A stretch of 64,000 bases of DNA, from positions 1-64,000 of the forward strand of contig CALDYY010000056.1 in assembly GCA_937944245.1 (NCBI GenBank). Reading direction: 5' to 3'. Position 1 is the first letter of the stretch. Each line of letters starts with the position of its first letter. Shown in pieces: positions 1 to 64,000 of the stretch. A model generated the notes under the pieces. It made no database searches, was not told the DNA's origin, and saw only the letters and a list, made by a program, of their open reading frames with translations. Both the position numbers and the translations under genes were made by a program. The DNA is from an uncultured Saprospiraceae bacterium. Its GTDB lineage: Bacteria; Bacteroidota; Bacteroidia; Chitinophagales; Saprospiraceae.

Positions 1-270
1 ATTGAAGTGAAATTAGAACCAACGTCCAAGTAACCCAATTGAGTTATACCAGATTTCTAGAAAATAATAATATTTTAGCGCAGCAAATTATCCAAAGTAA
101 ACAATTAGATTTGCTTTGAAATTAGTACTACAAACAAAAACGAGAAACATCTTACCAACTACAAGTTGTGCTTAAAATTTCTTAATTCCATGCCCATATA
201 GATAAGTAGGGATGACGCTCCTAGCTTAATACTTATTGAAACTTTATTTTCAACATCAAATATTTATTTT

Positions 271-3200
271 ATGAAGTTTTCTTTCACTTTGCTAGTCAAG
301 GGGTTAAAACTTGGTGTTTTAACTTTTCTGCTTTGTGCAGCAGGTTTAGCTGCCTATGCACAACAAACGATTACTGGAGTAGTCGTTGATGAAACTGGTG
401 CACCACTAATTGGGGCAACAGTTATGGTTAAAGGGACAATGGTTGGCACAACAACAGACAACAATGGTACTTACAGCATCAATGCTTCGTCTGGTCAAGA
501 CCTAGAGTTCTCTATGGTTGGTATGTCCACGCAGACCGTTTTGGTTAATCGCCAAACCAGCATTAACATTACTTTGGGAGAAACAGCTTATACCTTGAAC
601 GAGGCTGTGGTAACGGCACTTGGTATCAAAGAAGACCGTAGGAAGTTGAGTTACTCCCATCAATCTGTTCAGGGCGAGGAATTAGCCAATACACAACGAG
701 ACAATGCTTTTTTGTCTTTACAAGGTCGTGTAGCTGGATTGAATTTAACACCAACCAGTGGTCTGGCAGGTGGTTCGGTAAGTATCAATTTGAGAGGTGT
801 AAACTCTATTGGTAGTTCTAATCAACCCCTAGTGGTGTTGGATGGTTTGCCTATCAACAGTAGCACATTTAATCAGCACGACTTGTACTCTGACCGTGCT
901 GGTGTCAATGGAAATGTGAACAACAATCGCGATGATACAGGTAGCCGATTGGCAGAGATTAACCCTAACGACATTGAAAGCGTAACAGTGCTCAAAGGAC
1001 CAGAAGCGGCTGCGCTTTATGGTAATGAGGGTGCTAACGGTGTAATTGTTATTACAACAAGAAAAGGTAAAGCTGGCATTGGAAGAGTAAATTACAAAGT
1101 GCGTGCTGCCATGTCAGAAGTGTATCTTTTCCCTGAAATTCAGCAAGTGTATGGACGAGGTGCAAATGGTGTAGAAGAACCTAACGCCACAAGCTATTTC
1201 GGACCAAAATATGCACCTGGCACTACTTTTTACAATAATGTTGATGATTTCTTTAAAAGAGGAAGCAACTCAAGACATGATTTATCCTTTGAAGGCGGAA
1301 CAGATAAAATAACTTATCGCTTATCTTCTGCTTTCCTACAAACAGAAGGTGTCATTCCCGGCAATAGTTTTGACCAAATTAACGCTTCTTTAAGCTCTGA
1401 GGCGCGATTGTTGCCTTGGTTAAAAGCATTTACGCGGTTTAGCTTTACCAAAAATACAAATATCTTGCCTCCGGGTGGTACTCAAGGTTATTTGACAGGG
1501 GTATTGCGTTATCCTGCTGACCAAAGAATGAGTGACTATTTGACTTTAGAAGGTACACGCCGTTTGACAAGAGACAACTTAACTCCCGTAACAGATAATG
1601 CTAATCCTTTCTTTGATGTGAACAAAAACATTCGTAAAGAAGATACCGATAGAACAATTGGAAACATTACTTTAGATGCTACAATCAAGCCTTGGTGGAG
1701 TGTTACTGGCATTTTTGGAGCAGATATATTTTCCACAAGTGCTAATCGCTTTTTCCATCCCGAATCTAATATTGGATTTCCAAGAGCAGGATGGACTGAA
1801 AACTATACAAATATTGGTCGTCTTTTGACTACTAACATGTTTACTACATTCAGAAAATCGCAAGGCAAATTTCGTACTTCTTTTGTGGCTGGTATAAACA
1901 TTAATGATAGAGAAAGTGAAACTAATTCTATTTATGGTGAGAAATTTTTCTTACCTGACTTCAATAGTGTGAACAATACTGACCCGATCACGCAACGCAA
2001 TCAAACCATAGTAACACGTACTCGCTTAATTGGGGTATTTGGAAAAGCAGAGTTTAACTGGCAAAACTGGTTAATTTTAAATTTAACAGGTAGAAATGAC
2101 TGGTCATCCACTTTACCAATCGCCAACCGCTCCTACTTTTACCCATCAGCAGGTTTGACTTTTGTATTTACAGATGTTCCTGCTTTACAGGATAAGTTGA
2201 GCTTCATGGATTTCGGTAAAATCAGAGCTTCCTTTGCACAAGTAGGAAACCCTGCACCGCCTTACCGCATTCGCGCACGACTTGTACCACGTACTTCCAC
2301 AGGAGGTGGATTTAGCTACGACTTCTTTGGCGATAATCCAGCCTTGAAGCCAGAGCAAGTGGAAAGTTTTGAAATAGGTACTGACCTTAGCTTCTTTAAA
2401 AATCGCCTATCTTTGGATGTGGCAGTTTTCTCAAAAACCATTCGCGACCAAATCGTTACGCAGCGTTTGAGCTATGGTACAGGTTTTATCTTTGGTCTAT
2501 TAAATGGTGGAGAACTAAACACAAAAGGTCTTGAAATTCAGCTTGGTTTAGTGCCTGTAAGGTCAAAAAACTTTACTTGGAACATCAACACCAACTTCAC
2601 GAAATACCAAACTGAAGTATTAAGCCTTCCAGCTAACGTAAATGAATATTACGATTCCGACACTTGGGCATTTGGTAATGCAAGAGCTAGTGCTTTCTCA
2701 CCTGCTGATGTATTAGCAGCTAGATTTACTGCACCCGGCAACCGCTTCTACGCACCATTGAACAGTCGCGGTGCTGGTTCAGCAACAGCTATTGGGGGCT
2801 GGAGTTATCTGAGAAATAGCAAGGGGCAAATTCTTATCAATCCAACAACTGGGTTTCCTATTCCTAACAACAACTTTTTGCCCATTGGCGACCGTAACCC
2901 AACTTTCACTGTTGGTTTGGTCAATGATTTCCGCATTATGAATAATTTATCTATTTCTTTCTTGTTGGATATTCGTAGAGGTGGTGATATTTTTAATGGT
3001 AATGAGTTGTTCTTAGTGCAAAATGGTTTGAGTAAGCGCACATTGAACCGCGAAGAATCTTTCATTTTTGCAGAAGGCAATAGCGTACTGCGCGATGGAA
3101 AAGAAGAAACAGATAATCCAACTATAAACGATAAGTTGATTACGCCAATCGCTAATCAGCAGTTTTACACAGGTGTTTTATTGCCAGAAGATTTCATAGA

Positions 3201-3465
3201 GCGCGATATTAACTGGGTTCGTTTGCGCGACATTACCATTAGCTATAATTTTAAGGGTAAATGGTTAGGTCAGCAAAAAGTAATCAAAGACCTCAGCATA
3301 TTTGTAAACGGTACGGATTTATTTTTGATTACCAACTATTCTGGTGCTGACCCTTATGTGAGTACAACTAACCCTGCTACGGGTGGTGCAGGTGGTTTTG
3401 GAATGGATTTTGGGAAAATTTCTTTACCACGTACCTTCTCAACAGGATTGTCCGTTTCTTTCTAA
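271..3465 (+). CDS. SusC/RagA family TonB-linked outer membrane protein
   Basis: 1064 aa; signal peptide; N-terminal carboxypeptidase-like domain (ITGVVVDETGAPLIGATVMVKGT); plug motif (VVLDGLPINSS, VLKGPEAAALYGNEGANGVIVITTRKGK); C-terminal beta barrel ending in aromatic residue (F). Confidence 0.95.
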   Translation: MKFSFTLLVKGLKLGVLTFLLCAAGLAAYAQQTITGVVVDETGAPLIGATVMVKGTMVGTTTDNNGTYSINASSGQDLEFSMVGMSTQTVLVNRQTSINITLGETAYTLNEAVVTALGIKEDRRKLSYSHQSVQGEELANTQRDNAFLSLQGRVAGLNLTPTSGLAGGSVSINLRGVNSIGSSNQPLVVLDGLPINSSTFNQHDLYSDRAGVNGNVNNNRDDTGSRLAEINPNDIESVTVLKGPEAAALYGNEGANGVIVITTRKGKAGIGRVNYKVRAAMSEVYLFPEIQQVYGRGANGVEEPNATSYFGPKYAPGTTFYNNVDDFFKRGSNSRHDLSFEGGTDKITYRLSSAFLQTEGVIPGNSFDQINASLSSEARLLPWLKAFTRFSFTKNTNILPPGGTQGYLTGVLRYPADQRMSDYLTLEGTRRLTRDNLTPVTDNANPFFDVNKNIRKEDTDRTIGNITLDATIKPWWSVTGIFGADIFSTSANRFFHPESNIGFPRAGWTENYTNIGRLLTTNMFTTFRKSQGKFRTSFVAGININDRESETNSIYGEKFFLPDFNSVNNTDPITQRNQTIVTRTRLIGVFGKAEFNWQNWLILNLTGRNDWSSTLPIANRSYFYPSAGLTFVFTDVPALQDKLSFMDFGKIRASFAQVGNPAPPYRIRARLVPRTSTGGGFSYDFFGDNPALKPEQVESFEIGTDLSFFKNRLSLDVAVFSKTIRDQIVTQRLSYGTGFIFGLLNGGELNTKGLEIQLGLVPVRSKNFTWNINTNFTKYQTEVLSLPANVNEYYDSDTWAFGNARASAFSPADVLAARFTAPGNRFYAPLNSRGAGSATAIGGWSYLRNSKGQILINPTTGFPIPNNNFLPIGDRNPTFTVGLVNDFRIMNNLSISFLLDIRRGGDIFNGNELFLVQNGLSKRTLNREESFIFAEGNSVLRDGKEETDNPTINDKLITPIANQQFYTGVLLPEDFIERDINWVRLRDITISYNFKGKWLGQQKVIKDLSIFVNGTDLFLITNYSGADPYVSTTNPATGGAGGFGMDFGKISLPRTFSTGLSVSF

Positions 3466-3486
3466 CTTTTTAAAATTGAACAAATT

Positions 3487-5001
3487 ATGAAACGCAATAT
3501 CTTTTTATCATTTTTAGTGGCAACTACCTTATTATTTAGTAGTTGCGACGATTATTTAGACATTAATTTTGACCCTAGCAATCCGCAATTAGCGGAAGGG
3601 TTTGCGCTGTTGCCGCCTATGTTCTCCGAAATGGTGCGTGGCGAAGCATTTGATATTCGATTTGTAGGGCAATACATCCAAAATTGGAATTGGATTGCAG
3701 CAAATAATGTCTGGGATCAGCATGGCTATGTTGCAGGTAGTGATGCAGCAGGTGAAAAATGGAGACAACACTATTGGGCTATTGGTAGAAATGTGGATTT
3801 AATTATCAGTGAATCCACTAAAAAAGGACAATGGGATTATGTGGGTGCAGCAAAAGCAATTCGCGCTTGGAGTTGGCAAAGTTCAACAGATGTTTATGGC
3901 GAAATGATTCTTTCACAAGTGTTCGAGCCTAATCGCTACGTTTTTGACTACGATAGCCAAGAGGCTATTTACAAAGAAGTAGAAAGATTGGCTTTAGAAG
4001 CCATTAAAGATTTAGAACGCACTGACGGAGCAGTAAGCCAAGCAAGTTTAGGACGTGGTGACCTTGTTTATAAAGGCGACCGCTCAAAATGGATTAAATT
4101 TACTAATGCTGTTTTGGCAAGAAATGCACATCACCTTTCTAACAAATCGAATTACAACGCGGATAAAGTAATCGAATATTGCGACAAAGCGTTGGCTTCC
4201 AATGCGGATAACTTTAATGTTCCTCACGCAGGTACAAGCACAAGCGATGGAAACTTTTTTGGACCTACGCGCAACAACTTAAGGTCGTACCGTCAGAGTG
4301 CATATATCTTGAGCTTATTAAATGGTACAACCTTTAACGGTGTTCAAGATCCGCGTTTGTCTAAAATGTTGAGTCCTTCTCCTGATGGTGAGTATCGTGG
4401 GGTATCTCCAGTGGTAGGTGACCCAACCAATACCACCAACAACCCTATGCGTATTCCTTTACTTTGGGGAGTTGCACCAACCGTAACAGTGGCTGCTCAA
4501 ATACCTGGAAAGTATATTTTTACAGATAAAGCAGCACATCCAATAATTACATATTCCGAAGTTCAATTTATCAAAGCAGAAGCTGCCTTCAAAAAAGGCG
4601 ATAGAGCCACAGCTTTTGATGCATTTAAAAAAGGAATAACAGCTCATATGGATTTTGCTACGGTAGCTGCTGCAGACCGTGATGCCTATTTGGCAAGCGA
4701 TGCAGTACCTCAATCTGCCGATGCGTTGACTTTGAGCGACATCATGTTGCAAAAATATATTGCCCTTTGGGTACATGGTGCATTAGAAACTTGGGTGGAT
4801 ATGCGTCGCTATCGTTACAGCAGTGAGGTGTACAAGGGATTTACTCTTCCAGCACTTTTATTTGTTGCAAATGACGGTAAGCCTGCCTATCGCTTACGCC
4901 CACGTTACAATTCAGAATTTGTTTGGAATTTAGATGCACTAAATAAAATTGGAGCTACTGAGGATAACTTCCACACTATTGAACCATGGTTCATTAAGTA
5001 G
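3487..5001 (+). CDS. SusD/RagB family nutrient-binding outer membrane lipoprotein
   Basis: Immediately downstream of SusC; lipoprotein signal (LLFSSCDDYLDINFDPSNP), SusD-like helical/TPR sequence. Confidence 0.93.
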   Translation: MKRNIFLSFLVATTLLFSSCDDYLDINFDPSNPQLAEGFALLPPMFSEMVRGEAFDIRFVGQYIQNWNWIAANNVWDQHGYVAGSDAAGEKWRQHYWAIGRNVDLIISESTKKGQWDYVGAAKAIRAWSWQSSTDVYGEMILSQVFEPNRYVFDYDSQEAIYKEVERLALEAIKDLERTDGAVSQASLGRGDLVYKGDRSKWIKFTNAVLARNAHHLSNKSNYNADKVIEYCDKALASNADNFNVPHAGTSTSDGNFFGPTRNNLRSYRQSAYILSLLNGTTFNGVQDPRLSKMLSPSPDGEYRGVSPVVGDPTNTTNNPMRIPLLWGVAPTVTVAAQIPGKYIFTDKAAHPIITYSEVQFIKAEAAFKKGDRATAFDAFKKGITAHMDFATVAAADRDAYLASDAVPQSADALTLSDIMLQKYIALWVHGALETWVDMRRYRYSSEVYKGFTLPALLFVANDGKPAYRLRPRYNSEFVWNLDALNKIGATEDNFHTIEPWFIK

Positions 5002-5018
5002 TGGTTTTAACTTATAGT

Positions 5019-5082
5019 TAGTTTTGGATGTTGAATGTTGAGTTTTGTTTAACCCAACGTTCAACATCCAACTAAAACTAAA
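5019..5082. terminator. Hairpin between convergent genes (bidirectional terminator candidate)
   Basis: TGGATGTTGAAtGTTG ... CAACgTTCAACATCCA stem with flanking gttagtttt/aaaactaa, located between the SusD stop and the stop of the minus-strand gene. Confidence 0.7.
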
Positions 5083-5090
5083 AAACAAAA

Positions 5091-5954
5091 CTACTTCACT
5101 ACTTCTGCTTCATCAATCATTTCATCGCCGTCGCCGTCCAAATCTTCAAACCCTTTTACCATACCTTTATTATCAGGCTTTTCGTAGTTAGGGTCTTGCG
5201 AAATTTCAATGTCGCCTACTTTAGTGATGTCTTTATCGCCTTTATTGTGGTAGTCACCTTTGGCAAATCGCTCTGCGCGTGTAAAAAAGTCATCTTTGCC
5301 GTCTAGCAAGCTACCTTTTACATTGTCATAACCGATTTTAGGCTCGGCAGGAGTATCATCTCCAACTTTAGCTTTTAGTTTTTCGGTTAAATCCTCTGCT
5401 TTTTCCATCAAGTCATCAAAAATGGAATTTCCTTTATCCAGAACAGCCTTAGCTTTATCGGCTAACGTACTCTTTACCGTTTCGGTCGTTGCAGTAGCAT
5501 CCTTAAAAATATCTGAAGCTAGATCATCAGCGGTTTCAGCGGCAGCATTCATGGTATCGCTTGCTTTTGTCTTTGCTGATTCCGCTTTTTCAGTAGTTTT
5601 TTCTCGGTAATCGTCAAATTGTTCTTTTACTTGTTTAGATTTTTCGATTACTTTTTCGCCTACTTCTTCTGAAAAAGATTTTGTTTTTTCCCAAAATTCA
5701 CCTGCTTTCTTAAGCACTTCACTTCCTACTTCTTCAGAAATATTTTTTGCTTTTTCAAGAGTCCCACCAGTACGCTCATTGATTTGTGCACTTATCTCTT
5801 CTACTTTTTTACTGGCAATTTCCAAGTATTCTTCCGTTTGCTCAGCAACTTTTTTCCCTGTTTCTTTCCCTACTTCGGTTGCTTTTTCTACCGTATGTTT
5901 TGCTACAGAGGATACTCCGAAAAATAATTTTTTTAAATCATTAATTACACTCAT
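5091..5954 (-). CDS. LEA/apolipoprotein-like coiled-coil protein with C-terminal EF-hand-like acidic loop
   Basis: 287 aa, Lys/Glu/Ala-rich amphipathic heptad repeats; C-terminal DLDGDGDEMIDEAEVVK. Confidence 0.7.
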   Translation of the reverse strand: MSVINDLKKLFFGVSSVAKHTVEKATEVGKETGKKVAEQTEEYLEIASKKVEEISAQINERTGGTLEKAKNISEEVGSEVLKKAGEFWEKTKSFSEEVGEKVIEKSKQVKEQFDDYREKTTEKAESAKTKASDTMNAAAETADDLASDIFKDATATTETVKSTLADKAKAVLDKGNSIFDDLMEKAEDLTEKLKAKVGDDTPAEPKIGYDNVKGSLLDGKDDFFTRAERFAKGDYHNKGDKDITKVGDIEISQDPNYEKPDNKGMVKGFEDLDGDGDEMIDEAEVVK

Positions 5955-6091
5955 AATTGAATTAATTTTTTGTTATTTTCAACTAAGGTACGATAAATTG
6001 ATGACATTGTAATTTAAGTTTCTATGAACTTAAATAAAAGGCAGTCGTCAAATGCAAAAAATCTGTAAATAGCACAAAAAGATAATTAAAT

Positions 6092-7375
6092 ATGCCCGTT
6101 AATATTCCCGAAGTTGAGCAAAAACGCATTGTTGTCATTGGTGGAGGTTTCGCTGGTCTTGAATTGACGAAGCGACTCGCTTCTACTGATCATCAAATTG
6201 TTTTGGTGGATAAAAATAACTACCATCAATTTCAACCCCTTTTTTATCAGGTAGCTATGGCTGGTCTTGAACCAAGTTCCATTATTTTTCCATTTCGCAA
6301 ATTGTTCAGAAAATACAAGAATGTATTTGTGCGTATGGCTGAGGTAACAGAAGTGAATACTGCTACAAAGCAAATATTTACCTCTTATGGCTTTATCAAA
6401 TACGACTACCTAGTCATTGCTATTGGTGCAAATACCAACTTCTTCGGAAATGAAAAAATAGCGGAACATGCTATTCCTATGAAATCTGTTGCAGAAGCAT
6501 TGTTTTTGCGCAACGAAATACTAAGCGACTATGAGAATAGTTTGACAATACGCGAATTTGATACTCGACAGGAATTTATTGATATTGTTATTGTAGGTGG
6601 CGGACCAACAGGGGTAGAAGTGGCAGGTGCACTGGCAGAGATGAAGCAGTATATTATCCCAAGAGAATATAGAGAACTTGCTGCGCATGAAATAGACATT
6701 CATCTTATACAAAGTTCCGACCAACTACTAAAAGGGATGTCCAATAAATCAGCTAATGCTGCTTTGAAATACCTAACAGCACTTGGCGTAAAAGTAAAAC
6801 TCAATACTAGGGTAGTGGACTACGATGGCAAAGTAGTAACAATGAATGACGGTTCAAAAATTTCTACTAGAAAGTTGATTTGGGCGGCAGGCATCACTGG
6901 AAATCGTCTAACTGGCTTGCCGAATGAGGTATTGGTGTCAGGCAATCGTTTGAAAGTCAATCGCTTCAATCAAGTAGAAGGTTTAGAAGATGTTTATGCC
7001 ATTGGCGACATCGCCTACATGGAAGAAAAAGGATATGAAAAAGGGCATCCACAAGTTGCTCAGGTAGCCTTGCAACAAGCTAAACATTTGGCAAAAAATT
7101 TTAGGCAGCGTTTAAAAAATAAGCCAATGCAAGCATTTTCCTACAAAGACAAAGGCTCAATGGCAACCATTGGGAGAAATAAAGCCGTCGTAGATTTGCC
7201 GCGCACTTCTTTTCATGGGGCTTTTGCTTGGTATATTTGGCTAGTGGTTCATTTATTCGCCATTATTGGCACAAAAAATAAAGTGTTTGTTTTTCTAAAC
7301 TGGATGTGGAACTACATCACTTATGACCAATCGTTGCGACTAATTATTCGACCTTTTTTGAAAGGAAAGTCTTAA
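6092..7375 (+). CDS. NAD(P)/FAD-dependent oxidoreductase, type II NADH dehydrogenase (NDH-2)
   Basis: 427 aa; VVIGGGFAGLELTKRL dinucleotide-binding motif, second GGGPTGVEVAGALAE motif, YAIGDIA motif, C-terminal membrane-association region. Confidence 0.92.
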   Translation: MPVNIPEVEQKRIVVIGGGFAGLELTKRLASTDHQIVLVDKNNYHQFQPLFYQVAMAGLEPSSIIFPFRKLFRKYKNVFVRMAEVTEVNTATKQIFTSYGFIKYDYLVIAIGANTNFFGNEKIAEHAIPMKSVAEALFLRNEILSDYENSLTIREFDTRQEFIDIVIVGGGPTGVEVAGALAEMKQYIIPREYRELAAHEIDIHLIQSSDQLLKGMSNKSANAALKYLTALGVKVKLNTRVVDYDGKVVTMNDGSKISTRKLIWAAGITGNRLTGLPNEVLVSGNRLKVNRFNQVEGLEDVYAIGDIAYMEEKGYEKGHPQVAQVALQQAKHLAKNFRQRLKNKPMQAFSYKDKGSMATIGRNKAVVDLPRTSFHGAFAWYIWLVVHLFAIIGTKNKVFVFLNWMWNYITYDQSLRLIIRPFLKGKS

Positions 7376-7598
7376 AATTGTCAATCTAACATTTTTTTTT
7401 ATGCTGTTGCTCCAACAAACTTTGCTAAGTTTCGTAATACGAGTATAAACATTTAGCAGAACACTTTTGAGAACAGACATTACACTAGTTAAACAAAGAC
7501 AGCGCTATTCATTATTGAATGCTATCATCCAATGTTATCCATCCATTGATGGATACACCAATCCATTTTATCATTTTCACTTTAAACTAATCCGTACC

Positions 7599-10500
7599 AT
7601 GAAACGGTTCTACTTACTTTTTTTCATTTTAGGACTTCCATTATTCCTGAAAGCACAATGTGTACCTGATGCTACCTTTTCTAACCAACCAATTGGTTTG
7701 TACCCATCTGCATTATCTGACCAACAAATTGCACAAGGTCTGGTAACAGCAGAGGCTTGCAAGGGAGCAAACCTAAATGTGGTATTCACCTTAGTCTTTG
7801 ATAAACAAGTCTTTGGGGCTACTATTGATTCCATTAGAATGAGTAATGTTGTTGGATTACCACCAGGTATTACTTGGCAGGCGCCATCTTTATCTATTAG
7901 TCAAAAAGGATTAGCGTGTTTTGTACTAACAGGTACACCTAGGGCTAATGCACAAGCTAGAGATTATCAAATTACTTTTAAAGCGCTTGCATGGCTGAAT
8001 GGTGGTGCAACGCCCAGCAATGTAGATTTCCCTGGAACATTGGTGCAAGGAAAATATATTATCAGAGTAAGGGAAGCCGTAGATTGCTGTAAACTTTCTT
8101 TGGAAACAACCAACACACCTGCTGTTTGCTTGACGACCAATAACGGGCAAGCGGGCGTAACCGTAAATAATGCAACAGGCGCAATCAAATACCAATGGGA
8201 TGCTGCCACAGGCAATCAAACTACGCAAATAGCAACAGGACTGAAGGCAGGTACTTACGCTGTAACTGTTTCAGATGCCATAGGTTGTACAGCAACAGCC
8301 AGTGTAACCGTAGGCGTGCGCATTGGCTCCGTTGACTTTGGTATCAGACTTGACAACGAAGCAGGTTGCGCACGCAGAGGTAAGGCAACAATTATCAATA
8401 CAACAGGGCGTGCGCCATTTACTTATGCTTGGTCAAACGGAACAACTACCATAAGTGCTGATAACTTAGCACCCGGCAATTACACGGCAACAGTAACAGA
8501 TAATACAGGGTGCAACAATATTAAATCCATTACCATACCGGGCGATCCAAATGCGATTAACTTTACAGTTAATACTCAAAATACCAGTTGTAGTGATAGA
8601 AATGATGGAAGTGCAGAAGTATCCATAGTTGGAGGAACTGCTGGCGCAACTTTTGCTTGGTCAACAGGGGCAACCACAGCGCGAATCACAGGGCTTGCTC
8701 CTGGAAGCTACACGGTAACTGTTACAAAAGACGGATGTAGCGCTGAAGAAATGGTTACGGTACAAGCTGCTGCTTTAGCATCGGTAACCATCAACTCAGA
8801 CGGTAGTAGCTGTACTGGAGGGTTGCCAACTGCCATAACCGCAGTAGGTACAGGAGGTAATGGAGGCTTCACCTACAGTTGGTCAAATGGAGTGAATCTA
8901 GCAAGAATAAATACACCAGCAGCAGGAAGCTACACCGTAACTGCCACAGATAGTAGGGGATGTCAAGCTACGAGAAGTATCACATTGAGCGGCGAGCGCA
9001 GAGATCCTATTACGTTGACTGCTCGATCGAATCAGGTCTCTTGTAACGCCACCGAAGATGGTAGTGCAATGGTTACAGCGGTTGGTGGCGATGGTAATTA
9101 CAATTACCTTTGGTCAAATGGTAGGACTACTGCAAGCATCACAAATATTGCGCCAGGTAGCTATACCGTAACTGTTTCTGATAATAGCGGATGTACAACC
9201 ACGCAAGCAGTAACAGTGGGTAAAGTACAAACATTTACATTGTCCGCTGATTTGAACAGTGTTAACTGTGGAACACTAGCTAATGGAAGAATTACACTTA
9301 CGCCAAATAGAGGAGCGATTACAGATTATACTTTTAACTGGTCAAATGGGGCGACAACTGCTTCCATCAATAGCCTTCGTGCAGGAAATTACAATGTTAC
9401 AGTAACGGAAATGTCAACAGGATGTATTGTTACCAATCAATATACCATTGTAGAATCCAATCCATTGACCATTAGTAATTTATCCGTTAATGATGTTTTA
9501 TGCAACGGCGATGCTACTGGTAGAGCTACAATTACTGTTGCTGGTGGTAGTGGAACGTTTACCTATGCTTGGTCTAACGGCGCAACTACTGCACAAGTTA
9601 CTAATCTAAGAGCAGGCAGTTACACGGTAACGGCAACAGATCAGAACGGCTGCTCTATAGAGCGAGGCATTACTGTAGGTCAACCTGAACGAATCGTGCC
9701 GAATGCTTCTGCCATGAATGAAATGATTGCCAATGATGGCTCTGCCACAGCCGACCCAACAGGCGGGAGGCAGCCATACACTTTTTTATGGTCAAAAGAG
9801 GGAAACTCCAATTTCTCTCGAACCACAAGAACTATCAACAACTTGTCTCCAGGTCAATACACCCTCAGAGTGTTGGATGCCAATAGCTGCAGTATGACAC
9901 AAACAGTTGTTGTTGCACCTTCTAACTGTACAGCAATTAACATTTCTGCTAACACCGTAGCGCCTACTTGTAATGGTGTAATAGGTTCTATTTCGGTAAC
10001 CGTTGAGGGTGGAAATAGTCCATATACTTACGCTTGGTCAAATGGAAAAACTACTGCTACTATTGATAGTTTGCAGCCGGGCGAATACTGCGTTACTGTA
10101 ACTGATAGAGATGGCTGCCCATCAAATCGTTGCTTTACCGTGAATGATTTGTCTAAATTTGAAGTGCGCGTAACTGATATTCGACCTGTTACTTGTGTTG
10201 GTGGTCGAAATGGTTCTATCACTGTTGCTGCTGGTGTAGGTAGTTTTACTTATCGCTGGTCAAATGGCATAAATGAAAGAACAATAAATAACTTAAGTGC
10301 AGGTAATTATACAGTAACGGTAACTAATAGCGCAGGCTGTCAGGTAACTGAAACCGTAAGATTAAATGCCCCAGATAGTATTGTGGCTCGAATTACTTCC
10401 AAAATGGATGCCAGTTGTGTAGGCTTACTTAATGGCATGACTTCTGTGGGTGTCGTAGGAGGAAAAGCCCCATTCACCTATCGTTGGTCAACGGGTGCTA

Positions 10501-13500
10501 CGCAAGACACTATTAGGCAAATAGGAGCTGGAATGTATCAAGTCACCATCACGGATGCTGATAATTGTACGGCTTCCACATCCGTTACGATTGCTCAACC
10601 TGATTCTTTGTTGGCAACACTTCAAATAGAAGATACGGCTTGTCCTGGTGTAAGTAGTGGAATCGCCAATGTTACAGCCAGAGGAGGTACTTCACCTTAT
10701 CGCTATGCATGGTCAAATGGCAGTGGTAATGTTAGAGAAATTATTAATTTAGGTAAAGGAAATTATGATGTAACCATAACGGATAATAACAATTGTACCA
10801 TAACTTTACCTTTCTCTATTAAAGAACCAGACTCTTTATTTATTACGTTCGTAGGCGTAAGTGGAGAAACTAGCGTAGGTGCAAGTAATGGCAGAGCTAC
10901 GGTTGTTGCAACTGGAGGTACTGCACCTTATCAATATAGGTGGGATAATGGAGCAACCACAGCTAGTGTTTCAAATTTAGCAGGAGGTATGCGTTCTGTA
11001 ACGGTCATTGACAGCAGAGGCTGTGCAAAAGTAGGAACAATAAGAATTAATGAAGCTGCTTGTACCATAAGTGCTTCTGTGAGTGGTACAAATGTAAGTT
11101 GCAATGGTGGAAATAACGGTACGGCAACAGTGCAGGTTAGCAATAGCAGTACACAGTTAACTTACAGATGGTCCAATGGAGCAAGGACACAAAATATTGA
11201 TGGTTTAACTGCTGGTAGTTATGCAGTTACTGTATCTGAGGCAAATGGCTGCGAAGCAGTGGGTTCTGTATTCATTGCTCAACCTGTCATTCTAGTAGCA
11301 AGCATTATCACCAAAACAGATGTAAATTGCGATGGTACATTGGGTACAGCCACTGCGACTGCTGCTGGTGGAACAGGCAATATCACCTATCGCTGGTCGA
11401 ATGGAGCTAACACTCCAAGCACTGCCAACTTAGCCGCAGGTAATTACACCGTAACGGCAACAGACCAAAATGGCTGTACAGCAATTACGAATACAACCAT
11501 TCGACCTGCAAATACATTAGGGATTACCCAGAGTGTGAACAACGTTACTTGTGCAGGTGAATCCAATGGAAGCATCACGATTAATGTTGCTGGTGCTACT
11601 GGTACGTTGAGCTACAGATGGCAAAATAACATCAGCACTACTAATTCAGCCAATCAATTAGCAGCAGGTAACTATCAAGTGACAGTTACTGATCAAGGTG
11701 GTTGTGAATCAGCTATTTCTGTTCGTGTGAATGAACCCTCTGCTTTGCAGATTGCTATCAATTCAACGAACGAAACCTCTGCCGGTGGAAATAATGGAAC
11801 AGCTATGCCAATGGTTGTTGGAGGTACTGCACCTTATCGCTATAATTGGAGTAATGGGGCAACTACTGCTAACGTAAATAATTTAGCACCAGGTACTTAT
11901 ACAGTAACAGTAACAGACCAAAATAACTGTACTGCTATGCGTTCCGTTACTATTGAACCTTCAAATCAATCTTGCGCAGGTTTTGATATCGAATTGGTAG
12001 CAAAAGATGCTACTTGTGCCAATGAAAATAATGGTTCAGTGCAAGTGGGAAATGTAGGCAGTAACGGACCTCTGCGCTATCTATGGTCAACAGGCGATAC
12101 AATTAGAGCAGTCAATAACTTACTTCCGGGTAAATACAAAATTACAGTAACGGATGGTGTTGGTTGCACCAGTATTGATTCAGTGATGGTTAACTCTCCA
12201 TCACCTATTCAAGTGCAAGCTACGATATCGAATGTGGATTGTAATGATTTTGACAATGGAAGCATTTCTTTACAAGCGAATGGAGGGCAAGCGCCCTATA
12301 TTTTTGCTTGGTCTATAGACAATAATGGAGGCAATCAACGTCAGCAATTATCAGCAGGTAACTATTTGGTTACGATTACTGATGCAAGCAGATGTAATGT
12401 TGTCGAAACTTTTACCATAGGTGTTGCACCAGATAGAATTCCGCCGACAGTTCGCGTTAAGCCAGCAACCATTTACCTTGATAATTTTGGAACAGCCGAT
12501 TTAACTGTTGATATGATAGATAATGGTAGTAATGATAATTGCGCTATTGCCTTGAGAAGTTTGAGCAGAACAAAATTTAATTGTCAGGATTTAGGTGCTG
12601 TGAATGTGATGTTTAAGGTAACGGATAAAAATGGAAATGTGGATTCGATGATGGCAACCGTCAATGTGTTAGACACTATTAAGCCATTCATCAACTGCTT
12701 AAATCAGGATATTGTTATTAGAGATTGCAAAGCAGATAGAACCATTACGTTCCTCACGCCCGAAGCATTCGACAACTGCGGTGATGCACTTACGCCAACT
12801 TTAGTGACGGGGCTGCCAAGCGGTTCAATTTTCCCTCCAGGCTTAACGGAACAAATGTTTATGGTAAGAGATGCTGCTGGCAACGAAGCTAGATGTGCTT
12901 TCAATGTAGATTTTAGGGTGTTGGAAGTCAATTTGGTCGCTAACGAACCAAGTTGCCATAACTTTGCTGATGGAAGTATTACCGCCAATGTAATTAACAG
13001 TTCAGGCACAATTTTCTATGATTGGAATAATGGTAGAAAAACCAAAACAAATACTGGATTAACAGCTGGAAACTACACCCTAACGGTTGTGGATGCGCAG
13101 GGTTGTACACGCATTGAAACCATTAGGTTAAACCAACCAGAACCGTTGGAGGTAAACATTGAAACGATTATCAATCCTTCACCCGACCAAAACAATGGTG
13201 CAATTAAAGCCAAAGTCTTAGGAGGGAAAGCTCCTTATAAAGTGCAATGGGTTAAAATAGAGGCAACACAAACCCTTGTTGTTGGCAATGAGTTGGAGAT
13301 TATAAACTTAGTGCCAGGAATGTACCGATTGAGTGTAGAAGATGCTTCAGGTTGCTTCTCTACTTCTGATTTAGTGAGTTTAGAAGTCAGTAGCACTAAT
13401 AGATTCGATGTGGACTATCATGTAGCGTTGAATCCAAATCCTACTTCGGGATTAGTTTTCTTGGAGTTGCAGCAAGACCAATCAAGACCATATACCGTAA

Positions 13501-13664
13501 CACTTTTTGACTTAACGGGTAGAAGATTGGAGGTGTTAGTTCACTCAGATTATCGCAGTGCGCAAACTTTTGATTTGTCCAAATATCAGAATGGTATTTA
13601 TTTTTTGCGCATCCAAATCGCAGACCAAATACTAACTAAACGACTTGTGATTTTGAAAGAATAA
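7599..13664 (+). CDS. Giant SprB-repeat surface protein with HYR-like domains and T9SS type A sorting domain
   Basis: ORF track starts at 7467, but the signal peptide (MKRFYLLFFILGLPLFLKAQC) begins at ATG 7599. About 21 units of the form Y-x-WSNGATTx..NLxAGxYTVTVTDxNGC; HYR-like segment near residues encoded at 12.4-12.9 kb; C-terminus NPNPTSGLVFLEL...YQNGIYFLRIQ...KRLVILKE. Confidence 0.92.
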   Translation: MKRFYLLFFILGLPLFLKAQCVPDATFSNQPIGLYPSALSDQQIAQGLVTAEACKGANLNVVFTLVFDKQVFGATIDSIRMSNVVGLPPGITWQAPSLSISQKGLACFVLTGTPRANAQARDYQITFKALAWLNGGATPSNVDFPGTLVQGKYIIRVREAVDCCKLSLETTNTPAVCLTTNNGQAGVTVNNATGAIKYQWDAATGNQTTQIATGLKAGTYAVTVSDAIGCTATASVTVGVRIGSVDFGIRLDNEAGCARRGKATIINTTGRAPFTYAWSNGTTTISADNLAPGNYTATVTDNTGCNNIKSITIPGDPNAINFTVNTQNTSCSDRNDGSAEVSIVGGTAGATFAWSTGATTARITGLAPGSYTVTVTKDGCSAEEMVTVQAAALASVTINSDGSSCTGGLPTAITAVGTGGNGGFTYSWSNGVNLARINTPAAGSYTVTATDSRGCQATRSITLSGERRDPITLTARSNQVSCNATEDGSAMVTAVGGDGNYNYLWSNGRTTASITNIAPGSYTVTVSDNSGCTTTQAVTVGKVQTFTLSADLNSVNCGTLANGRITLTPNRGAITDYTFNWSNGATTASINSLRAGNYNVTVTEMSTGCIVTNQYTIVESNPLTISNLSVNDVLCNGDATGRATITVAGGSGTFTYAWSNGATTAQVTNLRAGSYTVTATDQNGCSIERGITVGQPERIVPNASAMNEMIANDGSATADPTGGRQPYTFLWSKEGNSNFSRTTRTINNLSPGQYTLRVLDANSCSMTQTVVVAPSNCTAINISANTVAPTCNGVIGSISVTVEGGNSPYTYAWSNGKTTATIDSLQPGEYCVTVTDRDGCPSNRCFTVNDLSKFEVRVTDIRPVTCVGGRNGSITVAAGVGSFTYRWSNGINERTINNLSAGNYTVTVTNSAGCQVTETVRLNAPDSIVARITSKMDASCVGLLNGMTSVGVVGGKAPFTYRWSTGATQDTIRQIGAGMYQVTITDADNCTASTSVTIAQPDSLLATLQIEDTACPGVSSGIANVTARGGTSPYRYAWSNGSGNVREIINLGKGNYDVTITDNNNCTITLPFSIKEPDSLFITFVGVSGETSVGASNGRATVVATGGTAPYQYRWDNGATTASVSNLAGGMRSVTVIDSRGCAKVGTIRINEAACTISASVSGTNVSCNGGNNGTATVQVSNSSTQLTYRWSNGARTQNIDGLTAGSYAVTVSEANGCEAVGSVFIAQPVILVASIITKTDVNCDGTLGTATATAAGGTGNITYRWSNGANTPSTANLAAGNYTVTATDQNGCTAITNTTIRPANTLGITQSVNNVTCAGESNGSITINVAGATGTLSYRWQNNISTTNSANQLAAGNYQVTVTDQGGCESAISVRVNEPSALQIAINSTNETSAGGNNGTAMPMVVGGTAPYRYNWSNGATTANVNNLAPGTYTVTVTDQNNCTAMRSVTIEPSNQSCAGFDIELVAKDATCANENNGSVQVGNVGSNGPLRYLWSTGDTIRAVNNLLPGKYKITVTDGVGCTSIDSVMVNSPSPIQVQATISNVDCNDFDNGSISLQANGGQAPYIFAWSIDNNGGNQRQQLSAGNYLVTITDASRCNVVETFTIGVAPDRIPPTVRVKPATIYLDNFGTADLTVDMIDNGSNDNCAIALRSLSRTKFNCQDLGAVNVMFKVTDKNGNVDSMMATVNVLDTIKPFINCLNQDIVIRDCKADRTITFLTPEAFDNCGDALTPTLVTGLPSGSIFPPGLTEQMFMVRDAAGNEARCAFNVDFRVLEVNLVANEPSCHNFADGSITANVINSSGTIFYDWNNGRKTKTNTGLTAGNYTLTVVDAQGCTRIETIRLNQPEPLEVNIETIINPSPDQNNGAIKAKVLGGKAPYKVQWVKIEATQTLVVGNELEIINLVPGMYRLSVEDASGCFSTSDLVSLEVSSTNRFDVDYHVALNPNPTSGLVFLELQQDQSRPYTVTLFDLTGRRLEVLVHSDYRSAQTFDLSKYQNGIYFLRIQIADQILTKRLVILKE

Positions 13665-13678
13665 TGCTTTCTATACAA

Positions 13679-13722
13679 ATAGCTTCTGGCACTGGGTGTT
13701 TTTTACTTTGTGCTAGAGCTAT
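13679..13722 (+). terminator. Imperfect hairpin downstream of SprB-repeat gene
   Basis: ATAGCTTCTGGCAC ... GTGCTAGAGCTAT inverted repeat about 15 bp after the stop codon. Confidence 0.5.
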
Positions 13723-13957
13723 CTTCATTATGTACGCTTCCATTCATTGAACATCAGCACAGATTTAGGTGGTTATGAATTTTATTGTTTGACTATTTAT
13801 TTTTAACATTTTCTTAAAAATTAAATAGTGAATTTTAACATTTCATTTCCAATTGCAGTCAAAAAACTACCATTTACTCATTACATATTTTGTGTTAAAA
13901 TAAAAAATCCAAATTTCGTTTTTATTGTTATATTTGTAACATAAATCATTAGCGTGT

Positions 13958-14197
13958 ATGAGAACCACCGATTCAAGTAAATTTCAGTTGCGAAGGCGAC
14001 TGGTCAGGGCAAAGGCAATTTTAGAAAAGTCTATTAAACGGATTATGGAATTGAACAAAGTTAACAGGTTCAAAACAGATGCCGAAGAAGAACTGATGGA
14101 AGAAGAATTGAGATTACTCAATCGAATTGCCGATCAACAAGCTCAATTGATACGAGCTTATGAGAATCAACTACAAGGAGAAAAAGTTTTTAATTAA
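13958..14197 (+). CDS. Small hypothetical protein (79 aa, highly charged helical)
   Basis: Clear ORF preceded by TATATTTG-like -7 element (13929-13936) and followed by a hairpin terminator. Confidence 0.7.
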   Translation: MRTTDSSKFQLRRRLVRAKAILEKSIKRIMELNKVNRFKTDAEEELMEEELRLLNRIADQQAQLIRAYENQLQGEKVFN

Positions 14198-14206
14198 ATT
14201 GAGAGC

Positions 14207-14234
14207 AAGGCTATTCGGATAACTGAATAGCCTT
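14207..14234. terminator. Bidirectional hairpin terminator
   Basis: Perfect AAGGCTATTC / GAATAGCCTT stem between convergent genes. Confidence 0.75.
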
Positions 14235-14251
14235 AAATGTTGTATGGTGCT

Positions 14252-14713
14252 TCAAGCATATTCATCAAGCGTCTTCCAAACCATATGCGTTTCGTAGCCT
14301 TTGCGAATTAAATACTGTGCCACTTTTTGCCTAGCTTCATTAGAAGTATCCTCATTCAATTTTTTACTTATTAAGAGGCGAATACTTGCCAAATAATCTT
14401 CTTCTAAAATTTCTTCTAATCCCTTTTTTATGCAGTAGTCAGAAATTTGACGCGCTTTAAGTTGTTGCTTTATTTTTATGCGTCCCCATTGCTTGACCCT
14501 AAATTTTCCTCTGGCAAAGGAGCGCGCAAAACGTTCTTCATTTAAGTAATTCTCCTCCACTAGCAATGCCATAATTTCCTCTAAATCATCACCATAAACA
14601 GACAATTCCAATAATTTAGAACGCACCTCCTGATGGCAGCGATCTTGATAAACACAGTAGTGCTGCAATTTGAGCAATACTTCCTGCTTAGTTAATGAAC
14701 CTTGTTTTTTCAA
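14252..14713 (-). CDS. recX: Regulatory protein RecX
   Basis: 153 aa; RCHQEVRSKLLELSVYGDDLEEIMALLVEENYLNEERFARSFARGKFRVKQWGRIKIKQQLKARQIS is RecX-like. Confidence 0.88.
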   Translation of the reverse strand: MKKQGSLTKQEVLLKLQHYCVYQDRCHQEVRSKLLELSVYGDDLEEIMALLVEENYLNEERFARSFARGKFRVKQWGRIKIKQQLKARQISDYCIKKGLEEILEEDYLASIRLLISKKLNEDTSNEARQKVAQYLIRKGYETHMVWKTLDEYA

Positions 14714-14812
14714 ATGTAATTTTTGCTTTTTGTATTTATTTACCAGCTTCTTATTCGTAAAGATACCATACTTGCGGTGTTCAATTAGTTAGACCTTTTT
14801 TAGAGATTTCAA

Positions 14813-15607
14813 CTAGGCTTTTCTTAATGTTTGTGAAATGGCTAGTGAAATTATTATCAACACTACCCCCAAACTCAACCAAAGCAACAAACTTGTTTTT
14901 TGCTCAAATAGCCAAACGTACATTGTGCTACCTAAAACTCCCCCAATGATAGAACCAATTATTGGTACAGGTGCATAAGTCCAATTAGAATTGCCTTTGC
15001 CTTGAATAGGTAACAAAAAGTGCATAATGCGCGGTCCTAAGTCGCGCGCAGGATTGATAGCATATCCTGTTGTACCACCTAAGGAAAGACCAATAGCAAG
15101 AATCAATAACCCAACAATCAAAGGATTTAGCCCTTCTGTGAATTGATTTGTACCGATGAATAGCAGTGCCATAATAAGGAAAAAAGTACCAATAATTTCA
15201 CTGAGTAAATTTGCCCAAAAACTAGGAACAGCGGGTGCAGTACAAAAAATAGCCAACTTAGTACTTTTATCTTCCGTTTGTCCCCAATGGGGTAAATAAT
15301 GAAGCCACACAATGGTTGCACCCAACATAGCACCGATAAATTGTCCTGCAATATAAGTGGGTACATCCGACCAAGGAAAAGTACCAATGGCAGCAAAAGC
15401 AATCGTAACGGCAGGGTTGAGGTGTGCACCACTAATCTGTCCAGCAGCATAAATACCTAACATTACGCCCATCGCCCAACCAAAAGTAATGACAATCCAT
15501 CCACCTTGATTGGCAAAGGATTTGTTTAAAACAACACCTGCTACTACGCCACCGCCTAAGATAATAAGCACCATAGTACCAATAATTTCACCTACAAAGG
15601 GAGACAT
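14813..15607 (-). CDS. MIP/aquaporin family protein (aquaporin/glycerol facilitator)
   Basis: Two NPA motifs (GAHLNPAVTIAF; GYAINPARDLGPR) and six hydrophobic segments. Confidence 0.94.
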   Translation of the reverse strand: MSPFVGEIIGTMVLIILGGGVVAGVVLNKSFANQGGWIVITFGWAMGVMLGIYAAGQISGAHLNPAVTIAFAAIGTFPWSDVPTYIAGQFIGAMLGATIVWLHYLPHWGQTEDKSTKLAIFCTAPAVPSFWANLLSEIIGTFFLIMALLFIGTNQFTEGLNPLIVGLLILAIGLSLGGTTGYAINPARDLGPRIMHFLLPIQGKGNSNWTYAPVPIIGSIIGGVLGSTMYVWLFEQKTSLLLWLSLGVVLIIISLAISQTLRKA

Positions 15608-15815
15608 ATTTTCTTTAATTTATTTTGTGTAAAAAATAGAAGGGCAATATAGAGAAATAATAAAATGAAAAGCATATCTGATATGTTTTTATTGGGTTAT
15701 TATAGTGTTTTTTAAAATTAAAGATTGATTATTAACAAGATTAATATATACTCAACCTAAGTCTCCTGAGATTGTATAGATATTCTTGATATAAAGCATA
15801 TTATAGTTTAACTTT

Positions 15816-15971
15816 AGAGCATGTTTAAATTTTTAATTACTGAAAATCAATATTTTATGAACCTGACTTCTGGAAGGCTTAGTCATTTAGCCCGCTAAAT
15901 TCCCTCGCCTTCCTATTGTCAGAACCACAAACTATTGATTTTCACTTAAAGAAAATTTTTAAACAAGCTCT
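15816..15971. repeat. MITE-like 156-bp hairpin element, copy 1
   Basis: Bounded by AGAGC(A)TGTTTAAA ... TTTAAACAAGCTCT; near-identical 156-bp copy at 38113-38268; internal halves are inverted repeats of each other. Confidence 0.8.
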
Positions 15972-16041
15972 AAGCAGATGATTCTTTAGCGTACAGCAAA
16001 AAAATTAAAGTTATTACACATAAAAATGTAACAGCGTAATT

Positions 16042-16635
16042 ATGCCAGTTAGAAAAATATTAGTTCTTTTTTTTCATCCTCGATTTGAGGACAGCAGAGC
16101 AAACAAAGCACTTATAAAAGCCATTTCTACTATTGAAAATGTTACTATCAGAGATATGTATGAGCAATACCCTGATTTTAATATTGACGTAAAGCAAGAA
16201 CAAAAATTGTTGCTAAAGCATGACATCATCGTTTGGCAACATCCCTTTTTTTGGTACAACTGTCCGCCTTTGATGAAACAATGGATTGATTTGGTGTTAG
16301 AGCTAGGGTGGGCTTATGGTAGAAATGGTCAAAACTTAGAAGGTAAACATATTTTTAATGTGATTACTTCTGGCGGAAGTTTAGAAGTGTATCAAAAAAC
16401 AGGTAGAAATCGCTTTACTTATCGGGAATTTCTTAATTCTTTCGACCAAACTGCTTATCTGTGTCACATGCACTATCTGCCTCCTTTTCTTGTGCCTGCT
16501 GCGGGCAGACTAACAGAGGAGGAACTTAACATATATAGTGAAAACTATTGCAAGATATTAAAAGTAATTCAACAACCCGATTTTGATTTTACCCAATTGC
16601 AGGAAATTGTTTATTTTAATGATTTTAAATTATAA
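16042..16635 (+). CDS. NAD(P)H-dependent oxidoreductase, flavodoxin-like fold (KefF/YwrO-like)
   Basis: KILVLFFHPRFEDSRANKAL, DIIVWQHPFFWYNCPPLMKQWIDLVLELGWAYG; immediately upstream of KefC-like gene. Confidence 0.9.
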   Translation: MPVRKILVLFFHPRFEDSRANKALIKAISTIENVTIRDMYEQYPDFNIDVKQEQKLLLKHDIIVWQHPFFWYNCPPLMKQWIDLVLELGWAYGRNGQNLEGKHIFNVITSGGSLEVYQKTGRNRFTYREFLNSFDQTAYLCHMHYLPPFLVPAAGRLTEEELNIYSENYCKILKVIQQPDFDFTQLQEIVYFNDFKL

Positions 16636-16638
16636 ACT

Positions 16639-18525
16639 ATGAATGGATCTATACTTCAGAATAGCGTTATTTTTCTTGGTGCAGCCTTAATTTGTGTGCC
16701 CATAGCAAAAAGGTTGGGCATAGGTAGCGTGATTGGCTATTTGTTTGGGGGTATCCTGATTGGTCCTTTTGTGCTAGGCTGGGTAGGTAGTGAAGGAGAG
16801 GATATTATGCACGCCGCAGAATTTGGCGTAGTGATGATGCTTTTTTTAATTGGCTTAGAACTAAACCCACAATCCTTTTGGAATATGCGCAAATCCATAT
16901 TAGGAATGGGAGGGGCGCAAATGGTATTTACCTCGCTCTTGATTTTTCCTTTTTTGCGTTATTTTTGGGATTTCTCCTTTAATGCCAGTGTGGCGATTGC
17001 GCTTTCTTTTGCTATGTCCTCTACGGCTATTGTGCTACAAACCCTAAAAGAAAAAGGGCTTTCTCAAACACAAGCAGGTAGAGCGTCTTTTGCAGTGTTG
17101 CTATTGCAGGATATTGCTGTTATCCCTATACTTGCGTTGCTGCCTTTATTGGCTATTGGTACAGTAAATAATACTAAATCTGAACATGACCATCCCAACT
17201 TTATCTCTGACTTAGATGCTGGCTACGCTACCTTAGTTATTGTTGGTGTTGTTTTATTCATCTATCTGGCAGGTAGATTTTTGATTAATCCTTTTTTGCA
17301 TTTTATCGCCAAAGTCAGAATGCGTGAACTGTTCACCATTTCTGCTTTGTTTATTGTTATTGGCGTTTCTTGGTTAATGGAGCAAGTAGGTATCAGCCCT
17401 GCTTTGGGGGCTTTCATGGCGGGTGTTGTCCTTGCAAATAGTGAATTTCGGCATGAATTGGAAAGCAATGTTGAACCCTTTAAAGGGGTGTTACTAGGTT
17501 TATTCTTCACGGCAGTGGGTTCAACCATAAATTTTGATATTATATTTGCTCAGCCCTTAAATATTATTTCTTTTGTTTTATCTATTATGTTTATTAAGGC
17601 GTTGGTGCTATTGGTGATTGGGCAATTTTTTCGCTTAACACCTGACCAAGATATACTTTTTGCATTGCTTTTGGCACAACTTGGAGAATTTGCTTTTGTG
17701 TTACTCGCTACCGCTAGACAACTGAATATTACAGATGCCGTTTCTTCTGATTTCCTGATGGCATCTGTAACCGTCAGTATGATTCTTTCGCCTATTTTGT
17801 TGTATCTTAATGAAAAATTTATTGCGCCTCGTTTTGGGGTGAAAGAATCACTTTCACTAGCTGCTATGGATCATATTGAAGAAGAAAATGAGGTAATTAT
17901 TGCAGGTTTTGGACATTTTGGCAGCACCGTTGGGCGATTTTTGAGGGCTAATGGCGTATATGCTACTGTCTTGGATAGCGATAGTGACCGAGTGATGTTA
18001 CTGCGAAAAATGGGTTTTAAGGTGTTTTATGGGGATGCTACTCGATTAGATTTGTTGGTAGCTGCTGGTGCTGAAAAAGCAAAAGTGCTTATTTGTGCTA
18101 TTGACGACCCAGAGAAAAGCATGGAATTGGTGGACATTGTGCAAAAACATTTTCCTCATCTCAAAATTTTTATGCGCACCAAAAACCGCTACTATGCCTA
18201 TGAAATGCTAGATAGAGGGATAGAAAACGTTTACAGAGAAACCTTAGAAACTTCTGTAAATTTGGGAGTAGATGTACTACATGAAATGGGATTAAGGAAA
18301 TATACATTAACGCGAAAAGCATCAGAATTTATAAAACACGATAAAGAATCAACAAAGAAATTAGCTAAAAGTCGCCATGACCACGATGATTATATCCTGC
18401 GAGTGAAAGAGGAAATAGAATGGCAGGAAAAACTATTGTCAGAAGATATTACTTTCTTTGATTTTAAGCACGATACTGCTTGGGAAGCACCAAGCAGACA
18501 ACAACCATCAGCAAAAGCAAGCTAA
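16639..18525 (+). CDS. Monovalent cation:proton antiporter-2 family, KefB/KefC-type with RCK/TrkA-N domain
   Basis: 628 aa; CPA2 membrane domain plus VIIAGFGHFGSTVGRFLRANGVYATVLDSD Rossmann motif. Confidence 0.93.
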   Translation: MNGSILQNSVIFLGAALICVPIAKRLGIGSVIGYLFGGILIGPFVLGWVGSEGEDIMHAAEFGVVMMLFLIGLELNPQSFWNMRKSILGMGGAQMVFTSLLIFPFLRYFWDFSFNASVAIALSFAMSSTAIVLQTLKEKGLSQTQAGRASFAVLLLQDIAVIPILALLPLLAIGTVNNTKSEHDHPNFISDLDAGYATLVIVGVVLFIYLAGRFLINPFLHFIAKVRMRELFTISALFIVIGVSWLMEQVGISPALGAFMAGVVLANSEFRHELESNVEPFKGVLLGLFFTAVGSTINFDIIFAQPLNIISFVLSIMFIKALVLLVIGQFFRLTPDQDILFALLLAQLGEFAFVLLATARQLNITDAVSSDFLMASVTVSMILSPILLYLNEKFIAPRFGVKESLSLAAMDHIEEENEVIIAGFGHFGSTVGRFLRANGVYATVLDSDSDRVMLLRKMGFKVFYGDATRLDLLVAAGAEKAKVLICAIDDPEKSMELVDIVQKHFPHLKIFMRTKNRYYAYEMLDRGIENVYRETLETSVNLGVDVLHEMGLRKYTLTRKASEFIKHDKESTKKLAKSRHDHDDYILRVKEEIEWQEKLLSEDITFFDFKHDTAWEAPSRQQPSAKAS

Positions 18526-18593
18526 CGACATAGCGTTTATTTTATTCATTTTCTATAAAATGAATTTTATTTCATTAATTATAATTTTAAAAT

Positions 18594-19040
18594 ATGAGTT
18601 TAGAAGCAAAAATTGCAGAAGATTTAAAAACAGCAATGAAAGCTAAAGATGAAGCTGCAAAAAGAGGTATTCGCGCAATTAAGCAAGCTATTTTACTAGC
18701 CAAAACAGATGGTAGCGGTGAAGAATTAAACGAGGAAAAGGAAATTAAAATGCTACAAAAATTAGTTAAACAGCGCCGCGAATCATTAGAAATATACGAA
18801 AAACAGGGTAGGGAAGACCTTGCTGTGGTGGAGCGTGAAGAAATTGCAGTCATCGAAAAATACTTACCTGCGGCACTTAGCGACGAAGAATTGGAAGCCT
18901 ATATCAGGAAAGTGGTGCAAGAAGAAGGCGCAACTTCTGTAAAAGAAATGGGCAAAATTATGGCACGTGCCTCCAAAGAACTAGCCGGTAAAGCAGATGG
19001 AAAAGCCATTTCCGCTGCTGTGAAAAAGGTATTGAGTTAA
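18594..19040 (+). CDS. GatB/YqeY domain-containing protein
   Basis: 148 aa; KIAEDLKTAMKAKDEAAKRGIRAIKQAI ... EIAVIEKYLPAALSDEELEAYIRKVVQEEGA...GKIMARASKELAGKADGKAIS. Confidence 0.95.
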   Translation: MSLEAKIAEDLKTAMKAKDEAAKRGIRAIKQAILLAKTDGSGEELNEEKEIKMLQKLVKQRRESLEIYEKQGREDLAVVEREEIAVIEKYLPAALSDEELEAYIRKVVQEEGATSVKEMGKIMARASKELAGKADGKAISAAVKKVLS

Positions 19041-19050
19041 ACAAGTTGAG

Positions 19051-19084
19051 CGAATGAAATAATCGCAAGTGATTATTTCATTCG
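19051..19084 (+). terminator. Hairpin terminator downstream of yqeY-like gene
   Basis: Perfect CGAATGAAATAATC / GATTATTTCATTCG stem. Confidence 0.75.
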
Positions 19085-19181
19085 TCTATTTTATAATGCG
19101 AGATTTAATTATTGCCTAGAAAAACAACCATCTTAGTATGCTCTTTTTTGCAACTTATTGGTAAAAACTGTGCCAACATCT

Positions 19182-19595
19182 TTATTCCGCGCGCTTCCAT
19201 GTCTGCGTGCGATAGAAAACGCCGACATAACCTCTTACTTTTAGGTTGCCATCTTCCAACCAAATTTTGCAAGTGTAAGCCTTACCAACTTCAGGGTCGA
19301 GAATAGTGCCACTTTGCCAAACATTACCGCTTCTCGTCATATTTCTAACAATTTCCAAACCAATAATGGGCTTATCTTTACGGTCATCGGTACATAGGGT
19401 ACATGTTTTTTGAGCATCTTCTGTTTTTTCTAAGCCTACTATTTTACCATATGTTTTTCCATTTTTTTCGTAGAACTCTACTGTTGATCTAGCTTCACCC
19501 GTTCTGTCGTCAAAAGTTTTCCATTTCCCAAGAATGTTTTGTGCATTCAACATGCTAATTCCTAGTACAAACATCAATATCATCAGTGTTCGCAT
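19182..19595 (-). CDS. DUF2147 family secreted protein
   Basis: 137 aa; signal peptide; ILGKWKTFDDRTGEARSTVEFYEKNGKTYGKIVGL...GLEIVRNM...WQSGTILDPEVGKAYTCKIWLEDGNLKVRGYVG. Confidence 0.85.
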   Translation of the reverse strand: MRTLMILMFVLGISMLNAQNILGKWKTFDDRTGEARSTVEFYEKNGKTYGKIVGLEKTEDAQKTCTLCTDDRKDKPIIGLEIVRNMTRSGNVWQSGTILDPEVGKAYTCKIWLEDGNLKVRGYVGVFYRTQTWKRAE

Positions 19596-19812
19596 TATAA
19601 CTTTTATTTGATAAGTTAATAAGACAACATTGCCTTACTGCTATAAAAACAGTGTTTTGTGCAAAAAAAGTTTGTGTGCGCTATAATTTTTGTCCTGTCA
19701 AGTAAGTGTTAAATTTTTGGAGCAATACTTTGTTTTATCTAAAAATGATTTTTCTTTGCATTTAATTAGACTTTGTCTAAATAAAAATTGAATAAAATAA
19801 ATATAAAAAAGT

Positions 19813-22326
19813 ATGTTCACTAATAATCTAACACAACCGCTATTACTCATAAAGAGTATATTTCTTTTGAGTTTCTTATTTACTATCAGCCATTCTGCTT
19901 TCGCCTTTACAGATAGTACCAAATCGAATGTAAACTTTACTTCTATTGGTGAAATACATACGAACGGCGACGAGCAAAAGCCAATCCTTTCTGGAAGGGT
20001 TGTAGATGCTGGCAATGAGCCAGTTATAGGAGCGACTGTTCTAATAGAAAATACGAAAATTGGTACAGCTACTGACCTCAATGGTCGGTTCTATTTTTAC
20101 AATATTGGTAGTGGAACTTACCGATTAGTTATTTCTGCGATTGGGTTTAAGACAATTTACCAAGAAGTGGAAATTTTGGAAAATACGCCAAAAAGCGTAG
20201 AAATTCAATTTGAAAACCGAGTTTGGGATTTACCTGAAGTGATGGTACTAGGTATATCTGACCGTGTGTTTAGCAAAGTACCCGGTTCAGCTACTTTTTT
20301 GAATAGCAAAGAAATAAGACAAATTGCTCCTTTGAGTGGCAACGAAGTTTTCAGACGTGTTACTGGGGTACATGTAGTGGACGAGGAAGGATTGGGTATG
20401 CGAGTGAATGTAGGTATTCGCGGACTTGACCCTGATAGAAGTAGAAATGTACTAGTTTTAGAAGATGGTATCCCAGTGGCACTTGCGCCTTATGGCGAGC
20501 CAGAAATGTACTACACACCTGCAATAGATAGAATGTCAGGAGTGGAAATTTTGAAGGGTTCGGGGCAAATCCTTTTCGGTCCGCAAACTATTGGTGGGGT
20601 CATTAACTACATTAGTTTGAATCCTCCTTCGGAATCAGAAGGCTTAATCCGCATTCATGCTGGAGAGGGTGGCTACTTCAATACCCTGTTAAGTTATGGC
20701 AACACGCAAGGCAACGTGGGGTATCAGTTTAACTTATTAAAAAAGCGTGCTGATAAAGTAGGTTTGACAGGTTTTGATATCAATGATTTCAATAGCAAAA
20801 TCGTCCTTAACCTTAGCCCAAAATCAAGCTTGTCTTTAAAAATGGGGATTTATGACGAGGTCTCGAATTCGACTTATATTGGATTAACGCAAACTATGTT
20901 CGATAGAGGCGGACAAGATTTTGTACACATGGCGCCCGATGATGAATTGCGCGTGCGACGATACTCTGCAAGTATTGTACATGATTATCGCTTTTCTAAA
21001 AATCTTCGGCTGAAAACTACTGCTTTTGGTTTCACCACCACGCGAAATTGGAGAAGACAAGATTTTGCTTTGAACGGCGACCAAAATAGAAAGCCTGCCA
21101 ACTGGACTGGTGTAACTTGGGGGGACGAATCTGTACCAAACGGAGCAGTTTATATGCGTAATTCTACTGGAAACCGCAATCGTCAATTTGAAGTAGCAGG
21201 TATTGAACCATGTTTAGAAGCCAACCATCAGTTGTTTGGCTTGGAAAATCAGCTAAAAATAGGCACTAGATACTTATATGAAAGAGCCTTTGAGCAGCGT
21301 GTAAATGGTACAAAACTCAATGCCTCATCAGGAAATTTGGTGGAAGATGAGATTAGAACTGGTAATGCGCTAAGTGCTTACCTTCAAAATCAAACCAATG
21401 TTACCAATCAGCTCTCTTTTAGTTTAGGTGTTAGAATGGAAAATTTTGACTACGAACGAGATATAAGAAGAGGAAACTTCAATGTTGGTGGCGTTACACA
21501 GTTGAGGGATACCGTTTTACTTAGAAATAGTAGCTTAAACCAACTTATTCCCGGTGCTGGATTTAATTGGAAAATAAAAGAACAAATCAATTTATTTGGT
21601 GGTGTGCACATGGGCTTTGCGCCACCGCGCACAAAAGATGCTATTTCCGATACTGGCATTGTGTATGAATTGGATGCGGAGCAAAGCATTAACTACGAAT
21701 TAGGATTGAGATCGCAGATAAAAGATGTACTTTTTGTTGAATTGACGGGTTTTTATATGGATTTCAGTAACCAGATTATTCCTGTTTCAGAATCTAGCGG
21801 TGGCACAGGTGCTGGCTTAATCAATGGCGGTAGCACTATTCATCAAGGCATTGAATTTACGGCTAATTTGCAAATTGGACGCTTGCTTTCCCTTACTTCT
21901 ACGGCGATTAATTTGGATGCTAACATCACTTTAATTGATGCTCACTTTACTGGCGACCGCCAACAAGGAGGTGAAAAACTTGCAGGGAATAGAACACCTT
22001 ACGCACCTAATTACATCATCAACAGTGCTTTAACTATTGAAACTTTAGCGGGTTTCGATTTTAGGCTAGGGGCTAACTTCATAGGCAATCAATTTACAGA
22101 TGAACTCAATACCGTAGTGCCTTCTGCTAGTGGTAGAATTGGGCAGATTCCTGCCTATTTCACAATGGATGGTACAGTAGCCTACAATGTGAAAAAGTGG
22201 AATACTACATTTAGCCTTGCTGTAAAAAATATCACGGATGAGCGTTACTTAGTTTCTCGCAGACCGCAAGGTATTCGAGTGGGTTTACCAAGATTTATAA
22301 GTGCAGGAGTAGCATATAAATTTTAG
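19813..22326 (+). CDS. TonB-dependent receptor, FecA-like, with carboxypeptidase-like N-terminal domain
   Basis: 837 aa; [35 protein letters not shown]; plug [66 protein letters not shown]. Confidence 0.92.
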
Positions 22327-22343
22327 TTACTACCTTCCATCAG

Positions 22344-22382
22344 AGGTGCGCCAAATGAGCAATTTGAGAATTTGGCGCACCT
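22344..22382 (+). terminator. Hairpin terminator after TonB-dependent receptor
   Basis: Perfect AGGTGCGCCAAAT / ATTTGGCGCACCT stem. Confidence 0.75.
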
Positions 22383-22540
22383 TTATGCTATCCCTTAAAC
22401 TATATCCTCTCGCCTCAACGTTTATGTGCTTTGTAATTTCTTTTTGATGGATGAGAATTTCTCAATAACTTGCCATTCATTTAGGATTGCAACGGAAGAA
22501 ATCGAATTAATATAGATAATTCAAAAAAGGATAATTAACT

Positions 22541-24205
22541 ATGAAGTACATAAAATGCTATTTATCAACACTATTACTTTTTACAATCTCCCTAGCATTG
22601 GCTCAAAGAGATTTGGGAAGAGAATCTGTTGAAGTCATCAGAAGTTTTGAGGCAACGCTACTGGAGAGTGAAAAAATTGATATTGCGCCTCAACTTCCCC
22701 CAATAGACACCACTTCAAAACGTCAGCAATACAATGTTCCCATTCAAACCATGAGCGTAAATTATCCGCCACCAAGAATCAGACCATTAGCTTTTGAATC
22801 AGACCGCTTGCCTGACTCTTACAATGGCTATATTAAAGGGGCAGGAGGTTTTCCCAATTCCTTTTATGGCAAAGGGACTTATCATGTTTTTGCTCAAGAA
22901 AAATTGGATATTGGCATTGATTTGAACCACCACACTGCCAATAATTCAGCACGAGTTGAAAACCAGCGGTTTTCTAAGACGAGCATTATGGCACAAGGAA
23001 CGAACTATTCGGAAAGTGGACTTGCTTTGAGAGGAAAAGTGGGCTACACTTCGGATAACGTATATTTCTATGGCTACAATGCAGAACGAGAAAATTTAGT
23101 TGGTGGCGACACGCTTTCTATCCCAAAAGAAGAAGTGCAGCAAACCTTTTCGATTTTTGATTTAGGCGTTCAAGTGTTCAATGGTGTACGTACAGCGGGA
23201 GATGTAAATTATAGTGCTGGCTTCGATTTGTATGCTATGGGGGACATTACGCCATCGGCAGAAACAGGTTTTGATTTAAAATTGGCTGGTGAAAAATGGT
23301 TTGCCAATAAACATGCTTTGCGCGTACTACTTAGAACGGACTTCACGCGCTATTCTACTACGTCTGATAGTGTGCAACGACTCAACAACTTCTTTTTACA
23401 ACCTAATTTCACCTTCACTTCGTCTGCTTTTAAATTCAAAGTCGGCGTGAATATTGCTACAAACAACGATAAATTTTCTTTTTTCCCCGATTTAGAATTG
23501 AGTGCTAATGCGATTGAAAACTTGCTTACGATTTTTGCTGGTGCGCATGGTGATTTGAATAAAAATAATTTCAGAAGCCTAGCTGCTTACAACCCATACA
23601 TTCTTTCAAGGGTTGATATTCGTAACACACGCTATAATAACTACTACATAGGCGCAAAAGGAAATATACAAGGCATTGCTTATCAAGGGGAATTTGGGTA
23701 TAAAACCACTACTGATTTAGCCTTATTTTTGAGTGCAACAAATGAACCAAATCAACTTGACCGATTTAATCGTTTTCAAGTGCTTTATGATGATGTGAAC
23801 ATTGTTTTTATCAAAGGAACAGTCCAATTTGATATTGAAGATTTCAAAATCACGGGTATTTTAAACCAAAACTTTTATGAGCTTAAAAGTGATATTAACG
23901 AAAAAGCATGGCATTTGCCTGCTTTGGATTTAAACTTGGGCATACAATACACCACTTTAGAAGATAAGCTACAATTGAAAGGGGAAATGTACGTCCAAAA
24001 CGGTGTTCCTTATCGCAATGATGAAGGCGAAGCAGCCACGTTAAACGCACTTTTTGACGTGAGTGTCGGCGCAGAATACTTCTTTACTGAAAAAATTGGA
24101 GCATTCATCAATATATTTAATCTAGCGAACAACAAACGGGAACGCTGGCATCGCTATCCAACTTTTGGTATTAATGCTTTGGCTGGACTTTCTGTTCGCT
24201 TTTAG
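22541..24205 (+). CDS. Outer membrane beta-barrel protein (TonB-dependent receptor-like barrel, no plug)
   Basis: 554 aa; signal peptide; alternating beta-strand pattern ending GLSVRF; no plug-domain motif seen. Confidence 0.65.
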   Translation: MKYIKCYLSTLLLFTISLALAQRDLGRESVEVIRSFEATLLESEKIDIAPQLPPIDTTSKRQQYNVPIQTMSVNYPPPRIRPLAFESDRLPDSYNGYIKGAGGFPNSFYGKGTYHVFAQEKLDIGIDLNHHTANNSARVENQRFSKTSIMAQGTNYSESGLALRGKVGYTSDNVYFYGYNAERENLVGGDTLSIPKEEVQQTFSIFDLGVQVFNGVRTAGDVNYSAGFDLYAMGDITPSAETGFDLKLAGEKWFANKHALRVLLRTDFTRYSTTSDSVQRLNNFFLQPNFTFTSSAFKFKVGVNIATNNDKFSFFPDLELSANAIENLLTIFAGAHGDLNKNNFRSLAAYNPYILSRVDIRNTRYNNYYIGAKGNIQGIAYQGEFGYKTTTDLALFLSATNEPNQLDRFNRFQVLYDDVNIVFIKGTVQFDIEDFKITGILNQNFYELKSDINEKAWHLPALDLNLGIQYTTLEDKLQLKGEMYVQNGVPYRNDEGEAATLNALFDVSVGAEYFFTEKIGAFINIFNLANNKRERWHRYPTFGINALAGLSVRF

Positions 24206-24261
24206 GGGTAAGCAAACAAAATTAATAGAGTAGGGCAAGGCTACTTGCCAATATAAAATGT

Positions 24262-25083
24262 ATGAAAACTACACTGACGCCGCTACTTTTGTTTTTCTTA
24301 ATGTATGCAGGTCATGCGCAAAATGGTGCGCCTAATTTAGCAGGTGCAAGAGGCGCAGGTATGGGAGGGACTGGCTTAAATTTCCATGATGTGAACGCTG
24401 CACTTTTGAATCAAGCAGGCTTGGCAAAAGTAAAATCCACAAGTGCTACTGTATTTGCAGAACGGCGATTTCTGAATAGTCCTATTCAATCTCTAGCTGG
24501 TGTGGTAGCTTATCCAACAGATTTTGGCACTTTTGGATTAACCTTACAAAGTTTTGGTATCGCTGAGTTTAACGAACAAAAAGTTGGATTAGCCTATTCC
24601 AGAAACCTGTTTGATAATTTTAGACTAGGCATTCAATTTGATTTTTTTAATACACAAATTCAAGACTACGGCTCAAAAGGAACTTTTACTTTTGAAATTG
24701 GGCTTCAAATGGATTTATTGCCCGATTTGCAATTAGGGCTTCATGCTTACAGTCCTATGCAAATAGAACTAATTGAAGGAGAGACCATTCCAACAATTTA
24801 TAGCGCAGGCATTGCTTATCTAGCCTCTGAAAAAGTAACTGTTAATGCTGAATTGGTAAAGGATATTGACTATCCTGTTCGCTTTAGGTCTGGTGTGGAA
24901 TATCAAATGCTGGACCAATTTTACTTTCGAGTTGGTATGGCAACTGCTCCTACGCTAGTTACTTTGGGTATAGGCGTCGTTCTTGAAAATGGGTTAACTG
25001 TTGATGTTGCTTCTTCCTATCATCAATTTTTAGGGATTTCGCCTAGTATTGGGATGACCTACAATTTTAATCATTCCAAGTAA
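24262..25083 (+). CDS. PorV/PorQ-like (FadL-type) outer membrane protein
   Basis: 273 aa; NGAPNLAGARGAGMGGTGLNFHDVNAALLNQAGLA is characteristic of PorV/PorQ-type barrels. Confidence 0.65.
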   Translation: MKTTLTPLLLFFLMYAGHAQNGAPNLAGARGAGMGGTGLNFHDVNAALLNQAGLAKVKSTSATVFAERRFLNSPIQSLAGVVAYPTDFGTFGLTLQSFGIAEFNEQKVGLAYSRNLFDNFRLGIQFDFFNTQIQDYGSKGTFTFEIGLQMDLLPDLQLGLHAYSPMQIELIEGETIPTIYSAGIAYLASEKVTVNAELVKDIDYPVRFRSGVEYQMLDQFYFRVGMATAPTLVTLGIGVVLENGLTVDVASSYHQFLGISPSIGMTYNFNHSK

Positions 25084-26093
25084 GAAGAATAAGTTGCAGC
25101 TTCGTTCCAGATACTCAAGCGCATTTTATAACGGTCTTCGTCATAAATCCATCGAAAGGGATTAAATTTTGACTTCACTTGCTCTTTTAAATTTTCTGGT
25201 AGCGTAGGGAAGAACGTAATGCCTGTAAGGGTTTCTACGGAGTCAATCGTTACCATATAGTCGCTTAGAGGCAGCGTACTTTTTTCATTTGGAATGATAA
25301 AAGCAACTCCTTTTTGTTCAGGCAATTTTAAATCGAGTAGTACCTTATAAAAATGACTAGGTACTGGAATATGTTTATTTCTACCAATTCTATCAATCTC
25401 AGGTTTAGTCAAAATAGCTCCAGTAACGATATACATATGACGATTTGCCTTGACCCAGTCACGCACCTGCTCTTCTAATTCTTTCCAGATTCCTCTATTG
25501 AAAGCAGGGAGTTGAGGACTAACATTACTCATCAAGAAACTTTGACGCATTCCAGTTTCTGAAAAAGCCATATCTGCTGCTGGAACTAGATGACCTCTAT
25601 CATAGCCACTTTTAGTGTAATCACTCGGCTTTGCAGAGCCTGTTTTTATGTTTTTATCCTCTGAGAAACTACTGTGTCGAGTAGCTACCTTTTGGTCTAA
25701 TAAATCGTAAGATAATTCATAAGCCATCCATTCGGATTGCTTGTGAGCATCGGAAAAAGAAAAGGAAAAATGATCGTAATTCAACACTAAATCAGTAGTA
25801 GAAGTAGGCAGATAGTCTTCCAGCACTTCAACAAAATCTAACTCTTCTTTTTCTTCTTTTGGCAAATTTTCTACATCAACATTCTTCGTTTTGTCTTCGG
25901 TTTTTTCTTCTTTTTGCTCAATTTTATCAATAAAATCTATGATAACATTATCGTCATTCCCTTTAAAGTAAAAGGTATAAATGCCTATTGCTACCGAAAT
26001 GACAACTGTAGGGATACCTAAATTAGTTAAAAATTGTTGTAATTTTTTTTGTCCACCTTGTGTTATTTCTTGATTCGTTGTTTCGTTAGGCAT
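25071..26093 (-). CDS. DNA/RNA non-specific endonuclease, membrane anchored
   Basis: 340 aa; N-terminal TM helix; SGYDRGHLVPAADM...FLMSNVSPQLPAFNRGIWKELEEQVRDW nuclease motif. Confidence 0.9.
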   Translation of the reverse strand: MPNETTNQEITQGGQKKLQQFLTNLGIPTVVISVAIGIYTFYFKGNDDNVIIDFIDKIEQKEEKTEDKTKNVDVENLPKEEKEELDFVEVLEDYLPTSTTDLVLNYDHFSFSFSDAHKQSEWMAYELSYDLLDQKVATRHSSFSEDKNIKTGSAKPSDYTKSGYDRGHLVPAADMAFSETGMRQSFLMSNVSPQLPAFNRGIWKELEEQVRDWVKANRHMYIVTGAILTKPEIDRIGRNKHIPVPSHFYKVLLDLKLPEQKGVAFIIPNEKSTLPLSDYMVTIDSVETLTGITFFPTLPENLKEQVKSKFNPFRWIYDEDRYKMRLSIWNEAATYSSYLE

Positions 26094-26110
26094 AAGCTCA
26101 ATTTTTTAAA

Positions 26111-26566
26111 TTAAGAATTGCTGGCGATTGGGATGGAATTACAAAAGTCGTATTTTTTTTCTTTATAATCCATTTTACAACAGTAAGTTATCTTTCCATT
26201 AGTGATAACTAAGTAATCTGCCTTTAATTGAAAATTATACCAAGCAGCTTGTTCAAAAGTGGCTGTGCTTAAATTGATATTGGGTGCTTTGCATTCTATT
26301 AATATAAATGGCTGAAAATCAAAATTATAAACTAAAATATCGAAACGCTTAATTCGCTCGTTAATGAGTAAGGCTTTCTCCACAGCTATTTTATGGATAG
26401 AAAACCCTCTATCTTTCATTAAGTATTGAATAAAAAGCTGACGCACCAACTCCTCTGAAGTTAATACTAACTCCTTTTTCCGGACAACATCAAAAATATA
26501 GTATTTTCCACTTTTTTCATAGACTTGTAGCTGGTCTTTATATTGTAAATAATCTACTGTTAGCAT
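26111..26566 (-). CDS. Type I restriction HsdR N-terminal-like PD-(D/E)xK nuclease domain protein
   Basis: 151 aa; RFDILVYNFDFQPFILIECKAPNINLSTATFEQAAWYN fits the D...ExK core. Confidence 0.8.
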   Translation of the reverse strand: MLTVDYLQYKDQLQVYEKSGKYYIFDVVRKKELVLTSEELVRQLFIQYLMKDRGFSIHKIAVEKALLINERIKRFDILVYNFDFQPFILIECKAPNINLSTATFEQAAWYNFQLKADYLVITNGKITYCCKMDYKEKKYDFCNSIPIASNS

Positions 26567-26657
26567 TTTGATTTTTTATGTCAATACAAATATTGCGCAC
26601 ATAACTTAATAACTTAATCGTCTTTGCTCAACGGTAGGCTAGATTAACATTAACCTT

Positions 26658-28922
26658 TTACTGTGGCTTCATGCTTTCAAAAGCCTGCCGATAGCGAGCC
26701 GCATTTTGATTATCACCCATTTTTTCATAAATCTGTGCTGCTAGTTGATACCCCTCTCTGAATTGTTTGTTAACATCAATAGCTTTCAAGGCATAGCTAA
26801 TCGCTCCAGCAAGATTGTTGTTGTTTTCATCAATAATAGCTAAGTAATAGTAAGCCAGAGAGTTACGAGGTTCAAAGACTAATGACTTAGTGAAAATATC
26901 CTGTGCTATGGCAATTTGATTATTGCGCAAGTAATATAATCCCAGTAAATTAGTTGCCTGTAAATTTTCTGGCTCAATAGCAAGGGCACGCTCGGCAGCA
27001 TCTTTGGCTTTAGCGATTTGATTGGTTTGTAAATATCCTCTGGCTAATTCCGTCCAAGCGACTTCATTGCTAGGTGCTTGAGCAACTTCTTGCTCTAATA
27101 AAACAATAGCATTTTCCCAGTCTTGCTTCTTTGCAGCTTCTATACCTCTGAATGCCAAATCGTTATCATTTTTAAGAATAGCTAACAAAGGCACACCATT
27201 TGCTTTTATGGTATGAATTGTTTTGTCTTCAGGAGGCCAAGTGCCTTGTTGCAGATGCGTACCCGAAACAAAGCGCGAAGCAAAAAGGGCATAGTCCCAT
27301 TTAAGGTCGTAACGCTGTCGAAAGCGAGCATACCCTGTTTTGACTTTACCTTTGTATTTTTTCTTAGCGTACTTATCCAAAGCATCAGAGAAATTGGAGA
27401 TGACAGTGATGGTATCCGTCATATTTTCACTGATAATGCCTTGCTGCTCCATCCAATCCAATCCTTGCTTAACAGAAACACCCCAGTAATCCGTTTCAAA
27501 TTCGCCGTAAGCTCCCCGAATACCTCCCGCAATAGGATTAAAATAGACATAAGGATAGCTTGGATTTCTGACAATAAAACTTAAAGGCTCAATCAGCATA
27601 GCCCCCATTGCAATAATTAGGGCAATAAGAATGGCTTTTTTAGCCTCAAACTGTGCAATAGCCGTATCCCAAGCCAAAGCAGTAAAGGCAACTAAAGGAG
27701 GATAAGTGAAAAGCAAATGTCGCCAACCATCGTATAGTGTAGAACCTTGCGCAATCACAAATAGCACGGGAAAGAAAAACGCAAATAAGAGCATAAATAG
27801 GAAAAAAGGCGTATATCGCTGGAGGAGTTTTTTACCAAAAATAATAGCAATAAGTACACCTGCAAAAATATAAAGTGGTAAAGTATTAAGTAACCAAGTA
27901 GGCAGATAGGAGGGTGGCGCTTCATTACCAAATATCATTTCGCCCTGAAATAAAATCCTAATACCAACTGAGAACTGCGTAAATCCTTTAAGTGCTTCGG
28001 GAACGTGTTTAAAAGGATCAATTAAACCATAAGGCCACGCCAAAAGCCCTAAGCCCAGTCCTGCAACCACTGGAATTAAACTAATACCAATCGTTTGCAA
28101 AGTAAGGCGACTTTTTTTCCAAAGTGCAGGTATTCCTTGTTGTAGGAGATAGGCTATGCCTACAAAAAGACCTAAATAAGCAACTAGCAAAATACCACCT
28201 GCGCGCACGCCAAAGGCAACTGCAATGCCTAAACTCAAGCCTAGTATAGTCTTCCAAGTAGGTTTAGGTAGTTGTCGAATGAAGATGAGCATAAAATACA
28301 GCGCCATTACATAGCCGGTGGCAAATGGAATATCTTTGGGATTCATTAGGGAGTGCCCTAAGAAACGAGGCGTGAGAAATATGAATATTAGGGCAATCAC
28401 TCCTGCACGCCAGCCACCAATATATTGCGCCATCAAGCCTGTAAAAAGCATGGCAGTAAAACCAAACAACGCATTCCAAATATGGCGGACGTTGTGGTAG
28501 GCTTCGTCCTGAGCATCATAGCCCAAAGTGGCGTTAGTAGTAGCAGTAGCGATTTCAAATAAGCCACCATAAATTTTGATGATGCCTCTAGGCACTTCAA
28601 ATGTGGAAGTGTCTTTACCCATTGATTGATAGAAACTTAGCACTTTATCGGCATAAATATTTTGGAAATAGTCATCGCCATTGATGCCACTGCCTAAGGA
28701 AAGAAAAATGGTAGTTACAAGCGCTACTGCACTCAAGCCTATGAATACGTTGCGCCATAAATTATTTGGTGGGTCTTGTACTGTTCTGAAAATTAGTTTG
28801 GACGCATACGGCTTTGTTTCCTTTGTGAGCTTGGCTTTTTGCTGCTTAACCTCCAGCGGCTTGTTACTGATTTTTGCCTGTTTTTGCTTGTTTTTATTTC
28901 CTTTTGGTGTTTGTTTTGCCAT
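26658..28922 (-). CDS. Polytopic glycosyltransferase (GT39/ArnT-like) with C-terminal TPR repeats
   Basis: 754 aa; multiple TM segments (e.g. IALIFIFLTPRFLGHSLMNPKDIPFATGYVMALYFMLIF); TPR units in the last ~170 aa. Confidence 0.78.
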   Translation of the reverse strand: MAKQTPKGNKNKQKQAKISNKPLEVKQQKAKLTKETKPYASKLIFRTVQDPPNNLWRNVFIGLSAVALVTTIFLSLGSGINGDDYFQNIYADKVLSFYQSMGKDTSTFEVPRGIIKIYGGLFEIATATTNATLGYDAQDEAYHNVRHIWNALFGFTAMLFTGLMAQYIGGWRAGVIALIFIFLTPRFLGHSLMNPKDIPFATGYVMALYFMLIFIRQLPKPTWKTILGLSLGIAVAFGVRAGGILLVAYLGLFVGIAYLLQQGIPALWKKSRLTLQTIGISLIPVVAGLGLGLLAWPYGLIDPFKHVPEALKGFTQFSVGIRILFQGEMIFGNEAPPSYLPTWLLNTLPLYIFAGVLIAIIFGKKLLQRYTPFFLFMLLFAFFFPVLFVIAQGSTLYDGWRHLLFTYPPLVAFTALAWDTAIAQFEAKKAILIALIIAMGAMLIEPLSFIVRNPSYPYVYFNPIAGGIRGAYGEFETDYWGVSVKQGLDWMEQQGIISENMTDTITVISNFSDALDKYAKKKYKGKVKTGYARFRQRYDLKWDYALFASRFVSGTHLQQGTWPPEDKTIHTIKANGVPLLAILKNDNDLAFRGIEAAKKQDWENAIVLLEQEVAQAPSNEVAWTELARGYLQTNQIAKAKDAAERALAIEPENLQATNLLGLYYLRNNQIAIAQDIFTKSLVFEPRNSLAYYYLAIIDENNNNLAGAISYALKAIDVNKQFREGYQLAAQIYEKMGDNQNAARYRQAFESMKPQ

Positions 28923-28923
28923 G

Positions 28924-29712
28924 TTATCGTCCTTTTTTTGGATGACTTACGCTAAAATTGGATAAGCCGGGTAACTTAATACCTATTCTTCGAAAAAATT
29001 TAGTCGTTTGGTAATCTAATATCAATATTTGCTTCATCAGAAGTGTAGCTCGTTCTCCTTTTGACCATTCTACAAGACCTGTTGACGCTTTATCCTTAGT
29101 AAGAAAACGCTCTTTTAAGGCTTTTAGCCATCGAATAGGTAGCAAAAAGGCAAAAAAATAGCCAATTTGCTTCACTTCTTGATTTGCTTGTGTGAGCGAT
29201 TGCTTTAGCGAAGCATTGTTATATCGGCGATAATGCCCAAGAAAATCGTCGTGTGTAGTGTAAAGGCTTTGAAAAGCAGGGACAGTAACGAAAAATTTAG
29301 TGGCTTCTGTAATGTAAGGCTTAGCATAGAGCATTTTTAGGAAAGCCACGTCATCTTCAATATGCTCAATCACGTCGAGTAACAAGACTACATCAGCTTT
29401 AGGATAGGGAAAACTTGTTTCCATGTTTTCTAGCGAATCGTAAATTTGGATAGGCGTTCCCTCAAATTTTTCCTTGTAATAAATTAAATCTTCTTCTTGA
29501 AATTCAATATCTATACCATAAAGGAGCGCATTAGGCAGTCGTTGAGCTAAGTTTTCTACGAAAAAAGTATCTCCACATCCCACATCTAAAATGATTATTT
29601 TTTGCTGTGGTGAAAAATGTTGCGTGATAATGTCCAACATTACTTCAAAGCGTGCTAACTCCCAAGGATGACGTTTAATTTCCTGCCTTGCTCTTGCTTC
29701 TCTCAAATCCAT
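28924..29712 (-). CDS. Class I SAM-dependent methyltransferase
   Basis: 262 aa; IILDVGCGDTFFVENLAQRLP motif I; ADVVLLLDVIEHIEDDVAFLKML. Confidence 0.9.
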   Translation of the reverse strand: MDLREARARQEIKRHPWELARFEVMLDIITQHFSPQQKIIILDVGCGDTFFVENLAQRLPNALLYGIDIEFQEEDLIYYKEKFEGTPIQIYDSLENMETSFPYPKADVVLLLDVIEHIEDDVAFLKMLYAKPYITEATKFFVTVPAFQSLYTTHDDFLGHYRRYNNASLKQSLTQANQEVKQIGYFFAFLLPIRWLKALKERFLTKDKASTGLVEWSKGERATLLMKQILILDYQTTKFFRRIGIKLPGLSNFSVSHPKKGR

Positions 29713-29786
29713 AGTAACACAATTTGATTTTATTGATGTTGGATATTTATTTTTTTAAATATGCTGGACGATAAGCGATTAGTAAT

Positions 29787-30674
29787 TTACTTAGCAACCG
29801 CTTGCAAACTTTTACCTTTTCGCATGGCTAACCAAGCAAACGCTAAGGTAGTAAAGAAAGAAAAGATTGCAAACACTAGCGCTGGTTTAGTCATTTCATT
29901 GTTTCGGAGCAGCGTACCTGTAACGAGCAAGGCAAGTGCTGTATTTTGTAACCCAACTTCAATGCCAATGGTAGTAGCATTGCGATTGTCAATTTTTGTC
30001 ACTTTGGCAAAATAATAACTTAAAATCATTGAACCTAAGTGAGTGGCCAGTGCAAAGGGAAGGATATTGAAAATATCGCTTGCTGAAATGCCACTACCAC
30101 CTTGACTTTCGCCTGCAAAAAATTTGATGCTAAATACCAACGCTAAAAGCAAAATGTTGATGTACTTTAGTGGCTGCTTAATGTGCTCAGAAAGGATAGG
30201 AAATAGTTTGTTGAAGCCTAAACCAAATAAAGCAGGGAATAAAGTTAATAAGAAAATTTGTGTAATCGTCTGTAAAACAGGAAGTTGTATTTGTTGTTCT
30301 GTTCCCATAAAACAGCTTAATCCTAGTCTAGTGAGCGTTGGAATAGTGAATAAAATGAGGACACTATTAATAATGGTCAACGAAATCGAAAGTGCAACTT
30401 CTGCACTTACTAGATAGCTGATGAAATTAGAAGTTGTGCCGCCAGGGCAGAGTGATAGGATGAATAGCCCTACTTTTAATGCTGGAGAAATGGGGGCAAG
30501 CCAAGCCACTAAAAAAACAAAAAGCGGCAAAAAAATCATTTGTAAACTTAGCCCTGTTATTAGTGCTTTAGGATGGAAGAAAACGTTGTTGAAATCTTTG
30601 GGTTGTAGAGAAGCACCAATGCCGAACATGATTAATGCTAACATAACACTAATTAAGATGTCAATGAAGTTCAT
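29787..30674 (-). CDS. Bile acid:sodium symporter (BASS) family protein
   Basis: 295 aa; MFGIGASLQPKDF, CPGGTTSNFISYLVSAEVALSISLT, GIEVGLQNTALALLV. Confidence 0.93.
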   Translation of the reverse strand: MNFIDILISVMLALIMFGIGASLQPKDFNNVFFHPKALITGLSLQMIFLPLFVFLVAWLAPISPALKVGLFILSLCPGGTTSNFISYLVSAEVALSISLTIINSVLILFTIPTLTRLGLSCFMGTEQQIQLPVLQTITQIFLLTLFPALFGLGFNKLFPILSEHIKQPLKYINILLLALVFSIKFFAGESQGGSGISASDIFNILPFALATHLGSMILSYYFAKVTKIDNRNATTIGIEVGLQNTALALLVTGTLLRNNEMTKPALVFAIFSFFTTLAFAWLAMRKGKSLQAVAK

Positions 30675-30773
30675 TCTCGTGGTTTAGGTTTTAATTTGTG
30701 GTAAAGTTACAACCCTTTTATCGGAAATAATGATGAAAAAAGGATACAAAAATTTAATGACAAAATAAATAGT

Positions 30774-31406
30774 ATGGAGATTATTCACAAGTATTTTACG
30801 GAATTGAGCGAAGAACAAGAACAACAATTCAAACAGTTAGCCTCGCTTTACGAAACATGGAATAGTAGAATTAATCTTATTTCGAGAAAAGATATTGAAA
30901 ATCTTTATGAACGACATGTGCTGCATTCTTTGGTCTTATCAGCGGTTATGCCCGAATTGAAGTCGGGTACTGAGATTTTAGACTTAGGTACAGGTGGTGG
31001 ATTTCCTGGCATTCCTTTAGCTATTTTATTTCCGGAAGTGCAGTTTTATTTGATTGACGGCACAGGTAAAAAGATAATGGTTGTTAACGAAGTTGCCTCA
31101 GAACTTGGCTTAAAGAACGTGCAAGCACAACACATTAGAGCGGAAGAATGGAAGGGTGCTAAAGTAGATTTTGTGATAAGTAGAGCCGTAGCGCCACTCG
31201 ATCAACTGCTGAATTGGTCGCGCCCGCTACTGAAGAAAAAAGAGCAAAACGCTTATCCTAACGGACTTTTTGCATGGAAAGGTGGTGCTATAAAGGAAGA
31301 ACTTAAAAGTATCGGCAAAGGCGAATACAAAGAATTGATGCCGATTTCCGATTTTTTTGAGGAGGACTATTTTCTAGAAAAGTTCTTAGTATATGTGCAA
31401 GGTTGA
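30774..31406 (+). CDS. rsmG: 16S rRNA (guanine(527)-N(7))-methyltransferase RsmG
   Basis: 210 aa; NLISRKDIENLYERHVLHSL, ILDLGTGGGFPGIPLAILFPEVQFYLIDGTGKKI, DFVISRAVAPLDQLLNWSRPLL. Confidence 0.96.
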   Translation: MEIIHKYFTELSEEQEQQFKQLASLYETWNSRINLISRKDIENLYERHVLHSLVLSAVMPELKSGTEILDLGTGGGFPGIPLAILFPEVQFYLIDGTGKKIMVVNEVASELGLKNVQAQHIRAEEWKGAKVDFVISRAVAPLDQLLNWSRPLLKKKEQNAYPNGLFAWKGGAIKEELKSIGKGEYKELMPISDFFEEDYFLEKFLVYVQG

Positions 31407-31442
31407 GTAGGGAGTATTGAAATTGTTAATGATAAGATAATA

Positions 31443-32117
31443 ATGTTCCCTTTCAAACTATTGCTGCTGATAGTAAGTTTTTTAACAGCGTTCTTATTCA
31501 GTAAAAATTATAAATCAATGCAAAGGATTCTTATTTTCCTTTTTTTATTAGCTTATTACGTCCTACCTACGCAGGCTCAGTCCAGAATTGGTAGCACTAA
31601 AATTGATGGTCAAATTGTCCGCTTTATGATAGATGAAAACGGAGATACCCTTTTTATTTCAACTTTGGACGAAATGTCCATCTCTTCGCCTCGAAAATTC
31701 GATAGCGATGAAGAATACAAAAGATATATGCTTTATCGAAGATATGCTTTGAAAGTTTTTCCTTATGCTAAAGAAGCTATTCGCATTCATCGAGAGGTAG
31801 AAGAAGAAACTAAACAAATGAAAAAGAGGAAGTTGAAAAAATATATGAAGGAAAAAACAGATGAACTCAAAATAGAATTTGAAGACCCCTTGCGCCAACT
31901 CACTAGAACGCAAGGTAAAATCTTAGTGAAAATGATTGAGCGCGAACTAGATATTCCGATGTACGACCTGATTAGAGACCTTCGTGGACCAATGACAGCC
32001 ACCTATTGGAATACTTTTTCTAAATTCTATGGACATCGCTTGAAAGATGGTTACATCGTGGGCGAAGACCCTATTTTGGATGCCGTGTTGAATGATTTGA
32101 ATATTAGCTACCGATAG
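31443..32117 (+). CDS. DUF4294 domain-containing protein
   Basis: DGDTLFISTLDEMSISSPRKFDSDEEYKRYMLYRRYALKVFPYAKEAIRI...; true start may be the internal Met (MQRILIFLF). Confidence 0.85.
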   Translation: MFPFKLLLLIVSFLTAFLFSKNYKSMQRILIFLFLLAYYVLPTQAQSRIGSTKIDGQIVRFMIDENGDTLFISTLDEMSISSPRKFDSDEEYKRYMLYRRYALKVFPYAKEAIRIHREVEEETKQMKKRKLKKYMKEKTDELKIEFEDPLRQLTRTQGKILVKMIERELDIPMYDLIRDLRGPMTATYWNTFSKFYGHRLKDGYIVGEDPILDAVLNDLNISYR

Positions 32118-33150
32118 GGGCAGAGGTTTCTTCTTCTTCAGGAATTAAAGGTTGGTCGTTTTTTTGTTCGATAAATTTCTCTTTTTTAATAATTGGCTTT
32201 TTTAAGTCTCGGTGTACGGCAATGCTCACATTAAGCTCAAAACCAATTAGTAAAGCAAGTACATTAAATTGAATCCAGATCATTAGCACTATTAGTGTGC
32301 CTAATGAACCATAGAAAACATTGTAAGCTCCGAAATTATCTACATAAAAAGAAAATCCCACAGAAATTAGGATACTAAAAAAAGTAGCTACCGTAGTACC
32401 TGGAGAAGAAAATGGGAATGGACGATGCATGAAAGAACCGTACCTAAAAATAAAGGCAATGCCAGTGTAGAAAATAAAAATAATTGCTGCCCATCGAATT
32501 ATTACAAGACCTGTATAGGCTTGTACACTTAAATCAAAACGAGTAATAAGCCAATTTAAAATAAAATTACCTACAACAATAAACACAACGGAAACAACCA
32601 ATAGTAAAAATAGAATAAACACTAAACCAATGGCAATAACCTGTTTTTCTAAGTAACTGCGTTGTCTAAAAATGGCTTCATAAGTTTTCTCAAAACTTTT
32701 CATTAGAGTAACCATGCCGCTAGAGCTAAAATAAATCGCCAATAAAAATCCAAATGATCGTAGGGCTAATCGAGGTTGTGTTAAAATGTTTTCAATGAAA
32801 TCATAGAGTGTATTCCCAGCATCGCCTGGCATAAGCGTTTGAATTTCAGTGGCTAGTATGAGCTTCAGTGAGCCTTCCAATTCTGGATAGAAACCAAACA
32901 ACAGTGGAAGCATTGTAAACAGTGTAATGATAGCAGGAAAAAGGGACATGAAAAAGCTAAAAGATATAGCTTGCGCCCTCATAAAAAGATCATCCCTCTG
33001 AATTTCATACCAAACAAAGACTAGGACATCCCATATTGGTGTTTTGTGAAAACCGGGAAAAGAGTGTGTCTTCATCCAGTTCATCACAAATTTTAGTATG
33101 GGTTGCTGTGCTATTTTTTCTTTAAAGTTACTGTAAAACGACAAATTCAA
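32104..33150 (-). CDS. YihY/BrkB family inner membrane protein
   Basis: 348 aa; RAQAISFSFFMSLFPAIITLFTMLPLL, YGSLGTLIVLMIWIQFNVLALLIGFELN. Confidence 0.93.
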   Translation of the reverse strand: MNLSFYSNFKEKIAQQPILKFVMNWMKTHSFPGFHKTPIWDVLVFVWYEIQRDDLFMRAQAISFSFFMSLFPAIITLFTMLPLLFGFYPELEGSLKLILATEIQTLMPGDAGNTLYDFIENILTQPRLALRSFGFLLAIYFSSSGMVTLMKSFEKTYEAIFRQRSYLEKQVIAIGLVFILFLLLVVSVVFIVVGNFILNWLITRFDLSVQAYTGLVIIRWAAIIFIFYTGIAFIFRYGSFMHRPFPFSSPGTTVATFFSILISVGFSFYVDNFGAYNVFYGSLGTLIVLMIWIQFNVLALLIGFELNVSIAVHRDLKKPIIKKEKFIEQKNDQPLIPEEEETSAPIGS

Positions 33151-33235
33151 AACCTAGTTTGATTCTCTACAAAAGTAGTAAAAAAAGGGGAATGAAGCCA
33201 GCATTTTAATAATAAAATTGATTATTGTACTCATC

Positions 33236-33274
33236 TTTACCAGTTAAGTAAGCTAATTTTACTTAACTGGTAAA
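33236..33274 (-). terminator. Hairpin terminator of glucosaminidase gene
   Basis: TTTACCAGTTAAGTAA / TTACTTAACTGGTAAA perfect 16-bp stem. Confidence 0.75.
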
Positions 33275-33277
33275 GGT

Positions 33278-34075
33278 TTATTTTACCATTGCATCCAAGC
33301 GATACATTTGGTATTTTTCAATTAAACCAATTAAAAGTTGGTCGTAACTCGGTTGATTAGAATAGCCTAAATCCTTTAATCCTCTAGCCCATTTTTTGTA
33401 GTCCATTCCAAACTTCAATAAAGGTTGAAAAGGGCTAGTCGCTTCAGTGAGGTAAAGGCTGTGTGCACGCCAATTTTCCCAAGCACTTCCATAATCCATT
33501 TCGCCCATAGGTGCACCAAAGTGATTGTTAAATACTCGAACTGCAGCCACTTCGCCAGCTTGACTTTCTAGGATACCTTGTGCCATTTTAATGCTGGCAG
33601 GAATACCAAATTTGCTGCTTTCTGTGATGGCAATTTTTCCAAATCGTTTGATGTAATCTTCCACCTTGTCTTGAGCAAGGTTAGTGTGTAGTAACACTTC
33701 TGGTTTTGATTCCACCAATTTTACAGGTTGCAAAAGACTCATCTGCTCCACTGTTCTTGTAGATGTTCCCTCTGTAATGCTTGTTGCTGTACTTAAAGGT
33801 GCATTCATTTTGAGCTGAAAATGTAAGTCTTTTTTAAGCACAATAAAGATAATCAACCCAATTACAGTTAATTGAATCCAAGGAGTGCGTCCATGAGCAA
33901 ATGTTCCAAAAGTTACACTATGAAACAAATTGTTTAATGTAGTAAATATTCTCTTTACATGGTGCATCATTCTTCTAAATAATAAACGCAGAGTTACTTG
34001 GTCTAAAATAGTATATTGTACGTCTTTTTGAAGATTTTTGTTATTAGCTTGATAGTACATTCTGTTGGTGTTCAT
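33278..34075 (-). CDS. Glucosaminidase domain-containing (peptidoglycan hydrolase) protein
   Basis: 265 aa; YIKRFGKIAITESSKFGIPASIKMAQGILESQAGEV...NHFGAPM...AHSLYLT. Confidence 0.85.
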   Translation of the reverse strand: MNTNRMYYQANNKNLQKDVQYTILDQVTLRLLFRRMMHHVKRIFTTLNNLFHSVTFGTFAHGRTPWIQLTVIGLIIFIVLKKDLHFQLKMNAPLSTATSITEGTSTRTVEQMSLLQPVKLVESKPEVLLHTNLAQDKVEDYIKRFGKIAITESSKFGIPASIKMAQGILESQAGEVAAVRVFNNHFGAPMGEMDYGSAWENWRAHSLYLTEATSPFQPLLKFGMDYKKWARGLKDLGYSNQPSYDQLLIGLIEKYQMYRLDAMVK

Positions 34076-34097
34076 GTCATTTTATTTTATGATGATT

Positions 34098-34220
34098 AAA
34101 AACAAAAGTTTGTAAAAAATTTGTATTTGATGAATAAATGTTATTAATTTGTTTCACGGTACAAATATAAAACAAAAAGTTTTTAAAAAGCAATACTTTA
34201 AACAAAAAAGTTTTAAAAAT
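34098..34220. promoter_or_regulatory. Three operator-like repeats (AAACAAAA(A)GTTT..AAAA) between divergent genes
   Basis: 34098-34120 aaaacaaaagtttgtaaaaaat; 34170-34190 aaacaaaaagtttttaaaaag; 34200-34220 aaacaaaaaagttttaaaaat; the last two are 30 bp apart. Confidence 0.45.
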
Positions 34221-34925
34221 ATGTCGAAGCATCAAGAAAGCCTTGTTAATCAAAGATTTAAAGAAGTTTATCAGGAGTTAGAGCGCCGAAGTCTCATCAA
34301 AGGCAAGTCAGATTTAGCCAACGAACTAGGAACTTACAACCATATCATCAATAGTATTCTAAAAGGGCAGCGCAACGTTACCATAGAACAATTAAACCTT
34401 TTGTTTTTAAAGTACAAAGTGAATGCCAACTTTATCTTTGGGCTGAATGATGCGATGTTTATAGAGCAGGGGTTAAATGTGGTACACAAAAGCCAACTTC
34501 ATTATGAGCCTAATGCTAATATCGTGTTGATTCCGCATAAAGCATTGGCAGGGCATGCCATTGATACCAATAGCATTACGGAACAAACTGACTTGCCTCG
34601 TTTCTCTGTCCCTAATTTGAAAGGCGAATTGATTGGCGTCGAAATTAGTGGGGATAGTATGTACCCTACTTTGGTGAATGGCGACATTGTGGTTTGCGAA
34701 CCTATCGAACGGGGAGAAGTCTTGCGTGAAAACCATATTTATGTCGTTGTTACTGATGTAGTTGTGGCAAAACGCATTCAGCAAATTAAAGAGGATGGTC
34801 AAGTCAAATCACTTCGGCTAATTTCTGATAATAATTCGGTTTATAAACCTTACGACTTAAACTTAGAGGATATTTCTCAACTGCTAAGGGTAAAGTGCCG
34901 ACTTACAGCGCATGGAATCGGGTAG
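34221..34925 (+). CDS. HTH / S24 (LexA-like) family transcriptional repressor
   Basis: N-terminal HTH (GKSDLANELGTYNHIINSILKGQRNVTIEQL) and S24 peptidase-like core (GVEISGDSMYPTLVNGDIVVCEPI...VVAKRIQQI). ORF track starts at TTG 34149; ATG at 34221 preferred. Confidence 0.85.
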   Translation: MSKHQESLVNQRFKEVYQELERRSLIKGKSDLANELGTYNHIINSILKGQRNVTIEQLNLLFLKYKVNANFIFGLNDAMFIEQGLNVVHKSQLHYEPNANIVLIPHKALAGHAIDTNSITEQTDLPRFSVPNLKGELIGVEISGDSMYPTLVNGDIVVCEPIERGEVLRENHIYVVVTDVVVAKRIQQIKEDGQVKSLRLISDNNSVYKPYDLNLEDISQLLRVKCRLTAHGIG

Positions 34926-35013
34926 TTTCTTAACATTTCTTTAACTATCCTTAACATCTGACTTTTGGCGATGCCCTTTAAATGGAATTTTTTTCAAAAA
35001 AAGTTAAATTTTT

Positions 35014-35045
35014 TTTGGAATATAAGAGTTGTGTACTTATATTTG
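35014..35045 (+). promoter_or_regulatory. Bacteroidota primary-sigma type promoter (TTTG - 20 bp - TATATTTG)
   Basis: TTTG at 35014-35017 and TATATTTG at 35038-35045 with 20-bp spacer, matching TTTG/N19-21/TAnnTTTG. Confidence 0.65.
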
Positions 35046-35214
35046 TACTGTATTAGAACATACCCATTGCTTAAAATTCTCTTATCCAACATTCCCATAA
35101 ACATATTCTAGTTCAGTTACTATTTCAATAGTGTACGTCTGTATTTAGTAGCACTAAGCTTGTATCATTGGCAGGGATTATATTTACTATAGGGTTATTT
35201 AAATTAAATTGTTT

Positions 35215-35307
35215 ATGCTAGTTCTTTACGTTGTAATGGGAGCTTTTCTAGTGGGATGGGGAGTAGTTGCACTTTCCAATCAACCCAACACCGAAAGTTG
35301 GAGGTAG
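35215..35307 (+). CDS. Putative 30-aa single-TM small protein
   Basis: Reads MLVLYVVMGAFLVGWGVVALSNQPNTESWR; lies between a good promoter and a hairpin. Not in the supplied ORF track because of its length. Confidence 0.4.
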   Translation: MLVLYVVMGAFLVGWGVVALSNQPNTESWR

Positions 35308-35363
35308 TTTAGTGTGTGTATTAAGTTTGTTACACTTACTTTTGTTGCTTCTAAATGAGAAAA

Positions 35364-35405
35364 CTTTTCTTGGAGGCTGTCAAAAACGGCAGTCTCCGTA
35401 GAAAA
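35364..35405 (+). terminator. Hairpin terminator candidate
   Basis: CTTTTCT..GGAGGCTGTC / GGCAGTCTCC..AGAAAAG stem. Confidence 0.55.
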
Positions 35406-35473
35406 GAAAAAACTTTCCTACCTTTTTTTTCGTAATGTTCATTACAAGACAAAATATAGTATTAGAATCACGC

Positions 35474-35481
35474 TATATTTG
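35474..35481 (+). promoter_or_regulatory. Possible -7 element upstream of GT2 gene
   Basis: TATATTTG 30 bp before the TTG start at 35511; no clear TTTG -33 element found. Confidence 0.35.
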
Positions 35482-35510
35482 TAAATACTTTACAAAACCA
35501 GCTAAACCTT

Positions 35511-36215
35511 TTGGAAAAAGATAAGACTTTTATTGTTGTTATTATTCCTGCATTTAATGAGGAAAAATCAATCGGCAATGTTTTAAAAGACATTCCTAAA
35601 GATTGGGTTCGAGAAATTATTGTCTGTAATAACAACAGCACCGACCAAACAGCAGCAGTGGCGACTCAATTCGGGGCGACCGTAGTACATCAAACCAATA
35701 AAGGCTACGGTAATGCGTGTTTAAAGGGCATAGAATATATCTTACAAAAGCCTGAGCGAGAACAACCTGAAATTGTTGTCTTTATAGATGCAGATTATTC
35801 CGACCACCCCGAAGAACTGCCTACCTTGGTGTTGCCCATTTTAGAACAGGATATGGATTTGGTGATTGGCTCAAGAGCTTTAGGAAATATGCAATCCGGG
35901 GCAATGCAACCTCAACAAATTTTTGGTAACTGGCTGGCAACTAATCTTATCAAGTTATTCTATAATTATAGTTTTACTGATTTGGGTCCTTTTCGCGCGA
36001 TTAAGTACAACAAATTGCTTAAACTTGACATGCAGGATAAAAATTTTGGTTGGACAGTTGAGATGCAGGTTAAGGCTGCAAAAATGAAATTCAAAACTAC
36101 AGAAGTTCCTGTTACTTACCGACGAAGAATTGGTGTTTCTAAGGTTTCTGGAACAGTGAGGGGATCGTTCATGGCAGGGTACAAAATCCTTTGGACTATT
36201 TTTAAATTACTTTAA
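35511..36215 (+). CDS. Glycosyltransferase family 2 (dolichol-phosphate-mannose synthase-like)
   Basis: IIPAFNEEKSIGNVLKDIP, FIDADYSDHPEELP, VIGSRALG; TTG start. Confidence 0.9.
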   Translation: MEKDKTFIVVIIPAFNEEKSIGNVLKDIPKDWVREIIVCNNNSTDQTAAVATQFGATVVHQTNKGYGNACLKGIEYILQKPEREQPEIVVFIDADYSDHPEELPTLVLPILEQDMDLVIGSRALGNMQSGAMQPQQIFGNWLATNLIKLFYNYSFTDLGPFRAIKYNKLLKLDMQDKNFGWTVEMQVKAAKMKFKTTEVPVTYRRRIGVSKVSGTVRGSFMAGYKILWTIFKLL

Positions 36216-36223
36216 ATTATTAT

Positions 36224-37711
36224 ATGGTTGCGCTAGCATACTTTATTCTAAGTGTTTATATTATCACTTTGACATATATTACTTTCTATTGCTTATTGGA
36301 ATTTCATTTACTGTATCACTACAAAAAACATCAATTCAAAAACAAGCAACAAGTCAACACATTAATGGATGCAGAAACAACAGATTTTCCCTTCGTCACC
36401 ATTCAACTGCCTATTTACAATGAAATATATGTTGTAGAACGATTGATTGATTGCGTTGCTAATTTCGATTACCCCAAAAATCGTTTTGAGATACATATTC
36501 TGGATGACTCTAATGATGAAACAGTTGAACTGGTTCAAAAAAAGGTAAAGGAATATCAAGCTAAAGGTTTCTCGATAGCACAAATCACCCGAGTGCAACG
36601 AACAGGTTACAAGGCAGGCGCGTTACGCGATGGTACGCCTCAAGCAAAAGGGGAGTTTATCGCCATTTTTGATGCTGATTTTTTGCCCAAGAAAGATTTT
36701 CTAAAAAAGACTATTCCCCATTTTAAGGATGATAGAGTAGGCGTAGTGCAAACCCGTTGGGGACATATTAATGAGGATTATTCCTTGCTCACTCGCTTGC
36801 AAGCACTTCAACTTAATGTCCATTTCACGGTAGAACAACGAGGGCGAGAAGCAGGTAATTATTTGCTTCAATTTAACGGGACAGCAGGTGTGTGGCGAAA
36901 GGCAGCTATCGAAAGTGCTGGTGGTTGGGAGGCGGATACCTTAACGGAAGACCTCGATTTGAGTATCAGAGCGCAGCTCAAGGGATGGCGTATTGTCTAT
37001 TTGGAAAATATTGATTCGCCTGCCGAATTGCCTGCCGACATGAATGGCTTGAAGTCGCAGCAATTCCGCTGGATGAAAGGCGGCGCCGAAACAGCTAAAA
37101 AGATGCTGCCCACTGTTTGGCATTCCAATTTAAATTTAGGGCAAAAAATTCATGCCACTGGTCATTTGCTTGCTAGCACCATTTTTTTGTTTGTATTCAT
37201 TGCTGGCGTGTTTAGCGTGCCGCTTATTTTTCTTATCAAGTTCATTCCTATTGACACCACTTGGTTTGCCTATTTCTTGACAGGACTTTTTTCTATTATT
37301 ATTATTCATTATGTTAGCAATGTAGAAAGTTCTATCCGCAGTGAGTCTTACGCTAAGAAACTCTTCAAGTTTATCATTCTTTTTCCCGTCTTCTTGTCGC
37401 TTTCTATGGGACTTTCCCTGCACAATAGCATTGCTGTTATTCAAGGTTATTTAGGTAAAACTTCTCCTTTTGTCAGAACGCCAAAATTCAATATTCAAAG
37501 CTTAGCCGATTCTCTTTCCAAAAAGAAATACAGAACTCATCGCCTCTCTTGGACAATACTGGTAGAAGGCATGCTGGCTATCTACTTTTTGCTAGCTGTT
37601 ATTATGGGGCTACAAGTCCACAACACCGATTTTATTCTTTTTCATGCTATGTTATTTATCGGCTATGGCACTATTTTTCTTTATAGTTTAAGGCATTTGA
37701 GTGTGAAATGA
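36224..37711 (+). CDS. Membrane glycosyltransferase family 2 (cellulose synthase-like processive GT)
   Basis: 495 aa; VTIQLPIYNEIYVVERLID, FDADFLPKKDFL, GGWEADTLTEDLDLSIRAQLKGWR, QQFRWMKGG; N- and C-terminal TM helices. Confidence 0.93.
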   Translation: MVALAYFILSVYIITLTYITFYCLLEFHLLYHYKKHQFKNKQQVNTLMDAETTDFPFVTIQLPIYNEIYVVERLIDCVANFDYPKNRFEIHILDDSNDETVELVQKKVKEYQAKGFSIAQITRVQRTGYKAGALRDGTPQAKGEFIAIFDADFLPKKDFLKKTIPHFKDDRVGVVQTRWGHINEDYSLLTRLQALQLNVHFTVEQRGREAGNYLLQFNGTAGVWRKAAIESAGGWEADTLTEDLDLSIRAQLKGWRIVYLENIDSPAELPADMNGLKSQQFRWMKGGAETAKKMLPTVWHSNLNLGQKIHATGHLLASTIFLFVFIAGVFSVPLIFLIKFIPIDTTWFAYFLTGLFSIIIIHYVSNVESSIRSESYAKKLFKFIILFPVFLSLSMGLSLHNSIAVIQGYLGKTSPFVRTPKFNIQSLADSLSKKKYRTHRLSWTILVEGMLAIYFLLAVIMGLQVHNTDFILFHAMLFIGYGTIFLYSLRHLSVK

Positions 37712-37777
37712 TTGGGCATTAATTTATTGATTTTTACAACATAAGAATTTGATTATTAATATAATAGAGTTCTTACG

Positions 37778-38039
37778 AAAGTAATTTTTTCTCCTCAACT
37801 CAACCTAAGTGCTTTTTAATTTCCCTCTGAATAGGAAAAGAAGAAAGGCTAAATAGGAATGCTAATGATTACAGGTGAAGCGAATTTTACGAATAAAAAT
37901 CTGCGGTTATCAGCTAAATCTGTACTATCTGTGTTCTAACTTATTTACTACACTTTTTGCCAAAGTAACTTTCTTATCCTCATCCTCAACCTAAGTCTCT
38001 TTTATTTTTACCCTAAATGAAAAAAGAAGAAAGGCTAAA
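37778..38039. repeat. Degenerate ~75-80 bp direct repeat pair
   Basis: 37778-37853 and 37962-38039 share aaagtaa.ttt..t.ctcctca..ctcaacctaagt...ccct.aat..aaaa.aagaaaggctaaa. Confidence 0.6.
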
Positions 38040-38112
38040 GGACTCTCGAAGGAAGTCTATTGTGATTAATTAATAAATCAAACTAAATAGGCACAAGTAT
38101 ATAATGAGTTTA

Positions 38113-38268
38113 AGAGCATGTTTAAATTTTTAATTACTGAAAACCAATATTTTATGAACCTGACTTCATTAAGGCTTAGTCATTTAGCCCGCTAAATTCC
38201 CTCGCCTTCCCATTGTCAGAACCACAAACTATTGACTTTCAAATAAAGAAAATTTTTAAACAAGCTCT
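38113..38268. repeat. MITE-like 156-bp hairpin element, copy 2
   Basis: Same length and near-identical sequence to 15816-15971, same orientation, terminal inverted repeats AGAGCATGTTTAAA / TTTAAACAAGCTCT. Confidence 0.8.
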
Positions 38269-38379
38269 AACTTTACCATTCATTTTTTTTATTCCGTTTG
38301 TGTATCCAATCCGCTATACACTAATGTTTTTGCTGTCCAATTTAATATTTTCCTTTCCTACATTCTGTTTTGTGTAGAT

Positions 38380-39624
38380 TCAAGCAACAATATCATCAAT
38401 AATAGCTTCTGCAGCTAATCTACCTGACTTCATAGCAGCATTAAGGGATCCATTCAAAAGATAATCGCCACATTGATACAAGTTTTCGTCGAGTTTTATT
38501 GCTGATTTGCCTAAATCATTCTTTAGCGTCGGTAAATCAGGGAGTGCTTGTTGAATATAATAAGTCTTAATGTGTTGCCAATCAGCTACTTGCTCCCCTA
38601 ATTTTCGTTTTAGTTCTGCTTTTACAGCATTTACTAATTGTGCTTCGGGGCGATTCGGCAAGCCAATAATAGAAACGGAAATCAAATGTTTTCCTGCTGG
38701 CGCAAACTGCTCCGAAAGTGTAGAAAGACTGCACAAATTATTGACCAAAGCATCTTTATCGGGGTTTAAATACAAAATGGGCAGTTTGAAAGGGGCGATT
38801 TGACTAGAAAAATAAAGATTAGTCGTTGCGTGAAATTTCCTTTCTGGAGCTGTATTTTCTACTGCTAAAGCATTAGTAGCTAGTAGTATTTTCTTTGCAG
38901 TAAATATTTTACCTTTCTCGGTGGTCACTTTTCCTTCGTCAATGCGCACTGCTTTTTGTCCACATTCAATTACCCCTGTTGCTAGTTGAGCAGCTAGTTG
39001 CTGAGGAATGGCTTCAATGCCTTCTGCGGGTAGGGCAGTAGCCCCTTCGGAAAATAACTTGAATACAAAATCAAACATTCGGCGCGAAGTGTTTAGGTCT
39101 TTTTCTAAGAAAATACCGCGCAAAAAAGGCTGAAAGAATTTTTCAATAATACTTGTCGAAAAGCCGTATTGTTGAAGGGCTGCTCTAGTGCTGATTTCGG
39201 GTTGCTCGAAAATGGCTTCCAACGATTTATTACTTAGTCGCTGACGCAAAGAAAGCACTTTTAATTTGTCATTGAACGTACCAACAGAGTTGAACAATGT
39301 TCCCCATGTACTGCCCAACCAGCGCATCGGATCGCCTACAAGAAATTGCTTGTTGCCATCCAAGATATGAGCACCAGGTTTGAAGTACCTCAAATCCAAT
39401 GCTTTGTAATCCAACAACGCTTGCGCTTCTGGGTAAGCAGTCAATAGCACTTGAAATCCTCTATCTAGTCGAAAGCCATCTACAACATCTGTTTTTACTC
39501 GCCCGCCTACTCGGTCAGTGGCTTCTAGGAGTTGTATATTTAAACCAGCTCTTTGTAAATGTATGGCTGCTGAAAGTCCAGCAATACCACCACCTATAAT
39601 TAGTACCTCTTTTTGATTCATCAT
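38380..39624 (-). CDS. NAD(P)/FAD-dependent oxidoreductase (protoporphyrinogen oxidase/phytoene desaturase-like)
   Basis: 414 aa; VLIIGGGIAGLSAAIHLQRAGLNIQLLEATDRVGGRVKTD. Confidence 0.9.
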   Translation of the reverse strand: MMNQKEVLIIGGGIAGLSAAIHLQRAGLNIQLLEATDRVGGRVKTDVVDGFRLDRGFQVLLTAYPEAQALLDYKALDLRYFKPGAHILDGNKQFLVGDPMRWLGSTWGTLFNSVGTFNDKLKVLSLRQRLSNKSLEAIFEQPEISTRAALQQYGFSTSIIEKFFQPFLRGIFLEKDLNTSRRMFDFVFKLFSEGATALPAEGIEAIPQQLAAQLATGVIECGQKAVRIDEGKVTTEKGKIFTAKKILLATNALAVENTAPERKFHATTNLYFSSQIAPFKLPILYLNPDKDALVNNLCSLSTLSEQFAPAGKHLISVSIIGLPNRPEAQLVNAVKAELKRKLGEQVADWQHIKTYYIQQALPDLPTLKNDLGKSAIKLDENLYQCGDYLLNGSLNAAMKSGRLAAEAIIDDIVA

Positions 39625-39669
39625 TTTTATTGGATAGCAGTTTCTTGGCTAGTTAGCTTTTTAGGATGT

Positions 39670-39719
39670 TGGGTATTAGATTTTAGTGTCTTATCGCTAA
39701 GCCCAACGCCTAATACCCA
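39670..39719 (-). terminator. Hairpin downstream of TlpA-like gene
   Basis: GGGTATTAG / CTAATACCC stem beginning just after the minus-strand stop at 39728. Confidence 0.5.
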
Positions 39720-39727
39720 CCCAATAT

Positions 39728-40858
39728 CTAAAGCAAAGATTTGATATCTTCCTCCAATTGTTTTAATGCAGCCAATGGATTGACCCCCACTCTAGCAATC
39801 TTACCTTCTTTATCAATCAAGAATGTTTTAGGAATGGACTTTACGCCATATAATGCTGCTGGTGCAGCTTCCCAGCCACGCAAATCACTCACATGGTAAG
39901 GCCATTCTAACTTATCCGCTTCTATGGCACTTACCCATTTTTGTTTACTATCGTTTTGCTGAGCTTTTAGTTGTTCCCCACTCAAACCTGCTATTCCACG
40001 AGGTCCATCTAAGGATACACTAAAAACGGTGAATCCTTTATTTTTGTATCTTTTATATAATTCTACTACATCTGGATTGGCTCTTCTGCAAGGTCCGCAC
40101 CAACTTGCCCAAAAATCGAGCATTACTACTTGACCTTTTAAATCGGATAGGGTATATTCTTTGCCGCTAGGGCTAGTTAATTTAATGTCTGGTGCGGGTT
40201 GCCCTACTTGAATGCGTTCTTCCGCTAATTGGGCTGCATATTGCATTTCTACTTCGTCAATCAAGGCTTTATAAGTAGTCGTCACTTCACCGCTAGGGTC
40301 AACTTTAGCTAATCTTTCGTAAGCAGCTTTGTGTGTGTCCAAATATTCGCCCCTTGTACCGAGTGAATTGATAGCGGTAAAGACCGCTACTAAAGGATTT
40401 GCAGTAGTGTCCACGAAATTTTTTACGTCATCCGCTTTCATTTCTCGCTTTACTAAGGATTGCATAGTGTTAAAAAAAGTAGTAGTAGGAGTAGAGCCTG
40501 TGGCTTGGATATTATAGAAATTCATATCATCCACATTTCCATCAAATTGTACTACCTTTTCTTTCCCATCTAATATAAAATTCAAGCGTTGTCTGCCAAT
40601 ACGAAGGCGATATACGCCTGCCTCTAAACCTTCGGGAAAGTCAAATTTAAAATTACCCGATGCGTCTGCATTTACTTTTTCGAGTACCATATTGGCTTGT
40701 TGACCAAGACCCGCTTTATCTAAAAAAACTTGTAAGTTGGCAGCACCTTCCATCTGCCCTTTAACGGTTGTGCCTTTAGGTGTTGGCGCACAACTCCCAA
40801 GAAACAAAACCGTTACTGAAATGACTAGGATTGCTAAGAAATTTTTCATGTAAACCAA
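39728..40858 (-). CDS. TlpA-family thiol:disulfide oxidoreductase lipoprotein with DUF4369-like N-terminal domain
   Basis: Lipoprotein signal (LFLGSCAPTP); thioredoxin motif VMLDFWASWCGPCRRANPDVVELYKRYKNKGFTVFSVSLD. Confidence 0.92.
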   Translation of the reverse strand: MVYMKNFLAILVISVTVLFLGSCAPTPKGTTVKGQMEGAANLQVFLDKAGLGQQANMVLEKVNADASGNFKFDFPEGLEAGVYRLRIGRQRLNFILDGKEKVVQFDGNVDDMNFYNIQATGSTPTTTFFNTMQSLVKREMKADDVKNFVDTTANPLVAVFTAINSLGTRGEYLDTHKAAYERLAKVDPSGEVTTTYKALIDEVEMQYAAQLAEERIQVGQPAPDIKLTSPSGKEYTLSDLKGQVVMLDFWASWCGPCRRANPDVVELYKRYKNKGFTVFSVSLDGPRGIAGLSGEQLKAQQNDSKQKWVSAIEADKLEWPYHVSDLRGWEAAPAALYGVKSIPKTFLIDKEGKIARVGVNPLAALKQLEEDIKSLL

Positions 40859-40900
40859 ATTTATATTAACTAAATATTGTCCTGTATTGCGAATAATTCA

Positions 40901-43177
40901 TCAAATATTCTGCTCTTCCATTTTACGACTAATTGCCGTTTCGTAAATCAACTTCCAATCTTGTATAGACCCATAGTTTTGATTGTCCACCATAATTTTT
41001 CCAGTAGTTACTTCTCCTAATCTGGTAAAAGCAACATTATTGGAGTTTAAAAAGTTAACCAGTTCATCTTCCATTTCTTCCAAAGTAGAAACCACAATTC
41101 TGCTTTGGCTCTCTCCAAATAAGTAAGCATCTTTTCTGAAAGTGTCATCGGTTTCTATGTTGAATCCGAAGTGATTTACCATTGCGCTTTCCATCAGAGC
41201 AGCAAATAATCCACCTTCTGAAATATCGTGCGCAGAACGAATCATTTTGTTGCGAATCATCTTTTTCATGTTTTGCTGCACAGTATATTCTTCGTCTAAA
41301 TCAAATTGTGGAGCAGGGGAGTATTTTACTTGATGAATCAATCGGACGTATTCAGAAGAGTTGATGTCGTTTGTTGGTGTGCCAATCATATAAATGATAT
41401 CGCCAGGCGTCTTAAAATCCAAAGTCATTTGCTCCTCTGCATTTTTCAAAATACCTAACATCCCAATTGTAGGGGTCGGATAAACAGGTTCTGCCTTTTC
41501 TTTTGTTACCGTCTGGTTGTAGAAACTCACATTTCCACCCGTTACAGGCGTGTTGAAACGGCGACAAGCATCGCCCATCCCCTTGATGGCTTCTACAAAC
41601 TGCCAATATACCTCTGGGTCGTATGGATTACCAAAATTCAAGCAATTAGTAATAGCAATGGGTTCGCCACCAGAGCAAACAATATTACGCGCTGCCTCAG
41701 CTACTGCAATCATCGCTCCTACATAAGGGTTGGCATATACATAACTTGAATTGCAATCTACGGACATCACCAGTGCTTTCTTTGTGCCTTTCACACGCAC
41801 TAAAGGCGCATCAGATATACGGTTAGTCGTCATGGTATTGGTGCGCACCATTGAATCGTACTGCTCGTAAATCCAGCGTTTAGAAGCAATATTTGGGGAA
41901 GCAATCAACGTCTTAGCAACTTGGATATAATCCTTTGGTTTTTTAATGACCGAAGGATTGAATTTACCAATTCGTTTTACATATTCAGGTTCTCTATATT
42001 CTCTGTTGTAAATAGGCGCACCTCCTCCCAACACAAGCGACTCCGCAGGCACATGTGCTACAAGAACCCCATCTTTGAAGTATTCTATCATTCCTGTGTT
42101 CGTTACCTCACCGATTTGGGCGCATTGTAAATCCCATTTTTCAAATACGGCTAATAGCTTGTCTTCCTGACCTTTGTGGCAAACGATCAGCATTCGCTCT
42201 TGACTTTCAGAAAGTAGGATTTCAAATGGTTTCATGTTAGCTTGGCGCGTTGGCACTTTGTCCAAGTTGATGCGCATTCCTGTTTTACTTTTTGCACTCA
42301 TTTCGGAGGTGGAGCAAGTGATACCTGCCGCTCCCATGTCTTGCATCCCTACAATAGCACCTGTTTTGATGGCTTCTAACGTAGCTTCTAGCAATAGTTT
42401 TTCTTGAAAAGGGTCGCCTACTTGTACTGCCGGTAAATCTTTGGCTGAGTCTTCTGTTAAATCGGCGGAAGCAAAAGTCGCACCGTGAATACCATCTTTA
42501 CCCGTCGCTGAACCTACTATGAACACTGGGTTTCCAACGCCTTCGGCAATAGCAGAAACGGTTTCGCCTACCTTCACAATGCCAACAGACATGGCGTTCA
42601 CTAGAATATTTTGGTTATAACAATCCATGAAGTAGGCTTCGCCACCTACAGTAGGTACGCCAAAGCAGTTGCCGTAATCGCCAATGCCACGCACCACGCC
42701 ATCTACTAAGTGGCGCGTATGCGCAAGGCTTAAATCACCGAAACGCAATGAATTTAGGGCAGCGATTGGGCGTGCACCCATCGTGAAGATGTCTCGATGA
42801 ATACCTCCAACACCAGTGGCAGCCCCTTGATAAGGCTCAATTGCGGAAGGGTGATTGTGCGATTCTATTTTGAAGGCGCAAGCTAAGCCGTCGCCAATAT
42901 CCACTAAACCTGCGTTTTCTTCTCCAGCACCTACCAGTAGCTGTTTACCCTCTCTTGGCAGTGTTTTCAACCATTTGATAGAGTTTTTGTAGGAACAATG
43001 CTCCGACCACATCACAGAATAGATACTTAATTCTGTGAAATTTGGTTTACGACCTAGTATCTTTACAATTTTATCAAACTCTGCTTCTGTCAAGCCTAAT
43101 TTTTTGGCGGTGTCTAGGGTTGGTAATGTTTCTGTATGTTGCATAGCTAATTTTAGCGATTGATTATTGAATAGCAA
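40901..43177 (-). CDS. purL: Phosphoribosylformylglycinamidine synthase subunit PurL
   Basis: 758 aa; [69 protein letters not shown]-like AIR-synthase motifs. Confidence 0.97.
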
Positions 43178-43244
43178 AGGTAAAATTATTCATTTGTTTT
43201 TACATCGAATAGGAAAAGGAGATGTGATAACAAGTTAATTAAAA

Positions 43245-43907
43245 TTGATTAAAGTGCTGGACGAATACAAAACAATAAGTGAACCCTCTATTGGAGAATA
43301 TAAAGAAAAAGGTAGCAAATTCTTAGCGTTTGCCTATCCAATTGTGGAAGAGGAAGAGGCAATGAATTATGTCAAAGCCTTGAAAAAAGAACATTTTAAG
43401 GCAAACCACCATTGCTATGCATATCGCTTGGGTTTGGAGCAGCACCATTTCCGAGCTAATGATGACGGTGAACCTTCTGGCACAGCAGGCAGACCTATTT
43501 TAGGGCAAATAGATAGTTTTGGGTTAACCAATGTCCTAGTGGTAATCGTGCGCTATTTTGGTGGTACTAAATTAGGGGTTTCTGGATTAATTCAAGCCTA
43601 CAAACAAAGTGCGGCAGAGGTGCTGCGTCATGCAACTATTGTTGAAAGAAAAGTGTGCGACCATTATCGCCTAGTGTTTGATTATGCTTTAATGAGCGAT
43701 GTGATGAATGCCATTAAAAAGGTAGAACTAGAAGTGCTGCAACAACAGTTTTTAGAAACTCCTTTCCTAGATATTGCTATTCGACAAAGCGAAGTGGAGG
43801 CAAAATTACTCATCTTTAGAGCGCAGGTGCTTCAAGTGTCTTTAGAACAAGCCGCCACCATTGAGAAAATAGATGGGCTTGAACTATTGTTCTTAAGAAC
43901 GGTGTAG
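43245..43907 (+). CDS. YigZ/IMPACT family protein
   Basis: EYKEKGSKFLAFAYPI, NHHCYAYRLG, DDGEPSGTAGRPILGQI, VVIVRYFGGTKLGVSGLIQAY. Confidence 0.95.
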   Translation: MIKVLDEYKTISEPSIGEYKEKGSKFLAFAYPIVEEEEAMNYVKALKKEHFKANHHCYAYRLGLEQHHFRANDDGEPSGTAGRPILGQIDSFGLTNVLVVIVRYFGGTKLGVSGLIQAYKQSAAEVLRHATIVERKVCDHYRLVFDYALMSDVMNAIKKVELEVLQQQFLETPFLDIAIRQSEVEAKLLIFRAQVLQVSLEQAATIEKIDGLELLFLRTV

Positions 43908-43927
43908 TTCAAAACAAAATTTTTTGT

Positions 43928-44542
43928 ATGTTTATGACAAAACTAAAATGCCATATGTCTAGCATAAAAACCATTCGTAGTTATATTGGGGACAATCGCC
44001 TTGAAGAGGCTATCGAACAGTTGATAGCGCTACTAGAAAATGAGGATATTTGCTATGATTTGTATGACCAAACGCTAGTGCAAAAAAGTAATTGGAACAA
44101 CTATGTGCATAAAGACCGATTAAATATTGCAAAGAAGGAAGATTTGGATGTGGTAATTGCCAAATTGCTTGATATTTTACGCACCTATGAAAAGCGAAAA
44201 AAAGAACCACCTGTTAGTCCTATTTCTTCTATCCCAACTCAAAGTCCAACACCTCCTCAACGACAGCCTGCTCAACAAACACCTCGTTATGTTGCACGTT
44301 GCTTTTTTTATAATGATATGAATGCTTATTATGTATTGGAGGATAATCAAGTGGTGATGTTTAATGCAGTAACCAACCAATCTATGATAGTGGCAATGCG
44401 CACAATGCCTATGTTGGCGGGCTATTCATGGAGTTATCAGTTTACCGATGGCAGGTATTACAGTGTAGATGGACAAGGTGCAATTTGGGGAATTAATTTC
44501 TATGGTTTACCCATGCAAGTGGGATATGTTCAATATTTGTAA
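43928..44542 (+). CDS. Predicted effector-associated domain (EAD11-like) protein with Pro-rich linker and beta-rich C-terminal domain
   Basis: N-terminus IKTIRSYIGDNRLEEAIEQLIALLENEDICYDLYDQTLVQKSNWNNYVHKDRLNIAKKEDLDVVIAKLLDILRTYEKR; then PPVSPISSIPTQSPTPPQRQPAQQTP; then RYVARCFFYNDMNAYYVLEDNQVVMFNAV.... Confidence 0.6.
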   Translation: MFMTKLKCHMSSIKTIRSYIGDNRLEEAIEQLIALLENEDICYDLYDQTLVQKSNWNNYVHKDRLNIAKKEDLDVVIAKLLDILRTYEKRKKEPPVSPISSIPTQSPTPPQRQPAQQTPRYVARCFFYNDMNAYYVLEDNQVVMFNAVTNQSMIVAMRTMPMLAGYSWSYQFTDGRYYSVDGQGAIWGINFYGLPMQVGYVQYL

Positions 44543-44561
44543 ATATTTAGTAATCAATAGT

Positions 44562-45152
44562 TTAATTTAATGAAATAGGCAGATATTTATAAAAGCGGTT
44601 ATTGAGTTTAGTGATTGCTTTTTCAAAAATACGGTCAGGGGTCTGTAAAAAGAAGGTGTTGATTTTTGTAAATTTTAATTGTTGATGAGCTACACGTTCA
44701 AGATTGGGATTCATCAGTATTAGTCCTTCCATAGAAGTGCTAGCTACATTTTCGCTAATTACTAGAAAGGTGCGCTCGGTTAGTTCAAAATCTATCGGCT
44801 GTAAATTTTTATCTAATAATAAATTATTCCAATTTCCGTTTTTCAGTGCGGTGCTGGCGGTATCATACATGAATACAACTTCAGCGTAATCAAAATGATT
44901 AACAAAAGAATTAACAATCATTCTATTGTGCATATCCGTTTCAAATTTTATCCTTTCTAACTGCTTAATTTGCTGTTCAGCATTTGTATTTGAGGTTTGT
45001 TTTTCCAGAGCTTCTATTTTATTCCTGTTGCTTTGTAAGCGAACTATTAGTAAGGAAGAACGGTCAAACTGTTCCAATTGAGCAGTGAGCACAAAAGGTA
45101 ATAGCCACAATAGGAACAATAGATAATTTATTTTCATAAGGGAAAAGGCCAA
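44562..45152 (-). CDS. Secreted hypothetical protein
   Basis: 196 aa with hydrophobic N-terminal signal (MKINYLLFLLWLLPFVLTAQ); no recognised family. Confidence 0.6.
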   Translation of the reverse strand: MAFSLMKINYLLFLLWLLPFVLTAQLEQFDRSSLLIVRLQSNRNKIEALEKQTSNTNAEQQIKQLERIKFETDMHNRMIVNSFVNHFDYAEVVFMYDTASTALKNGNWNNLLLDKNLQPIDFELTERTFLVISENVASTSMEGLILMNPNLERVAHQQLKFTKINTFFLQTPDRIFEKAITKLNNRFYKYLPISLN

Positions 45153-45200
45153 TCAATTTAACCATAATAACACCGCAATAAATCATTCCGTTTTAATCTC

Positions 45201-46862
45201 TTATATCTTTTCCATAACTTTTTTTGCTTGTTCGATAGCTTCTGAAATGGTAGATTTTATGTTGTCTTCTCCAAGTAATTTACCAATTTCACTTTTTTGG
45301 AATGATTTTTTAATCTCTTCATTAATTCCGGAAATAATAATGCTTGTACCTTTTTGCTTTAATTGATGACAAGTAGTTTCTAGCCTATGTAAACCAGTGG
45401 CATCAACGAAAGGCACATTGCGCATCCTGATAATGAGCACTTTAGGTTGTTGGTTAAGATCGGTAAGCACTTCTTGGAATTTTTGAGCAGCACCAAAAAA
45501 TAAAGGACCATTTATTTCATAAAGCAATATATCTTTTGGCAGTTTTGGAATTTCATCCTCAAACAGCGTCTCTCTATCGTCATCTTCTTTAAAAGGATTG
45601 TGGACAGATGTAGCCTCACTCATGCGTTTCATAAAGATAAAGCTCGACAAAATCATACCAATTTCGATAGCCAAAATTAAATCAAAAAATATAGTGATAA
45701 AAAAAGTAGTTAACAAAACAACAACATCTAGGCGCTCGCCTTTCATTAGCGAAAAAAAGTGTTGCCACTCCCCCATATGCCAAGCCACCACGACTAAAAT
45801 ACCTGCCAAACAAGAAAGTGGAATCAATTTAGCTACGGGTGCCAGTAAAAGCATTATCAAGAGCAGTACAACAGCATGAACCATACCAGCGATAGGTGTT
45901 CTACCTCCATTTTTGATATTAGTAGCCGTTCTAGCAATAGCTCCAGTTGCGGGAATACCGCCAAAGAGGCCTGAAAAAATATTGGCTATACCTTGCCCAA
46001 TTAGCTCTGTATTGGAGCGATGTCGGCTACCAATCATACCATCCGCTACAACAGCGGAAAGTAAGGATTCTATGCCACCTAGTACCGCAATAGCAATGGC
46101 AGGTTGCAGCAGTTGTTGGATGATAGCAAAGTTAATTCTGGGGAAGCTAGGTAAAGGAATACTGTTAGGAATGGCACCAAATTTAGTTTCGATGGTTTCC
46201 ACAGGAAGTTTAAAATAATAAACAATCAACGTGCTTAATAAAATGGCTACTATCGAGCCAGGTATTTTTGGGCTAATCCGATAAAAATTTAAGGAAATGA
46301 TTACGGTACTTATGGCGATGACAAAAGCAGTCCAGTTTACTTTACTAAAATTATTAAAATAAGCTATCCACTTTTCTATGAAATCAGCAGGTAAATCGCC
46401 CATAGTTAAGCCGAAAAATTCCTTTATTTGAGCAGAGAAAATAATAATAGCAATACCACTCGTGAACCCTACGATGAGTGGATAAGGCACAAATTTTAAA
46501 TAATTTCCTAATCGCGCCAATCCCATACCTACAATAATAAAGCCTGCCATAAACGTAGCTATGGTCAGACCTTGAATGCCGTGTTCTTGTACAATACCAT
46601 AAACAATAACGATAAAAGCCCCTGTTGGTCCACCTATTTGTACTCTAGTACCACCTAATAGAGAAATCGTGAAACCTGCTATTATTGCTGTAATCAAGCC
46701 TTTTTCAGGCGAAACTCCCGAAGCAATGGCAAAAGCAATCGCCAAAGGCAAGGCAACAATACCGACAATAGTACCCGCTATAATATCCTTGACAATTTGC
46801 TCTCGTTTAAAACCTTCTTTGGCAAGTGTAAAAAACTTTGGTACAAATTCAAACTTCTTCAT
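45201..46862 (-). CDS. SulP family inorganic anion/bicarbonate transporter with STAS domain
   Basis: GTIVGIVALPLAIAFAIASGVSPEKGLITAIIAGF, LGGTRVQIGGPTGAFIVIVYGIV; C-terminal STAS domain. ORF track start 46868 is TTG; ATG at 46862 preferred. Confidence 0.93.
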   Translation of the reverse strand: MKKFEFVPKFFTLAKEGFKREQIVKDIIAGTIVGIVALPLAIAFAIASGVSPEKGLITAIIAGFTISLLGGTRVQIGGPTGAFIVIVYGIVQEHGIQGLTIATFMAGFIIVGMGLARLGNYLKFVPYPLIVGFTSGIAIIIFSAQIKEFFGLTMGDLPADFIEKWIAYFNNFSKVNWTAFVIAISTVIISLNFYRISPKIPGSIVAILLSTLIVYYFKLPVETIETKFGAIPNSIPLPSFPRINFAIIQQLLQPAIAIAVLGGIESLLSAVVADGMIGSRHRSNTELIGQGIANIFSGLFGGIPATGAIARTATNIKNGGRTPIAGMVHAVVLLLIMLLLAPVAKLIPLSCLAGILVVVAWHMGEWQHFFSLMKGERLDVVVLLTTFFITIFFDLILAIEIGMILSSFIFMKRMSEATSVHNPFKEDDDRETLFEDEIPKLPKDILLYEINGPLFFGAAQKFQEVLTDLNQQPKVLIIRMRNVPFVDATGLHRLETTCHQLKQKGTSIIISGINEEIKKSFQKSEIGKLLGEDNIKSTISEAIEQAKKVMEKI

Positions 46863-46864
46863 TT

Positions 46865-47560
46865 TCAATTAATTATCTTCACCTTTCCTGTTTCTATATC
46901 AAATAGTGCGCCAACAATTCTTAATTTTTTGTTTTTTACTAATTCTGCTAGTATTGGCTCGGAATACTTTAAAGTGTTAACAGCATGTACAATATTTGCA
47001 TTTATTGCTTTTTCATAATAGTCTATATCAGCGTCATTTAATTCAGCTTCCTCTGGTTCTGATTGAATACAATCAATAATTTTTTGAATGTGATCTTCGG
47101 TATGGTGATGATGATGTTTTGCCTCAATAAAAGCCCCAACTGCGCCACATTAGGTATGTCCTAGTACCACCACTAATGAGGTGTGCAAATGCTCAACAGC
47201 ATATTCTACGCTACCAATTTCATAATCGCTAACAATATTTCCAGCATTTCTAATGACAAATAAATCACCAAAACCTTGATCAAAAACTAATTCTGGCGGT
47301 ACTCTGGAGTCAGAGCAACCTATAACCACCGCAAAAGGATGTTGTCCCTTTTCCAGAGTTTGTATTCGTTGCACACTTTGATGAGGATGAACAGAATGAT
47401 GATGCACAAAACGTTCATTACCAGCTATTAGTAAGTTTAATTCATCTCTATTTACAGTTGATTCAAGTGCTTTTTCCTGCATTCGATTACAGTTGGAAAA
47501 CAGAATAAGCAGGCTTAGTGTCCAAATAAATTGATTAAAAATAAAAGTCATTTTTTTCAT
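46865..47560 (-). pseudogene. Beta-carbonic anhydrase interrupted by in-frame TAA at 47150-47152
   Basis: Upstream ORF contains GCSDSRVPPELVFDQGFGDLFVIRNAGN and ends VVVLGHT-stop; the same frame continues CGAVGAFIEAKHHHHHTEDHIQKIIDC...LKNKKLRIVGALFDIETGKVKIIN to TGA at 46865. The frame is otherwise intact. Confidence 0.85.
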
Positions 47561-47694
47561 ATTATTACTTAAATTATTATCAAAAGTATAGAAATTAAAA
47601 TGACTTGTTATGTTAAAAATATAGGAACTATGTTAATGAATTTTAAATGTTTTAAAATATTGATTATCAGATTTTTAATATGTTGTATTTAGTA

Positions 47695-47725
47695 TTTTCA
47701 ACAATAGTTATACTATTATTGAAAA
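47695..47725. promoter_or_regulatory. Palindromic operator candidate in divergent promoter region
   Basis: TTTTCAACAATAGT-TAT-ACTATTATTGAAAA (13/14 symmetrical). Confidence 0.45.
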
Positions 47726-47893
47726 GTAAAAAACTTATTTTTTTATAATAAAAACATTAAAACTTGCTAATTAAAATTTGAATAGAGCGTTTGGTACTTT
47801 TATTACATTCTGTAATAGAAATTTTTGTTTGGCATTAAACTTACTGGCTGTAAATCTATTATTTGTTTGTGTCATTCGTTAACTTAATTAAAG

Positions 47894-48562
47894 ATGGATA
47901 GCAATTCTATGAAGAAGAACTTTTGGGTGCGACTAAGAAAATTTTTTGAGACTACTTTAATTGGTGGATTACTAGTACTGTTACCAATTACTATTTTTAT
48001 TGTTTTGGTTAGGTTTGTACTTCAATTAATTGCTAAATTCATAAGTCCTATTGCTAAATTATTTTCAGGAATTGAGTTGCCATTTGCCCTCATTAATTTT
48101 ATTGCTCTAGGTATAGTCATCGCTTTTTGCTTTGTAGTAGGGCTTGTAGTAAGAACACAGTCTGGAAATGCCATCGTTAACTATTTGAACCGCAGATATT
48201 TAGCTAAACTACCTTTTTATACCACTATTCAAGAGACTGTGAAACAACTTTTTGGTAAAAAAGAGGACTCATTCTCAAGGGTTGTACTAGTTGATGTTTT
48301 CGGTGTTTTGATGACAGGTTTTGTAACTGATGACACTAGAAACGGTATTTACACAGTTTTTGTACCTACTGCTCCCAATCCAACAAATGGGTTTATTTTT
48401 CATGTTAGAAAAGACCAAGTCACTTTTTTAGACACCAAACCTGAAGATGCAATGCGTACAATCATTGGAGTAGGTACGGGTTCGCATGTTCTCTTTAGAA
48501 GTACAGAGGAAGTGAAAAATGCTCAGGAAGCACCAACTTTGTTTACCCCAAGTCAATTATAA
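47894..48562 (+). CDS. DUF502 family membrane protein
   Basis: 222 aa; two TM helices; GGLLVLLPITIFIVLV, FGVLMTGFVTDD, VFVPTAPNPTNGFIFHVRKDQV. Confidence 0.92.
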   Translation: MDSNSMKKNFWVRLRKFFETTLIGGLLVLLPITIFIVLVRFVLQLIAKFISPIAKLFSGIELPFALINFIALGIVIAFCFVVGLVVRTQSGNAIVNYLNRRYLAKLPFYTTIQETVKQLFGKKEDSFSRVVLVDVFGVLMTGFVTDDTRNGIYTVFVPTAPNPTNGFIFHVRKDQVTFLDTKPEDAMRTIIGVGTGSHVLFRSTEEVKNAQEAPTLFTPSQL

Positions 48563-48564
48563 AG

Positions 48565-49224
48565 ATGACTCCAACGCAGGAAAATATAATTCAGAAGACC
48601 GCTCATTTTGTAGAAGTAACTTTAGAAAATGCAGAAGGCGGGCACGATTGGTGGCACATACAGCGCGTTTGGAATTTAGCCAATCGAATTGCAGAAAAAG
48701 AAGATGCGGATAAATTTGTTGTAGCATTAGGGGCTTTATTGCACGATATAGCCGATGCCAAATTCCATAATGGCGATGAAACAATCGGTCCGAAAAAAGC
48801 TAAAGAATTTTTATATTCGATTGAAGTAGATACTTCCACTGTGGAGCATGTAGCACAAATTATTGAACATATTTCTTTTAAAGGTGGTAATCATGCGTTG
48901 AGCTTTTTCTCAAAAGAGTTAGCTATTATTCAAGATGCAGATAGATTGGATGCTTTAGGGGCTATCGGTATTGCTCGAACTTTTAACTATGGTGGTTATA
49001 AAAATAGAATAATCTACGACCCAAATATAAAACCTAATTTAAACATGACAAAAGAGGAATATAAAAACAGTAGTGCCCCAACCATTAATCACTTCTATGA
49101 AAAACTATTATTACTTAAAGATAGGATGAACACTCCTACTGGCAAGGTAATGGCGATTCATAGGCATCGTTTCTTAGAAGCATTCCTAGAGGAGTTTTAT
49201 AATGAATGGGAAGGGAAATTATAA
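48565..49224 (+). CDS. HD domain-containing phosphohydrolase
   Basis: EGGHDWWHIQRVWNLANRI, ALGALLHDIADAKFH, IIQDADRLDALGAIGIARTFNYGG. Confidence 0.94.
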   Translation: MTPTQENIIQKTAHFVEVTLENAEGGHDWWHIQRVWNLANRIAEKEDADKFVVALGALLHDIADAKFHNGDETIGPKKAKEFLYSIEVDTSTVEHVAQIIEHISFKGGNHALSFFSKELAIIQDADRLDALGAIGIARTFNYGGYKNRIIYDPNIKPNLNMTKEEYKNSSAPTINHFYEKLLLLKDRMNTPTGKVMAIHRHRFLEAFLEEFYNEWEGKL

Positions 49225-49240
49225 TAAATCTGTCATCTTT

Positions 49241-49273
49241 ATAGTTTTCATCCTCAACGAGGATGAAAACTAT
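49241..49273. terminator. Bidirectional hairpin terminator overlapping the TetR stop codon
   Basis: Perfect ATAGTTTTCATCCTC / GAGGATGAAAACTAT 15-bp stem, 3-nt loop. Confidence 0.8.
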
Positions 49274-50033
49274 TGTTAGGTAATTCGCTAATCATGCTGT
49301 GTGTTTGAAATCCATTTTGAGGTTTCCCAAAAGATTTTTGTAATGGAGCAGGTTTTACTTGAAGGCAATTAAATACAATGTCTTCCATCATTTGAGCTAC
49401 TTCTTCATAGTAGTTTTCCCCTTTTGATATGTCGGTTAAGCGAGGTAAATGTTCAGCGAAATAGACATTGTTGTTAATCGTTTCCACAATCATACTTGAA
49501 AGTGATTTAACATAAGTATAATTTGGATTAATTTCCAAAATAATATCCCCTATTTCCTTGCAAAGTATTTTATAAGAAGTGAAAAATCCTAATTTATTTT
49601 CCTCATCCACTATTTTACTATGGTAAGCTTTAGCACCTTCTGTAATCACAATTCGATGTAAAATATCGGTGTCCACAAAATCTAAAGAAGCCTGTTTTTG
49701 AGAGGTATCAATAATTGTTTTTATAGCTTGCCGCATCTTATCTATAGGATTTTCTAGGTTGATGAGATTGAACTTTATTCTAAAATTTGTCCATTCCCAG
49801 TACCAATTTACAAGATAAACAAAGAGCAAATGCTTACTTTCAAAATATCGGTAAATGGAAGTTTCTGTGGATTTTATTTTGGTCGCTAATTTTTTGAAAT
49901 TGAAAGTATCAAAGCCAATTTCATCAATCAAAAGAATTGCATTTTGAACAATTCTTTTACCTAATTCTGTTTGTTGCGGATCGCGCAGATAAAGTTTATC
50001 GTTGATTTGTAATTCTATCTTAATGTTTATCAT
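49254..50033 (-). CDS. TetR/AcrR family transcriptional regulator
   Basis: IVQNAILLIDEIGFDTFNFKKLATKIKSTETSIYRYFESKHLLFVYLVNWYW HTH. Confidence 0.88.
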   Translation of the reverse strand: MINIKIELQINDKLYLRDPQQTELGKRIVQNAILLIDEIGFDTFNFKKLATKIKSTETSIYRYFESKHLLFVYLVNWYWEWTNFRIKFNLINLENPIDKMRQAIKTIIDTSQKQASLDFVDTDILHRIVITEGAKAYHSKIVDEENKLGFFTSYKILCKEIGDIILEINPNYTYVKSLSSMIVETINNNVYFAEHLPRLTDISKGENYYEEVAQMMEDIVFNCLQVKPAPLQKSFGKPQNGFQTHSMISELPNNSFHPR

Positions 50034-50092
50034 AACTTTAACTTGTTTTTGTTTGATTCATAAAATTTATAGGTTAATTACTGTATTTGCAG

Positions 50093-50131
50093 GTATTTGG
50101 ATGTCTATTTCGTATGGACACCTAAATACCA
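50093..50131 (-). terminator. Hairpin downstream of sigma factor gene
   Basis: GGTATTTGGATGTC / GGACACCTAAATACC inverted repeat. Confidence 0.5.
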
Positions 50132-50139
50132 ATCCCCGT

Positions 50140-50643
50140 TTAGTTAGAAGCATTCAGAGAAGTTTGTAATTCTTTTCTAGCTAGAAAAATTCTACTCTTT
50201 ACTGTTCCCAATGGTAATTCTAGTTCATCTGCAATTTCTTGGTAGCGGTAACCCACGGAGCGCATTTTGAAGGGGACGCTCAAAGTTTTATCTAACTTAA
50301 TAACGGCTTTTTCTATCTCTTCCATTGCAATTTTTGATTCCGCATCATTAATCGTTATGTAGTCGCCGGAATCAATCAGGAAATCAGTGGAAGTCCAATC
50401 AGATAAAGTGCGATTTTTCGTCTTCTTTCTATAATGATTGATAAATGTGTTGCGCATAATCGTGATTAACCAAGCCTTTAAATTTGTATCTGATTTGAAC
50501 ATCCCTCTATATTTAAAAGCACGATAGGCAGTTTCCTGATATAGATCATCAGCATCAAATTTATCACTGCACAATTTCATGGCGAACGCTTTGAGTACAT
50601 GCTCCATCGTTCCGAATTGATAAGAAAATTCTTGAACTGTCAT
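50140..50643 (-). CDS. RNA polymerase ECF-type sigma factor
   Basis: 167 aa; DADDLYQETAYRAFKYRGMFKSDTNLKAWLITIMRNTFINHYRKK; region 4 YRYQEIADELELPLGTVKSRIFLARKEL. Confidence 0.94.
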   Translation of the reverse strand: MTVQEFSYQFGTMEHVLKAFAMKLCSDKFDADDLYQETAYRAFKYRGMFKSDTNLKAWLITIMRNTFINHYRKKTKNRTLSDWTSTDFLIDSGDYITINDAESKIAMEEIEKAVIKLDKTLSVPFKMRSVGYRYQEIADELELPLGTVKSRIFLARKELQTSLNASN

Positions 50644-50904
50644 AGATTGATAGTTTTACTATTGTTTTATATAATTATACTACTTTTTTATTAGAAGACA
50701 AATCTGCTTATTTTTTGTTCATTATCAAGTAAATTATTTTTGAATAGAGAATTGTTAATATATTTTAACTAAAAAAAAAAGATATTTTGTAGTTTAAGAT
50801 TAAACAAAAAATAGTTAATGTTGTCTATATAGTAGTAAAACTATTAAATAATAAAGTAAAATACTGATCTTAATATTTTTTTTACATCACTATAATAGAC
50901 TAGC

Positions 50905-51660
50905 ATGAATAAACTAATCATAATACTAACACTAACTTTTTCTTCGCTCCATTTGACAGCTCAGCAAGTTCCATTAAATCAGGCAATTATGGTTGTCAAT
51001 CCCGAGAAGTATGGCAGAAATGAAATGAAGTATATTGTACAGGGCGATAACTTAATGAGACAAGGTGATTTTGAGAACGCCATATTAGCCTATGATAATG
51101 CCGTTGCAACTGACCCATTTTTGGCAGAGGCTTATGCTAGACGTGCATTGGCAAAAAAAAGAATAGGAAGGGTAACGGAGGCTTCAGCAGATGTTAAAAT
51201 GGCAATTTCGCTGAATAGTTATTCTATCAGTTTGTATGCTAGTGTTTTAGGAGGTAACAAATTGGATATTTTAGCTTTCGACCCTGAGTTAATTCTCTTT
51301 GAGGAAGAGCCATATCTTGAATTTCTTTACAATGAAGTGATTGATAAAAAACTATCTGGTGATATTTTAGATGCTCTTGTTGACATTAATGAGATAATGC
51401 TTGAAGTAGAAGAAATTGACCCAATTTTGTACAAACTGCGTGGCAATCTGTATATGATGATTGGTCGCTACTACGATGCAATTCAGGACTACGACAAAGC
51501 AATTCGGAAAGATATAAATATGGCTGAAGCCTATTTTAATAGAGGACTTGCAAAATTAAAGGCTTATAATAGGTCTGATGGGTGTGCTGACTTAGCGCAA
51601 GGCGTTGCACTAGGATATGAAAAAGGAGCAGAGAAAGCCCAGCTTTTCTGTGGGTTTTAG
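50905..51660 (+). CDS. TPR repeat secreted protein
   Basis: Signal peptide; AILAYDNAVATDPFLAEAYARRALAKKRIGR and YYDAIQDYDKAIRKDINMAEAYFNRGLAKLKAY. Confidence 0.85.
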   Translation: MNKLIIILTLTFSSLHLTAQQVPLNQAIMVVNPEKYGRNEMKYIVQGDNLMRQGDFENAILAYDNAVATDPFLAEAYARRALAKKRIGRVTEASADVKMAISLNSYSISLYASVLGGNKLDILAFDPELILFEEEPYLEFLYNEVIDKKLSGDILDALVDINEIMLEVEEIDPILYKLRGNLYMMIGRYYDAIQDYDKAIRKDINMAEAYFNRGLAKLKAYNRSDGCADLAQGVALGYEKGAEKAQLFCGF

Positions 51661-51791
51661 CCATAAATTAAATTCATCATACATAGAGGTATTGTGTCAT
51701 CTGGAGTTGTTGGTTTTGTAGTGCAATACCTCTCAATTTAGGGAATCATTCGATTACATATATTTTTTAATTAATTAAAACTGATTTTTTT

Positions 51792-52622
51792 ATGAGAAAC
51801 GTAAAGTTTTTGATGTTGTTTGCGTCGTTTGCACTACTCGCTAGCTGTGCCGTTGTAAAACAAGGTGAGGTAGGCGTAAAGCGAACGCTCGGTAAATATT
51901 CAAATACGCCTTATACAGAAGGTTTGAGAATTTATAATCCTTTTGTATCTACAATTGTCAAAGTACCTGTTCAAACACAAAACCTTGAAGTTGAGTTAGT
52001 CATTCCATCCAAAGAAGGATTGAATATTCGCTCTGAAGTGTCTATTTTATACCAGTTGATGCAAAGACAAACGCCAACCTTATTGCGAGAAATTGGCGAG
52101 AGTTATGAGCGTAACATTATTTTACCAGTCTTCCGTTCAGCCGTTTCTGATGTTTCTGCTCGATTTCTAGCGAAAGACATGCATACTAGCGAGCGTGCAA
52201 CCATCGAAGTAGCCATTCGCGATCAAATGATGAAATTGTTAGATGGTAGAGGAATTGAAATTGAGGCTGTTTTATTGAAAAGTATTCAATTACCAGCAAG
52301 TTTAGCGAGAGCAATCGAAATGAAGTTGGAGGCAGAGCAACAAGCGGAAAGAATGAAATTTGTCCTGGATGAAGAAAGAAGAGAAGCTGACCGTAAACGA
52401 ATTCAGGCGGAAGGTGTTAGAGATGCTCAAGCAATCATTTCAGAAGGCTTAACTCCAATGCTACTGCAATACAAGTCCATTGAAACGTTCTTGGAATTAG
52501 CTAAGTCGCCAAATGCGAAAGTAATTATCAGCGACGGGAGTACGCCGTTACCAATGATATTGGATTCTGAACCTTCGCGTAACACTACAAACACAGGTAC
52601 TAGAATTCAAACAAGGAATTAA
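51792..52622 (+). CDS. Prohibitin/SPFH domain lipoprotein
   Basis: LLASCAVVKQGEVGVKRTLGKYSNTPYTEGLRIYNPFVSTIVKVPVQTQNLEVEL; coiled-coil EAEQQAERMKFVLDEERREADRKRIQAEG. Confidence 0.93.
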   Translation: MRNVKFLMLFASFALLASCAVVKQGEVGVKRTLGKYSNTPYTEGLRIYNPFVSTIVKVPVQTQNLEVELVIPSKEGLNIRSEVSILYQLMQRQTPTLLREIGESYERNIILPVFRSAVSDVSARFLAKDMHTSERATIEVAIRDQMMKLLDGRGIEIEAVLLKSIQLPASLARAIEMKLEAEQQAERMKFVLDEERREADRKRIQAEGVRDAQAIISEGLTPMLLQYKSIETFLELAKSPNAKVIISDGSTPLPMILDSEPSRNTTNTGTRIQTRN

Positions 52623-52657
52623 GGTTAGAGTTAGTTTTTTAATAATTAATCATTTGG

Positions 52658-52687
52658 GAGACTGCCCGCAAGGGCAGCCTCTTTTTT
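52658..52687 (+). terminator. Rho-independent terminator
   Basis: GAGaCTGCCC-gcaa-GGGCAGcCTC followed by TTTTTT. Confidence 0.85.
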
Positions 52688-53243
52688 ATTTTGTTACAAT
52701 AGGAACAGCAACTTTAGTCCTGTCCCATGCAAGTGTAAGCATCAATGTCTCTCCTTCTTCAAAAGCAATTGTGAACTGTTCTATGGATTGTTCCACTTTT
52801 TGGACGGGTACAGTTACAACAATTTCATCTTTTGCTTCATCCCTACTAGCTTTTCCACCTTTAAACACGCTAATCCCCCAGCTATATTCACTTTTATTGA
52901 AAACGACATCCCAACTATCTTGGTTAGGTACTGTCCAAAGAGTATATTTACCTGCTGGCAGTTTTTTTTCATTGATAGTCAATGCTTTATTGGTTTCAAA
53001 TATAGTAGCCTCGTTTGCGCCTGTTCGCCAAGTTTCGCCGTAAGGCACTAATGCACCAAATATCTCTCTTCCTTTTTTAGAGGGGCGACTGTAAGTAACG
53101 TTTATATCTAAATCGCTGCTGGTGTAATTAGTTGTTACTTCTGGACTAGCTTTTTTAGTTTGCTCCTGTAAGTAAGGAAATGCTAAAAAACCTGCTAATG
53201 CCAGTACCCCTAGTGTAATTAAGACCCATTTAAAAATTTTCAT
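52686..53243 (-). CDS. DUF2911 domain-containing protein
   Basis: VTYSRPSKKGREIFGALVPYGETWRTGANEATIFETNKALTINEKKLPAGKYTLWTVPNQDSWDVVFNK. Confidence 0.93.
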   Translation of the reverse strand: MKIFKWVLITLGVLALAGFLAFPYLQEQTKKASPEVTTNYTSSDLDINVTYSRPSKKGREIFGALVPYGETWRTGANEATIFETNKALTINEKKLPAGKYTLWTVPNQDSWDVVFNKSEYSWGISVFKGGKASRDEAKDEIVVTVPVQKVEQSIEQFTIAFEEGETLMLTLAWDRTKVAVPIVTK

Positions 53244-53258
53244 AATGAAAATATGTTT

Positions 53259-54332
53259 TTAATAAACCAAAAATTTTGTTGTCGCTACTTTATTACCTAC
53301 TCGGATAGTTACCAGTTTAACACCTGCTGGAGCATCCATTCTAAAAGTATGTTGACCTTCAGCAAGTTGACTATTGTATATAGTTTTTATTTTTTTACCT
53401 GCTAAATCAAATAGGTCAATTTGTGCATTTGGAATATTTGCACTTGCATGCAGTTGTAGTTCCGCATAACCTTGAAAGGAAGGAATATTCCAACTTAAAT
53501 TTGGAATAGCAACATTATTGGTATTAGAAACCACTTCCAAGCGAATAGTAGAAATAACGTAAGCATTCACAAAGTCAAAACGCATACCATTTTCTTTCCA
53601 AATAACAACTGCTAGTTGAAGATTATCCTCTTTAGCGGCATCCACTATTTTGCTGTTGCCTGTCTCAAAACGTCCGTCTATATTTCTTCCCGAAGGAGTT
53701 ATGCCAGAGGTAATTATTTGACCAAATGAATTACCAGTTATTTCATCAAGTAAAATCATCTTGTGCGTGTCGCGCCCCCTGCTGGCTTGGTCTTCCACCA
53801 CACTCTTTAGAATTGGATAAATTGCCAAACGGTAATTGCCATCGCCACTACTAAAGAAAGTAGTTTTAGTTTCAATGAGTAGTGTATTTGTACTGGTTTG
53901 CAAAACAGCATTTATGCCTGTTTGTACAGCAGGCGTGTTTCCATTCGCGGTACGTGCCATGTCGCGTGCCATAGCCGCAGTATTAGCGTCCCTACCCGTC
54001 AAACGTTGACTGTTGAAGAAGAATACGGGTTGACCATAGCTTAATCCGCCTTCAAAATTAGCAACAATATCTTGCGCTGTTTTGGAATAAAGTTTGCTGC
54101 CAGTATCGTAATGTGCAGCAATGAGAATAGAGTTGCTTTGGTTGTCATCAATCATTTGCCTAAAAGTTGTCCACGATACACCACCACAAATGGGACACCA
54201 AGTCGCTGTTTTTTTGGTGATGATGGAATATTGGGTCGTAGGAACTTGCAACGTTTGTGCAGTTAAGCTAAAAGGGAAAAAGTAAAATAGTGCTGAATAA
54301 AGTAGTAATTTTTTCATAAGTCGTTGTATCAT
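53259..54332 (-). CDS. Omp28-like/thioredoxin-fold secreted protein with T9SS type A sorting domain
   Basis: KTATWCPICGGVSWTTFRQMID; C-terminal AELQLHASANIPNAQIDLFDLAGKKIKTIYNSQLAEGQHTFRMDAPAGVKLVTIRVGNKVATTKFLVY. Confidence 0.78.
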   Translation of the reverse strand: MIQRLMKKLLLYSALFYFFPFSLTAQTLQVPTTQYSIITKKTATWCPICGGVSWTTFRQMIDDNQSNSILIAAHYDTGSKLYSKTAQDIVANFEGGLSYGQPVFFFNSQRLTGRDANTAAMARDMARTANGNTPAVQTGINAVLQTSTNTLLIETKTTFFSSGDGNYRLAIYPILKSVVEDQASRGRDTHKMILLDEITGNSFGQIITSGITPSGRNIDGRFETGNSKIVDAAKEDNLQLAVVIWKENGMRFDFVNAYVISTIRLEVVSNTNNVAIPNLSWNIPSFQGYAELQLHASANIPNAQIDLFDLAGKKIKTIYNSQLAEGQHTFRMDAPAGVKLVTIRVGNKVATTKFLVY

Positions 54333-55660
54333 AAGGATGAATAAACAAATTGAATACTCTGCTTTGTATGTGTTGTAATTTTAAAACGCTCACTCATGCG
54401 GTAGCCAACTATCCAACAAATTTCGCCATTTGATTCCAGAATCCAAACTTTTTCTTTCGCCATGCGAGATAACTTAACATTGGAAAAAAAATCTTGTAAT
54501 TTCTGGCTTTTACCTTGCATTCCAATAGGCTGAAAAGTATCTCCTGCCTGCCATCGCCTTAATTTTAGTGGAAAATGTAATTTATCTGCTTCAAAATAAG
54601 CTACGTTAGTATCATCGGAAAAAGTTTTTGGAGGTACTGTTTTTTGTATCATCAATTTGCCTTTATCTAGCTGTAGTTCTTGCGTTTCTGGATAAATCCA
54701 CAATATATTAGTTTGTTTATTAACAATAGGACTGATAATCAAATTATTGCGGTCAATTAAACATTCGTGAGTTGGCGAAAAAAACTGCTTGCCTGTTCGT
54801 TGGCTTTCCATTATTTGCTGTACTTGGTCAGCATGGAATTGATACTCCACCAAAATTTGATAGAGTATAGTCCTGGGGGCAGGTAATTCATTTAACTGAT
54901 GTAGGTCAAGCAAAACTTTATCTTCTTTTTCTTGTACAATTTGTGCTTTGAAATGCTTGATTGCCCAATCAAAAATGGTATTCGTATCTTTTAGGTGGTT
55001 AATAGTCTGCTGGGCAGTAATTTCTAAATTTGGATTAATCACTTTCAATGTGGGAATCACATGATGCCGAATTTTATTTCGTGCATATTTATCCTCAGCG
55101 TTAGAGCTATCTTCTCGAAAAGTGATATGGTTTTCATTGGCATACTGCTCAATTTGTGCTTTGGTAGCAAATAATAAAGGACGAATAATATTTTTATTTT
55201 TTTGAGGAATACCAATTAAGCCCTTGATGCCTGTTCCTTTAGTGAAATTGTAAATTAGTGTTTCAATAGAGTCGTTTAAGTGATGAGCCGTAGCAATGAA
55301 ATCATAGTTAAATTGCTGACGAATTTTCTCCAACCAATCATAACGCAGTTGTCGAGCCACAAGTTGAATAGATTGGCTGGCATCCTCTGCTATTTGTTGC
55401 GTCGGAAAGTTAATCGTATGGAAAGGCACATTAAGTTGGTGCGCTAATGCTTTCACAAATTGTTCATCGCCAAGAGAATCTTTTCCGCGAAGCTGAAAAT
55501 TGCAATGGGCAATTCCAAAATGCCAATCATCAGCGGCGGCTAAATGACAAAGCACCACAGAATCCACACCACCACTTACAGCAATCAGCATTTTATGATT
55601 AGGTTCGATAAAATGCTGATTGTTTTTCCTAAAATCGTCTAGCATGGTTGAGTTGTTCAT
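54329..55660 (-). CDS. tilS: tRNA(Ile)-lysidine synthase TilS
   Basis: MLIAVSGGVDSVVLCHL PP-loop; GTGIKGLIGIP; KYARNKIRHHVIPTL. Confidence 0.96.
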   Translation of the reverse strand: MNNSTMLDDFRKNNQHFIEPNHKMLIAVSGGVDSVVLCHLAAADDWHFGIAHCNFQLRGKDSLGDEQFVKALAHQLNVPFHTINFPTQQIAEDASQSIQLVARQLRYDWLEKIRQQFNYDFIATAHHLNDSIETLIYNFTKGTGIKGLIGIPQKNKNIIRPLLFATKAQIEQYANENHITFREDSSNAEDKYARNKIRHHVIPTLKVINPNLEITAQQTINHLKDTNTIFDWAIKHFKAQIVQEKEDKVLLDLHQLNELPAPRTILYQILVEYQFHADQVQQIMESQRTGKQFFSPTHECLIDRNNLIISPIVNKQTNILWIYPETQELQLDKGKLMIQKTVPPKTFSDDTNVAYFEADKLHFPLKLRRWQAGDTFQPIGMQGKSQKLQDFFSNVKLSRMAKEKVWILESNGEICWIVGYRMSERFKITTHTKQSIQFVYSSL

Positions 55661-55694
55661 TCATAAAGAATAAACCATTACCCCTTCATTGAGT

Positions 55695-57236
55695 TTAAGC
55701 CATTACTTTGCTTGTTGCATAAGTGTAGTATCTTGCACCAAGCGTAACGCCTTCTTGCCCAATTGCAGCGAGTGCAAACTCATCGTTAGGTGATAAAATA
55801 CTGTCTTTCAGTTGCTTTCTATGTAGTTTTTCATAAGTATCGTAGTTTAGTGGGGTGCGCTCTGCTAACTTTTTAGCAATATTAAATTTACCGACCACTG
55901 ATGCCCACTCTGACTGTATAGTAGCTTCAAAAACTTTTGATTTTGAACCACTGCCATAGCCGAAAAAGCCAATTTTTTTGCCTTCTACTAAGCTATTGTT
56001 GATGCTGTCTGCTTCGAGTGTACCCATAAGTGCTAGAAAAATAGAGGCAGCATACATATTTCCTATTTCGCCAGAATAATATTGGGCTTTGGCAATCTTT
56101 TCTTTTACTAAATGACGATATTCTTCTGTTTGACTTACCCCTTTCAAGAAATTAGCGTAGGCTTTATCATAACTTTTTTGATTATCAAAATGTGTTTCCA
56201 AAGGAATTTGCAAGTCGTATTTTGCAGTTAAATTAGACCATTTTCCAGAACGTTGTAGCTCTTGCACGAAAATCTCCATAAAGATACGTTTGCCATGAAA
56301 AGCATAAGGCAAGTGGAAAATCAAACGCTCCCAACGGTCAAGAACAGTCTCTTGTTCGTGCATAATAGATTGATCAATAGCCTTTTGTCTAAAATGAGCA
56401 TAAGCTTCTCTAATTCTATTTTGGTAAGTCAAATTAGAAAAAGGACCATCAAAAATAGGTGTTTCTTTGTGCAGGTTGATAGTCTCGTCGTTGTCATCTA
56501 TAAAGCCTTTTACTTCTAATGAATCGGTTAACTTTTCCAAAAGCTGTTGGCTATCTATGTGGTCAATACCCGCTAGTTGCAATACTTCAGCTATGATTTG
56601 TGTTTTGGAAAAAGTACGCAAAGGTTTGTAGAAATCATGTTCACTATTCATGGCTACGCCAAAAGGTTCATCAATTCGGAGCAATCTTGGTTGATGCTTG
56701 ACCAGCATAGCCACCGCACCAGCGCCTTGTGTGTATTCTCCAGTAGAAGCTAATTCATACTTTGCAAAATCGGAACAAACGACAATGCCAATACGCTGCT
56801 CATCGCCACGTAACCAGTCGAGTGTGTTGTGGAGTGCATCCACGCCACCTACGCAAGCAAAAGTCAAGTCCACTACATCACAATTCAAGAAGCAGTTGTG
56901 CCCATAAATGAGAGCATATTTTTGGTTAAGCATGTTGGTAACATAAGTAGCTGTGGGTTTTGCACCATCCAAACCACTTTCTGTGCCCAGATATATTCTG
57001 CCAATCGTACTTGGGTTCAAGTTGTTTTTATCTATCAATTCAGCTATTGCATTGGCTGCCATTGTTGCTGCATCCTCGTGAACATCGGGAATCGCCATGT
57101 TAGTCAATCCAAGTCCTTTGTTGAGTTTATCGTACTCTATTTTACGCTCTGCTGCAAGCGTTGAAATGGGCAAATAAAGTTTGGGAATGTAGAGCGACAT
57201 ATCGTCAATACCAATGTTTGCTAAATTTTTACTCAT
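55695..57236 (-). CDS. Hydroxymethylglutaryl-CoA synthase family protein
   Basis: IGIDDMSLYIPKLYLPISTLA, DVVDLTFACVGGVDALHNTLDWLRG (active-site Cys), GEIGNMYAASIFLAL, FFGYGSGSKSKVFE. Confidence 0.93.
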   Translation of the reverse strand: MSKNLANIGIDDMSLYIPKLYLPISTLAAERKIEYDKLNKGLGLTNMAIPDVHEDAATMAANAIAELIDKNNLNPSTIGRIYLGTESGLDGAKPTATYVTNMLNQKYALIYGHNCFLNCDVVDLTFACVGGVDALHNTLDWLRGDEQRIGIVVCSDFAKYELASTGEYTQGAGAVAMLVKHQPRLLRIDEPFGVAMNSEHDFYKPLRTFSKTQIIAEVLQLAGIDHIDSQQLLEKLTDSLEVKGFIDDNDETINLHKETPIFDGPFSNLTYQNRIREAYAHFRQKAIDQSIMHEQETVLDRWERLIFHLPYAFHGKRIFMEIFVQELQRSGKWSNLTAKYDLQIPLETHFDNQKSYDKAYANFLKGVSQTEEYRHLVKEKIAKAQYYSGEIGNMYAASIFLALMGTLEADSINNSLVEGKKIGFFGYGSGSKSKVFEATIQSEWASVVGKFNIAKKLAERTPLNYDTYEKLHRKQLKDSILSPNDEFALAAIGQEGVTLGARYYTYATSKVMA

Positions 57237-57475
57237 GATTTTATTGCTTTAAAGCAGTTTTTAGGTACTCACTGCTTAATTTCAACGACAAACAAGCACA
57301 AATGAAAGAGGTTTATTTTGTGCTTTTATTTTAGAAATCGTAAATGTATATTTTTGGAATAGCAGTATAAAAATGGGTATAATTTTACGCCATCTTAATA
57401 AACTTAACAGGAAAGATGTGCGATTCGCCAACAAAACATTACTTTTGATTTGCAAAAAAATAACTGCTGTTTTCA

Positions 57476-59317
57476 ATGAATATTATTGACATATTGCAAA
57501 ATGGGGTGCTAGAAGGCTTGAAATCCTTGTATGGATTGGATTTTACAACGGATAAAATAGTGATTAGCACTACTAGAAAAGAATTTGTAGGTGATTACAC
57601 ATTAGTCGTCTTTCCTTTCACAAAAGATACCCGAAAAAAGCCCGAAGAAGTAGGCGAAGAATTAGGAGCATACTTAAAAGCAAATGCTCCTTTAGTCGCC
57701 GACTTCAATGTGATTAAAGGGTTCTTGAATCTAGTAGTTAATGATTCTTTTTGGCTTAATTTTTTGGCGAATGCTACTCAGAATGAACATTTTGGACGGC
57801 AACCACGCTTAGGTAAAAAAGTAATGGTTGAGTTTTCTTCACCCAATACAAATAAACCTTTGCATTTAGGGCATATTCGCAATATTTTATTGGGATGGTC
57901 GTGTAGTCAAATTTTAGATGCTGCTGGTTATGATGTGGTGAAGACTCAGATTATCAACGATAGAGGAATTGCAATTTGTAAGAGTATGTTAGCTTGGCGC
58001 AGTTTTGGTTTAGGCGCAACTCCTGCAAGTACAGGCATAAAAAGCGATCATTTTGTGGGTCAATATTATGTATTGTTTGAGCAAAAATTTCAGGAGGAAT
58101 ACAAAGCATGGCAACAAACAGAAGTGGCAAAAGCTATTTTTGAGCAAAAACATAAACCTGACCAAGATGAGCATATTTTTTTTAAGCAATATAAAAACGA
58201 CTATTTCAACCAATATAGCGACTTAGGCAGGCAAGCTCGGGAAATGCTATTGCAATGGGAGGCAGGCGACTTAGGCATTCGCAATTTATGGAAAATGATG
58301 AACAACTGGGTGTATCAAGGATTTGAGGAAACCTATTTCAGGTTGGGAGTGAATTTCGATAAATTGTACTACGAATCAGATACCTATTTGTTAGGCAAAG
58401 AAATTATAGATCAAGGTTTGGCAAAGGGGATATTCTACAAAAAAGAAGACGGTTCCGTTTGGATTGACCTAACAGATGCTAAACTTGACCATAAATTGGT
58501 GTTGCGAAGTGATGGGACTTCTGTGTATGTAACGCAAGATATTGGCACGGCTCAAGTGCGCTATCAAGATTTTAGTGTGGAGCGTATGGTTTACACCGTT
58601 GCTGATGAGCAGAACTATCACTTCCAAGTGCTGTTTGAAATCATGAAACGACTTGGCGAACCTTATGCGGATGGTTTATATCACCTTTCTTATGGCATGG
58701 TGGATTTGCCGACAGGCAAAATGAAAAGCCGCGAAGGCACTGTGGTGGATGCCGACGATTTGATGGCGGAAGTGATTGAGGAAGCGCGCCAAAACATGCA
58801 AGAGCGTAGCGAAATTACAGACTTGTCCGTAGAAGAACGAGAAGAGATTATTCGCAAAATTGGTTTGGCGGCTTTGAAGTTCTTCATTATTAAAGTGCAG
58901 CCCAAAAAACGCATGGTGTTTGACCCAAAAGAATCGGTAGATATGCAAGGGCAAACTGGACCTTATGTACAAAATGCCTATGTACGCATAAGGTCCATCT
59001 TGCGCAGAAGTGCGACAAATAGCTTGAATTATGCGGACTACACCAACTTAGAGGTGGCTGAAAAGGAACTGATATTAAAAATGTATGCTTATCCTGATGT
59101 TATTCAAAGTGCAGCAGCGAATTATGACCCATCAGAAATTGCGAACTATTGCTACGATTTAGCTAAGATGTTTCATAAGTTTTATCACGATTTCCCCATT
59201 TTGCGTGCGGAGTCGGAAGGTGCTAAACATTTTAGATTACAATTAATTACGCTAATAGCTAGTGTACTGAAATCGGCAATGGAATTGTTGGGAATTGAAA
59301 TGCCAGAAAGGATGTAA
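57476..59317 (+). CDS. argS: Arginyl-tRNA synthetase
   Basis: 613 aa; VEFSSPNTNKPLHLGHIRNILLGWS class I motif; KMKSREGTVVDADDLM; C-terminal anticodon-binding domain. Confidence 0.97.
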   Translation: MNIIDILQNGVLEGLKSLYGLDFTTDKIVISTTRKEFVGDYTLVVFPFTKDTRKKPEEVGEELGAYLKANAPLVADFNVIKGFLNLVVNDSFWLNFLANATQNEHFGRQPRLGKKVMVEFSSPNTNKPLHLGHIRNILLGWSCSQILDAAGYDVVKTQIINDRGIAICKSMLAWRSFGLGATPASTGIKSDHFVGQYYVLFEQKFQEEYKAWQQTEVAKAIFEQKHKPDQDEHIFFKQYKNDYFNQYSDLGRQAREMLLQWEAGDLGIRNLWKMMNNWVYQGFEETYFRLGVNFDKLYYESDTYLLGKEIIDQGLAKGIFYKKEDGSVWIDLTDAKLDHKLVLRSDGTSVYVTQDIGTAQVRYQDFSVERMVYTVADEQNYHFQVLFEIMKRLGEPYADGLYHLSYGMVDLPTGKMKSREGTVVDADDLMAEVIEEARQNMQERSEITDLSVEEREEIIRKIGLAALKFFIIKVQPKKRMVFDPKESVDMQGQTGPYVQNAYVRIRSILRRSATNSLNYADYTNLEVAEKELILKMYAYPDVIQSAAANYDPSEIANYCYDLAKMFHKFYHDFPILRAESEGAKHFRLQLITLIASVLKSAMELLGIEMPERM

Positions 59318-59405
59318 TTTTTATTTGATAGTTGAGCTATTGATTTGTTTATGCTAGGTTGAATTTAATCATTTTCTTTAACATCATTAATTATTTAACA
59401 TCAAT

Positions 59406-61412
59406 ATGCCTTTTGGATTGACAGAAGAAACAATTAAAAAAATAAATAGTGTTTTTGAGCGGCATAAGGCAGTGGAATCAGTTATTATTTATGGCTCACG
59501 CGCAAGAGGAAATTATAGAAAAGGTTCTGATATTGATTTGACCATTAAGGGCAACTTGGATATGGAAACGTTTTTTCGCATTGAAAATGAACTAGATGAC
59601 TTGCTTTTACCTTACATCATTGATTTATCCAGATTAGAAAAAATTAATAATACTGAATTAATAAAACAGATTCACCAAGTAGGCATTATTTTTTATAGAA
59701 GTAACAACATTATGAGTAGCAATAATACAACGGAAGCAACAGAAAGAAAATCGCTCAACTTTATTGAGGAAATTATTGAAAAAGAATTAGCCGAAGGCAA
59801 GCACAACGGTCGAGTATTGACGCGTTTCCCACCTGAACCAAATGGCTATCTGCACATTGGTCATGCAAAATCTATTTGCCTAAACTTTGGTGTCGCTCAA
59901 CAATACGGCGGAAAAACCAATCTCCGTTTTGATGATACTAACCCCACGAAAGAAAAAGTAGAATACGTGGACTCCATCATGGCGGATGTGAGATGGTTGG
60001 GCTTTGATTGGGAAGGAGAACCTAAATACGCCTCTGATTATTTTGATGCCCTTTATGAAATGGCGATTCAACTCATCAAGGCGGGTAAGGCTTATGTAGA
60101 TCACTCCACGTCGGAAGAAATTGCTGCTATGAAAGGAACGCCTACCGTTCCAGGAAAAAATAGCCCTTACAGAGACCGCTCCGTAGAAGAAAATTTGGAT
60201 TTATTTGAACGCATGAAAAATGGCGAATTTGAAGATGGTACTTGCGTCTTGCGTGCCAAATTGGATATGGCTTCGCCCAATATGCTCTTGCGCGACCCCA
60301 TTATTTACCGCATCAAAAAAGAACATCACCATCGCACTGGCGACAAATGGAACATTTATCCGATGTATGATTTTGCACATGGGCAGTCAGATGCGCTAGA
60401 GCAAATCACCCATTCTTTGTGTACTTTGGAATTTGAAAATCATCGTCCGCTATATAATTGGTTCATTCAAGAACTGGGTTTATATCCATCCCGCCAAATT
60501 GAATTTGCGCGATTGAACATGAACTACACCGTAACAAGCAAGCGCAAATTACTTCGACTGGTGGAGGAAAATTATGTGGCAGGCTGGGATGACCCAAGAA
60601 TGCCTACTATTTCTGGGATGCGCCGTCGAGGTTACACGCCTGCTGCCATTCGCAATTTTTGCGACCGTATCGGCATCGCGCGCAGAGAGAATGTAATTGA
60701 CCTCTCGCTGCTAGAATTTTTTGTAAGGGAGGATTTGAACAAGGTAGCTACGCGCGTGATGGCAGTGTTAGACCCTGTTAAACTTATCATTACCAACTAT
60801 CCGGAAGACCAAACGGAGCTATTGGAGATTGAGAACAACCCTGAAGATGAGCATAGTGGCAAGCGGCAAGTTCCTTTTAGTAGAGAACTATGGATTGAAA
60901 GAGAGGACTTTATGGAACAAGCACCTAAAAAATTTTTCCGATTGAGCATTGGTAATAATGTTCGATTGAAGGGAGCATATATCATTCAAGCAGAGGGTTG
61001 CAAAAAAAATAAGCGGACGGGTGAAATCATAGAGATTTATGCCACTTATGTTCCCAATAGTAAAAGTGGAGAAGATGTCTCTGGCATAAAAGCTAAAGGA
61101 ACGCTACACTGGGTAAGTGCCAAGCACGCTTTTAAGGCAGAGGCAAGGCTATACGATCGCCTATTCATGGACGAAAGCCCCGATAGCCATGAAGATAAAG
61201 ACTATACAGAATTTATAAATCCAGATTCACTAAAAGCAATTTACCCAATTTATTGTGAGCCAAGTTTAAAAAATGCTACTCTGAATGATCGTTACCAATT
61301 CTTGAGAATGGGCTATTTTGTTTTAGACCCCAATAGCACTAAACGAAAAATGGTATTTAATAGAACTGTAACGTTAAAAGACGGCTGGGCTAAGGAGCAA
61401 AAGAAAAATTAA
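59406..61412 (+). CDS. glnS: Minimal nucleotidyltransferase (MNT) domain fused to glutaminyl-tRNA synthetase
   Basis: Residues 1-~100: [27 protein letters not shown]...LPYIIDLS (GSx..DxD and third Asp). From Met103 (ATG 59712): [46 protein letters not shown], full GlnRS. Confidence 0.93.
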
Positions 61413-61456
61413 TAATATAAGGACATCTTTATATTTATAATGATATAAAAAAGAAG

Positions 61457-63607
61457 ATGATACTACTCAGTACCTTTGATACAACACTTCCTCTGACTAA
61501 TCCAGTGTTAAAGTTTTTTTTAATACTATTGATTATATTATTTGCACCAATTATTTTAAATAAAATAAAAATTCCCCATCTTTTAGGGCTTATTATTGCT
61601 GGTGCATTTGTTGGACCTAATGGGCTTTATATGATGGAGCGAGATAGTGCCATTATTCTATCAGGTACGGCGGGATTGTTATATATCATGTTTCTAGCTG
61701 GATTAGAAATTGACCTAGCCGATTTTAAAAAAAATAGCCAGAAAAGTATTGTTTTTGGACTTTATACATTTCTTATACCTATGTTATTAGGTACTTTAGC
61801 AAGTGTTTATATTTTAAAATTTTCGCTATCTACTTCTGTATTATTAGCAAGTATGTTTGCGTCCCACACGTTATTAGCATATCCATTAGTCAGTAAATTA
61901 GGTGTAGCCAAGAATAAAGCTGTAAACATTACAGTTGGCGGAACACTTATAACAGATACATTAGCTTTATTAGTATTAGCTGTTATTGTTGGAATGACTA
62001 ATGGCGAGATGAATGCTGCATTTTGGGTTCGTTTATCGCTATCTATTGTCGTTTTTGGATTAATTGTCATGCTACTTTTTCCTATCATTGGTAGATGGTT
62101 TTTTAAAAGATTTGATGATAATATTTCTCAATATATCTTTGTGATGGTGATGGTTTACTTAGGGGCAGTGCTTGCGGAAATAGCTGGTATTGAGGCTATT
62201 ATCGGTGCTTTCCTTGCAGGATTAGCACTGAATAGGCTTATTCCTCATACCTCACCTTTAATGAATAGAGTAGAGTTTGTGGGTAATGCTATTTTTATTC
62301 CTTTCTTCTTGATTAGTGTAGGTATGCTTATTGACTACCACGTCTTTTTTAAAGACTTAGAAACTATAAAGGTAGCTGCTGTTATGATATTTTGTGCTAC
62401 ATCTTCGAAATTTTTAGCTGCTTGGTTAACACAAAAAACATTTAAGTTTTCTGCTGATGAAAGAAGATTAGTCTTTGGACTGAGCAATGCCCAAGCCGCT
62501 GCTACACTAGCTGCTGTGCTGGTAGGTTATAATATTATTATTGGTCAAGCTCCAAACGGAGAGGCAATCAGATTATTAGATGATAGTATTCTAAACGGGA
62601 CAATATTAATGATTCTTTTTACCTGTACTATTGCTTCTTTTGTTGCCCAAAAAGGAGCAAAAAACATAGCATTACTAGAAGCTAGCGAAACTGTAGCAGA
62701 AGAATCAGATGAGCAAGAATACATCTTAATTCCAGTAAGCAATCTTGAAAATACAGAAGAATTAATTAATCTAGGAATTACTGTAAAATCAAAAAAAAAT
62801 AAAAGTAGATTATATGCTCTAAGTATTATAAATAATAACTCTACTGACCTTACTGCTGAGAAACAAGCTAAAAAAGTATTGGAAAAAGCAGTAATTACAG
62901 CGGCTTCTGCCGATATCATTTTACAAGATTTGCTTCGATATGATTTGAATATTACTAATGGTATTGTTGGCGTGGTAAAAGAAAAAAAAATTACTGATTT
63001 AATACTTGGCTTACATGTGAAAACAGGGATTTCAGATTCGTTTTTAGGTAATTTAACGGAAGGAATCTTATCAAAATGCAATAAAACAACGCTCATTTAT
63101 AAATCAGTTCAACCGCTGGCAACTATAAAAAGACACGTTATTATTATCCCCGAAAGAGCAGAGCGAGAAATTGGATTTCCATTTTGGTTAGTTAAGATTT
63201 GGAATATCGCTCGAAATTCTGGTGCTAAACTCGTATTCTATGCTTCAGAGCCGACATTAAGATTTATAAAAGATATTCAGCAAAAACACCCCGTGGAATG
63301 TAGCTTCAACATATTTGATAACTGGGATGATTTTTTAATTCTCTCCCGAGAAGTACATCAAGACGATAACTTTATCGTCGTGATGAGCCGAAAAGACCAC
63401 ATATCTTACACCAATGCCATGAGTAAAATGCCCTACTATCTAAATAAATATTTCTATAAGAACAGTTTTATTTTAATTTATCCAATGCAATTTGGGGTTG
63501 AAGAAGAACCCACCAGTATAGATTTTAAAAATCCAACAATGATAGAACCAATTGAAAAATTAGATGAAATTGGAAGAAATATTGCTAGGTTATTCAAGAA
63601 AAAATAA
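61457..63607 (+). CDS. Cation:proton antiporter (CPA2) with C-terminal universal-stress-like region
   Basis: 716 aa; KIPHLLGLIIAGAFVGPNGL, FLAGLEIDLADFKKN, GIEAIIGAFLAGLALNRLIP. Confidence 0.93.
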   Translation: MILLSTFDTTLPLTNPVLKFFLILLIILFAPIILNKIKIPHLLGLIIAGAFVGPNGLYMMERDSAIILSGTAGLLYIMFLAGLEIDLADFKKNSQKSIVFGLYTFLIPMLLGTLASVYILKFSLSTSVLLASMFASHTLLAYPLVSKLGVAKNKAVNITVGGTLITDTLALLVLAVIVGMTNGEMNAAFWVRLSLSIVVFGLIVMLLFPIIGRWFFKRFDDNISQYIFVMVMVYLGAVLAEIAGIEAIIGAFLAGLALNRLIPHTSPLMNRVEFVGNAIFIPFFLISVGMLIDYHVFFKDLETIKVAAVMIFCATSSKFLAAWLTQKTFKFSADERRLVFGLSNAQAAATLAAVLVGYNIIIGQAPNGEAIRLLDDSILNGTILMILFTCTIASFVAQKGAKNIALLEASETVAEESDEQEYILIPVSNLENTEELINLGITVKSKKNKSRLYALSIINNNSTDLTAEKQAKKVLEKAVITAASADIILQDLLRYDLNITNGIVGVVKEKKITDLILGLHVKTGISDSFLGNLTEGILSKCNKTTLIYKSVQPLATIKRHVIIIPERAEREIGFPFWLVKIWNIARNSGAKLVFYASEPTLRFIKDIQQKHPVECSFNIFDNWDDFLILSREVHQDDNFIVVMSRKDHISYTNAMSKMPYYLNKYFYKNSFILIYPMQFGVEEEPTSIDFKNPTMIEPIEKLDEIGRNIARLFKKK

Positions 63608-63711
63608 ATTGATAAATGTTAGATTTATTTTTTATCTATCCTTGAACTATTAAATTGTTCAATAGCTAAAAGTCTTAATAAAATAGGTTCTAATAAATAT
63701 TTAAAACGGAC

Positions 63712-64000
63712 ATGCGCAAAGAAGTAGAATTACAGATTTTACCAAGTGAAGTGGGAAACGAGGCTGCCATCGTAGCACAAGCGGCGCGTGTTTGTCATTT
63801 GCCTGTGCAGAAAATCACGCAGCTAGTGCCATTGCGTCGTTCCATTGATGCGCGTGGCAAACAACCCATTGTTCGTCTTAAAGTCGCAATTTATGCTGGA
63901 GAGTCTTTTGCTGGTGAACCTGCTTTGTTAGATAGTTTTCAAATGGTGGACGAGCGACCTGAAGTTCTCGTCATTGGAGCAGGACCAGCAGGTTACTTTG
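63712..64000 (+). CDS. NAD(P)/FAD-dependent oxidoreductase (truncated at window edge)
   Basis: Reads MRKEVELQILPSEVGNEAAIVAQAARVCHLPVQKITQLVPLRRSIDARGKQPIVRLKVAIYAGE...ERPEVLVIGAGPAGYF; runs off the end. Confidence 0.85.
   Translation, partial: MRKEVELQILPSEVGNEAAIVAQAARVCHLPVQKITQLVPLRRSIDARGKQPIVRLKVAIYAGESFAGEPALLDSFQMVDERPEVLVIGAGPAGYF

Follow-up and report, generated by a model that had tools for sequence, protein, structure and literature searches.

A single in-frame TAA interrupts a beta-carbonic anhydrase gene next to a SulP transporter gene in a Saprospiraceae genome, probably as a recent nonsense mutation

Introduction

In-frame stop codons under purifying selection have been reported to be widespread in functional bacterial genes, and the reported cases are stops common to two or more genomes (PMC7918605). 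Carbonic anhydrase (CA) can also be wholly absent, as in Symbiobacterium thermophilum (PMC13098186). The locus described here lies in a 64,000-nt stretch of DNA (the window) from an uncultured Saprospiraceae bacterium, and its interrupted frame has two beta-CAs, 2a5v (the best match) and 1ym3, as its nearest solved relatives. The original prediction described the gene as a beta-CA with one in-frame TAA and a terminal TGA two nucleotides before the ATG of a SulP gene, and the reading frame bears this out.

Results

A single beta-CA frame of 231 codons plus TGA runs along the minus strand (47560-46865), with one internal stop. The features of the locus are:

46865-47560, minus strand: beta-CA gene, interrupted once; Pfam PF00484 in both halves, 2a5v matched at E 1.3e-31
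47150-47152, minus strand: in-frame TAA at residue 137, with T as the next base; a sense codon stands here in 134 of 134 aligned homologues
47153-47560, minus strand: upstream fragment of 136 aa with a signal-like N-terminus and CxDSR ... GHT, the would-be truncated product
46868-47149, minus strand: downstream fragment of 94 codons without stop or frameshift and without an in-frame ATG, GTG or TTG
45201-46862, minus strand: intact SulP anion transporter (Sulfate_transp and STAS), 553 aa from its ATG, immediately downstream of the CA gene

The frame translates from its ATG through VVVLGHT, the stop and CGAVGAFIEAKHHHHH to KVKIIN, and the terminal TGA occupies 46867-46865. Both halves match PF00484 separately and in register (E 1e-24 over profile positions 1-63 and 2.4e-11 over positions 65-156), each above the cut-off when taken alone, which indicates one gene rather than a chance resemblance. 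When the stop is read through, the full frame reaches 149 bits over profile positions 1-156; the domain match in each half and this overall score confirm the predicted beta-CA identity. The zinc ligands Cys, His and Cys and the Asp-Arg dyad are all encoded in the DNA (GCSDSR ... GHT, stop, CGAV), but the TAA precedes the second Cys and no complete frame places all the ligands in one protein. As predicted, the stop replaces the variable residue x of HTxCGAV and falls between the His and second Cys ligands. The suggestion of a lipoprotein signal held only in part: a Cys follows the hydrophobic N-terminus here and in most close homologues, but the residue at -1 is Asn (LFSNC), which is not a canonical lipobox. 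Just past the zinc site, 47090-47119 (minus strand) encodes a His-rich KHHHHHTEDH where most close homologues have a gap and the closest one, L032, has KHD--KLDSH. No second copy of the region was found in this genome.

To place the stop among relatives, the gene was compared with 134 homologues from the same bacterial family and from other phyla, the best of which shares about 56% identity and none of which comes from a strain of the same species; one scan of genome contigs likewise returned no close relative. The codon comparison proposed in the original prediction gave a clear result: none of the 134 homologues has a stop at position x, where 13 different residues occur, most commonly Ser, His, Arg, Glu, Gln, Gly, Asn and Lys. 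The stop is thus not conserved, and a conserved recoding site was rejected on this count. Stops do occur inside the frames of some relatives, outside the aligned domain wherever this was checked. The predicted ancestral codon AAA (Lys) stands as one option only, since the nearest homologues carry Ser (L032, about 56-58% identity), His (L078, about 52-54%) and mostly Glu (L033-L043, about 42-49%). The closest homologue, L032 (56%), belongs to another genus, and the beta-CAs of the three congeners are all more distant (34-41%); these identities point to either horizontal transfer or a differential loss of paralogues.

In this genome TAA is a normal stop signal and ends 18 of the 32 long frames in the window. 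A scan for interrupted genes over 724 kb of the genome, consisting of 40 contig stretches and the window, found this site alone to have coding-like sequence of one frame on both sides of a stop and no start codon in the next 90 nt; in the other 15 candidates a start codon follows the stop within that distance, as it does between neighbouring genes. As the sole such break in 724 kb, the site indicates a genome that is neither recoded nor rich in breaks, and a change of the genetic code was rejected both for this reason and for the use of TAA at the ends of ordinary genes. Among the 30 tRNA genes found, a list that lacks some expected isoacceptors and may be incomplete, none has the UUA anticodon that would read UAA.

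The age of the stop was gauged from the divergence of the two halves. The ratio of downstream to upstream divergence is 1.30-2.06 between this gene and six homologues and 1.31-2.10 among intact homologues, and this equality makes the stop young compared with the divergence from every relative examined. Judged by sequence divergence, the stop therefore appears recent on the scale that separates these homologues, in agreement with the young event originally proposed. Its age is bounded only by the split from L032, since the comparison covered no genome of the same species and the beta-CAs of the congeners are more distant. Conserved positions are violated at 3 of 51 sites upstream and 4 of 20 downstream, but intact homologues show the same downstream excess, and a reading of these counts as greater change downstream was dismissed because intact homologues are alike in their divergence ratio. 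Older decay was rejected, the downstream half having no excess divergence, which is also what one would see if the break were very young. The argument that an intact downstream half speaks against an old pseudogene survives in this form, but not on the lack of further stops, which is weak evidence because random substitution at 5% would leave the 94 downstream codons free of stops about 60% of the time (59%).

A search of the whole 3.8 Mb genome found no beta-CA other than this frame to serve as a backup, and no alpha-CA. On contig C90, an intact gene for a protein of 170 residues (L175:1357-1869, minus strand) is a candidate gamma-CA, with many gamma-carbonic anhydrases among its named relatives. 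Its sequence holds IIHC ... VGHRAIVH, which we take to be a three-histidine pattern like that of the gamma class. The protein scores 150 bits against the NCBIfam gamma-CA cut-off of 250, and from its sequence gamma-CA activity is plausible. Six of 60 relatives gave no match to the beta-CA query. Contig C102 of the congener G003 carries a decayed remnant of a beta-CA gene (L004:2226-2445), which shows both a stop and a frame change. It lies some 130-340 bases downstream of a closely similar beta-CA gene that is intact, an arrangement that looks like the loss of a tandem copy. Together with the CA-less Symbiobacterium thermophilum, the gamma-CA candidate, the relatives without a match and the G003 remnant make loss of the gene plausible. 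The candidate and the congener's decayed copy suggest that such loss is tolerable in this group, and the original view that losing the enzyme would matter is weakened by these two and by the six relatives without a match.

A SulP gene is found near the CA gene in at least 20 of 134 homologue loci, many of which were available with flanks of 1.5 kb only. The SulP protein of the window falls below the NCBIfam cut-offs for both BicA (285 against 880) and DauA (512 against 614). It is reasonable to regard CA and SulP as a shared inorganic-carbon operon, in which these scores do not fix the substrate of SulP. Elsewhere in the window, 43928-44542 (plus strand) encodes a 204-aa protein with EAD11 (PF19964), an effector-associated domain of the adaptor type, at its N-terminus.

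Discussion

The causes listed in the original prediction (nonsense mutation, sequencing error, subpopulation variant and readthrough) are upheld as a list, and among them a recent nonsense mutation that has turned a working beta-CA into a young pseudogene, a null allele of this strain, is the probable one. The stop is alone, it is absent from all homologues compared, the downstream half is coding and normally diverged, and TAA terminates other genes. If the organism itself carries this base, translation would end after residue 136, giving a product that lacks the second zinc-binding Cys as well as the C-terminal portion of the fold and is presumably inactive as a carbonic anhydrase. Downstream, the SulP gene would remain intact with its own start codon, and the loss may be made tolerable by the gamma-CA candidate or by a transporter. 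Against a null allele count the absence of decay proper to the downstream half and the fact that, with a single genome known from its assembly only, an error in base calling or consensus would look identical.

That the TAA is an artefact of base calling, assembly or consensus, or a variant within a mixed population whose cells mostly carry an intact gene, is a distinctly less likely explanation, though one to be taken seriously. It accords with a single substitution in an otherwise undamaged gene of a draft assembly of 147 contigs, and with the normal constraint on the downstream half. However, there is no homopolymer at the site, and the lack of any further break in 724 kb indicates that such errors are rare in this assembly.

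Readthrough yielding low levels of full-length enzyme is possible in principle and improbable here, where it has no positive sign. Nearly any residue would be acceptable at x, judging from the 13 tolerated in homologues; the downstream half is intact, and in-frame stops under purifying selection are reportedly widespread in bacteria (PMC7918605). However, no relative has this stop, no tRNA among those found reads UAA, and the published cases rest on stops in at least two genomes. Moreover, UAA followed by U is a strong terminator. Still less credible is the particular case in which the stop is real, fixed and peculiar to the species and readthrough there throttles the sole beta-CA of the genome without abolishing its function. 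A split enzyme, formed by the 136-aa fragment and a separately translated downstream fragment, would suit the sequence character kept in both halves but is very unlikely and was rejected together with re-initiation, as no in-frame ATG, GTG or TTG occurs on the way from the stop to the SulP gene (the first lies at least 267 nt past the stop, near the SulP boundary) and the ATG that overlaps the stop in TAATG opens another frame that ends after 8 codons.

Preferring the nonsense mutation, we note that the finding looks like an ordinary one, namely a recent gene-breaking mutation, or else a sequencing error or strain variant, and not a special decoding signal. Its significance beyond this genome is little; if reads confirm the stop, it would be one more loss of a beta-class CA from a lineage with a gamma-class enzyme retained.

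Compared with described systems, the gene shares CxDSR, RxAGN, GHxxCGA and the PF00484 match in both halves with the beta-CAs represented by 2a5v and 1ym3, and differs from them by the one TAA at x of HTxCGAV, so that a complete product is not expected. The placement of SulP two bases downstream of CA resembles a BicA-like CA-SulP arrangement, whereas the SulP protein here scores below the BicA and DauA cut-offs. Similarly, the stop is like those of PMC7918605 in being a single nonsense substitution with coding character kept on either side, but in contrast to those stops, each found in two or more genomes, it is seen in one genome only.
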